From assembly GCA_025055435.1 (NCBI GenBank), contig JANWWN010000030.1:1-38588 (forward strand): a stretch of 38,588 bases of DNA, written 5' to 3'. Positions 1 to 38,588 of the stretch are shown piece after piece. The stretch is from Cyclobacteriaceae bacterium (GTDB taxonomy: Bacteria > Bacteroidota > Bacteroidia > Cytophagales > Cyclobacteriaceae). The notes under the pieces were generated by a model. That model did not search any database and had not been told where the DNA came from. It saw only the letters and a list, made by a program, of their open reading frames with translations. Positions within the stretch are counted from its first letter, which is position 1. Every line of letters starts with the position of its first letter. Made by a program: the position numbers and the translations under genes.

Positions 1-266
1 CATATCATATCTTTTAAATCTTCATGAAAGATATCCACACCAGAATCAATAACAGCCACAACAACAGTTCGAGAAGGCCGGCCTTTCAACAAAGTTTGAT
101 AAGCACGCTCAGCACTTACACCCTGCAGAAAATCTGTCTCGGGGTCGCGCAGAAACCAGTCGCGCATGCGGGCAGCACTGTCGGAATAGTGGATACTTTG
201 TTGGGCATTTGCCGGCTTTAATTCAGAAATAAAAACCGCAAGCAAAAGGATGAACGAATATTTCAT
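1..266 (-). CDS. Subtilisin-like (S8) secreted serine protease, 5' part only
   Basis: The gene reads leftward and runs off the window, so only the first 88 codons are visible. Residues 1-21 form a signal peptide (start MKYSFILLLAVFIS, then a cleavage-like PANAQQ). Near residues 68-84 is the segment VVVAVIDSGVDIFHEDL, which is the first catalytic block of the subtilase family, with the aspartate of DSG (D74) as the catalytic Asp. The His and Ser blocks would lie outside the window. In the family such proteins are exported peptidases; in Bacteroidota many carry a C-terminal type IX secretion domain, but this cannot be seen here. The ATG at 264-266 is chosen because the signal peptide begins there. 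The family assignment is firm; the substrate is unknown. Confidence 0.85.
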   Translation of the reverse strand, partial: MKYSFILLLAVFISELKPANAQQSIHYSDSAARMRDWFLRDPETDFLQGVSAERAYQTLLKGRPSRTVVVAVIDSGVDIFHEDLKDMI

Positions 267-445
267 GGCGCTTTGAAAAGAGATTGCAATATACAATTTG
301 GAAAAGGGATTAAAAGGCTTTGTATAGTTTGGTACCGAAATGTTCAAAACAATCCAAAATCTTACTTCTGTGCCGCCACATTAAAGATAACCTCGGAAGC
401 ACCGGTTACCTCTCTGAAATTTGACCTGAAAATGATGAGGGAATT

Positions 446-565
446 ATGGTGTATGTGATTTTTACCACGCTGACTCTTTTTTACAGCCTGATTTTCTACG
501 GAGCCAGGCAGCTCAAACGAAAGGAAAAATCAACCGAACTACAATCACAACCACCTCGAACCTGA
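446..565 (+). CDS. Small hydrophobic 39-residue protein, hypothetical
   Basis: This short frame starts MVYVIFTTLTLFYSLIFYG, a single membrane-spanning stretch, and continues with a basic then polar tail (ARQLKRKEKS and onward), the layout expected of a small inner-membrane protein with its tail in the cytoplasm. A purine-rich GATGAGGGAA lies just before the ATG. It sits between the divergent protease gene and the tRNA-Leu gene, whose 3' end is 23 bases beyond the stop on the other strand. I do not recognise the family. The 180 bases upstream (267-445) hold no other credible gene. It could be a chance frame. Confidence 0.35.
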   Translation: MVYVIFTTLTLFYSLIFYGARQLKRKEKSTELQSQPPRT

Positions 566-587
566 AAAGAACGTCTGACAGTTTATG

Positions 588-671
588 TGCCCAGGACTGG
601 ATTCGAACCAGCACACCCTTTCGGGCGCTACCCCCTCAAAGTAGTGTGTCTACCAATTTCACCACCTGGGC
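588..671 (-). tRNA. tRNA-Leu (anticodon GAG)
   Basis: Read on the minus strand, the acceptor stem GCCCAGG pairs with CCTGGGC followed by discriminator A. The anticodon stem CTACT/GGTAG holds a loop with anticodon GAG. A long variable arm (GCGCCCGAAAGGGTGT) and the T-loop GGTTCGAATCC are present, as expected for a class II tRNA-Leu. The CCA end is not encoded. Confidence 0.95.
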
Positions 672-677
672 AGGTTG

Positions 678-759
678 TGCCGAAGGTGGGATTCGAACCC
701 ACACAGCTTGCGCCACACGCCCCTGAAACGTGCGTGTCTACCAGTTTCACCACTTCGGC
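678..759 (-). tRNA. tRNA-Leu (anticodon CAG)
   Basis: The minus strand shows the acceptor stem GCCGAAG/CTTCGGC with discriminator A, an anticodon stem CACGT/GCGTG enclosing anticodon CAG, a long variable arm and the T-loop GGTTCGAATCC. It lies six bases upstream of the tRNA-Leu(GAG) gene in the same direction, so the two are probably one transcript. The CCA end is not encoded. Confidence 0.95.
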
Positions 760-802
760 AACGGGGAGGCAAAAGTAATAACCTTTTCGGAATTTATACA
801 GT

Positions 803-1141
803 TCAGCTTTTTCGATGACGGTATTTGATAACCTGTACCTTTTCCAGGGTTATCAGCCCTTCTTTTACGTGCTCATCAAGATAAGGCATCAGTCGGTTAA
901 TGTTCTCTTCCGTATCGACAATTTCAATTACAATGGGTAAATCTTCGGAAAGTCGCAAAAGCTTAGCTGTATGGATGCGGCTCTCGGCACCAAAACCCAT
1001 TATGCCGCGCAAAACCGTAGCTCCTGCAAGGTTTAGTTCGCGTGCTTTCTTCACAATCGCTTCGTATAAAGGTCCTTCAGGCGTCTGATCCGACTCTCCT
1101 ATGTAAATACGAAGTAAAAGTCCGCTTTCTGGAAGTTTCAT
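803..1141 (-). CDS. DUF190 family protein, CrcB-associated
   Basis: The 112-residue product matches the DUF190 family: an N-terminal LLLRIYIGESDQ strand, the segment LAGATVLRGIMGFG (about residues 38-51), and IVIEIVDTEENINRLMPYL. Members have a small alpha/beta fold related to the PII signalling proteins and often accompany the fluoride channel CrcB, but a biochemical role is not established. Here the gene starts two bases after the crcB stop, so the two form one operon, and a supporting role in fluoride export is inferred from that alone. It is cytoplasmic, with no signal peptide or membrane segment. Confidence 0.85.
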   Translation of the reverse strand: MKLPESGLLLRIYIGESDQTPEGPLYEAIVKKARELNLAGATVLRGIMGFGAESRIHTAKLLRLSEDLPIVIEIVDTEENINRLMPYLDEHVKEGLITLEKVQVIKYRHRKS

Positions 1142-1143
1142 AA

Positions 1144-1530
1144 TTACCGGATTACATGTACAAGATAACGGGCCACCACCATTCCTGCATAGGCCAGTAA
1201 AATACCCCCGGCGTTATTCAGGACCATCGAGAGTATAGCCATGCGCCATTCGCCATCGCGAAGCAGGTTAACCGACTCCAGGGCGTAGGTTGAGAAGGTG
1301 GTGAAGCCCCCAAGTATTCCGATGAAGACAAAAGTACGCCAATGCGGTGCCCAGGAACTTTCCTCAAAAAAGCCCCATAACAATCCTACAAGAAAACAAC
1401 CCATCAGATTAACGGATAGGGTACCCCACGGGAACAGCGAACCGGTGCGCATTTGAACAAAACCGGACAACGCGTAACGCGCCAACGTACCTAATGCACC
1501 ACCGGCAAGGAGAAGCAGAATTTTCAGCAT
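1144..1530 (-). CDS. crcB: Fluoride ion channel CrcB/Fluc
   Basis: CrcB (Fluc) forms a dual-topology dimer in the inner membrane that lets fluoride leave the cell. The 128-residue length is normal and four membrane helices are visible. Diagnostic motifs are GGALGTLARY (residues 10-19), the pore asparagine in NLMGCFLVG (N41) and GGFTTFSTY (residues 74-82), the last containing the central sodium site and the Phe/Ser/Thr lining of the ion path. The gene is first in an operon with the DUF190 gene. A -7-like box (TTATTTTG, one mismatch to TAnnTTTG) on the minus strand at 1535-1542 ends only a few bases before the ATG. I saw no fluoride riboswitch in the 51 bases between this gene and the tRNA upstream. 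Confidence 0.93.
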   Translation of the reverse strand: MLKILLLLAGGALGTLARYALSGFVQMRTGSLFPWGTLSVNLMGCFLVGLLWGFFEESSWAPHWRTFVFIGILGGFTTFSTYALESVNLLRDGEWRMAILSMVLNNAGGILLAYAGMVVARYLVHVIR

Positions 1531-1581
1531 GGTGCAAAATAAAGGAAATGTGCCGCTGCTGAAACAGAAATGAAAGCAGAG

Positions 1582-1653
1582 AGCCGGGGATGAGATTTGA
1601 ACTCACGACCTGCTGATTACGAATCAGCTGCTCTGCCACTGAGCTACCCCGGC
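1582..1653 (-). tRNA. tRNA-Thr (anticodon CGT)
   Basis: The minus strand folds as a standard cloverleaf: acceptor GCCGGGG/CCCCGGC with discriminator T, D-arm AGCTCAGTGGCAGAGC, anticodon stem GCTGA/TCAGC enclosing anticodon CGT, and T-loop GTTCAAATC. The CCA end is not encoded. It lies just upstream of crcB in the same direction. Confidence 0.95.
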
Positions 1654-1700
1654 CTGAATTTTCCGGCAAGTGTACAGAAAAAACCTAAATTGTGCCTGCC

Positions 1701-2141
1701 ATGCTCTCCAAAAAATGCAAATACGCCATCCACGCGCTGTTGCACATGGCGCATCAGCCGGAAGAAAAATATTTAATCCGGGAGATATCGGAGTCCTGCC
1801 GTATTCCAAAAAAGTTTCTGGAAACCATTCTTCTCGAACTTAAACACGCAGGCATGCTGGGAAGTAAAGCCGGTAAAGGCGGTGGTTATTACCTGAGGCG
1901 AAAGCCTCAGGAAATTAACCTGGCTGAAATAATCAGGCTGTTTGACGGTGCCATAGCCGCTGTACCTTGCGCCACTTACAAATTTTATGAACCCTGCCGG
2001 GAATGTGAAGACGAAGCAACCTGCAGTGTCCGCTCTGCTTTTCTGGAAGTCCGCAATGCTACTGTTCAGATGCTTAAGCACAACACCCTGGAATCGCTGA
2101 TAAAAAAAGAGCGATCGCTAATCAGAAAAAAGAAACGATAA
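1701..2141 (+). CDS. Rrf2-family transcriptional regulator
   Basis: The protein opens with MLSKKCKYAIHALLHMA, the usual Rrf2 beginning, followed by a winged helix-turn-helix whose recognition region includes PKKFLETILLELKHAGML and the wing GSKAGKGGGYYL. Four cysteines follow (C90, C99, C102, C108, counted from the chosen ATG); Rrf2 regulators such as IscR use a cysteine cluster in this region to hold an iron-sulfur centre or to react with sulfur or oxidants. Translation could also begin at a GTG nine bases upstream, but the ATG at 1701 gives the conserved N-terminus. It stands alone between the tRNA and ilvE, so its targets are not evident. A link to the sulfur genes 17 kb away is possible but unsupported. 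Confidence 0.88.
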   Translation: MLSKKCKYAIHALLHMAHQPEEKYLIREISESCRIPKKFLETILLELKHAGMLGSKAGKGGGYYLRRKPQEINLAEIIRLFDGAIAAVPCATYKFYEPCRECEDEATCSVRSAFLEVRNATVQMLKHNTLESLIKKERSLIRKKKR

Positions 2142-2176
2142 ATTCGGTGAGTAAAACTGCCTGCGGCACTCCCGGG

Positions 2177-3250
2177 CTATTTAATGATGTAATTCCAACC
2201 GTGCCGATCCGGCTCATAACCCAACCGGATAGCATGAAGTTTTGACTTGAGGCGCTCCTGAACCGAACCTGTTTGCAGTGGCGGTAAAGTATAATCCCGA
2301 CCGTGAACGGATACTACGGCAATGGGCGCAACTACCGCAGCCGTTCCCACCCCAAAAGCTTCGGTAATTGTGCCGTGTTTAAATGCTTCTGCTAACTCTT
2401 CCACGGATATTTTCCGCTCCTCCACTGATATCCCCTCTTCTCTGGCCAAGGTCAGAATAGAATCGCGTGTAACACCATCGAGGATGGCGGTAGTGAGTTG
2501 CGGAGTAATCAGCTTTCCGTTTATCACGAACATCACGTTCATCGCCCCGGATTCATCGATGAATTTGTGTTCCCGTGCATCCGTCCATAGCACCTGATCA
2601 TAACCGGCTTCGCGTGCAAGTTGTGTAGGATAGAAAGCCCCACCATAATTGCCGGCACATTTGGCATAGCCGGTACCTCCTTCTGCCGCACGCACATAGT
2701 GGTCCTCCACTTTAACCCGAATCGGTTTATTAAAATATGGTCCTACCGGTCCGGTTAGGATGGCAAATAAATATTCTTCCGAGACTTTCAGACCCAACCG
2801 TTCTTCAGTAGCAAAAGCTACCGGCCGGATGTACAACGAGCTTCCCTCCTCTCGGGGCACCCATGCACGGTCCACGTCAACCAATGCGTGCAGGCAGTTC
2901 ACAAAAAAATCTTCATCCAGGACGGGCATGGCCATGCGCTTGAGCGACTGGTTAAAACGCTCGGCATGTTTATACGGACGAAACAAATTAATGCTGCCCT
3001 CTTTCATCCGGAAGGCCTTCATCCCTTCAAAAACAGCCTGACCATAATGCAATGCCAGCATGGCCGGTGTAAACGAAATGGGTCCGTAAGGTACAATTTC
3101 GGGCATATGCCATTTTCCGTTTCGCCATGCACACAGCAGCATGTGATCGGAAATATTTTTACCGAATTCAAGCCGGTTAAAATCAATCTCAGCTAAACGC
3201 GATTGGTTTGTTCGGGTAACAGGTATAGATGCCGGATTCATGAATCTCAT
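2177..3250 (-). CDS. ilvE: Branched-chain amino acid aminotransferase
   Basis: This PLP enzyme swaps the amino group between glutamate and the branched-chain keto acids, the last step in making Ile, Leu and Val and the first in breaking them down. The 357-residue length and motifs fit the longer (eukaryote-like, BCAT type II) branch: GQAVFEGMKAFR near residues 70-81, the PLP-lysine segment YAKCAGNYGG (K197), ESGAMNVMFVINGK and the C-terminal GTAAVVAPI. The start at 3250 (or the Met three codons later) gives the normal N-terminus. It is a single gene, cytoplasmic, with no odd features. Confidence 0.95.
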   Translation of the reverse strand: MRFMNPASIPVTRTNQSRLAEIDFNRLEFGKNISDHMLLCAWRNGKWHMPEIVPYGPISFTPAMLALHYGQAVFEGMKAFRMKEGSINLFRPYKHAERFNQSLKRMAMPVLDEDFFVNCLHALVDVDRAWVPREEGSSLYIRPVAFATEERLGLKVSEEYLFAILTGPVGPYFNKPIRVKVEDHYVRAAEGGTGYAKCAGNYGGAFYPTQLAREAGYDQVLWTDAREHKFIDESGAMNVMFVINGKLITPQLTTAILDGVTRDSILTLAREEGISVEERKISVEELAEAFKHGTITEAFGVGTAAVVAPIAVVSVHGRDYTLPPLQTGSVQERLKSKLHAIRLGYEPDRHGWNYIIK

Positions 3251-3296
3251 TTACCGGAAAGGTAAAAATTATCGTGTAAAAGAAATCCCGAGTCAA

Positions 3297-4211
3297 TCAA
3301 TTTTTACCCGAAATCCTCTTGCCTAAATAACGATAGCCGCGGTTTACCAGGAAGATACCGATTAGCACAACTATGATGGCAAATACGATGCGCAGGTTTA
3401 ATTTTTCATCCAACACCAGCCAGCCTAACACAACGGCCACCACAGGGTTAATGTACGCATACACCGATACCAGCGCTATCGGGAGCGTACGCAGTGCATA
3501 CAGATAACTTGCATAGGCCAGTATGGATCCGAAGAGAATCAGGTAAATCAAAGCGTAAATGGCTTCAGTGGTCCAGACCAGTGAATCATATTTATCAAAA
3601 ACGAAACTGAAAATCAGGCAAAACAATCCGCCGAAAAACATTTGCAGGGCTGCATTCATGAACGGACTGAAATCGGGTTGCTGTTTTTTCAACCACAAAC
3701 TTCCCGATGCCCAGCTTAGGACGGCAATCAGTATCCAGAAAATTCCCAGCCTGTATTCTAACCGGCCTAGGTCGGCAAGGTGTTCGGAAAACATGAGTAA
3801 CATGCCGCCCAATCCCAGGAGCGTTCCGAAAACAACTACGAAGGCAGGGCGCTCGTGATAGACCAATAGATTAATAAGTATGACTGCTACGGGCAGCAAT
3901 GAACATAGTACGGCAGCCACACCGCTGGGCACATACACCTCGGCCCAGGCCACAAGGCCGTTACCTAATGTGATGAGAAAAAAACCGGCCACTGCCTGTT
4001 GCAGAACATAGCGAAATGAAAGATGACGTGTTTTAAGGGTGAAAAACAAAGGCGTAAATAACAACATCCCTGCGCACATCTGTCGGATGGCGGTAAACAG
4101 AAAGGGCGGGAATTTCATCACGCCAATACGAAGCGCCAGGTAAGTGGTACCCCAAATCAGGCTCACAGCCAGCAAGGCCAGATAAGGAAGAACAGGGACG
4201 GATTTTTTCAC
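3297..4211 (-). CDS. EamA-family drug/metabolite transporter (DMT superfamily)
   Basis: The 304-residue protein consists almost entirely of ten predicted membrane helices arranged as two EamA repeats. The first repeat starts with LALLAVSLIWGTTYLALRIG and the second has the typical end of the family, LPIALVSVYAYINPVVAVVLGWL followed by DEKL. Members export amino acids, nucleotides or other metabolites from the cytoplasm; the substrate here cannot be read from sequence. It uses a GTG start (codon 4209-4211). It is a stand-alone gene between ilvE and the thioesterase gene, all leftward. Confidence 0.85.
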   Translation of the reverse strand: MKKSVPVLPYLALLAVSLIWGTTYLALRIGVMKFPPFLFTAIRQMCAGMLLFTPLFFTLKTRHLSFRYVLQQAVAGFFLITLGNGLVAWAEVYVPSGVAAVLCSLLPVAVILINLLVYHERPAFVVVFGTLLGLGGMLLMFSEHLADLGRLEYRLGIFWILIAVLSWASGSLWLKKQQPDFSPFMNAALQMFFGGLFCLIFSFVFDKYDSLVWTTEAIYALIYLILFGSILAYASYLYALRTLPIALVSVYAYINPVVAVVLGWLVLDEKLNLRIVFAIIVVLIGIFLVNRGYRYLGKRISGKN

Positions 4212-4260
4212 CGCGCGAAGTAAATAAAATTGTCTTGTTGAAATCGCAACAGCGGATAAT

Positions 4261-4692
4261 TTATCCGCCCAGCGCCTTGCGCACCGCCTCAGGAATGCTT
4301 ACCACTTTGCGATGACTGTAGTCAAAGCAAACGATACCGGTTTTACCTAAGGCTACTTCCCTGCCGGAATCGCGGTTGGTAATTCGGTACATTAAATCAA
4401 AGCCTGCACGGGTGAAATCAACTGCTGCTATCTCCACAATCAGCACATCGCCATAAAAAGCTTCCGATTTATACACCACGGCAACATCGGCAATTACCTG
4501 CCCGACCGTTCCGTGCAGTTGAAGTTCGTTTGGAAAACCCAGGTGGCGGTAATACAAAACACGCGCTTCCTGCATTAGTGTAAGCATGGCATCGTTGCCT
4601 ACGTGCCCGCCATAGTTTAAATCGGATATGCGCACCGGCAGTTCGCAGCGAAAGGAAAAAGATTCCGGTAGGTTAATGGTTATTCTTGCCAT
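4261..4692 (-). CDS. Hotdog-fold acyl-CoA thioesterase (YbgC/4HBT type)
   Basis: The 143-residue protein carries the hotdog thioesterase pattern: VRISDLNYGGHVGNDAML (residues 20-37), matching the family's D-x-N-x-x-G-H-V-x-N block in which the Asp acts in catalysis, followed by LMQEARVLYYRHLGF. Members hydrolyse acyl-CoA or acyl-ACP thioesters in the cytoplasm. It starts nine bases after recN stops and is probably the last gene of that leftward operon. The acyl substrate is unknown. Confidence 0.82.
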   Translation of the reverse strand: MARITINLPESFSFRCELPVRISDLNYGGHVGNDAMLTLMQEARVLYYRHLGFPNELQLHGTVGQVIADVAVVYKSEAFYGDVLIVEIAAVDFTRAGFDLMYRITNRDSGREVALGKTGIVCFDYSHRKVVSIPEAVRKALGG

Positions 4693-4701
4693 GAAAAAAT
4701 T

Positions 4702-6363
4702 TTATAATCCGGCTTCCTGTAATAATTCTTTTGCGTTGGCCACGGCTGCCGGCGTAGGCCGCTCACCGGCAATCATGCGGGCTATTACATCCACCCGCTC
4801 CACTGCCGTGAGCTGACGAATGGCACTTACCGTTCGCGACTGATAACTTTCTTTGAATACCACAAAGTGTGTATCGGCACGGGCGGCAATCTGCGGTAAA
4901 TGGGTTATGGTGATAAGCTGGTGCTTTTTTGCCATCAGCTGCATCAGGCGAGCAAGTTTAACAGCGGTTTCACCCGAAACACCGGTATCAATCTCATCCA
5001 ATACCAGCGTAGGCATCTCAGTCTTCTCGGCCATCACATATTTCACGGCAAACATGAGTCTTGAAAATTCGCCGCCACTGGCCACCTGACTCAGCGGTCG
5101 CAGCGGCATACCCTTATTTGCACTGAATAACAACTCAACCCGATCGATACCCAGCGGCCCGGGCTCGGTTACCGAGTGTTGAACTGATAGCCGCGCTTCG
5201 GGCATGCCCAGCTCCGCCAACAACACCACCAGTTGTTTGCACAACGGTTCAAAACTTTTTTTTCGGGACTGACTAAGTTTATCGGCTGCTTCGCTAAGTT
5301 GCGCTGTTGCTGCAGCAAAGCGCTTCTGCGCTTCACTCAGTGCTTCATCCAGGTTGGCAAGCGTGGAAGACTTTTTTTCCAGTTCCTGCTGAAGATGTAG
5401 CAACTGGCCTACAGTTGTGACACGGTGTTTCTGCTGAAGGCGATAAATCAGATCGAGGCGTTCGGTAAGCTGTTCAACCCGCTTCGGGTCATATTCCACC
5501 TGCTCATCCAGCCGTTCAATCTCTGCAGCAATGTCGGACAGCTCGGCCAACAGGCTAATCAAACGTTGCAATAGATTTTCATATTCCCTGCCATAACCCG
5601 ATATGGACTGCAACAACTGCCGGGCTTCGCGCAGGTTATTCAGAGCAGCGTAATCAGACTGGCTGAGGGAAGCGAGCAAAGACTGCAACCTGCTTTTTAT
5701 TTCCTCGGCATGCTCCATGATTTTCAACTCCGCCTCCCACTTTTCCTGTTCGCCCTCTTCCAATGCTGCCCGCTTTAACTCTTCCAGTTGAAAATGGATG
5801 TAATCGGCTTCCTGCGAAAGTGCCCGTACTTCGGCTTCCGTTTGCCGGAGGTGTTGCCTGGCCGATTCAAAAGCCTCCCATGCTGCCGCATATTTTTTTA
5901 TAAGATTCTGATGCCCGGAGTAGGCATCCACCAGCTTAAGCTGAAATTTCAGATTACCCAACTCAAGCGTTTCGTGTTGTGAATGGATATCGAGCAATTG
6001 GTTACCGAGGCGTTTAAGCACATCCAATGTTACCGGTGTATCGTTGATGAAGGCACGCGATTTTCCTCCCGGACTAATTTCCCGACGGATGATGGTTTGA
6101 TCAGCGTAATCCAGGTTTTCTTCTTCAAAAAATTTCTGCAGGCCGTATGCGCGTATGTCAAATGTTCCTTCGGTTACACATTTTTCGTTTTCGTCCCACA
6201 ATACTTTGGTATCAGCGCGGTTGCCGGTAAGCAGTCCGATGGCACCCAGCATGATGGATTTTCCGGCACCGGTTTCACCGGTTATGGCGTTGAGATGGGC
6301 AGACGGACTGAACTCCAGTTGCCGGATGAGTGCATAGTTTTTGATGAGCAGATGCCTGAGCAT
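4702..6363 (-). CDS. recN: DNA repair ATPase RecN
   Basis: RecN is an SMC-like ATPase that gathers broken DNA ends during recombination repair. The 553-residue length is right for the family. Residues 29-36 are the Walker A motif GETGAGKS; a long coiled-coil region follows (about 150-370, rich in Leu, Glu, Gln and Arg); the C-terminal half brings the ABC signature ASGGEFSRLM and Walker B TLVLDEIDTGVSGE, then the THLPQIAA block. The gene starts ten bases after the DUF2335 gene ends and lies in the bamD-rpoZ-coaBC-porD-recN series. SOS-type control is not evident in the sequence. Confidence 0.96.
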   Translation of the reverse strand: MLRHLLIKNYALIRQLEFSPSAHLNAITGETGAGKSIMLGAIGLLTGNRADTKVLWDENEKCVTEGTFDIRAYGLQKFFEEENLDYADQTIIRREISPGGKSRAFINDTPVTLDVLKRLGNQLLDIHSQHETLELGNLKFQLKLVDAYSGHQNLIKKYAAAWEAFESARQHLRQTEAEVRALSQEADYIHFQLEELKRAALEEGEQEKWEAELKIMEHAEEIKSRLQSLLASLSQSDYAALNNLREARQLLQSISGYGREYENLLQRLISLLAELSDIAAEIERLDEQVEYDPKRVEQLTERLDLIYRLQQKHRVTTVGQLLHLQQELEKKSSTLANLDEALSEAQKRFAAATAQLSEAADKLSQSRKKSFEPLCKQLVVLLAELGMPEARLSVQHSVTEPGPLGIDRVELLFSANKGMPLRPLSQVASGGEFSRLMFAVKYVMAEKTEMPTLVLDEIDTGVSGETAVKLARLMQLMAKKHQLITITHLPQIAARADTHFVVFKESYQSRTVSAIRQLTAVERVDVIARMIAGERPTPAAVANAKELLQEAGL

Positions 6364-6372
6364 GTACGGTGC

Positions 6373-6759
6373 TCAATTAGAATTATTGCTCTTTAATTGC
6401 TTTCTGCGATAAAGAAAAACCGAAGCTATACCAATCAAAACAGTTACCGCAATCCAGGTGGCTTCAGATGAATATCCTTTATCGAAAGCAAAATAGCACA
6501 GATAACAAACTACAAGCACAGCAACTAACGCCGCCAGTTGTCCGAATAAAGTAGTGAGAAAGGAAAAAGTGACAATACGCTTTTCCATTTTCTGACGGTG
6601 CCGGCTTTCCTGTTCGGTTAAATGAAGAATTCTGTTGGCAAATCCAGGCTGTACCCTTTCATAATGCTCCATGGCTTCAGGCGGCGGGATAATACCCTGA
6701 TATACTTTTGTTTGCTGAATGACTGCCTTATGGCCTGAAACGGATTTATTCTTCGACAT
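6373..6759 (-). CDS. DUF2335 small membrane protein
   Basis: The 128-residue protein has the DUF2335 pattern: YQGIIPPPEAMEHYERVQPG (residues 21-40), then FANRILHLTEQESRHRQKMEKR, then two hydrophobic helices (about 65-90 and 100-116) before a basic tail. The function of the family is unknown; members are scattered and often found with accessory genes. Its start overlaps the end of the upstream small gene by 14 bases. It and that gene sit between porD and recN and are visibly richer in A and T than their neighbours, suggesting later insertion. Confidence 0.75.
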   Translation of the reverse strand: MSKNKSVSGHKAVIQQTKVYQGIIPPPEAMEHYERVQPGFANRILHLTEQESRHRQKMEKRIVTFSFLTTLFGQLAALVAVLVVCYLCYFAFDKGYSSEATWIAVTVLIGIASVFLYRRKQLKSNNSN

Positions 6760-6982
6760 TTAATGACTCAGCTTCTTTTTTGAATACCTTATTTAGGTCA
6801 TTTAAAACAACAGCCCAATCCTGTCCAATAGCTTCATTCAAATTCTTAAGATAAATTTCTTTTACTGCTTTTTTAAACGGATTATCTGTTAAACCAAAAA
6901 AATAAAAAAAAGACTTTTCAAAGTTGTTTTCTTCAACCTTTAACTGTTCGAACCAATAGTTATCTTCAATAATATTATTCAT
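6746..6982 (-). CDS. Hypothetical 78-residue protein, AT-rich
   Basis: I do not recognise this protein. From the ATG at 6980-6982 it is 78 residues, acidic and rich in Asn, Phe, Lys and Glu, with no membrane helix or signal peptide (start MNNIIEDNYWFEQLKVEENN). A longer frame from a TTG at 7037-7039 would add 19 residues and overlap the end of porD, but the ATG is preferred. The base composition is much more AT-rich than porD or recN. It overlaps the DUF2335 gene by 14 bases, so the pair is likely co-translated and may act together. Confidence 0.6.
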   Translation of the reverse strand: MNNIIEDNYWFEQLKVEENNFEKSFFYFFGLTDNPFKKAVKEIYLKNLNEAIGQDWAVVLNDLNKVFKKEAESLNVEE

Positions 6983-7035
6983 ACTAAAATAAACGTTCTG
7001 TTTTCTGGATGGTTTAACAAATATACCATTAGGAA

Positions 7036-7932
7036 TCAATTTCGTATAATCTTCTCATACCCTGCCTGATTAGACGGGTCCATGGCAACTATTAAATCAT
7101 AGGCTTCACGCCGCACAGGCAGTTGTCCTTCGGAAAAAATGTTAGCCAGCTCGCGGGTTTTCGCATCGAAGAATGAAATCACGATGATGGCATTCGGATT
7201 GATGTCCCGCGCTTTCTTAATGCTTTTCAGGCAGTCCAGAATAACCTGCCGGCTGTTGTCGGGGTCCTTCTCAAAGGTATCCATGCCCAAACGATGGTAG
7301 CGGTACATCGCGCGGCGTATCTCCGTAAACTGCGGGTTCAGGTAATTTTCAATTAGCCAATAGCGGTTGCGGTTGCTGCCTGTAGGCTGCCAGCCGTTAC
7401 GGTTGGAGGTTTGTGCGTTGTTGACCACCTGCAGTGCCCGCTGAAACTGCGGATTACCACCCAGCTCGCTAAACGTATCGTTATCAATGCCGATGATCAT
7501 GTAGGCATAAAAGGCCAGCATGGAAGTCAGGTTGCTCATGAAGGTATTGTCGTTAAACTCCAGCGGCTGCGATTCCACGTATTCAAAATCCCATTCGCGG
7601 TCGGCAAAGTTGAAAATCAGACTGGTATATGTGGTATTATACACCGGACGTGCAGCCTGTATTTGCACCGATGCATTGAAAACACCAATGGCCGGCATGT
7701 CGTTGATGTTAATCAGAAAGCTGCAGTTAATGCGCTCGTGCGGTGCATAGGTATCGTTGGTCCATTTGCGCGAGTTAAGAAACTGCTGAAAGGCATTCTT
7801 CATGTCGCGAAAAACATTCTGGTCGGTGGTGCGTACCCGCGGACCTACATTAATGGTAACCACGCAGTTCAGTTCCTGCGACCTTACTTCCACTACTGTA
7901 AACCATGCCAGTAAGAATAAAATTTTACGCAT
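7036..7932 (-). CDS. porD: Type IX secretion protein PorD (DUF4835 family)
   Basis: The protein belongs to the DUF4835 family, annotated as PorD of the type IX secretion system of Bacteroidota. From the ATG at 7930-7932 it has a signal peptide ([19 protein letters not shown]) directly followed by the family's opening ELNCVVTINVGPR. Other family blocks are the NLTSMLAFYAYMIIGIDNDTF segment and the C-terminal FFDAKTRELANIFSEG. The start overlaps the last codons of coaBC by eight bases in another frame, which decides the start and implies coupling. Its position between coaBC and recN is common in Bacteroidota. The exact role in secretion is not settled. Confidence 0.85.
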   Translation of the reverse strand: MRKILFLLAWFTVVEVRSQELNCVVTINVGPRVRTTDQNVFRDMKNAFQQFLNSRKWTNDTYAPHERINCSFLININDMPAIGVFNASVQIQAARPVYNTTYTSLIFNFADREWDFEYVESQPLEFNDNTFMSNLTSMLAFYAYMIIGIDNDTFSELGGNPQFQRALQVVNNAQTSNRNGWQPTGSNRNRYWLIENYLNPQFTEIRRAMYRYHRLGMDTFEKDPDNSRQVILDCLKSIKKARDINPNAIIVISFFDAKTRELANIFSEGQLPVRREAYDLIVAMDPSNQAGYEKIIRN

Positions 7933-9127
7933 GCATCCGTTCAATGATAGCCTGAACAATATCGCGGGCTACTTCCTTTTTATCCTTCAAACCAAAAGCC
8001 TGCTCCTTTAACGAGCGGTCGATAATGGTTATTTTATTGGTATCGTGGCCGAAGGCCGCACCCGCATCGTTGGGCGAGTTCAGCACGATGAAATCAAAAT
8101 TTTTTGACTTCAGTTTTTTTACCGCATTTTCCTTCTCGTTTTCTGTTTCCAGGGCAAAGCCTACAATCAACTGACCGTTCTTTTTCATTTCGCCCAACGA
8201 CCGGGCAATATCATGGGTTTTAACCAGTTCAAGAATAAGCTTGTCTTCTTCTTTTTTTATTTTCTGACCGGCCACGGCTTTCGGTTTATAATCGGCTACG
8301 GCAGCAGCCAAGACTGCGATATCCGTTTCCGGAAAAATCTGCGTAGCGGCCGCGTGCATTTCTTCGGCAGAAGTAACACGCACTACGTGAACATTTCTGC
8401 TGCCGGGCTGCAGGTTAACCGGACCAGTTATCAATGTTACCTCGGCACCGGCTGCATCAAGCGCGTTGGCAATAGCAAAACCCATCTTACCCGATGAATG
8501 GTTTCCGATGAAGCGCACCGGGTCGATAGCTTCGTGTGTTGGACCGGCTGTTACGAGCGCCTTCTTACCTTTCAGCGGAAGCGATGCGAAAAAAAAATGT
8601 TCCAGCCACTGGACAATCGATTCCGGCTCGGCCATACGTCCGGTTCCGGTTAAGCCGCTGGCCAGCTCACCAAAGGCAGGCTCGATGATATAATTACCGA
8701 AATTTTTAAGACGTGAAAAATTTTCCTGCGTTGCCGGATGTTGCAGCATGTCCAGGTCCATGGCGGGCGCCAGCACCACCGGACAGCGTGCCGATAAGTA
8801 AACAGCCAATAGCAGGTTATCGCAAATACCCTGTGCCATCTTTGCCACCGTATTGGCGCTGGCCGGTGCAATGAGCAGGACATCGGCCCATAATCCCAGC
8901 TCAACATGGTTATTCCAAAGACCGCTTTTGTCTTTTACAAACTCGGTAAGAACCGGATTTTTTGATAAGGTGGCGAGCGTTACCGGAGTAATAAAGTCAT
9001 GTGCTGCCGGCGTCATGATAATTTTTACCTCAGCACCTGCTTTAACCAGTAAACGGGTTAGTACAGCCGACTTATATGCAGCAATGCTGCCCGTTACACC
9101 CAACAATATGCGCTTACCGGACAGCAT
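7925..9127 (-). CDS. coaBC: Bifunctional CoaBC (PPC decarboxylase / PPC synthetase)
   Basis: CoaBC makes 4'-phosphopantetheine in coenzyme A synthesis: CoaB joins phosphopantothenate to cysteine and CoaC decarboxylates the product. The FMN-binding CoaC half (about 1-185) shows [10 protein letters not shown], the catalytic His in [11 protein letters not shown] (H74), PASANT (88-93) and the PAMDLDM clamp. The CoaB half starts near residue 188 and contains [16 protein letters not shown] and NHSSGKMG, with the lysine block near [15 protein letters not shown]. The length of 400 residues is normal. It starts 12 bases after rpoZ stops and overlaps porD. Confidence 0.96.
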
Positions 9128-9139
9128 GAGTTAAACCAA

Positions 9140-9466
9140 TTAAGCTTTGGTTTCGAGCGGCTCGTCTTCGCCACGGTAACGGAAGTTGAGTTTTCCTTCC
9201 AGGAATTCTTCCGTGGCAATGGTGGTGGGCTTGGGCATGCGCTCGTAAAACTTGGATATCTCGATCTGCTCGCGGTTTTCAAATATTTCTTCCAGGTTGT
9301 CAACGGTAGTAGCGAACTCCGCCAGTTTGGCGTTAAGCTCTTCTTTCAAATCGACTGCAATCTGACGTGCCCTTTGCGAAAGAATCGCTACGGTTTCATA
9401 AATATTGCCCGTAGGTGCTGAAAGTTTATCTAAATCGCGGGTAATAACGGATGTTTGTACAGCCAT
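9140..9466 (-). CDS. rpoZ: RNA polymerase Rpb6/omega subunit
   Basis: The 108-residue protein is the Bacteroidota form of the omega subunit, which helps fold and hold the beta' subunit of RNA polymerase. The recognisable part is TGNIYETVAILSQRARQIAVDL (about residues 19-40), followed by an acidic helix and the KPTTIATEEFLEGKL segment. It lies between bamD and coaBC in the leftward operon, as in many Bacteroidota. Confidence 0.88.
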   Translation of the reverse strand: MAVQTSVITRDLDKLSAPTGNIYETVAILSQRARQIAVDLKEELNAKLAEFATTVDNLEEIFENREQIEISKFYERMPKPTTIATEEFLEGKLNFRYRGEDEPLETKA

Positions 9467-9489
9467 AGTAGTGTTTATGTTTTATGTTT

Positions 9490-10290
9490 CTATGTGTTTA
9501 CGTTTTTGAGTTTTCCGAGTTTTTCAAGGCTTTCGGTATAGTACCGTTCCGCTTCCTTTAAAAACGGACTTTCCGGATAGCGGTCAACAAACTGCAGATA
9601 ATCATTAACCACTTCCTGATAGCGCTCCTTTTGCCGCGCCTGGATACTTTCTTCAGCCAGTTTATATTCCGATACCATAATCAGGAAGTGCGCTTCTTCA
9701 ACATAGCGGGAATCGGGAAAGTTCTTGGTAAAATTCTCCAATGCCACAATGGCGGCCTTGTAATAGCGAAGTTTCAAATACTGTTTTGCGTTGGTAAAGC
9801 CCTTTTCTTCCAGCCTCAACTGGATGGTGTTGATAACATCCAGTGCCTCATCGCGGTATTTGCTTCGCGGATAGCGATTTAAAAACTCCTGCATGGAAGC
9901 CATTGCTTCGATGCTTTCGGTCTGGTCCAGGTTCGGGCCGGGTGATGATTTATATAAGGAGTAGGCATACATGTACCGTGCTTCTTCAGCCAGCGTACTA
10001 CGGCCATAGGTTTCGTAAAAGGACTTGAACTGTTCGGAAGCCAGCAGATAAAGTTTCTGATAGTACTGACAATAAGCCAGTGTAAACATGGCTTTTTCGG
10101 CTTCGGGCAGGCCGCGGATAATGGGCATAATCTGCTCGAGCAGCACAGAAGCGCGGTAATAATCTTTTTTGGCGTAGTAATTCAGGCTGGCTTCAAATTT
10201 TACCCGCCAGTCGGGGTTTTTTTCAATCTTCCTGAATTTGCTGCAGGAAGCAAGCATAAAAACCGCCAAAATAAAGCCAAATACGCGCAT
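9490..10290 (-). CDS. bamD: Outer membrane assembly lipoprotein BamD (YfiO)
   Basis: BamD is the essential lipoprotein partner of BamA in inserting beta-barrels into the outer membrane. From the ATG at 10288-10290 the protein has a lipoprotein signal ending in the lipobox LASC (cysteine near residue 16), followed by tetratricopeptide-like helical repeats, such as YRASVLLEQIMPIIRGLPEA and YKAAIVALENFTKNFPDSRY. The total of 266 residues is typical. An in-frame start seven codons upstream would lie within the likely promoter: a perfect -7 box (TATATTTG on the minus strand) ends only seven bases before this ATG. It is the first gene of the bamD-rpoZ-coaBC-porD-recN operon. Confidence 0.92.
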   Translation of the reverse strand: MRVFGFILAVFMLASCSKFRKIEKNPDWRVKFEASLNYYAKKDYYRASVLLEQIMPIIRGLPEAEKAMFTLAYCQYYQKLYLLASEQFKSFYETYGRSTLAEEARYMYAYSLYKSSPGPNLDQTESIEAMASMQEFLNRYPRSKYRDEALDVINTIQLRLEEKGFTNAKQYLKLRYYKAAIVALENFTKNFPDSRYVEEAHFLIMVSEYKLAEESIQARQKERYQEVVNDYLQFVDRYPESPFLKEAERYYTESLEKLGKLKNVNT

Positions 10291-10297
10291 AAGCCTG

Positions 10298-10305
10298 CAA
10301 ATATA
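10298..10305 (-). promoter_or_regulatory. -7 promoter box of the bamD operon
   Basis: The minus strand reads TATATTTG, an exact match to the Bacteroidota -7 consensus TAnnTTTG. The expected transcription start is about four bases further, at most a few bases before the bamD ATG, so the leader is almost absent. No clear -33 TTG element is seen. Confidence 0.6.
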
Positions 10306-10326
10306 GCACATTGTAACATTGCCCGC

Positions 10327-11829
10327 TCAGCCCTTCCTCCTCACCACATCCGACCGCCTGGGCCGGGAATCGCCCAGCCATATGAAACCCTTCAGACGGG
10401 TTTTTTCCTTCACCAGTTCGTGTGGCGGAATAAATTCCGCCTCGGGTTTTACGTAAAACGTAACGTTGTTGGCCACACCATCTTTAAAACGAATGGTGAT
10501 GTTACTGCAAATGATTTTATTCATTCCGATAAAGGCATTGGTCTTGTCTTCCAGCGCAAAGAACAAACTCTCCCCGTTGCCGTCAACTACCACATGACTC
10601 AGCTGCTGATTACGAAAGTAAGCGGTCATCTTTCTGCCTTTCATCTGATTATAATTTTTCAGCGTATCCACGGAGATAACGAACGAATTCGATGTGAGAA
10701 ATACTTTACTGATTTGACCGCGCTCGATGAGCATCGTAATCGTATCGGCCAGCATCTGATTGCCCTGAGTCCATAATACCGGACTGCGATAAAAATACAA
10801 CATGGAGTCAGCCTGATGATACACAACCGAGTCCGCAAGGCCCTGCATATCCGACTTCCAAATTTTAACATGATGATAGGCCAGCAGGCGTTTTCGGCCG
10901 GGGTCGGGATGGTCAATGTTTACCAGTGTATCAGCCGACAGGAACAATGTATCGCCTTCATCAGCAACCTTGGCCAGCCATGCGTTACCATATACCTTTC
11001 CAATGTTGTTTTTCCGGTCAAAAATGGACTCATCTCCGTAGATGGTTAAATTTTCCTCTTTGGATGTCATCACCACGTTGCCCTGAACGCGGTAAAATCT
11101 GCGCTGGTCATCCAGAAATATGCGCTCACCTTTGATGCTGTAGGATTGGCTTTCGGCCATACCACGTGCCAGGGCCGACTGCTGCGTTTTGGTGTCGTAC
11201 TGACCTCCCTCGTAAACCGCCTTATTGTTGTCTTTATCAATTACCGTAGTAGGCGTGCGAAAGTAGATGATTTTTGTTGCCGAGTTGTACTGCAGGCTGT
11301 CGGAGGTCATCGTATAGTCCGGATTTTTCACCACCACATCCCGCTTGAACGATGCCAGGTTATTATTTACATTGTAATATCCTTTACGGCTGGTTAACAC
11401 ATTGATGCTGTCCACCAGTCGGCCACCGTTAAAATACCGGGCCTCATTCCGCTCACGGTCGAAGTCAAGGAAGTCGGTGTACAGTGTGGCTGTCTGCAGT
11501 TTGGTAAACACTACTTTCTGCCTCAGCTTAGCCAGTCGCCTGTTGCCATCGTATTCTCCGCGCACCGCAGTAATGGTTACCGAGTCGCCATCGGTTATGC
11601 GCACGTTACCATATGCTTCTACCCGGTTGGCCTTTCGGAAAAACAAAGCTGAGTCACAGTAAATGGTCGTGCGATTCTGAACAAACACCACATTGCCAAT
11701 AACGCGGTCGAAGCGCTCATCACCACGCCTGCCTCCGCGCAACTGGTCGGCCTGTTTGAGTGTGATACGGCTTTGTCCGTACAACGCCAGACTAAACAAC
11801 ACCAGCAAAACCGATAACAAGCGCACCAT
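10327..11829 (-). CDS. OstA/LptA-like outer membrane biogenesis protein
   Basis: The 500-residue protein begins with a signal peptide (MVRLLSVLLVLFSLALYGQ) and continues with OstA-like beta repeats: FDRVIGNVVFVQNRTTIYCD, then DGDSVTITAVRGEYDGN, GGQYDTKTQQSALARG, FYRVQGNVVMTSKEENLTIY. This fold in LptA and the LptD N-terminus binds lipid A and bridges lipopolysaccharide across the periplasm. The protein is longer than E. coli LptA and has the length usual for Bacteroidota OstA-like proteins. The start at 11829 is chosen over an in-frame Met 29 codons upstream because the signal peptide and a perfect -7 box (minus strand, 11837-11844) fit it. It follows the bamD operon region, again envelope biogenesis. 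Confidence 0.85.
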   Translation of the reverse strand: MVRLLSVLLVLFSLALYGQSRITLKQADQLRGGRRGDERFDRVIGNVVFVQNRTTIYCDSALFFRKANRVEAYGNVRITDGDSVTITAVRGEYDGNRRLAKLRQKVVFTKLQTATLYTDFLDFDRERNEARYFNGGRLVDSINVLTSRKGYYNVNNNLASFKRDVVVKNPDYTMTSDSLQYNSATKIIYFRTPTTVIDKDNNKAVYEGGQYDTKTQQSALARGMAESQSYSIKGERIFLDDQRRFYRVQGNVVMTSKEENLTIYGDESIFDRKNNIGKVYGNAWLAKVADEGDTLFLSADTLVNIDHPDPGRKRLLAYHHVKIWKSDMQGLADSVVYHQADSMLYFYRSPVLWTQGNQMLADTITMLIERGQISKVFLTSNSFVISVDTLKNYNQMKGRKMTAYFRNQQLSHVVVDGNGESLFFALEDKTNAFIGMNKIICSNITIRFKDGVANNVTFYVKPEAEFIPPHELVKEKTRLKGFIWLGDSRPRRSDVVRRKG

Positions 11830-11836
11830 AAGCCGA

Positions 11837-11844
11837 CAAAAGTA
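11837..11844 (-). promoter_or_regulatory. -7 promoter box of the OstA-like gene
   Basis: The minus strand reads TACTTTTG, an exact TAnnTTTG match. It ends seven bases before the ATG, implying a leader of about four bases. It lies 24 bases from the opposing tilS box, so the two promoters are back to back. Confidence 0.6.
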
Positions 11845-11868
11845 ATCAAAAACCGAACCAGGCTTTGG

Positions 11869-11876
11869 TATCTTTG
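11869..11876 (+). promoter_or_regulatory. -7 promoter box of tilS
   Basis: TATCTTTG is an exact match to TAnnTTTG and ends four bases before the GTG start codon of tilS. The expected transcription start falls on or next to the GTG, so the mRNA is likely leaderless. Confidence 0.6.
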
Positions 11877-11880
11877 TACC

Positions 11881-13206
11881 GTGCTCGAACAGTTTACCGC
11901 ACATATCCGTCAACATAACCTTTGCTCACCAACCGACCGGCTTTTGCTGGCCATCAGTGGTGGGATGGATTCGATGACCATGCTTCACCTGTTCGTTTCA
12001 GCAGGTTATAACAATCTGGCCGTTGCCCATGCCAACTTCCGCCTACGCGGAAAAGAATCGGATGAGGATGAGCAGTTTGTGCAGCAATATTCTGCGGCAC
12101 GCGGTATTGCATTTTTCAAACGCCACTTCGACACGGAAAACTATGCCCGGCAAAATGGCATTTCGGTTCAGATGGCCGCACGCGAACTGCGCTACTCCTG
12201 GTTCGATGAACTTATTGAACAGGAAAATTTTTCGGCTGTTGCCACTGCCCATACGCTTACCGATGCCATTGAAACATCACTGATGAATTTTCTCCATGGC
12301 GCTCCCGCTGAAGGTTTGGCCGGCATACCGGTAAAAAACAACCGGGTTATCAGGCCATTGCTTTTTGCCTCACGAAAAGAAGTTGAACATTACGCCCGCG
12401 AAAACCGGATAACCTGGCGGGAAGACTCCAGTAATGCTTCAGATAAATACCTGCGTAATTATTTACGACATCATGTACTGCCGCATTTCAGTCAGGTTAA
12501 TCCTTCGTGGGAAGATAATGCCGGGCGCACCCTGGAAAAACTTCATGGCTCTTTAATCCTGCAACAACTGGGCCTGAAGCTGATAACAGAAAAATTTATC
12601 CGTACTGAACCAACCTGCGTTACACTGTCGAAAGAATTTTTTCGCACAAACGCTCATCCGCTGATTCTGCACAAGCTGATTGAAGACTACGGATTCAACT
12701 ATCCGACATGCGTTAACATAATGAAAGCCGTTCACGAGCAACCCGGAAAAAAATTTTTAAGTGCCACTCACCAGCTAACCATTGACCGCGATGCGCTGAT
12801 TATCACGCCACACCCCTCAACAAACGAAGACGTTCTCATCGGGCAAGAACAACCGAAAGCCGTAATGGGCAGCCGACAGCTTGTTTTTCATCCTGCCCGC
12901 ATAAGTGAACGACCTGCAGCACCTGCTTCAGCAGTGCTTGATGCGGATAAACTTGTATTCCCCCTGCGTTGGCGCGCCTGGAAACCAGGCGATTATTTTT
13001 ATCCGCTTGGCCTTGGACACCGGAAAAAAATCAGCGACTTCCTGATTGATAACAAAATTCCGCTGCCGGAAAAAAACCGCGTTACCGTGCTCGAGTCCGG
13101 AGGTAAAGTTGCATGGGTGGTGGGCTACCGCATTGATGACCGCTTTAAAATTACCTCAGAAACCAAACGGGCTATCTGCATAACCCTTTGCACAGATTTT
13201 ACCTGA
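11881..13206 (+). CDS. tilS: tRNA(Ile)-lysidine synthase
   Basis: TilS attaches lysine to C34 of tRNA-Ile(CAU) so that it reads AUA instead of AUG; the gene is normally essential. The N-terminal N-type ATP pyrophosphatase domain carries the PP-loop SGGMDS (residues 26-31), then NFRLRGKESDEDE and the TAHTLTDAIETSLMNFL block. The C-terminal TilS domain shows WRAWKPGDYFYPLGLG and KKISDFLIDNKIP. The 441-residue length is right. The only usable start is GTG at 11881, since the next in-frame ATG lies inside the PP-loop, and the promoter box abuts it. Confidence 0.95.
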   Translation: MLEQFTAHIRQHNLCSPTDRLLLAISGGMDSMTMLHLFVSAGYNNLAVAHANFRLRGKESDEDEQFVQQYSAARGIAFFKRHFDTENYARQNGISVQMAARELRYSWFDELIEQENFSAVATAHTLTDAIETSLMNFLHGAPAEGLAGIPVKNNRVIRPLLFASRKEVEHYARENRITWREDSSNASDKYLRNYLRHHVLPHFSQVNPSWEDNAGRTLEKLHGSLILQQLGLKLITEKFIRTEPTCVTLSKEFFRTNAHPLILHKLIEDYGFNYPTCVNIMKAVHEQPGKKFLSATHQLTIDRDALIITPHPSTNEDVLIGQEQPKAVMGSRQLVFHPARISERPAAPASAVLDADKLVFPLRWRAWKPGDYFYPLGLGHRKKISDFLIDNKIPLPEKNRVTVLESGGKVAWVVGYRIDDRFKITSETKRAICITLCTDFT

Positions 13207-13298
13207 TAATCTTTTTCTTTGACCGCTCTATTGATAAATTGCCGGCCGTTTTGCCCTGCCCGGGCGACTGATTTACGCAAACAAAAAATTAGTTCACC

Positions 13299-14228
13299 AT
13301 GAAAGTTACCGTAGTAGGTGCCGGCAATGTAGGCGCCACCTGTGCCGATGTGCTGGCCTATCGCGAAGTCGCGAACGAAATTGTTTTGGTTGATATTAAA
13401 GAAGGACTTGCCGAAGGCAAGGCACTCGACATCTGGCAGAAAGCTCCGATTGATTTGTACGACACCCGAACCGTTGGTTCTACCAACGATTACAGTAAAA
13501 CAGCCAACTCCGATGTGGTGGTCATTACCTCGGGTTTGCCGCGCAAACCGGGTATGAGCCGCGATGACCTCATCGGTACCAATGCCGGCATTGTAAAATC
13601 GGTTACGGAAAATGTGATTAAACATTCTCCTAATGCCATTATCATCGTGGTGTCCAACCCGCTGGATGTGATGACCTATCAGGCTCATCTTACCTCCAGG
13701 CTGCCGCGCACCCGCGTGTTTGGTATGGCCGGTATCCTCGACACCGCCCGCTACCGCGCCTTCCTGGCTGAAGCCCTGAATATTTCACCGAAGGACATTC
13801 AGGCCATGCTGCTGGGAGGTCATGGCGACACCATGGTACCGCTGCCGCGCTACACCACCGTGGCCGGTATTCCGGTAACGGAGTTAATAGACCGCGACAA
13901 GCTGAATGCCATCCTGGAGCGCACAAAAGTTGGTGGTGGCGAACTGGTAAAGCTCATGGGTACCTCAGCATGGTATGCGCCCGGCTCGGCTACGGCACAA
14001 ATGGTGGAAGCTATTATAAAAGACCAGCGCAGGGTGTTTCCGGTGTGCGTGAAACTGGAAGGCGAGTACGGCATTAAAGATTGCTATCTGGGTGTTCCGG
14101 TTATTCTGGGTAAAAACGGTATCGAGAAAATCATTGAACTGGATTTAAATGCGGAAGAACGCGCCTTGCTGGAGACCAGCCGTAAGCACGTGCGCGAAGT
14201 GATGGATGTGCTGGAGAAACTGGGCTAA
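13299..14228 (+). CDS. mdh: Malate dehydrogenase (NAD)
   Basis: The enzyme interconverts malate and oxaloacetate in the citric acid cycle. The 309-residue protein is of the lactate-dehydrogenase-like malate dehydrogenase type. It shows the Rossmann motif VVGAGNVGA (G7 to G12), an Asp at position 32 (LVDIKEG) that selects NAD, the mobile loop GLPRKPGMSR with substrate arginines, the SNPLDVMTY block, D148, and the catalytic histidine of GGHGDTMVPL (H175). Its stop overlaps the stop of the opposing HAD gene by four bases. A 92-base gap separates it from tilS and shows no clear promoter box. Confidence 0.95.
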   Translation: MKVTVVGAGNVGATCADVLAYREVANEIVLVDIKEGLAEGKALDIWQKAPIDLYDTRTVGSTNDYSKTANSDVVVITSGLPRKPGMSRDDLIGTNAGIVKSVTENVIKHSPNAIIIVVSNPLDVMTYQAHLTSRLPRTRVFGMAGILDTARYRAFLAEALNISPKDIQAMLLGGHGDTMVPLPRYTTVAGIPVTELIDRDKLNAILERTKVGGGELVKLMGTSAWYAPGSATAQMVEAIIKDQRRVFPVCVKLEGEYGIKDCYLGVPVILGKNGIEKIIELDLNAEERALLETSRKHVREVMDVLEKLG

Positions 14229-14884
14229 TCCATCAGACGGTACAGGTCGTTCAGCGAAAGCTGATTAAAATTTTCAACCGTCAGATCGGCATCCGCCAAC
14301 TCATCGGGTGTATGCGTGGTTGTGATGCCGATTACTTTTGAGCCGGCTGCTTTCCCGGCCTTTATACCCGACAGCGAGTCTTCCATTACGATGCATCGTT
14401 CATTTGGCAACTGCAATGCGGCAGCTGCCTTCAGATAAATTTCAGGGTTCGGCTTTCCGTTTGTAACCGACCGCTCATCCAGCACGATGCGAAAGTGATG
14501 CCGCACCGGGATGTGCTGCATCAAAAATTCCACATTGGCAGGTGGCGCGGAGGTAGTCAGTGCACAGGGAATATTGGCCGATTGCAGATCGTTCAGAAAA
14601 CCGATCAATCCTTCCACAGGTCTTACATAAGGCGCATACATTTGCCTGAACAAAGCTTCCTTTTCATCGGCATAACGCTGCAGCGCTTCACTGGTAAGTT
14701 TGCCAAACAGCGCGGTAATCCAATCTGTATTGGTTCGGCCGTAGATGCGCCGTTTCATTTCATCTTCGGTAAGGGAAAAACCGTACTTTTCACAAAACTG
14801 ACGAATGGCAACCTGATGAAACGGATTGGTGTCGGCAATCACACCATCCATATCAAACAGCACCGCAAGTTGTTTTTCTTTCAT
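14225..14884 (-). CDS. HAD-superfamily phosphatase / phosphomutase (beta-PGM-like)
   Basis: From the ATG at 14882-14884 the 219-residue protein has the HAD motif I AVLFDMDGVIADTNPFH (the first Asp is the nucleophile), motif II LTTSAPP, the motif III lysine in NGKPNPEIY, and motif IV MEDSLSGIKAGKAAG. The cap is the helical type of the beta-phosphoglucomutase subfamily. It acts on a phosphorylated small molecule in the cytoplasm, which cannot be specified. The ATG overlaps the stop of the methyltransferase gene (ATGA), a strong sign of co-translation and the reason for choosing this start over an in-frame one 51 bases upstream. Confidence 0.85.
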   Translation of the reverse strand: MKEKQLAVLFDMDGVIADTNPFHQVAIRQFCEKYGFSLTEDEMKRRIYGRTNTDWITALFGKLTSEALQRYADEKEALFRQMYAPYVRPVEGLIGFLNDLQSANIPCALTTSAPPANVEFLMQHIPVRHHFRIVLDERSVTNGKPNPEIYLKAAAALQLPNERCIVMEDSLSGIKAGKAAGSKVIGITTTHTPDELADADLTVENFNQLSLNDLYRLMD

Positions 14885-15648
14885 TTTCTGCCGATGTAAA
14901 TTTTTTCTGTTGAAACCAATCCATGCCTCCGGCATATTTCCTCTCCCAGCTCGGCGGCAAATGCACTTTCTTCAGCTCGTAATCCGGATTGGGCAATGCG
15001 GAGGATGTAGTCCTTGCCATATCTGCGCAGGTGGTCCGCCTGTCCGTAATGTTTTTCTCTTTCACGTGCCGATGTTACCGAGGCATCTTCAATTGTTGTT
15101 TCGGGTACAGGGCTGAAAAAAGGAACCTGAAGTATGGCGAATCCGCCCGGCCGCAACACCCGATGAATTTCACGTAACGCCTGTCGGTCATCCGGCACAT
15201 GCTCCAGCACATGGTTGCAAAGCACCACATCAAAATTGTTATCCGCAAAAGGCATAGCCTGAATATCCGTTTTTATTTTTGCCCAGGGCGACTCCAGGTC
15301 AGCCGTTATATAGTGTGCACCATGTTGTTTTTCAAATGGCCGGATAAAGCAGATTTCCGGAGCAAGGTGCAGAACGTCCAAGGACTTTTTGAAAAAATCG
15401 GTTCGCTCCTTCAGATACAGCCAGATGAGCCGGTGGCGTTCCAACGACAAACACTTCGGACACAGGGCATTGGAACGCGACCGAATACGACCGTAGGGTA
15501 AAAATTTTTTGAACGAACCGTTGCACACCGGACAAACCACCTCATTACCACGTAAGAACCACGCTGCCAGGCACAGGAAAGGCCTGGCCAGCCGTTGTAA
15601 TACCGGGCGCGGAACAAAGCGGATTACCAAAGAAATAAATCGCCTCAT
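14881..15648 (-). CDS. SAM-dependent methyltransferase with N-terminal CxxC pairs
   Basis: The 255-residue protein has a hydrophobic N-terminal stretch, then two cysteine pairs (CPVC at C39/C42 and CPKC at C63/C66) that could bind zinc, then a class I methyltransferase domain: the glycine-poor motif I segment VLHLAPE, VVLCNHVLEHVPDD and REIHRVLRPGGFAILQVPF, the last being the classic post-motif of the Methyltransf_11 group. The substrate is unknown. It is the upstream gene of a two-gene operon with the HAD protein and diverges from the sigma factor gene. Confidence 0.8.
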   Translation of the reverse strand: MRRFISLVIRFVPRPVLQRLARPFLCLAAWFLRGNEVVCPVCNGSFKKFLPYGRIRSRSNALCPKCLSLERHRLIWLYLKERTDFFKKSLDVLHLAPEICFIRPFEKQHGAHYITADLESPWAKIKTDIQAMPFADNNFDVVLCNHVLEHVPDDRQALREIHRVLRPGGFAILQVPFFSPVPETTIEDASVTSAREREKHYGQADHLRRYGKDYILRIAQSGLRAEESAFAAELGEEICRRHGLVSTEKIYIGRK

Positions 15649-15754
15649 GAAGCCGCTAAAATACGGCTCATTACAGCCCGGGCAAAAAGAAGTGCCGCAC
15701 CGTAAAACTTTTTTACCTTCGTTATCATCTTACCCGCAGAACTGCAGTTATTCA

Positions 15755-16384
15755 ATGAAATATTCCGGCCAGCCCGATGGCATGATGCAAACCGATTCGC
15801 TGATCATACAAGCCTGTAACGGAGATGAACAGGCCCGAAGCCGGCTGGTGCAGTTATGGTACAAACGGATTTACAACTATTGCTATAAATTTTTTATGGA
15901 CCATGACCTGGCCATGGAAGCAACGCAGAAAACCTTCATCAGTATGTACCGCAACCTGTCATCGCTGCAGGATACGGGGCGCTTTAAAAGCTGGCTGTAC
16001 ACCATTTGTGTGAACCAGTGCCGCGAAGAAATGCGTAAGCATAAGAAAGACCGCGCAGTTTCGCTTGACACAGATTACCTGTATGTACATGACGAATCGG
16101 CTGCATGGGAGAAGGCCCTGCACCGCCACGAAAATCCCGAAAGGGAATATGCGCGCCAGGAACTGGCCGAACTGATGCAGCAATGTCTGAAAGAGCTGAG
16201 CGATGAACAACGCGAAGTGATTATTATGAAAGAATACGAAGGCATGAAGTTCAGGGAAATAGCCGATGTGCTGAACATTCCGGAAAACACAGCCAAGTCG
16301 CGCCTGTACTATGGCCTAAGTGCGCTGAAGAAGATTTTGGAGAAACGAAACATCACCATTGAATTACTGAACGATGAAAACTGA
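15755..16384 (+). CDS. ECF-type RNA polymerase sigma factor
   Basis: The 209-residue protein (start MKYSGQPDGMMQTDSLI) has sigma region 2 (DEQARSRLVQLWYKRIYNYC, then AMEATQKTFISMYRNLSSL and FKSWLYTICVNQC) and region 4 with a helix-turn-helix (LSDEQREVIIMKEYEGMKFR, then EIADVLNIPENTAKSRLYYG). It directs RNA polymerase to a small set of promoters in response to an envelope signal. The next gene overlaps it by 11 bases and looks like its anti-sigma factor. A much longer in-frame reading upstream crosses the promoter region and is discarded. A -7-like TACCTTCG lies at 15714-15721. Confidence 0.92.
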   Translation: MKYSGQPDGMMQTDSLIIQACNGDEQARSRLVQLWYKRIYNYCYKFFMDHDLAMEATQKTFISMYRNLSSLQDTGRFKSWLYTICVNQCREEMRKHKKDRAVSLDTDYLYVHDESAAWEKALHRHENPEREYARQELAELMQQCLKELSDEQREVIIMKEYEGMKFREIADVLNIPENTAKSRLYYGLSALKKILEKRNITIELLNDEN

Positions 16385-17186
16385 AAAAAACTTTCCGGAA
16401 AGCCTGTTGATGGCGTACCTGTATGGCGAAGCGAGCGAATTGGAAAGACAGCAAGTAGAGCAATACCTTGCCGAAAATCCGAAGGCAAGAGCTGAGTTGC
16501 TTGCGCTTAAGGAAGTGCGCAAAAAACTGGCAGCCCTGCCCGATAAGGAAGTAATCATTCCTGCCCTGCCGGTGACGGCGCATCACCGTGAATCGGATAT
16601 GCGATTACTCAAAACGTTGCTGGCCGTGGCTGCCTCTGCTGCCATCATTTTAATCAGCTTATGGCTCACCAACACACACATCAGTTGGTCGGATAAGGAA
16701 ATCCGCATCAGCTTTGGCAGTCAACCGAACAGCCACACCGGCACAGCACTCACTCACGAAGAAGTTCAGGCCATGATTGACCAGGCCCTGCGCAGCAAAA
16801 GACTGAACGAAACATCTGCAGCCCTCACCGAGCAGCAGGTACGCGAGTGGATAAGAGCCTCGGTTGCACCGGTAACACAACCGGCAAACTCCATTTCCGA
16901 TGAGCAACTAAAACAATACACCTCTGCTTTGTACGCCGAAAATGCACGGCTGATGCGCGAGTTCATCAACCTGTCGGCCCGCGAACAACAGCAGGCCTTT
17001 GAAGAAATGCTGATTGACTTTAGTGCTTACCTTAATCAGCAACGCCAGAATGATCTGCAAAACCTGTATTCCCGGCTGAATGCCCTTGAGCAGAACACGG
17101 AGTTGTACAAACAGGAAACCGACCAGCTTTTAACAGGCATAATGGCTTCGGTATCATCAACACCCGCAAGGGAAATCAAAAATTAA
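16374..17186 (+). CDS. Putative anti-sigma factor, single-pass membrane protein
   Basis: The 270-residue protein has a cytoplasmic N-terminal domain with the zinc-less anti-sigma look (LLMAYLYGEASELERQQVEQ and YLAENPKARAELLAL, residues about 11-45), one membrane helix at about 79-99, and a periplasmic C-terminal part that is mostly helical, Gln/Glu/Ala-rich and likely coiled coil. The layout and the 11-base overlap with the sigma gene are what mark it as the anti-sigma factor; direct homology was not established. The signal it senses is unknown. Confidence 0.75.
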   Translation: MKTEKNFPESLLMAYLYGEASELERQQVEQYLAENPKARAELLALKEVRKKLAALPDKEVIIPALPVTAHHRESDMRLLKTLLAVAASAAIILISLWLTNTHISWSDKEIRISFGSQPNSHTGTALTHEEVQAMIDQALRSKRLNETSAALTEQQVREWIRASVAPVTQPANSISDEQLKQYTSALYAENARLMREFINLSAREQQQAFEEMLIDFSAYLNQQRQNDLQNLYSRLNALEQNTELYKQETDQLLTGIMASVSSTPAREIKN

Positions 17187-17225
17187 TAGCTGATGTTCAA
17201 TCCTTTCAACTTTATAAAATTTACT

Positions 17226-18389
17226 ATGAAATCTGTTGTCATCATCTTGTCCTGGGTAAGTCTCATCATACCAGCTTATGCACAAAAAGCAGATCCGGAG
17301 CGCATGGAGCGCGATATCGAAGTCGCTGAAAATGTACTGCAAACGCTTATCAAACAACAGTTTCAGTCGCAACGCACGTTCTTTCCGCTGGACATTGAAG
17401 GATCATATCAGGAAGGATTCGGCATAACGTTCCGGTTTCCGGCAAACTATACCACACCGATTACCATCGCTTTGGGCGATAATCAGATTATACTGGATGG
17501 CAACGCCGTTGGCGGACAGTGGAACATCATTGAAAGAGATATTGAAGACCGGGTACGCATTGAAATTGACGATGAAATACGCCTGAAAGAACGCAGAAAG
17601 CCTGCAAGAGTACGCATGGACCTGGACAGTCTGCAAAAGGTCTATAATGAAAAAGTGGTGGAAGCTGCCCGCACTTTTCTTCTGGATTACCACGACCTGC
17701 TGAGCCAGCTGCCAGCCAACGAAAGAATTCTGATCACCAACCGTGGCGAGCAGCCGCGCATGTGGATAAATCGCTACATGTCGTCCCCCAGAAGAACACT
17801 CATCGAAGTGGAAGCCGTGAAAGGCGACCTGAACCAGTATCGCAACGGCAAACTGTCGCGCGAACAGATGTTGAGCCGCATCCGGATATTAAATACCGAA
17901 ACTGCCGAAGCAGCCGAACCCGACCTGGAATTGTTATCCAGCATTCTCAGTCGCCTGTATCGTTCCGATCTGTCAAAAACCTACTTCTCGGATAACAACG
18001 TGAATTATGAGCGCTTAAAAAACTTTGGCGTGGTGTACTACCTGCGCATGTACAGCAGTAACCAGCGTGGTGACCGGTTCGACATGCCTACCGTAAAGAT
18101 GGAGAATGTTGACCAGGCTACACGCGATAAGAAAGTAAAGGAGCTCTACCCCCAGTTTGAAAAAGAACTGAAGGAAAACATAATTGAGTACGGACGCACC
18201 GTAAAGAGCCTGGGTGACGATGAACAACTGGTAATTAACGTGCGCATGACGAAATGCGAAGGATGCGGCATTCCGTCAACTGTTGAGTTTTCGGTAAAAG
18301 GAAGCGTATTAAAAGATTATTCATCCGGTAAAATCACAAAAGAAACGGCATTGTCGAAAGTGATGGTAAAGAAAGGGAGTTTGCAATAA
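17226..18389 (+). CDS. Secreted protein of the sigma/anti-sigma operon, unknown function
   Basis: I do not recognise the family. From the ATG at 17226 the 387-residue protein begins with a clear signal peptide (MKSVVIILSWVSLIIPAYAQ), then a charged, mainly alpha/beta sequence without repeats. A CEGCG motif occurs near the C-terminus, in TKCEGCGIPSTVEFSVKG. It starts 39 bases after the anti-sigma gene and is probably co-transcribed. An upstream in-frame ATG at 17193 would add 11 residues before the signal peptide and is less likely. It may be the target or signal partner of the sigma system, by position only. Confidence 0.7.
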   Translation: MKSVVIILSWVSLIIPAYAQKADPERMERDIEVAENVLQTLIKQQFQSQRTFFPLDIEGSYQEGFGITFRFPANYTTPITIALGDNQIILDGNAVGGQWNIIERDIEDRVRIEIDDEIRLKERRKPARVRMDLDSLQKVYNEKVVEAARTFLLDYHDLLSQLPANERILITNRGEQPRMWINRYMSSPRRTLIEVEAVKGDLNQYRNGKLSREQMLSRIRILNTETAEAAEPDLELLSSILSRLYRSDLSKTYFSDNNVNYERLKNFGVVYYLRMYSSNQRGDRFDMPTVKMENVDQATRDKKVKELYPQFEKELKENIIEYGRTVKSLGDDEQLVINVRMTKCEGCGIPSTVEFSVKGSVLKDYSSGKITKETALSKVMVKKGSLQ

Positions 18390-18491
18390 ACTTCAGCGCC
18401 CGGCTCGATCAGGCGAAAGCAGACAGTTTTAATTAGCAGGGCAAAGTCAATTCATCAACAATTAACTTCCATTTGCCTGCAACCTTTGGCA

Positions 18492-18507
18492 CGTGACTAA
18501 GGTTACG
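18492..18507 (+). promoter_or_regulatory. Crp/Fnr-type operator, site 1 (upstream of tauE)
   Basis: CGTGACTAAGGTTACG is a near-palindrome of the form GTGA-N6-TTAC, one base from GTGA-N6-TCAC. Its centre lies 36.5 bases before the last base of the -7 box at 18529-18536, which puts it at about -41 from the expected transcription start. Three similar sites precede the other units of the sulfur island. Confidence 0.65.
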
Positions 18508-18528
18508 GACATGCCGAGGTGCTATCTT

Positions 18529-18536
18529 TACCTTTG
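18529..18536 (+). promoter_or_regulatory. -7 promoter box of the tauE-like gene
   Basis: TACCTTTG is an exact match to TAnnTTTG. The expected transcription start is near 18540, leaving a leader of about 25 bases before the ATG at 18565. Confidence 0.6.
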
Positions 18537-18564
18537 CCGCACTTTAAGCAAACCCCCGACACAC

Positions 18565-19356
18565 ATGGCTATTTTAGGTTATGCCGCCTCCGTACTCATG
18601 GGTCTTTCACTCGGTTTAATTGGTGGCGGTGGTTCCATTTTAACAGTTCCTATTCTCGTTTATCTGTTTGGAGTTGACCCGGTGTTGGCAACTGCCTACT
18701 CGTTATTTGTCGTTGGCCTAACCAGCCTGGTAGGCTCGTACAGCCACTTCCGCGCAGGTAACGTACAACTTAAAACAGCATTTATCTTTGGCCTTCCTTC
18801 TATTGCTGCAGTTTATGCCGTGCGCAAATTTGCCGTGCCGTATATTCCCGACCCGGCATTCTACATCGGTTCGTTTGCCGTTGCCAAAGGCACCCTGCTC
18901 ATGGTGTTGTTTGCCGTTCTCATGCTCATGGCAAGCATTTCCATGATTCGTCAGGGCCGGCAAAAGGAGTCTGAAAAAAAATCAACAGATAATTATCTGC
19001 TCATCTTTTTGGAAGGCTTGCTGGTGGGCGGCCTCACCGGACTGGTTGGCGCAGGTGGCGGTTTCCTGATCATACCCGCCCTGGTTTTATTGGCGGGCTT
19101 ACCGATGAAGCAGGCCGTAGGCACCTCACTGCTCATCATCGCTCTAAAATCACTTATCGGTTTTACCGGTGACCTGGGTGCCGGCCAGCCCATTGATTAC
19201 GGCTTCATGCTGCTGTTCTCAGCCTTTGCCATTGCAGGCATATTGCTCGGCAGCTATCTTACCAAATTCATCTCCAATGAAAAATTAAAGCCTGCCTTTG
19301 GTTGGTTTGTTTTGGTGATGGGTGTGTACATCATTATTAAAGAAGTGCTATTGTAA
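18565..19356 (+). CDS. TauE/SafE-family anion exporter
   Basis: The 263-residue protein has about eight membrane helices and the twin glycine motifs of the family: LSLGLIGGGGSILTVPILV (residues 12-30) and GLTGLVGAGGGFLIIPALV in the second half. TauE/SafE proteins move sulfite, sulfoacetate or related sulfur anions out of the cell. The ATG at 18565 follows the promoter box; an in-frame GTG at 18493 would lie upstream of the promoter box. Its own operator and promoter make it a single-gene unit at the head of the sulfur island. Export of sulfite formed by the dioxygenase encoded at 27657 is a reasonable inference. Confidence 0.85.
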   Translation: MAILGYAASVLMGLSLGLIGGGGSILTVPILVYLFGVDPVLATAYSLFVVGLTSLVGSYSHFRAGNVQLKTAFIFGLPSIAAVYAVRKFAVPYIPDPAFYIGSFAVAKGTLLMVLFAVLMLMASISMIRQGRQKESEKKSTDNYLLIFLEGLLVGGLTGLVGAGGGFLIIPALVLLAGLPMKQAVGTSLLIIALKSLIGFTGDLGAGQPIDYGFMLLFSAFAIAGILLGSYLTKFISNEKLKPAFGWFVLVMGVYIIIKEVLL

Positions 19357-19400
19357 AATCCGGATATAGATTCGGATAATCATCTTCTTTGATTCAGGCT

Positions 19401-19414
19401 GTGACAAAAGTTAC
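19401..19414 (+). promoter_or_regulatory. Crp/Fnr-type operator, site 2 (upstream of yeeE/tsuA)
   Basis: GTGACAAAAGTTAC has the form GTGA-N6-TTAC. Its centre is 36.5 bases before the end of a -7-like box, CATTTTTG at 19437-19444 (one mismatch to TAnnTTTG), exactly the spacing of site 1. Confidence 0.6.
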
Positions 19415-19436
19415 CGACTGACAAAAATCAGGATTT

Positions 19437-19444
19437 CATTTTTG
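19437..19444 (+). promoter_or_regulatory. -7-like box of the thiosulfate uptake/TsdA operon
   Basis: CATTTTTG differs from TAnnTTTG in the first base only. A degenerate box fits a promoter that needs an activator bound at site 2. The leader would be about 28 bases. Confidence 0.45.
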
Positions 19445-19475
19445 CTGATAATTCATTCATTAAACCCCGATAGTT

Positions 19476-20042
19476 ATGTTAGAAGCAATACGACAACCGT
19501 GGCCCTGGTATGTAGCCGGCGCATTAATCGGATTAACCGTTCCTGCGCTGCTGCTGCTTGGCAACAAACACTTTGGTATATCCTCATCACTCCGGCACAT
19601 CTGTGCAGCCTGTTTTCCCGCAAAAATTCCCTTCTTCCAGTATGATTGGCGAAGGGAGGTCTGGAATTTATTTTTTGTTGGCGGTGTGCTGATAGGCGGT
19701 TTCGTAGCTACACAATTTCTCAGCAACCCCGAGCCGATTCGGGTCGCAGAAAAAACCGTGGAAGAACTTCAGCAACTCAACATTCAAACCGACAGCCAAC
19801 TGATGCCGGCTTCTATTTTCAGCATAGAAAATCTGCTCACGCTGAAGGGCCTGGTATTTTTTGTAATTGGCGGGTTCCTGGTGGGCTTTGGTACACGCTA
19901 TGCCGGCGGCTGCACCTCCGGCCATTCCATCATGGGCCTTTCAACCTTGCAATGGCCCTCTTTGGTGGCCACCTGTTGCTTTATGGCCGGTGGCTTCCTG
20001 ATGGTTCACCTGATCTTCCCCTGGTTAATGCAACTATTTTAA
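19476..20042 (+). CDS. YeeE/YedE-family thiosulfate-type transporter, first half
   Basis: The 188-residue protein has about four to five membrane helices and the family motif [15 protein letters not shown] (C146 in GGCTSGH); another cysteine pair occurs in [11 protein letters not shown] (C43, C46). In TsuA, a thiosulfate importer of this family, conserved membrane cysteines pass thiosulfate along by transient S-S-H hydrogen bonding. Here the usual single protein is split over two genes, and the next gene supplies the other motif. Together they likely bring thiosulfate or another sulfane-sulfur compound through the inner membrane. It is the first gene of a four-gene operon. Confidence 0.87.
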
Positions 20043-20061
20043 CTCCAACAGACCTGAGATT

Positions 20062-20592
20062 ATGGAAACTTTAACTAAAGAAAATATCCATACCATTACC
20101 GCTACTGATGAACAGCCCGTTGTGATTGAGCACCCTCTGGAGTGCGAAGCACCCAACGACCAGATTGCCCGCGAAACCTGGACCAGCAACCTGAAATACG
20201 CTGTAGTTGGTATCCTTTTCGGAATTGTATTCGTGAAAGCCGAAATCATCTCCTGGTACCGTATTCAGGAAATGTTCCGCCTGCACTCATTCCACATGTA
20301 TGGTGTTATCGGAACCGCTGTTATAGTGGGAATGATTTCCGTATGGCTTATTAAAAAATTTAATGTTAAAACCCTGCAGGGCGAAAAGGTTGTGTTTCAT
20401 ACCAAAGAATTTCATTGGGGTAATGTTTTTGGTGCCCTGCTGTTCGGCTTGGGTTGGGCCATTACAGGCGCCTGCCCGGGTCCGTTGTTTGCACAGATTG
20501 GCAGTGGCTTTCTGGTGGTAACCGTTACGCTCATCAGTGCCATAGCCGGCACCTGGGTGTACGGATTCCTGCGGGAAAAGCTCCCGCACTGA
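20062..20592 (+). CDS. YeeE/YedE-family (DUF6691-like) transporter, second half
   Basis: The 176-residue protein has a polar N-terminus of about 40 residues, then four membrane helices. Near the C-terminus is the signature LGWAITGACPGPLFAQIG (C138), the partner motif to GGCTSGH of the preceding gene. The two are separated by only 19 bases and are expected to form one transporter. The N-terminal region holds HPLECEAPND, a cysteine not typical of the family core. The substrate (thiosulfate or sulfide-derived sulfur) is inferred from the family and from the following tsdA-like gene. Confidence 0.85.
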   Translation: METLTKENIHTITATDEQPVVIEHPLECEAPNDQIARETWTSNLKYAVVGILFGIVFVKAEIISWYRIQEMFRLHSFHMYGVIGTAVIVGMISVWLIKKFNVKTLQGEKVVFHTKEFHWGNVFGALLFGLGWAITGACPGPLFAQIGSGFLVVTVTLISAIAGTWVYGFLREKLPH

Positions 20593-20620
20593 TGGATTAT
20601 TTCATCATGCTAAAATCAGT

Positions 20621-21670
20621 ATGGACCGACAATTGAACCATAAACTCTTTATCCGTGCAGTAAATCTGTTCGTGTTGCTGGTTATGCTACTGGTGGGATT
20701 TATTTGCGCCATTATGGGGATTACTGTTTACGGACCTGAAAGAGTTATGGCCCGTTTGTCGGAAAGGCCGGAAACACAAACCCCACCTCAGCCGGTACCG
20801 GATGTATGGGTAGCACCTGACACATCCGCTATACCCAATGACGAAGAAGGTGAACGGATACGCTACGGCAGAAAACTGATTGCAAATACTGCCGAATACC
20901 TGGGACCAGAAGGAAAAGTGATGCCCATCAGCAACGGAATGAATTGCCAGAATTGCCACCTGGAAGCCGGCACCAAACCCTATGGTAACAACTACAGTGC
21001 AGTGGCATCAACGTATCCGAAATTCCGGGCGCGTTCCGGTACGATTGAATCCATCGAAAAAAGGGTAAACGATTGTTTTGAGCGAAGTCTGAATGGTAAG
21101 CCGCTGCCCGATGATTCGCCCGAAATGAAAGCCATCGTGGCTTACATGAAATGGCTCGGAAAAGATGTTCCGAAAGGTGAAACACCCAAAGGTGCGGGCC
21201 TGGTTGAACTTACCTATCTCGATGTGCCTGCCGATCCGGTTAAAGGTAAAATGCTGTACGAGGAAAAATGTATAGTGTGCCACGGAAGGAATGGCGAAGG
21301 AGTAAAACACACCGGCACCACCGGATGGCTATATCCGCCGCTGTGGGGCGAACAAAGTTACAACACCGGTGCAGGGTTATACCGGCTTTCGCGATTTGCG
21401 GGCTATATCAAGGCTAACATGCCGTTAGGAGCAACTTACCTGGAACCCCAGCTTACCGATGAAGAAGCCTGGCATATTGCGGCTTATGTAAATTCCATGC
21501 CACGGCCGGGGAAGGATATTTCAAAAGACTGGCCCGATATAACCCAAAAGCCGGTTGATCATCCCTTCGGCCCGTATGCCGATGGCTTTGATGAGCAACA
21601 ACACAAATACGGCCCTTTTAAACCCATTATCGAGCAACGAAAAAAGTTAAGTGCATTAGTTAAGAAATGA
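20621..21670 (+). CDS. tsdA: Dihaem cytochrome c, thiosulfate dehydrogenase (TsdA-like)
   Basis: TsdA joins two thiosulfates into tetrathionate in the periplasm and passes on two electrons; some members run in reverse. The 349-residue protein has an N-terminal membrane anchor (about residues 11-34) and two haem sites: CQNCH (C109-H113) and CIVCH (C217-H221). The segment RVNDCFERSLNG supplies a cysteine (C152) where TsdA enzymes have the unusual Cys ligand of the active-site haem, and M267 in KANMPLG fits the distal ligand of the second haem. The stop overlaps the next gene (ATGA). The membrane anchor replaces the cleavable signal peptide of better-known TsdA proteins. Confidence 0.85.
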   Translation: MDRQLNHKLFIRAVNLFVLLVMLLVGFICAIMGITVYGPERVMARLSERPETQTPPQPVPDVWVAPDTSAIPNDEEGERIRYGRKLIANTAEYLGPEGKVMPISNGMNCQNCHLEAGTKPYGNNYSAVASTYPKFRARSGTIESIEKRVNDCFERSLNGKPLPDDSPEMKAIVAYMKWLGKDVPKGETPKGAGLVELTYLDVPADPVKGKMLYEEKCIVCHGRNGEGVKHTGTTGWLYPPLWGEQSYNTGAGLYRLSRFAGYIKANMPLGATYLEPQLTDEEAWHIAAYVNSMPRPGKDISKDWPDITQKPVDHPFGPYADGFDEQQHKYGPFKPIIEQRKKLSALVKK

Positions 21671-23094
21671 AGCGGTGGTTAGTGATAATTTTATGGAGCG
21701 CTGCCTTTGCTAAAGCGTGGACTCAGCACCAGGACCCAAGCTGGTCGGTAAGGCGTGCCATCATCAACGAGCAATGCATGCAAAACGACAGCCTGTGCAA
21801 CGTTTTGCATAAGCTGGGTGTGTTCGAAGGCCACTTCCGCACGTTTTTTATGGGCACCTTAAACCATCGCGACTTTCCGGATTACTACGCCCTGGCCATG
21901 GGCGGAGGGCTCGCTTATTTCTCACCGGTTATCAAAAATTTTCAGGTCGGACTTTCAGGCTTTACTATCTACAACCTCTCTTCTTCCGTACTCCATCCCA
22001 ATCCACCTTTTAATAACCGTTATGAGATTCAGCTGTTTGATGTAACCGATCCGGATAATCATGGCGACCTCGATCGCCTGGAAGATTTGTATTTGCGCTA
22101 TTACCTGTCGCAAAAAAATCATTCCCATATACAAATTGGTAAGTTTCACCTGCAAACCCCACTGGTTAATCTTCAGGATGGCCGCATGCGTCCAAATCTG
22201 CAGGAAGGGATTTGGGCAGAGTGGAACAACTGGAAGAAGATAAAATTTAAAGGAGGTTGGATATGGCGCACTTCACCGCGCGGCACGGTACGATGGTACA
22301 CCATCAGCCATTCGCTGGGCGTATATCCGGGCGGCCGGGCTGTAAATGGTTTGCCATCCGATTATGCAGGAAGAACACCTTCTGATGGTATCTTTATCGG
22401 AAGCGTTTCCTATCTCCCTTCTGCAACATTGAATATCGAATGGTGGAATTATTATGTGGACAATCTGTTTAACACCTCATTGTTTAAAACAGAATGGAAA
22501 AGAAAATCGAACAGTAAGGAATGGTTTGCCGGTATTCAATATGTGTACCAACATTCCCTAATGGATTCGTCCCTGCCTGCTGAGCAGCAATACATGCCGG
22601 CTGGCAGTCGGTCGCAGGCCATCAGCACCCGCGTAGGTTTTACCCGCCTTGGCAACAACGAAAAGTGGCACCTCAACTATACACGCATTACCTCACATGG
22701 AAGATTTCTCTTCCCGCGCGAATGGGGTGTTGAGCCGTTCTACACCTTCATGTTCCGCGAGCGCATTGAAGGCGCCGGCAACGTGCACGCAATCATGTTA
22801 CAAAACATTCGACACCTCGATAAGTCGCACCAACTTACATTACATACACAGGCCGGCATTTTTGCCATGCCCCCTGTTGAAAATGCATCACTTAATAAAT
22901 ATAACATGCCCTCCTTCTATCACCTGAATGTGCGCGGAAGATACCGTTTTACCGGATTTCTGCATGGCCTCCACGCCGATATCCTGTATTCCTACAAGGG
23001 CACTTTAGTTAAAAATCTTGAAACAACACCGGCCAACTATCACAATAAAGTGGATAACCACCTGCTGTCGGTTGTGTTGGATTATTATTTCTGA
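21667..23094 (+). CDS. OprD-like outer membrane porin
   Basis: The 475-residue protein has a signal peptide (MKRWLVIILWSAAFAKAWTQ) and then alternating aromatic and polar strands ending in the aromatic C-terminus VVLDYYF, as in outer membrane beta-barrels. The stretch QIGKFHLQTPLVNLQDGRMR resembles the OprD porin family, whose channels admit small anions and amino acids. It overlaps the tsdA stop by four bases (ATGA), so the two are co-translated, and a role as the outer membrane route for thiosulfate or tetrathionate is inferred from that. The family call is moderate. Confidence 0.7.
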   Translation: MKRWLVIILWSAAFAKAWTQHQDPSWSVRRAIINEQCMQNDSLCNVLHKLGVFEGHFRTFFMGTLNHRDFPDYYALAMGGGLAYFSPVIKNFQVGLSGFTIYNLSSSVLHPNPPFNNRYEIQLFDVTDPDNHGDLDRLEDLYLRYYLSQKNHSHIQIGKFHLQTPLVNLQDGRMRPNLQEGIWAEWNNWKKIKFKGGWIWRTSPRGTVRWYTISHSLGVYPGGRAVNGLPSDYAGRTPSDGIFIGSVSYLPSATLNIEWWNYYVDNLFNTSLFKTEWKRKSNSKEWFAGIQYVYQHSLMDSSLPAEQQYMPAGSRSQAISTRVGFTRLGNNEKWHLNYTRITSHGRFLFPREWGVEPFYTFMFRERIEGAGNVHAIMLQNIRHLDKSHQLTLHTQAGIFAMPPVENASLNKYNMPSFYHLNVRGRYRFTGFLHGLHADILYSYKGTLVKNLETTPANYHNKVDNHLLSVVLDYYF

Positions 23095-23104
23095 TAAATA
23101 TATT

Positions 23105-23120
23105 CGTGACGATTGTCACG
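23105..23120 (+). promoter_or_regulatory. Crp/Fnr-type operator, site 3 (upstream of dsrE-like gene)
   Basis: CGTGACGATTGTCACG is a perfect GTGA-N6-TCAC palindrome extended by a C/G pair. Its centre is 36.5 bases before the last base of TAATTTAA (23142-23149), which matches TAnnTT of the -7 element; this is the same spacing as at sites 1 and 2. Confidence 0.7.
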
Positions 23121-23141
23121 ATTGGCTATACAGTTATCACG

Positions 23142-23149
23142 TAATTTAA
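23142..23149 (+). promoter_or_regulatory. Weak -7-like box of the dsrE-rhodanese-soxB operon
   Basis: TAATTTAA agrees with TAnnTTTG at four of the six fixed bases and lies where the operator spacing predicts. The ATG of the dsrE-like gene starts five bases later, so the mRNA would be nearly leaderless. Confidence 0.4.
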
Positions 23150-23153
23150 AAGC

Positions 23154-23564
23154 ATGAAAAAAATTCTTGTTTTTGTGCCGTTTCTCCTCGCAGCCCTTAG
23201 TTCGCTGCAGGCACAGCAGTCTCCCAAAATTATTCTCCACCTCCAATCAGCCGATACACTGGTACATCGATCTCTGGTAAATCAGGTGACTAATCTTAAA
23301 AAGGAATTTCCTAACTCGACTATTGACGTGATTTGCCACGGGCCGGGTATGGAATTTCTGCTCAAAAAGAAATCGGTATATATCGACCGCATCCAGCGTC
23401 AAAATCTGAAAGATGTAACGTTTACCGGGTGTGAGTTCACCATGACTCAGCGTAACATTAAACGCGAAGATCTGGTGCCTTTTGCACGCACGGTTCCCTA
23501 TGCCCTGGCCGACATTATCCGGAAACAACAGGATGGTTGGTTTTATATCAAATTAGGATTCTGA
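23154..23564 (+). CDS. Secreted DsrE-like sulfur carrier protein
   Basis: The 136-residue protein has a signal peptide (MKKILVFVPFLLAALSSLQA, then QQ) and a DsrE/DsrF-like domain: KIILHLQSADTLVHRSLVNQ, then the INDV-like strand TIDVICHGPGMEFLL, and FTGCEFTMTQRNI with the conserved cysteine (C93) that in DsrE-fold proteins carries sulfur as a persulfide. A second cysteine is C61. Cytoplasmic DsrE proteins relay sulfur in sulfur oxidisers; this one is exported to the periplasm, where the next two genes' products also act. It is the first gene of the dsrE-rhodanese-soxB-lysE operon. Confidence 0.8.
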   Translation: MKKILVFVPFLLAALSSLQAQQSPKIILHLQSADTLVHRSLVNQVTNLKKEFPNSTIDVICHGPGMEFLLKKKSVYIDRIQRQNLKDVTFTGCEFTMTQRNIKREDLVPFARTVPYALADIIRKQQDGWFYIKLGF

Positions 23565-23583
23565 AATTATTTACCGCAGTATT

Positions 23584-23967
23584 ATGAAACCTGTACTTTA
23601 TAGCTTCCTTATTCTTTTATTTGCCAGCGGATGCTCCCGTTCACAAAACATTACCACACTGGATGTGGCACAGTTTGAAAAGCAGCTTAAGGAAAAAGCT
23701 GATAAGATTATTCTGGATGTACGAACTCCGGAAGAATATTCTGATGGACATATACCCGGGTCAGTGATGATAGATTATTACAAAAGCGATTTTCGCCAGC
23801 AGATTAACAAGTTGGATAAAACAAAACCCGTGTTTGTTTACTGCGCATCGGGTGTGCGAAGCAGCTCGGCAGCGAAAATACTGGTGCAGTCCGGGTTTAC
23901 CCAGGTATTCAACCTGCAGGGAGGAATAAACGCCTGGTATCGCTCAGGTAAACCCATTGAACGCTGA
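23584..23967 (+). CDS. Rhodanese-domain lipoprotein
   Basis: The 127-residue protein has a lipoprotein signal with lipobox ASGC (C17), then a complete rhodanese domain: KIILDVRTPEEYSDGHIPGS and the active loop VYCASGVRSSSAAK with the persulfide-forming cysteine C87. Rhodaneses move the outer sulfur of thiosulfate or persulfides to an acceptor. Its export places it in the periplasm on a membrane surface, between the secreted DsrE-like protein and SoxB, so sulfur exchange among the three is likely but inferred. Confidence 0.9.
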   Translation: MKPVLYSFLILLFASGCSRSQNITTLDVAQFEKQLKEKADKIILDVRTPEEYSDGHIPGSVMIDYYKSDFRQQINKLDKTKPVFVYCASGVRSSSAAKILVQSGFTQVFNLQGGINAWYRSGKPIER

Positions 23968-23990
23968 AGCAGGAAAAATTTTATTTACCA

Positions 23991-25802
23991 ATGAATCCCG
24001 AACATCACCTGCAATGCTCCTGTACACACTGTAAGCCATCTGTCGTAAAGCAGAAAGAAAAAGAATACCATCTTTCCATTTCCGAGAACAGCCGAAGGGA
24101 ATTTCTGCAAAAAGCCGGCAGGCTCGGATTGGCTTTAGGCGCAGGTGGTGGACTAATCACACCCGTATCTGCCTCAGCCCTGTATTCAGGAGATGCCGAA
24201 GCGCGCAGCCGCGAAATGATAAGTAACAAAGCAGTACAACAAGGTAAGGTTACCCATATTACCCTGTTGCACACAGCCGACATCCATGGGCAACTGCTTA
24301 CCCACGATGAATTTTTTATCGAGAACAATCAGGTGGTGTACAAAAAGCGCGGAGGTTTTGCAGTACTTAAAACCATGATAAAAAAGTTACGTGCAGCAAA
24401 TCCGGCTAACACCATGCTGATTGACGGGGGCGACTGCTTTCAGGGTAGCGGGGTGGCAGCACTCAGCAAAGGAAAGGCAATCGTTCCGCTGATGAATAAT
24501 ATCGGGTACGACCTGATGCTGCCCGGCAACTGGGAAGTGGTGTATGGCAAGGAAATGATGATGAAGGACATGTTTGCCTACAACTGCCCGAAGGTTTGTG
24601 CCAACATGTTTCACCAAACCAACGATGCCTTTAACGGTGATCTGATTTTTCCGCCTTACTATGTAAAACGATTTGGCGATGTGAAAATCGGCTTCATCGG
24701 CTATAACGATCCGCTTACACCCAAACGTCAATCGCCCGCCTACAGCGAAGGTATTTTATTTACCCAGCCTGAAAAAAATGTAGCCAAATACATTCGCCTG
24801 CTGCGCGAATACGAAGGGTGCCATCTGGTCATCCTGCTTACCCACATGGGCCTTGCGCAACAAATCGGTCTGGCTAACAAACCCTTCGTAAAAGGTGCGG
24901 ACTATATCCTCGGTGCCGACACGCATGAGCGCGTTCGCGAGCCGATTGCAGGCGTACATGCAAAAGTAACCGAGCCCGGCGCTTTTGGGTCGTTTATTGC
25001 CAAACTCGATCTGGTCGTGGAGGATGGAGAAGTCAAAGACCACGCGTATGCACTGCTGGATGTGGACCCGGAAAAATATCCGGAAGATGAAGAAATGAAG
25101 GCATTGGTTGAGAAAGCCCGTGTACCATACCGGAAAGAACTCGACCGGGTAATCGGCAAAACCCGGACACCGCTGGTACGCTATTACGTAATTGAAACTC
25201 CGATGGACAATTTGATTACCGATGCCATCATGTGGAAATTTAAGCCTGACATTGCGCTAAGCAACGGCTTCCGGTTCTGCCCGCCACTGGTTCCCGACCC
25301 CAAAACCGGAGTAGCCGAAATCACCATGGACTTCCTGTGGAGCATGTTACCGGTTGACAGCGAAGCCAAACGTGGCGTAGTTACCGGAAAACAGCTGTGG
25401 GACTGGATGGAAAAAGAACTGGAAAACGCTTTTGCCAAAGACCCGGCCAAACGTTTCGGCGGCTGGGTGGTGCGCTTTAAAGGAATGGAAGTAAACTTCA
25501 CCATTGGCAACGAAGCGGGCAAGCGGGTCAATTACATCAAAGTGAACGGCAAACCGCTTGAACTGGAACGAAAATACACCTTTGTAGCCTGCGAGCGCGA
25601 AGGCGACCCCGATACCACCATTTGCCGGATTGATGACGTTGCACAACCCGAACGACTGGGCATAACCATGCACAGCATCATGGAAGAATACCTCGCGAAG
25701 CATTCACCTGTAGCTCCGCGACTTGAGGGCCGCGCAACAGCTACCGATGCTCCCCACACCCTGCTTACGCAACTGATGGGTTATGGGTATGAATTCAGAT
25801 AA
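23991..25802 (+). CDS. soxB: SoxB-like thiosulfohydrolase, Tat-exported
   Basis: The 603-residue protein is a calcineurin-fold metallohydrolase with a C-terminal 5'-nucleotidase domain. A Tat signal (SRREFLQKAG, residues 34-43) follows an unusual N-terminal CSCTHC (C9, C11, C14). Metal motifs are LLHTADIHGQL (D97, H99), GGDCFQGSG (D148) and LLTHMG. Nucleotidases have GNHEFD here; this protein has GNWEVVYG (N180, W181, E182), like the GHWEFTYG of SoxB. SoxB releases sulfate from thiosulfate bound as S-sulfocysteine on SoxY. No soxYZ, soxAX or soxCD gene is in the window, so its carrier is unknown. It could alternatively be a divergent periplasmic nucleotidase. Confidence 0.78.
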   Translation: MNPEHHLQCSCTHCKPSVVKQKEKEYHLSISENSRREFLQKAGRLGLALGAGGGLITPVSASALYSGDAEARSREMISNKAVQQGKVTHITLLHTADIHGQLLTHDEFFIENNQVVYKKRGGFAVLKTMIKKLRAANPANTMLIDGGDCFQGSGVAALSKGKAIVPLMNNIGYDLMLPGNWEVVYGKEMMMKDMFAYNCPKVCANMFHQTNDAFNGDLIFPPYYVKRFGDVKIGFIGYNDPLTPKRQSPAYSEGILFTQPEKNVAKYIRLLREYEGCHLVILLTHMGLAQQIGLANKPFVKGADYILGADTHERVREPIAGVHAKVTEPGAFGSFIAKLDLVVEDGEVKDHAYALLDVDPEKYPEDEEMKALVEKARVPYRKELDRVIGKTRTPLVRYYVIETPMDNLITDAIMWKFKPDIALSNGFRFCPPLVPDPKTGVAEITMDFLWSMLPVDSEAKRGVVTGKQLWDWMEKELENAFAKDPAKRFGGWVVRFKGMEVNFTIGNEAGKRVNYIKVNGKPLELERKYTFVACEREGDPDTTICRIDDVAQPERLGITMHSIMEEYLAKHSPVAPRLEGRATATDAPHTLLTQLMGYGYEFR

Positions 25803-25814
25803 CACCTCATTTTT

Positions 25815-26429
25815 ATGCTTGTGCAGGTATTTGTTGTGGGTGCAGTAATGAGCTTTGTGGGCTCCATTCCGCCCGGCACGCTTAACGTGCTGGTTCTGCA
25901 GATGGGGCTGCAAAAAAAATTCAAACAAGCCATGCGTTTTGCACTTGCCGTTGCCCTGGTGGAGTACCCTTATGCATGGATTGCGGTTGAGTTTGAACAC
26001 TGGATCATGTCCTCACCGCAGCTGACCAAAAATTTTCAGCTCGTGGGCGCAGTTGTCATGACCTCCCTCGGAATATTTAATATCCGTACTACACGAAGAC
26101 CTACGAACTTTTCGGTAAAATTTCAGGAAAGCGGTTTTGTTAAAGGATTGATTTTAAGTTTACTCAATCCGCAGGCTATACCTTTCTGGATTGCCGTTAC
26201 CGCCTATTTAAAAATGCAGGGATGGATTGAACTGAACTCGACATGGCAAATACATAGTTACGTACTCGGAACATCGGTAGGAACCATGGTATTGCTAACG
26301 CTGTTAGCTACGATGGCCAACCGCATGTCGGATTTGATGAATAAAAACCGGTTGTATCAGTTCCTGCCCGGACTGGTATTGCTGGTGCTGGGGATCGTTG
26401 GGTTTGTTAGGTATTTTGTTCACATCTGA
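25815..26429 (+). CDS. LysE-family transporter
   Basis: The 204-residue protein has about six membrane helices. The first one with the loop GSIPPGTLNVLVLQMGL (residues 16-32) is the LysE/RhtB signature (PGP-type turn). The middle shows KGLILSLLNPQAIPFWIAV, also typical of the family. LysE proteins export amino acids or other small compounds. It starts 12 bases after soxB stops and is probably the last gene of that operon. Export of a sulfur-containing compound is possible by position only. Confidence 0.75.
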   Translation: MLVQVFVVGAVMSFVGSIPPGTLNVLVLQMGLQKKFKQAMRFALAVALVEYPYAWIAVEFEHWIMSSPQLTKNFQLVGAVVMTSLGIFNIRTTRRPTNFSVKFQESGFVKGLILSLLNPQAIPFWIAVTAYLKMQGWIELNSTWQIHSYVLGTSVGTMVLLTLLATMANRMSDLMNKNRLYQFLPGLVLLVLGIVGFVRYFVHI

Positions 26430-26584
26430 ATGTGAGGAACTATGCTGGCCATTGGTATTAAACATCAAAGGAAGCTTAGATAATATTAGTAAATCTTTCT
26501 TCTTGACCAATTGTTAAAAATTAAGAACGACTTCAGCATAAATGCAGATTCAGAAAAGTAAGTTTTAAATAAATCCAATAAAAC

Positions 26585-27001
26585 ATGATTCGCAAAGGCA
26601 CACGCATATACAGCATTTTGCATAAAAAATGTCCGCGCTGCCAGGAAGGGAACCTCTTCATTTCGGGAGCTTACACCAAAAAATTCATGGAGATGCCTTC
26701 AAAATGCCCGGTATGCCAGCTGAACTACGAACCCGAGCCCGCATTTTACACCGGGGCCATGTACGTCAGCTATGCCCTCCAGGTAGCCCTCTTCACCACC
26801 ATCTATGTTGCACTGCGAGTATTGTTCAATCCGGCAATGGAAGTTTATTTCATTGCTATGATCGGTATTCCGGTAGTGCTGGCACCCGTAACACTCCGGC
26901 TTTCAAGGGCCATCTACATCAATTTCTTCTTCAGCTATGATCCGGAATGGATAAAAACAACTGCAAATCATGACGGAACCGTCGCTGCGCAGAAAAATTG
27001 A
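26585..27001 (+). CDS. DUF983 family membrane protein
   Basis: The 138-residue protein begins with a zinc-ribbon-like pair of knuckles, CPRCQEGNLF and CPVCQLNYE (residues about 16-45), followed by two membrane helices (about 55-75 and 85-105). This is the DUF983 architecture, common in Bacteroidota and alphaproteobacteria, without an established role. The 155 bases upstream are AT-rich and show no clear box or operator. The next gene overlaps its end by 32 bases. Confidence 0.85.
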   Translation: MIRKGTRIYSILHKKCPRCQEGNLFISGAYTKKFMEMPSKCPVCQLNYEPEPAFYTGAMYVSYALQVALFTTIYVALRVLFNPAMEVYFIAMIGIPVVLAPVTLRLSRAIYINFFFSYDPEWIKTTANHDGTVAAQKN

Positions 27002-27533
27002 ACTCCGGCTGGAAGAAAAACAAAAAACCAGTCGGGCCCGTAGGCAAGTTGCCTGGTTGTTGATTGCCGTACATATCATCACTATGTTCGGCTTCTACCG
27101 CCTCGGTCAACCGTATGTTTCGGGAATAACTCATCTGTTAAGTGGATACCCTGTTGCTTCAGCATTTACAGCGTGGTTGCTCTCTGCTATTATTCTATAC
27201 AAACAGGTAAAAGCCGATGAAACCGAATTATCTGTAAATATTGCGTGGCTCGCTGCAGCGCTTTCCGGTCTTTCCATAATTCTCCTAACAGCCGATACCT
27301 ATCATGCCCGTCAGCACCTGCCCGAACCGGCATCCTTCCGCCCCGGCCTCGCTCTTGCTCCGCAACTCTTTCTTCTCTTAACTACAGTTGGCGTTTCATT
27401 TTATTTTTTTGTAATACAGCGTCAAATCCGAAATTTTCTTATCCACTCACGCAACCTGCTTCCGGTACAATTTGCATTGGCTTTTGTGGCCTATCTGGTA
27501 CTTGTATGGCTCATGATGATGTTGGTGAGATAA
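26970..27533 (+). CDS. Hypothetical four-helix membrane protein
   Basis: I do not recognise this 187-residue protein. It has a basic N-terminus (MTEPSLRRKIELRLEEKQKT) and four predicted membrane helices, near residues 27-45, 63-80, 91-108 and 162-185, plus one around 128-148. Two histidines and aromatic residues lie near helix ends (AVHIITMFGFYRLG), but no haem or metal motif is complete. The start overlaps the DUF983 gene by 32 bases, so co-translation is likely. It stands between the soxB and dioxygenase units and has no operator of its own. Confidence 0.6.
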   Translation: MTEPSLRRKIELRLEEKQKTSRARRQVAWLLIAVHIITMFGFYRLGQPYVSGITHLLSGYPVASAFTAWLLSAIILYKQVKADETELSVNIAWLAAALSGLSIILLTADTYHARQHLPEPASFRPGLALAPQLFLLLTTVGVSFYFFVIQRQIRNFLIHSRNLLPVQFALAFVAYLVLVWLMMMLVR

Positions 27534-27567
27534 TTTTTCCGCACAGTTAAACCATTTTCTCAATATT

Positions 27568-27581
27568 GTGACGCGTGTCAC
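27568..27581 (+). promoter_or_regulatory. Crp/Fnr-type operator, site 4 (upstream of persulfide dioxygenase)
   Basis: GTGACGCGTGTCAC is a perfect GTGA-N6-TCAC palindrome. Its centre is 37.5 bases before the end of GACCTTTG (27605-27612), a -7-like box with one mismatch; the spacing is one base longer than at the other three sites. Confidence 0.7.
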
Positions 27582-27604
27582 TGACGCATATCTGTGCTTT
27601 TTCT

Positions 27605-27612
27605 GACCTTTG
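27605..27612 (+). promoter_or_regulatory. -7-like box of the dioxygenase operon
   Basis: GACCTTTG matches TAnnTTTG except for the first base. The leader to the ATG at 27657 would be about 41 bases. Confidence 0.45.
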
Positions 27613-27656
27613 TATCAGCTTTCGGAAATCATTGTATAACAAAAAACCTGACGAAT

Positions 27657-29057
27657 ATGTACTTCCAGCACGTGTACGACAAAACCCTGGCCCAGGCCAG
27701 CTACTTCATCGGATGCCAGGCTACGGGCGAAGCCATTGTAATTGACCCCAAGCGCGATGTGGATACCTACCTTGAAATTGCGCAACAAAACAAAATGCGC
27801 ATTACCCACATTGCCGAAACCCACATTCATGCCGACTTTCTGACCGGTTCGCGCGAGCTGGCCGCCTTAACTGGTGCACAGTTGTATTTATCGGATGAGG
27901 GCGGACCCGATTGGCAATATGAATTTCCGCATATCGGATTGAAAGAAGGTTCGACCTTCATGGTGGGTAACCTGAAATTTGAGGTGATGCACACACCCGG
28001 CCACACGCCCGAAAGCATCAGCTTCCTGCTTACCGATACACCGGCCAGCGATAAACCTGTGATGATTTTTACCGGTGACTTTGTATTTGTAGGCGACATC
28101 GGCCGCCCTGACCTGCTGGAAGAAGCAGCCGGTTTTGTAGGAACGAAAGAAGCCGGTGCGCGTCAGATGTACCAGTCGCTGAAGAAATTTTATGCCCTGC
28201 CCGATTATGTGCAGGTATGGCCCGGACACGGTGCCGGCTCGGCTTGCGGTAAAGCACTGGGTGCGGTGCCCAGCTCAACCGTGGGTTATGAAAAAATATC
28301 TAACTGGGCCTTCCGCTATAAGGACGAAGAAAGCTTTGTGAAGTTTCTGCTCGAAGATCAGCCCGAGCCTCCGCGCTACTTCGCCATGATGAAAAAACTG
28401 AACAAAGTAAATCGCCCCCTGCTTACCGAAGTACCTAAACTAAAGAAACTGTCGGCTCAGGAATTTAAAGCGGCATTAGAAAAAGGAATAAAAGTAGTAG
28501 ATACCCGTACCAAGCAGGAATTTGCCGAAGGCTTCATTCCGGGAACCCTCAACATCCAAAACAACAATTCCTTCAACACCTGGATGGGTTGGTTTATGAA
28601 TTATGACGAGCCCTTCGTGCTCATTGCACCTGAAAGCAAACACGATGACCTGGTGCGTAAGCTGATGCGCATTGGCCTGGATAACATTTACGGCTACGTG
28701 CCTGATGTTACGGTTTGGACTGAACTCGGAAATAAATTGGAAAAAGTGCAGACCATTTCGGCCGAAGAACTGAAGAAAATTCTTCAAACCAACCATACCC
28801 AGATTGTGGACCTCCGCGGTGCAGCCGAATACAAATCAGGACACATTAAAGGTGCTGACCATGTATTTGTCGGTACACTGGAGAAAAACCTCAGCAAGGT
28901 TAAAAAAGATGAACCGGTGGTCATCCACTGCCAGGCAGGCGACCGTGCATCGATTGGCTACTCTATTCTGGCCAAACATGGTTACCGGAACGTGAAGAAT
29001 TACATGGGCGGAATAAGCGAGTGGATAAGCCTGGGTAACGAAGTAGTACGAAACTGA
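27657..29057 (+). CDS. Persulfide dioxygenase-rhodanese fusion (CstB-like)
   Basis: From the ATG at 27657 the 466-residue protein has three domains. The first (1-235) is an ETHE1-type metallo-beta-lactamase fold with iron ligands expected at H56 (ETHIHAD), H116 (TPGHTPE) and D141 (FTGDFVF); such enzymes oxidise glutathione or protein persulfide to sulfite. The second (about 260-355) is a rhodanese fold whose active loop (VLIAPESKHDD) lacks cysteine. The third (about 365-466) is an active rhodanese with HCQAGDRAS. The order dioxygenase, inactive rhodanese, active rhodanese is that of CstB of Staphylococcus aureus, which turns persulfide into thiosulfate. An in-frame start 63 bases upstream lies within the leader and is less likely. 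Confidence 0.88.
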   Translation: MYFQHVYDKTLAQASYFIGCQATGEAIVIDPKRDVDTYLEIAQQNKMRITHIAETHIHADFLTGSRELAALTGAQLYLSDEGGPDWQYEFPHIGLKEGSTFMVGNLKFEVMHTPGHTPESISFLLTDTPASDKPVMIFTGDFVFVGDIGRPDLLEEAAGFVGTKEAGARQMYQSLKKFYALPDYVQVWPGHGAGSACGKALGAVPSSTVGYEKISNWAFRYKDEESFVKFLLEDQPEPPRYFAMMKKLNKVNRPLLTEVPKLKKLSAQEFKAALEKGIKVVDTRTKQEFAEGFIPGTLNIQNNNSFNTWMGWFMNYDEPFVLIAPESKHDDLVRKLMRIGLDNIYGYVPDVTVWTELGNKLEKVQTISAEELKKILQTNHTQIVDLRGAAEYKSGHIKGADHVFVGTLEKNLSKVKKDEPVVIHCQAGDRASIGYSILAKHGYRNVKNYMGGISEWISLGNEVVRN

Positions 29058-29079
29058 TTACAACCTAAAAAACAACAAT

Positions 29080-29406
29080 ATGTTTGGATTATTTTCCGTT
29101 GGCTCGAAATTATACGAGAACCTGAGCGGACCGGAGTTCAAAGAAAAATACCTGGCCAGTAACAATGCCGTGCTGGTAGATGTACGTACGCCCGGCGAGT
29201 ACCGCGCAGGCACCATTAAGGGTGCTAAAAACATAGACTTCATGTCACCAACCTTTAAACAGGAGTTCTTGAAACTGCCAAAGGATAAGGAATATTTCCT
29301 GTTTTGCCGAAGCGGTAACCGAAGCGGCCATGCCTGTGCCATGCTGGCCAAAGAAGGCTATAAAGTTTATAACCTCGATGGCGGCATTGGCGACTGGCCC
29401 GAATAA
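29080..29406 (+). CDS. Single-domain cytoplasmic rhodanese
   Basis: The 108-residue protein is one rhodanese domain without signal peptide: VLVDVRTPGEYRAGTIKGA, then the active loop FCRSGNRSG with cysteine C76. It starts 22 bases after the dioxygenase gene and shares its operator. It probably supplies or accepts persulfide sulfur for the dioxygenase in the cytoplasm. Confidence 0.9.
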   Translation: MFGLFSVGSKLYENLSGPEFKEKYLASNNAVLVDVRTPGEYRAGTIKGAKNIDFMSPTFKQEFLKLPKDKEYFLFCRSGNRSGHACAMLAKEGYKVYNLDGGIGDWPE

Positions 29407-29425
29407 AGAACGCTTGACTGATATC

Positions 29426-29453
29426 AAAAAAGGCAGGGATTCCTGCCTTTTTT
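29426..29453. terminator. Bidirectional intrinsic terminator
   Basis: A stem AGGCAGG/CCTGCCT with a GATT loop is extended by a run of A on the left and T on the right (AAAAAAGGCAGG, GATT, CCTGCCTTTTTT), so it works as a rho-independent terminator on both strands. It lies between the convergent rhodanese gene and the ureohydrolase gene and ends the sulfur island. Confidence 0.92.
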
Positions 29454-29468
29454 GCTTTGAGCCAATGC

Positions 29469-30431
29469 TTAGTTAACCATAACCGGCTGATTGATGATGG
29501 ACTGTGCGGTAGCTTCAAGTATTTCGAAGGCATTTTCGGCCATGCGATTCTCCGTATCGAGTGTAGGATTTACTTCCACGATTTCCCAGGCTACCAGTTT
29601 CGGACTTTTAGCCAGCTCCACATTCAGCACCTTGGCTTCTTCTACGGTCAAACCGTTGGGCACAGGCGTACCGGTACCGGTGGAGATGCGGCTGTCCAGG
29701 CTGTCCACATCAAACGATACATAGATCATATCGCAGTGGTCAAGCATTTCCAGAACACGGGCAGCGATTTTAACCGCGCCCAGCTTCTTTACATCTTCGG
29801 CCTCAATGAAATTGATATTATACTTGTTAATCAAATAGTTCTCGGCTTTTTCCAAATCACGCACTGCGATATACACGATGTCTTCGGGATAAATTTTCGG
29901 ACCGGGCATGCCTACATTTTTAATCTGCTCCCAGTACTCCAGGGTTTCACCGCGCGGATCGTTCACTTTGCATTCCAGGTTATCAATGCCGCAGGCCATG
30001 GCCAGAGGCATGCCGTGCATGTTACCGGAAGGTGTGGTAAATGGCGTGTGAATATCGGCATGGGCATCAATCCATACCACGCCCAGCCTGCCGCCCGGAT
30101 TAGATTTTTTAATACCGGCAATGGTACCGTAAGCGGTACTGTGGTCACCGGCAATTACCAGCGGAAAGTAATCGTTCCACAGCGTTTCGTACACTTCCAG
30201 GCACACACGCTCCTCCATAATCATTACGCCGTCAATAAACTTGGCGTAAGCGTGCTTGGCCCCGTCAAACAGCAACTCGTTTACGTGTTCAACCTCTACC
30301 GATTCATGTTTCTTGAAAAAATCGGATTTCAGGTCCAGGCTGGCAATTTTAATAGCCTCCACGCCCAGGCTGGCACCGCGTGTGCCGGCTCCGATTTCTG
30401 ACTTTACTTCTATGATTTTTATTCGTTTCAC
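29469..30431 (-). CDS. Arginase-family ureohydrolase
   Basis: The 320-residue protein has all ureohydrolase metal motifs: AGDHS (D96, H97), IDAHADIH (D122, H124, D126) and SFDVDSLD, which bind two manganese ions. The family includes arginase, agmatinase and formiminoglutamase; the length, the NMHGMPLA loop and the C-terminal EVNPTLD favour arginase (urea and ornithine from arginine), but a divergent arginine decarboxylase next door also makes agmatinase conceivable. The start is a GTG at 30429-30431, and a -7-like TATCTTTT (one mismatch) lies three bases before it, implying a leaderless message. Confidence 0.85.
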   Translation of the reverse strand: MKRIKIIEVKSEIGAGTRGASLGVEAIKIASLDLKSDFFKKHESVEVEHVNELLFDGAKHAYAKFIDGVMIMEERVCLEVYETLWNDYFPLVIAGDHSTAYGTIAGIKKSNPGGRLGVVWIDAHADIHTPFTTPSGNMHGMPLAMACGIDNLECKVNDPRGETLEYWEQIKNVGMPGPKIYPEDIVYIAVRDLEKAENYLINKYNINFIEAEDVKKLGAVKIAARVLEMLDHCDMIYVSFDVDSLDSRISTGTGTPVPNGLTVEEAKVLNVELAKSPKLVAWEIVEVNPTLDTENRMAENAFEILEATAQSIINQPVMVN

Positions 30432-30498
30432 AAAAAAGATATTCTAAAGGTTAAACAAAGCCTGCCGGATTGTTTTGCAGGTAAAACGCAAGACGGCC

Positions 30499-30546
30499 CC
30501 CGACTTAGTGGTCGGGCATCGGGTTAAGACCCCGGTAAAAACCGGG
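30499..30546. repeat. Two adjacent GC-rich hairpins in the ureohydrolase-speA gap
   Basis: CCCGAC (30499-30504) pairs with GTCGGG (30511-30516) around a six-base loop, and CCCGGT (30531-30536) pairs with ACCGGG (30541-30546) around AAAA. Both stems are perfect. No run of T follows, so they are not ordinary terminators. They lie in the 271-base gap between the divergent genes and could be an RNA structure in the speA leader or a fragment of a dispersed repeat. Confidence 0.5.
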
Positions 30547-30702
30547 AATTCCGGCAAATGGATAAATAATGGCCATCCGATTTGAAGCATTGCAAAGATG
30601 GTGAATTTATGTGAATATTGCACTTTTTACGGGAGTAGCCGTTCGCGAAAGAAGGCACAACCCTGATTACAATCCGGTCAACCCGCAACGACCAACAACG
30701 AA

Positions 30703-32124
30703 ATGAAGAGTTACCGCGAACTGATTGAGCAAACCTTTGAATTTCCACAAAAGGAATTTAAAGTACGCGATCACGAATTATTATTTAATGATGTGCCGTT
30801 GATGGACATCATCCGGCAGTACGGCACTCCCCTCAAGCTCACCTATCTGCCACGCATCAGCGAAAATATCCGCTATGCCATCGCCACCTTTAACAATGCC
30901 ATCGAAAAGTTTAAATACAACGCAACCTACACGTACTGTTACTGCACCAAATCCTCCCACTTCAGCTTTGTTCTGGAAGAAGCGTTGAAAAACAACATTC
31001 ACATTGAGACCTCCTCGGCATTCGATATTCCCATTGTACGCGCCCTGTATGATAAAGGCCGAATTACCAAAGACACGTACATCATCTGCAATGGCTTTAA
31101 AATGCCGTTATACACCCAATACATCACCGAACTGGTAAACGAAGGGTTCAACTGCATCCCCATCCTGGACAACATGAATGAACTGGAGGTGTACGAGAAA
31201 AACATACGCGAACCCTACCGCATCGGCATACGCGTGGCAGCCGATGAAGAACCTAATTTTGAGTTTTACACCTCACGACTCGGCATCCGCTATAGCGACA
31301 TCACACCGTTCTATCAAAACAAAATTGCCACCAGCAGCAAGGTTACGCTCAAGATGCTGCATTTCTTCATCAACACCGGTATAAAAGATACCGCCTATTA
31401 CTGGAGCGAACTGAGCCGCTTTATTTTCAAGTATTGCGAATTGAAAAAAATCTGCCCTACACTGGACAGCATCGACATTGGCGGAGGTTTTCCGATTAAA
31501 ACATCGCTCACCTTTCAGTACGACTACAAGTACATGATTGAGCAGATTGTTGAAAACATTAAATGGATTTGTGATAAGAACAACGTTCCGGTTCCTCACA
31601 TCTTCACCGAATTCGGCAGTTACACCGTGGGCGAAAGCGGTGCCGTGCTGTATCAGGTAATTGACCAGAAACTGCAAAACGACAAGGAGTTGTGGTACAT
31701 GATTGACGGCTCCTTTATCACCCACCTGCCCGACACCTGGGGGCTGAATCAAAAATACGTGCTGCTGGCCGTTAACAAGTGGGACGACCCTTTCCATAAA
31801 GTAAACCTCGGCGGATTAACCTGCGACAGTCACGACTATTACAACTCCGAAGCACACACCGGTGAGGTGTTCCTTCCGATGATTAACGATGAGGAACCGC
31901 TCTACATCGGCTTTTTCCATACGGGCGCCTATCAGGAGTCGCTGGGTGGTTATGGCGGCATTCAGCATTGCCTTATCCCGGCACCCAAACATGTACTGAT
32001 TGACCGCAACGAGGATGGCGAAATTTTAACCCGCCTGTTTGCCCCCGAGCAAACCGAAGAAAGCATGATGCGCACCTTAGGCTATATTAATCAGCCCGAA
32101 ATGGCACAACAGCCGGCTTCCTAA
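30703..32124 (+). CDS. speA: Arginine decarboxylase (PLP fold type III)
   Basis: The enzyme removes CO2 from arginine to give agmatine, the first step of one route to polyamines. The 473-residue protein has the alanine-racemase-like barrel with the PLP lysine in YCYCTKSSHFSF (K83), HFFINTG, the SIDIGGGFPI phosphate loop, EFGSYTVGESG, and the second-subunit cysteine in LTCDSHDYY. It is shorter than the E. coli enzyme (about 650 residues), as usual for Bacteroidota. It is divergent from the ureohydrolase gene. No clear promoter box is seen in its upstream gap. Confidence 0.85.
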   Translation: MKSYRELIEQTFEFPQKEFKVRDHELLFNDVPLMDIIRQYGTPLKLTYLPRISENIRYAIATFNNAIEKFKYNATYTYCYCTKSSHFSFVLEEALKNNIHIETSSAFDIPIVRALYDKGRITKDTYIICNGFKMPLYTQYITELVNEGFNCIPILDNMNELEVYEKNIREPYRIGIRVAADEEPNFEFYTSRLGIRYSDITPFYQNKIATSSKVTLKMLHFFINTGIKDTAYYWSELSRFIFKYCELKKICPTLDSIDIGGGFPIKTSLTFQYDYKYMIEQIVENIKWICDKNNVPVPHIFTEFGSYTVGESGAVLYQVIDQKLQNDKELWYMIDGSFITHLPDTWGLNQKYVLLAVNKWDDPFHKVNLGGLTCDSHDYYNSEAHTGEVFLPMINDEEPLYIGFFHTGAYQESLGGYGGIQHCLIPAPKHVLIDRNEDGEILTRLFAPEQTEESMMRTLGYINQPEMAQQPAS

Positions 32125-32178
32125 CCGCAACCGGCCTCCGCCTCCTGATTTTCCTTTGATTATTGCCGGCCTTTAACT

Positions 32179-32186
32179 TATCTTTC
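32179..32186 (+). promoter_or_regulatory. Candidate -7 box of the EF-G-like gene
   Basis: TATCTTTC has one mismatch to TAnnTTTG. The expected start is near 32190, giving a leader of about 53 bases to the ATG at 32243. The leader holds a GCCGGC that could pair with a GCCGGC just upstream of the box. Confidence 0.3.
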
Positions 32187-32242
32187 TTACCCGGTGCCCC
32201 CGCCGGCTGCAGTTCATTTGTTTCACATCAAAACCTTCGGTT

Positions 32243-34369
32243 ATGAAAGTGTATGACGACAAGCACATTAAAAACATCGTATTGCTGGGCGCCCCGAAAA
32301 GCGGAAAAACCATTCTGGCAGAAGACATGTTGTTCGAAGCCGGCCTCATTCACCGCCGCGGCACCATCGAAGGAAAAAACACCGTGAGCGATTACCACGA
32401 AATTGAACACGAACGCGGTAACTCCATCTTTGCTACCGTACTCCACACCGAATGGCGCGACTATAAAATCAACATCATCGATACACCCGGTTTCGATGAC
32501 TTTACCGGAGAAATGATTTCGTCCATGCGCGTAGCCGACACCTGTGTTATGGTTATTAACGCACAACACGGTGTTGAAGTAGGTACCGAACTCATCTGGA
32601 ATTATGCCGAGCAGTTCCGCAAGCCCGTGATTTTTGCCATTAACCAGGTTGACCACCCCAAAGCCGATTTCGATGCATCGCTTGAGGCCCTCAAACAAAC
32701 TTTCGGTAAAGCGGTAACCCAGATGCAGTACCCCGTCAACCAGGGCGAAGGATTTGATGCCATCATCGACCTGCTCAAGATGGTGATGTACAAGTTTCCG
32801 CCCGATGGCGGTAAACCGCAAAAGCTGCCCATACCCGAAAGCGAACAAGAGAAAGCCAACCGCCTGCATAATGAGCTGGTGGAAAAAGCAGCCGAAAACG
32901 ATGAGAAGCTGATGGAAAAATATTTTGAGAAAGGCACGCTGGATGAAGACGAGATGCGCGAAGGCTTGAAACTGGGCATGATTCATCACGATGTATTTCC
33001 GGTGTTTGTCATGTCGGCTAAGAAAAACATGGGCAGCGGAAGAATGATGGGCTTCATTGATAACGTTGCACCCTCGCCTCAGGAAGCCATGCCCGAACGC
33101 ACCACCGATGGCAAAGAAATTCCATACGACCCGAAAGGTCCGGCGGTTCTATTTGTTTTCAAATCACACCTGGAACCCAACCTCGGAAAAATTTCATTTT
33201 TCAAAGTGATATCGGGTGAGGTAACTACAGGCGCTGAACTCATCAACAGCCAGACCGGCGCAGTGGAAAAATTCAATCAGTTGTTCATCATGGACGGCAA
33301 AACACGCCATGCTGTTGATAAACTGGTAGCCGGTGATATTGGCGCAACACTTAAACTAAAAGATACCTACACCAACCAAACCCTGCACGCCAAAGGGTTT
33401 GATGTAACCATCGAACCGATAAAATATCCCGAGCCGCGTATCCGAACGGCAGTGGTGGCGCAATCCAAATCGGATGATGAAAAAATAGGTGAAGTGTTAC
33501 AGAAAATACATCAGGAAGACCCGACCCTGGAAGTGGGCTACTCGCGCGAACTGAAGCAACTCATTATTGCCGGTCAGGGAGAAATGCACCTGGCCGTGTG
33601 CAAATGGCTCATCGAAAACATGTACAAGCTGCATGTGGAATACAAACCGCCCCGCATATCTTACCGCGAAACCATACGCAAACCGGCTGTTGCCATGTAC
33701 CGTCACAAAAAACAGTCGGGCGGAGCCGGGCAGTTCGGTGAAGTGCACCTTAAAATCGAACCGTACTACGATGGCATGCCCGAGCCCACGGAATATACCG
33801 TGCGCAGCAAGGAATTTATTGACCTGGAGTGGGGCGGAAAACTGGCATTTTACAACTGCATAGTCGGTGGCGTGATTGATGCGCGCTTTATTCCTTCCAT
33901 CCTCAAGGGCATCTTGGAAAAAATGGAAGAAGGACCTATTACCGGCTCGTACGTGCGCGATGTGCGCGTATGTGTGTTCGATGGAAAGATGCACCCGGTT
34001 GACTCGAACGACATTTCATTCAAGATTGCCGGCATGATGGCCTTTAAGGAGGCCTTCCTCAATGCCGACCCCGTAGTGCTCGAACCCATCTACGACCTGG
34101 AAGTGCTGGTACCCGAGGAGATGATGGGCGATGTGATGGGTGACCTGCAAACGCGGCGCTCCATGATTATGGGCATTGATGCCCGCGGAAATTTTCAGGT
34201 TATCAAAGCACGCACACCGCTTGCCGAACTCGACCGCTATTCAACAGCCCTGCGTTCGCTTACCCAGGGACGTGCCAGCTTTACCCAGCGTTTTGCCGAA
34301 TACGTACAGGTGCCGTTTGAAATCCAGCAGAAACTGGCTAAGCAGGCACAGGAAGTGGAGATGGCCTGA
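32243..34369 (+). CDS. EF-G paralog (FusA2-like) with altered GTPase motifs
   Basis: The 708-residue protein has the full five-domain elongation factor G layout. The GTPase motifs deviate: P-loop GAPKSGKT (16-23) instead of AHIDAGKT; switch I RGNSI (58-62) instead of RGITI; switch II DTPGFDDF (80-87), where the catalytic His of DTPGHVDF is replaced by Phe; and NQVD (134-137) instead of NKMD. Domain IV and V motifs (KQSGGAGQFGEV and QGRASFTQRF) are kept. In Bacteroides an EF-G paralog lacking GTPase activity supports translation under starvation; this protein probably belongs to that group. The main fusA gene is expected elsewhere in the genome. Confidence 0.88.
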   Translation: MKVYDDKHIKNIVLLGAPKSGKTILAEDMLFEAGLIHRRGTIEGKNTVSDYHEIEHERGNSIFATVLHTEWRDYKINIIDTPGFDDFTGEMISSMRVADTCVMVINAQHGVEVGTELIWNYAEQFRKPVIFAINQVDHPKADFDASLEALKQTFGKAVTQMQYPVNQGEGFDAIIDLLKMVMYKFPPDGGKPQKLPIPESEQEKANRLHNELVEKAAENDEKLMEKYFEKGTLDEDEMREGLKLGMIHHDVFPVFVMSAKKNMGSGRMMGFIDNVAPSPQEAMPERTTDGKEIPYDPKGPAVLFVFKSHLEPNLGKISFFKVISGEVTTGAELINSQTGAVEKFNQLFIMDGKTRHAVDKLVAGDIGATLKLKDTYTNQTLHAKGFDVTIEPIKYPEPRIRTAVVAQSKSDDEKIGEVLQKIHQEDPTLEVGYSRELKQLIIAGQGEMHLAVCKWLIENMYKLHVEYKPPRISYRETIRKPAVAMYRHKKQSGGAGQFGEVHLKIEPYYDGMPEPTEYTVRSKEFIDLEWGGKLAFYNCIVGGVIDARFIPSILKGILEKMEEGPITGSYVRDVRVCVFDGKMHPVDSNDISFKIAGMMAFKEAFLNADPVVLEPIYDLEVLVPEEMMGDVMGDLQTRRSMIMGIDARGNFQVIKARTPLAELDRYSTALRSLTQGRASFTQRFAEYVQVPFEIQQKLAKQAQEVEMA

Positions 34370-34418
34370 AGAAAGAAACCCCTGTAAAAACGTTATCGGT
34401 AACGCCAGGAGAAAATAG

Positions 34419-34426
34419 TACTTTTG
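34419..34426 (+). promoter_or_regulatory. -7 promoter box of the glycosyltransferase gene
   Basis: TACTTTTG is an exact TAnnTTTG match. The GTG start follows 17 bases after its end, giving a leader of about 14 bases. Confidence 0.55.
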
Positions 34427-34443
34427 CCGCTTAACCACCCCAC

Positions 34444-35238
34444 GTGAGCAAGGCCATCGTTATCATACCCACCTATAACGAGCGGGAAAACATTGCCGAC
34501 ATGATTGATGCGGTAATGAACCTTCCTCTTTCGTTTCATATACTGATAGTTGATGATAACTCACCTGACGGAACCGCACAGGCTGTTGAAGAACTTAAAG
34601 CCGTTTACAACCGGCAGGAAATCCGGTTGCACCTGCTGAAACGAAAAGGTAAACTGGGATTGGGAACCGCCTACATTGCCGGATTTAAATATGCCCTGCA
34701 GTACGGCTACGATTACATCATGGAGATGGATGCCGATTTTTCGCACGACCCGAAAGACCTGCCCCGTCTGCTGCGCGTCTGCATGGAAAACGGTGCCGAT
34801 GTGGCCATTGGCTCGCGCTACGTTTCGGGTGTCAATGTGGTGAACTGGCCCATCGGGCGCGTATTGCTCTCCTATTTTGCCAGTTTATACGTTCGCATCA
34901 TTACCGGAATGCCTGTTTACGATACCACCGCAGGCTTTGTATGTTACCACCGCAGCGTTCTGGAAACCATTCCGCTGGATGAGGTGAAATTCATCGGTTA
35001 TGCCTTCCAGATTGAGATGAAATTCAAGGCCTGGAAATACGGATTTAAACTGGCTGAAGTGCCTATTGTTTTTACCGAGCGCACACGCGGCCAATCCAAA
35101 ATGTCGGCCGGAATTTTCAAAGAAGCTTTCTTCGGTGTTTTGCAGATGGAAATCCAAAGCTGGTTTGCTAAGTACCAACGCAGGCGGACTCCGCAATCAG
35201 CCGAGGTTACCCAACCCCAGCTTAATCAAAACGGATAG
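34444..35238 (+). CDS. Polyprenol monophosphomannose synthase-like glycosyltransferase (GT2)
   Basis: The 264-residue protein is a GT-A glycosyltransferase: VIIPTYNERENI, then VDDNSPDGTA, the DXD block MEMDADFSHDP, GSRYVSGV and the acceptor-region FTERTRGQSKMS. This combination is typical of dolichol/polyprenol-phosphate mannose synthases, which put mannose from GDP-mannose onto a lipid phosphate at the inner face of the membrane. There is no C-terminal membrane domain, as in the soluble (Dpm1-like) group. It begins with GTG, decided by the promoter and the motif position. Its last 17 bases overlap the end of the opposing permease gene. Confidence 0.87.
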   Translation: MSKAIVIIPTYNERENIADMIDAVMNLPLSFHILIVDDNSPDGTAQAVEELKAVYNRQEIRLHLLKRKGKLGLGTAYIAGFKYALQYGYDYIMEMDADFSHDPKDLPRLLRVCMENGADVAIGSRYVSGVNVVNWPIGRVLLSYFASLYVRIITGMPVYDTTAGFVCYHRSVLETIPLDEVKFIGYAFQIEMKFKAWKYGFKLAEVPIVFTERTRGQSKMSAGIFKEAFFGVLQMEIQSWFAKYQRRRTPQSAEVTQPQLNQNG

Positions 35239-36442
35239 CCTTTACCGGGCTGATGCGCATGATTAGCGCCGTGGGGATTAACAAAACGGTAAGCACGATT
35301 ACAAACGTCAGCACATTCAGTAAAACAATCGTTTGCCAGGACCAGCCCACCGGAACATAGTTCATATAATAATCCTGCGGGTTTAGCCGGATGATTTTCA
35401 TTTTATCCTGCAACAGACAAAATCCCAAACCTATGGCGTTGCCCAACAGCATACCGCGCCACAACAGCCGGGCACCGTTGTATAAAAAAATCTTTCTTAC
35501 CAACTGATCGGTAGCACCCAGCGCCTTCAGCACGCCTATCATGGGCGTTCGTTCCATCACCAGAATAATCACAATCGAAATCATGTTGACGCATACGATG
35601 AATAAAATAATTCCCAACAAAATATTGACCTGGCGGCTTAACAGCTGGAGCCACTCAAACACCTGGATATACTTATCGCGAACGGCCGTAACATTCAGAT
35701 CGTAATCAATTGCCTCAGCCAGTTCGTAACCGGTTTCGTCAATACGGTTTACATCATTCACAAAAATTTCAATGCCGCCGGCAATGCTGTCAGGCCAGTC
35801 GTTCAGGCGGGCTATGAGCCGTAAATCGGCCAGTATCACCTTGCTGTCGAAGTAGTCCGATAAGTTGGTTTCGTAAATACCACATATGCGCAACCGCCTG
35901 AAGCGCGGCGGGTTCTGAAAGAAATGCACGATAACCTCATCATCTTTTTTCAGATTGAGCTTATCCGAAATAATCTTACTGATAACCACCTCACGCGAAT
36001 AGCCCGAATCCGGAAAATGAAGAAACCTTCCCTCCACAAGGTTAGTGTTGAATGCCGTGGTATCAAACTCCCGGCTCACTCCTTTCATCAGGACACCCAG
36101 AATATCATCATCGGCTTTAATCAGGCCGGCCTGATGGGCATAGGCCTGATAATGTTTAATGTTGGGATTACTGCCGAGTACCTGTTTCAAATTGTTGGTA
36201 ACATCAAAGGGCGGCTCTTCCACCGAATTGTTGAGCGTGAGTTTGTTGATAAGCAAATGTCCGCTGAAGCCATAGATTTTCTGCACCACCGTATTGCGGA
36301 AGCCTTCCATAATCAAAAATGAAACAATGGAGGCCGCCAGACCGATGGCAATGCTGGCTACGGCAATTTTATGCACAACGGATGAAAACCCTCCGTTTTC
36401 CGGCTGAATAATGCGCGATGATATGAAACGCGAAAGGTTCAT
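35222..36442 (-). CDS. FtsX/LolE-like ABC transporter permease
   Basis: From the ATG at 36440-36442 the 406-residue protein has one N-terminal helix (VHKIAVASIAIGLAASIVSF), a large periplasmic MacB-PCD-like domain (about residues 50-260), and three C-terminal helices, with the FtsX signature MIGVLKALGATDQLVRKIF between helices 2 and 3. This is the lipoprotein-releasing (LolC/LolE) type of permease, which pulls lipoproteins from the inner membrane with an ABC ATPase (LolD) that is not nearby. An in-frame extension of 103 codons upstream crosses the divergent gene and is rejected. Confidence 0.85.
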   Translation of the reverse strand: MNLSRFISSRIIQPENGGFSSVVHKIAVASIAIGLAASIVSFLIMEGFRNTVVQKIYGFSGHLLINKLTLNNSVEEPPFDVTNNLKQVLGSNPNIKHYQAYAHQAGLIKADDDILGVLMKGVSREFDTTAFNTNLVEGRFLHFPDSGYSREVVISKIISDKLNLKKDDEVIVHFFQNPPRFRRLRICGIYETNLSDYFDSKVILADLRLIARLNDWPDSIAGGIEIFVNDVNRIDETGYELAEAIDYDLNVTAVRDKYIQVFEWLQLLSRQVNILLGIILFIVCVNMISIVIILVMERTPMIGVLKALGATDQLVRKIFLYNGARLLWRGMLLGNAIGLGFCLLQDKMKIIRLNPQDYYMNYVPVGWSWQTIVLLNVLTFVIVLTVLLIPTALIMRISPVKAIRFD

Positions 36443-36460
36443 ATATTTCAGGCAAGATAA

Positions 36461-37615
36461 ATGAAGAAAATGATTCGTACGCTTACCCTGCTGGCGCTGT
36501 TCTGTTGTGTTCAACCACAGCGCTCCGCAAATATTATGACCGGTGCCGAACAGATGAATGAGGTGGTGCGCAAACTCACCGGCAAACGGGTAGCGCTGGT
36601 TGTTAACCACACTTCGCTGGTAGGAAAAAAACACCTCACCGACACGCTGTTGCGGCGTGGAATTGATATCAAAAAAATCTTTGCACCCGAACACGGCTTT
36701 CGTGGCGAGGCCGAAGCAGGCGAAACCGTGAAGGACGGACGCGACACGCAAACCGGGCTGCCCGTTATTTCACTTTACGGCAATCTGAAAAAGCCCACAC
36801 CCGAAATGCTGCAGGATGTGGACATCGTGGTATTCGACATACAGGACGTTGGTGCCCGTTTCTATACGTACATCAGCACCATGCATTACGTAATGGAAGC
36901 CTGTGCGGAAAATGGTAAGTCGTTACTCATTTTAGACCGGCCCAATCCCAATGGCCATTATACTGACGGCCCGATACTGGAGCCGGAATTCAAATCGTTT
37001 GTCGGTATGCATCCCATACCTATTGTTCACGGCATGACCGTAGGCGAACTGGCACGCATGATTAACGGAGAAGGCTGGCTGGAAGGCGGACGCATCTGTG
37101 CGCTGGAAATTATTCCGGTAAAAAACTGGACACATAACACACCATGGTCGCTGCCGGTTAAACCTTCGCCCAATCTGCCCAATAACCAGGCCGTAACACT
37201 CTATCCTTCCCTGTGCCTGTTCGAAGGAACAGCCATCAGCGTTGGCCGCGGAACACCCACACCGTTTCAGGTTATCGGGCACCCTGACCTGAAAGACATG
37301 CCCTATCAGTTCACGCCCACCGACATTCAAGGCATGGCCACCAACCCGCCACACAAGGACAAAATCTGCTACGGGCTCGACCTGCGCACCGTGCCGGTTA
37401 AAGCCGCGCTCGACCTGAGCTACCTGTTAAAAATGTATAAAGCCTTTCCGGAAAAGGATAAATTTTTTACCGGCTACTTCGAAAAGCTGGCAGGTACCAA
37501 AAGGTTACGCGAACAAATTCAACAGGGCATGACGGAAGAGCAGATAAAAAAAAGCTGGGAGGAGGGCCTGCAGCAATTCCGTAGAAAGCGTAGCAAATAC
37601 CTGCTGTATCCGTAA
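36461..37615 (+). CDS. NamZ-like exo-beta-N-acetylmuramidase (DUF1343)
   Basis: The 384-residue protein has a signal peptide (about 1-23, start MKKMIRTLTLLALFC) and the DUF1343 domain: LTGKRVALVVNHTSLVG, IFAPEHGFRGEAEAGE, VVFDIQDVGARFYTYISTMH, LDRPNPNGHY and TLYPSLCLFEGTAISVGRGT. The founding member NamZ removes terminal N-acetylmuramic acid from peptidoglycan fragments. It acts in the periplasm, probably in cell wall recycling. The ATG is only 18 bases from the divergent permease ATG; the -7-like TATATTTC at 36442-36449 (one mismatch) would give a very short leader. Confidence 0.85.
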   Translation: MKKMIRTLTLLALFCCVQPQRSANIMTGAEQMNEVVRKLTGKRVALVVNHTSLVGKKHLTDTLLRRGIDIKKIFAPEHGFRGEAEAGETVKDGRDTQTGLPVISLYGNLKKPTPEMLQDVDIVVFDIQDVGARFYTYISTMHYVMEACAENGKSLLILDRPNPNGHYTDGPILEPEFKSFVGMHPIPIVHGMTVGELARMINGEGWLEGGRICALEIIPVKNWTHNTPWSLPVKPSPNLPNNQAVTLYPSLCLFEGTAISVGRGTPTPFQVIGHPDLKDMPYQFTPTDIQGMATNPPHKDKICYGLDLRTVPVKAALDLSYLLKMYKAFPEKDKFFTGYFEKLAGTKRLREQIQQGMTEEQIKKSWEEGLQQFRRKRSKYLLYP

Positions 37616-37624
37616 TCTGACGGC

Positions 37625-38260
37625 ATGAAGAAATCGGAAAAAGTTCAGGACATCCTCCGTATGCTCGATGCGTATATTCCCGAGGCGCCTGTGCCGTTGC
37701 ATCACAAAGACACGTACACCCTGCTGATATCCGTGTTGCTGTCGGCCCAGTGCACCGATGAGCGCGTAAACAAAACCACACCCCTCCTGTTTGCCCGTGC
37801 CGACAATCCGTTTGACATGGCTAAGCTCCCGGTCGAAGAAATCCGGGAGATTATTAAGCCGTGCGGACTTTCGCCCATGAAATCCAGGGCCATTGCTGAG
37901 CTCTCGCGCATTCTGATTGAACAGTATAACGGCCGTGTACCGGATACTTTTGAAGAACTGGAGGCATTGCCGGGCGTGGGGCACAAAACCGCCTCGGTGG
38001 TTATGGTGCAGGGCTTTGGCAAGCCGGCCTTCCCGGTAGATACACACATCCACCGCTTAGCGTACCGTTGGGGCTTATCGGACGGAAGAAGTGTAGAGCA
38101 AACCGAAAAAGATTTAAAGCGCCTGATACCGCAGGAAAGGTGGGCCAAGGCACACCTGCAAATCATTTACTACGGTCGCAAATACTGCCCCGCCCGCGGA
38201 CACAAATGGAAAGAATGCCCCATTTGCGCCAAATACCTGCGAAGAAGCTTGAGGGACTGA
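37625..38260 (+). CDS. nth: Endonuclease III (DNA glycosylase/AP lyase)
   Basis: The enzyme cuts out oxidised pyrimidines and nicks at abasic sites. The 211-residue protein has the helix-hairpin-helix ELEALPGVGHKTA with catalytic lysine K121, and the catalytic aspartate D139 in FPVDTHIHRL. The C-terminus, where E. coli Nth binds a 4Fe-4S cluster with C-x6-C-x2-C-x5-C, reads C188, C198 and C201 (YCPARGHKWKECPIC) with no fourth cysteine. It starts nine bases after the namZ-like gene and may be co-transcribed. Confidence 0.92.
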   Translation: MKKSEKVQDILRMLDAYIPEAPVPLHHKDTYTLLISVLLSAQCTDERVNKTTPLLFARADNPFDMAKLPVEEIREIIKPCGLSPMKSRAIAELSRILIEQYNGRVPDTFEELEALPGVGHKTASVVMVQGFGKPAFPVDTHIHRLAYRWGLSDGRSVEQTEKDLKRLIPQERWAKAHLQIIYYGRKYCPARGHKWKECPICAKYLRRSLRD

Positions 38261-38400
38261 GGATTAGCAGGAAGCAATCAATGCGCAGAAAAAAAGAGTC
38301 GAGCTGTTTATATTGCAGGAACAGGGCTTCAGGCGCGGGGCGAATGATTTTGGCTGCAAGCTACAAGCTGATTGTGGTTTAAATAACAGGGCTTGATGGG

Positions 38401-38588
38401 GTGGTAAAAGGAATATATTTTTATAGAATACCGGAGTTAGCAGGCACAGAACAAGCAAAGCAAGATTTGAAAGATTATGTTAGACAAGACAAATTAATCA
38501 TAACTGCAGTTGCCAAATATAATGAAGCGACAGAAAGAGCAGAAGTAAAACAATTTGGTAACCGATTAGGAATAGAAGATTTCCGTAA
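38401..38588 (+). CDS. Unidentified open frame, 5' part, truncated by window end
   Basis: A frame without stops runs from an in-frame stop at 38380-38382 to the window end; the first possible start is GTG at 38401. It would give about 62 residues beginning VVKGIYFYRIPELAGTEQAK, charged and soluble, rich in Lys, Glu, Gln and Asp. The bases are more AT-rich than the genes before it. I do not recognise it and cannot exclude that it is a chance frame or part of a broken gene. The 140 bases between nth and this frame hold nothing I can identify. Confidence 0.3.
   Translation, partial: MVKGIYFYRIPELAGTEQAKQDLKDYVRQDKLIITAVAKYNEATERAEVKQFGNRLGIEDFR

Follow-up and report, generated by a model that had tools for sequence, protein, structure and literature searches.

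Putative class II Crp/Fnr-type operators before the sulfur genes of a Cyclobacteriaceae bacterium, and a candidate regulator

Four palindromes and the sulfur genes behind them

The window, which is the whole 38,588-nucleotide stretch of contig JANWWN010000030.1 that was analysed, contains four copies of the palindrome GTGAC-N4-GTYAC, each preceding one sulfur transcription unit (Table 1). The original prediction had placed four such palindromes here and had given the distances from their centres to the last base of a -7-like box as 36.5, 36.5, 36.5 and 37.5; all four were located by pattern match in the window and the distances were reproduced. The boxes at sites 2 to 4 are imperfect, as had been claimed, a perfect TAnnTTTG being found only before tauE, where the spacing is the same as in relatives. 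The dsrE operator is the weakest of the four window sites, and its box has no TTTG, which makes it one of the six such cases among the 57 promoters considered below. The transcription start expected for this unit, at about 23154, is the annotated ATG itself, and the dsrE transcript would therefore be leaderless, or else the protein start would lie further in.

Table 1. Operators, -7 boxes and genes in the window (box distances are from the operator centre to the end of the box)
Feature	Position	Strand	Sequence	Remarks
Operator 1	18493..18506	+	GTGACTAAGGTTAC	before tauE; exact motif match
-7 box of tauE	18529..18536	+	TACCTTTG	end at +36.5
tauE, TauE/SafE sulfite exporter family	18565..19356	+		Pfam PF01925, 5e-44
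Operator 2	19401..19414	+	GTGACAAAAGTTAC	before yeeE unit; motif match
-7 box, yeeE unit	19437..19444	+	CATTTTTG	end at +36.5
yeeE-like sulfur transporter half	19476..20042	+		PF04143
yedE/DUF6691-like sulfur transporter half	20062..20592	+		PF04143, PF20398
SoxA/TsdA-type cytochrome c	20621..21670	+		PF21342, PF00034
OprD-like porin	21667..23094	+		PF03573, 3.5e-06
Operator 3	23106..23119	+	GTGACGATTGTCAC	before dsrE unit; motif match
-7-like box, dsrE unit	23142..23149	+	TAATTTAA	end at +36.5; imperfect
dsrE-like gene	23154..23564	+		PF02635, 1.6e-05
Rhodanese, dsrE unit	23584..23967	+		PF00581
SoxB-like 5'-nucleotidase family protein	23991..25802	+		NCBIfam SoxB 1e-82, below cut-off (278 vs 550 bits)
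LysE-type translocator	25815..26429	+		PF01810
Operator 4	27568..27581	+	GTGACGCGTGTCAC	before pdo; motif match
-7 box of pdo	27605..27612	+	GACCTTTG	end at +37.5
Persulfide-dioxygenase-like MBL/rhodanese protein (pdo)	27657..29057	+		PF00753, PF00581
Rhodanese 3' of pdo	29080..29406	+		PF00581

Spacing and position of the motif

In class II promoters the activator is centred near -41(.5), the core promoter lies at a fixed distance from it, and the -33/-35 element is weak or lacking. Among 57 promoters compared across relatives, the end of TTTG falls at +36.5 from the operator centre in 41 and at +37.5 in 10 (51/57), and no -33 element is conserved among them; shuffles of the same set gave at most four TTTG at any single offset. 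The six promoters that depart from the spacing include the dsrE and sqr sites of the present genome. This arrangement is that expected of class II Crp/Fnr-dependent promoters, and its geometry suggests activation rather than repression. In a set of 289 distinct motif instances from 203 loci, fetched without use of the motif, the Bacteroidota -7 core A..TTTG ends at +36.5 or +37.5 in 88 and at any other offset in no more than two. The composite of motif and box occurs 87 times, whereas 118 permuted half-sites average 0.20; the permuted half-site RTGAY (51 composites) was left out since it overlaps the real motif.

The site or a looser form of it precedes tauE in 10 of the 11 fetched island loci that hold this gene, yeeE in 5 of 11 and dsrE in 4 of 9, and in relatives related sites precede pdo or a thioredoxin-pdo unit and also recur before sqr. 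Outside the window, the genome itself carries a site with an imperfect box before an sqr gene, whose product matches sulfide-quinone reductases in the PDB at 8.9e-59, and another before a thioredoxin gene, assigned by a score above the NCBIfam cut-off. Comparison across relatives supports the proposal of Crp/Fnr-type operators in class II placement and of a sulfur regulon, which reaches beyond the window; by this comparison operator, geometry and regulon all have good support.

The pattern GTGA-N6-TYAC has eight matches in the window, representing six distinct places with two counted on both strands, compared with a mean of 1.84 and a maximum of 7 in 100 dinucleotide shuffles; the two additional places, at 14322 and 28059, are intragenic. 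Across the whole genome (2.79 Mb), GTGAC-N4-GTYAC has nine separate occurrences, four of which are the window operators. A motif place on contig C21 that falls within coding sequence, at a CxxCH haem motif, and another, also coding, at C2:50131 were rejected as operators, and an intergenic place before an M20 peptidase gene on C68 was excluded because TTTG is missing from the expected offset. Comparison with reversed-pattern counts does not show the motif to be over-represented genome-wide, either in this genome, where there is hardly any excess (12 vs 10 strand-matches, and 3 vs 3 for the strict palindrome), or in 147 genomes, where the strict palindrome is often rarer than the control (3 vs 9 in G001, 6 vs 16 in G035) and sometimes commoner (7 vs 2 in G105). 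The signal is therefore carried by position, not abundance. GTGAYN4RTYAC occurs at 24 places in the genome, and among the 20 besides the four window operators, examined in both directions, TTTG stands at +36.5 or +37.5 only before the thioredoxin gene, so that the objection of a motif equally common elsewhere failed once position was counted (1/20).

A candidate regulator and its neighbours

Two proteins with a Crp-type HTH were found in the genome, P0001 on contig C16 and P0002 on contig C12. Strong but indirect evidence from sequence comparison points to P0001 (G000:C16:34812-35429), encoded outside the window, as the likely activator. P0001 combines a cNMP-binding domain with a Crp-type HTH, as do members of the Crp/Fnr superfamily (PF00027, 49.4 bits; PF13545, 34.5; PF00325, 24.4; all exceeding the cut-off), and in Pfam it matches only Crp/Fnr models and none of the ArsR, CsoR or sigma54-activator domains that mark the BigR/SqrR, CstR and FisR families. 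Its recognition helix, SREVISR, has the CRP-like pattern R-E-x3-R. The structure compared was a model not of P0001 but of its 78% ortholog L050 (pLDDT 86.5, pTM 0.61), for which the best Foldseek match was Thermus thermophilus CRP (4ev0, TM 0.80).

In CRP, cAMP is bound by Glu72 and Arg82. P0001 has alanine and glutamate aligned to these residues, and among 68 homologs residue 75 is glutamate in none and residue 85 arginine in two, which sets it apart from a cAMP-responsive CRP. FNR binds a 4Fe-4S cluster through four cysteines; P0001 shares the Crp/Fnr fold with FNR and FNR-like regulators but has only two cysteines, at positions 74 and 80, and therefore no FNR-like set of cluster ligands. 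E. coli CRP is otherwise alike in its GTGA-N6-TCAC half-sites, its recognition helix and the textbook class II centre near -41, whereas the -7 box is here of the Bacteroidota type and the targets are sulfur genes. The best PDB sequence match of P0001 (3DV8, 1.3e-29), a Crp/Fnr protein of Eubacterium rectale, has cysteines at both positions and comes from another phylum.

In relatives, the neighbours of P0001 orthologs often include tauE, pdo, yeeE or rhodanese genes, and the motif is then found at the 3' end of crp. Homologs of tauE, pdo, rhodanese or yeeE are present in 15 of 19 named ortholog loci and absent from four. The strict motif is present in 10 of the 19, and the top intergenic inverted repeat at ortholog loci is GTGAC-N4-GTCAC with 12 sites, the runner-up having seven. 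P0001 itself and L050 are both distant from sulfur genes. In G004, G015, G016 and, by identity, G007, the only Crp relative shows 32-34% identity; these genomes lack the yeeE and dsrE sites, and three of the four keep the tauE site. Of 33 genomes that possess a Crp homolog, 16 have composite sites at their pdo/yeeE loci, against 0 of the 5 that lack one; this contrast is too weak and was set aside as support.

Proposed activation and its signal

The window palindromes probably serve a small sulfur-response regulon as its class II operators, with P0001 as the probable activator and sulfane sulfur as the most likely signal. A P0001 dimer would bind GTGAC-N4-GTYAC centred near -41.5, replacing the -33 element. 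RNA polymerase, thus recruited to a -7 box of the TAnnTTTG type, would then transcribe tauE, yeeE/yedE-cytochrome c-porin, dsrE-rhodanese-soxB-like and pdo-rhodanese, together with sqr and the thioredoxin gene elsewhere in the genome. Sulfane sulfur (persulfide or polysulfide) may modify Cys74, plus Cys80 where present, at the place that cAMP occupies in CRP. The two residues form a conserved C-X5-C at the effector pocket, located at helix 75-82 in the predicted L050 structure, with Cys74 present in 66 and Cys80 in 55 of 68 distinct homologs. Both cysteines also occur in homologs that have no sulfur genes nearby, as in Persicobacter (L258, also without the motif) and Pusillibacter (L266). Homologs L217 and L220 have Cys74 only, yet adjoin sulfur genes, so that the pair appears not always to be needed and a strict two-cysteine sensor is weakened.

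Crp-family members sense many different ligands, and P0001 could bind the sites in response to another signal (redox state, oxygen, a nucleotide or the non-thiol binding of a sulfur metabolite), its cysteines being structural. The wide ligand range of the family and the absence of Cys80 from 13 of 68 homologs favour this reading, which is nevertheless rather unlikely, as the regulated genes have mostly sulfide, persulfide or thiosulfate functions and the only homologs lacking Cys74 (L265 and L275) have no such sulfur operon alongside. This genome also encodes a second Crp-family protein, the receiver-Crp fusion P0002, and were it to read the sites the sulfur genes would answer a two-component or oxygen signal; this prospect is slim, since its helix, ASESVIR, lacks the pattern of P0001, and since motif and sulfur genes were found in neighbourhoods queried with P0001 homologs, not P0002.

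The palindromes could alternatively be operators of a repressor from another family, the fixed spacing then reflecting repression at the core promoter, and known sulfane-sulfur regulators such as BigR do repress, according to PMC7315123. A centre 36.5 bp before the -7 end with no conserved -33 element is, however, activator-like, the half-site and spacing suit a Crp-type protein and the shared neighbour is a Crp gene, making repression of this kind highly improbable. Chance, as four matches to a short degenerate pattern, would accord with a genome-wide motif frequency close to that of the reversed control, but position, conservation and fixed spacing leave it a negligible likelihood.

Control of pdo, yeeE/yedE, tauE and sqr-type genes is exerted by BigR/SqrR (ArsR), CstR (CsoR) and FisR, which belong to families different from that of P0001, BigR being a repressor and FisR working with sigma54. 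BigR and FisR are described as controlling such genes in A. baumannii (PMC7315123), and FisR as a sulfur-gene regulator (PMC9774590). A. baumannii A1S_1182, which like P0001 is of the Crp family, is reported to be persulfidated in sulfide-treated cells (PMC7315123); unlike P0001 it is near E. coli Crp (50%) and Vfr, and it is not known to control sulfur genes. In the open-access papers searched, among them PMC7315123, PMC9723704, PMC8014003 and PMC9774590, no account was found of a Crp/Fnr protein regulating these sulfur operons, nor of the regulation of sulfide/persulfide oxidation in Bacteroidota.

For uncultured genomes, the regulon can be predicted from the operator rule, GTGAC-N4-GTYAC followed by A..TTTG at +36.5/+37.5, which also leads to one candidate regulator, testable in cultured relatives. 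A broader proposal is close to evenly balanced, leaning towards doubt: that P0001 represents an apparently undescribed Crp/Fnr subfamily of Bacteroidota and Pseudomonadota, marked by the C-X5-C in the former cAMP pocket, whose members would activate sulfide/persulfide detoxification by sensing sulfane sulfur directly and would recognise the same GTGAC half-site in either phylum, only with different spacers. Should the cysteines sense persulfide, the sulfane-sulfur sensors would come to include the Crp fold. Homologs on proteobacterial plasmids are often first in yeeE/pdo operons, and the sites that accompany them, GTRAY-N3-RTYAC, have a spacer of 3 bp vs 4 bp in Bacteroidota, a difference that would be a natural experiment on DNA reading by a Crp dimer.

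Predicted operators and promoter geometry of the sulfur island

The original prediction had placed four Crp/Fnr-type palindromes in the window, at set distances from -7-like boxes, and both their positions and these distances were confirmed on re-reading the sequence. The strict motif, GTGAC-N4-GTYAC, occurs in the window only at these four places, each upstream of a sulfur-island transcription unit. Pfam and NCBIfam models identify in the island TauE, two YeeE/YedE-type proteins, a SoxA/TsdA-type cytochrome c, an OprD-like porin, DsrE, rhodaneses, LysE and a persulfide-dioxygenase-like MBL/rhodanese protein, together with a SoxB-like protein that scores under the NCBIfam SoxB cut-off. Genome-wide (2.79 Mb, 97% complete, 100 contigs) the strict motif is found at nine places and the looser GTGAYN4RTYAC at 24; among the 20 of the latter that are not window operators, read in both directions, a thioredoxin site alone has TTTG ending at +36.5 or +37.5 (bp from the operator centre to the last base of the -7 box).

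Features with coordinates (window positions, or contig (C) or fetched-locus (L) positions)
Feature	Location	Remark
Operator	18493
Operator	19401
Operator	23106
Operator	27568
GTGA-N6-TYAC match	14322	intragenic
GTGA-N6-TYAC match	28059	intragenic
Strict motif in cytochrome gene	C21:15806 (L003)	produced by codons of CxxCH haem-binding motif
Thioredoxin operator	C4:38818 (L002)	between thioredoxin gene and divergent gene matching HigB-like toxin PF05015
sqr gene (C50)	L008 1569-2960	N run between copies of ~25-residue repeat, resembling a scaffolding artefact
Receiver-Crp fusion gene (C12)	L010 1471-2538	neighbours resemble cbb3-oxidase assembly genes, by eye
tauE operators, relative G102	L230 3928, 4024	identical, 14 bases, 96 bp apart, -7 core at each
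TolC-type-looking outer membrane protein genes after composites, by eye	L027 472; L055 11742; L059 16061; L240 5157
SulP-transporter-like and DUF2892/YgaP-like small-membrane-protein genes after composites, by eye	L218 9376, L219 3493, L224 9204; L086, L091, L092 1501; L205 11310

Promoter geometry was analysed in 57 promoters, taken from 58 distinct regions with the motif 15-230 bp upstream of a gene homologous to sqr, crp or one of the window genes, after one region upstream of a crp gene was left out. The last base of TTTG falls at +36.5 in 41 promoters and at +37.5 in another 10, the maximum at any one offset in 2000 shuffles being four, and since the sequences are related the 57 do not represent independent events. 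The six promoters with neither spacing comprise four dsrE sites (including that of the window), one pdo site and the genome's own sqr site. The position of the -33 element is occupied by the proximal half-site and GA at +8.5/+9.5. In a wider sample of 203 loci (1.71 Mb), none retrieved by motif and many of them neighbourhoods of sulfur genes or crp, the core A..TTTG ends at +36.5/+37.5 in 88 of 289 distinct motif instances and in at most two at every other offset. The composite of motif and core occurs 87 times in these loci; with 119 permuted half-sites as control, RTGAY, which overlaps the real half-site, gave 51 occurrences and the remainder five or fewer (mean 0.20, RTGAY excluded).

Conservation and probable regulon members outside the window

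Among 20 stretches from 17 relatives, a strict or looser site precedes tauE in 10 of the 11 loci holding it, yeeE in 5 of 11 and dsrE in 4 of 9, and pdo is likewise preceded by sites in several loci; in other members of the genus the site lies upstream of a thioredoxin gene followed by pdo. All fetched loci together, a sample partly fetched by motif, contain 94 distinct composite promoters, and the genes that follow, judged by eye from translated starts, include those for TauE, persulfide dioxygenase, YeeE, rhodanese, thioredoxin, SoxB-like, cytochrome c, DsrE, SulP-like, TolC-like and DUF2892-like proteins.

On contig C50 the centre of a motif site is 61 bp upstream of the ATG of a flavoprotein gene (sqr), the C-terminal 341 residues of whose product resemble sulfide-quinone reductases in the PDB (8.9e-59); none of the SQR models scored the protein above its cut-off. 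The site, whose box reads TTCA instead of TTTG, is retained by orthologs in two relatives (G003 and G014), and the looser form is found upstream of 46-47% relatives in three more (G002, G008 and G011). The orthologs are intact, unlike the N-containing gene of C50. When the thioredoxin site is read towards its gene, the last base of a TTTG falls at +36.5, 55 bp upstream of the ATG, and the promoter lacks the A of the -7 core.

A candidate Crp/Fnr regulator

The search for Crp-type HTH proteins in the genome gave two, P0001 (contig C16), with the recognition helix SREVISR, and P0002, a fusion of a response-regulator receiver and a Crp-type regulator, with a different helix; one further cNMP-binding match lies in a 1058-aa frame that gave no hit in the HTH search. 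Homologs of P0001 occur in 113 of 147 relatives (E<=1e-20, paralogs included). After removal of L069 (22% identity) from 20 named ortholog loci, tauE, pdo, rhodanese or yeeE homologs are present in 15 of 19 and the strict motif in 10, starting within 70 bp of the crp 3' end in eight. The top intergenic inverted repeat of these loci, all 5-mers and spacings 0-12 being compared, is GTGAC-N4-GTCAC (12 sites in eight loci), the runner-up being an A/T run (seven). The ortholog of G102 (L032) has a composite site upstream of its own gene. Comparison of sites, spacing and linkage upholds the interpretation that the operators define a sulfur regulon, and there is good, if indirect, support for P0001 as the regulator absent from the window. 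No description of such a regulator was found in the open-access literature searched, and one may nevertheless have been published.

Glu72 and Arg82 of CRP are replaced in P0001 by alanine and glutamate. Its only cysteines, 74 and 80, lie just before and within helix 75-82 (from the L050 model) and are found in 66 and 55, respectively, of 68 distinct homologs. L265 and L275 have neither cysteine and no such sulfur operon alongside; Cys74-only homologs adjoin sulfur operons in L217 and L220. P0001 may sense sulfane sulfur directly, with Cys74 being essential. Genus members without the two-cysteine Crp (G004, G015 and G016; L202-L204) have a 32-34% relative with SCIMSFLG at the cysteine place and no sulfur genes within 6 kb; a Crp of this type adjoins the sulfur genes of L217 and L220.

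Homologs in other phyla

P0001 homologs were detected in 39 plasmid records, of which 20 regions were read, 15 of them proteobacterial. Downstream of the crp homolog lie yeeE/DUF6691 and/or MBL genes in 11 of the proteobacterial regions, DUF2892 alone in three and nothing related in one. Such an operon is absent from both Bacillota records and, as is the motif, from one Bacteroidota record (Persicobacter, L258). A GTRAY-RTYAC palindrome starts 68-100 bp upstream of the first operon gene in 13 of the 15 proteobacterial records (L260-L264, L267, L268, L270-L274 and L276), the DUF2892 gene being counted as first in two Azospirillum records. With spacers of 2-5 permitted, the spacer is 3 in all 13, and it is 4 in the Bacteroidota records L257 and L259 scanned the same way.
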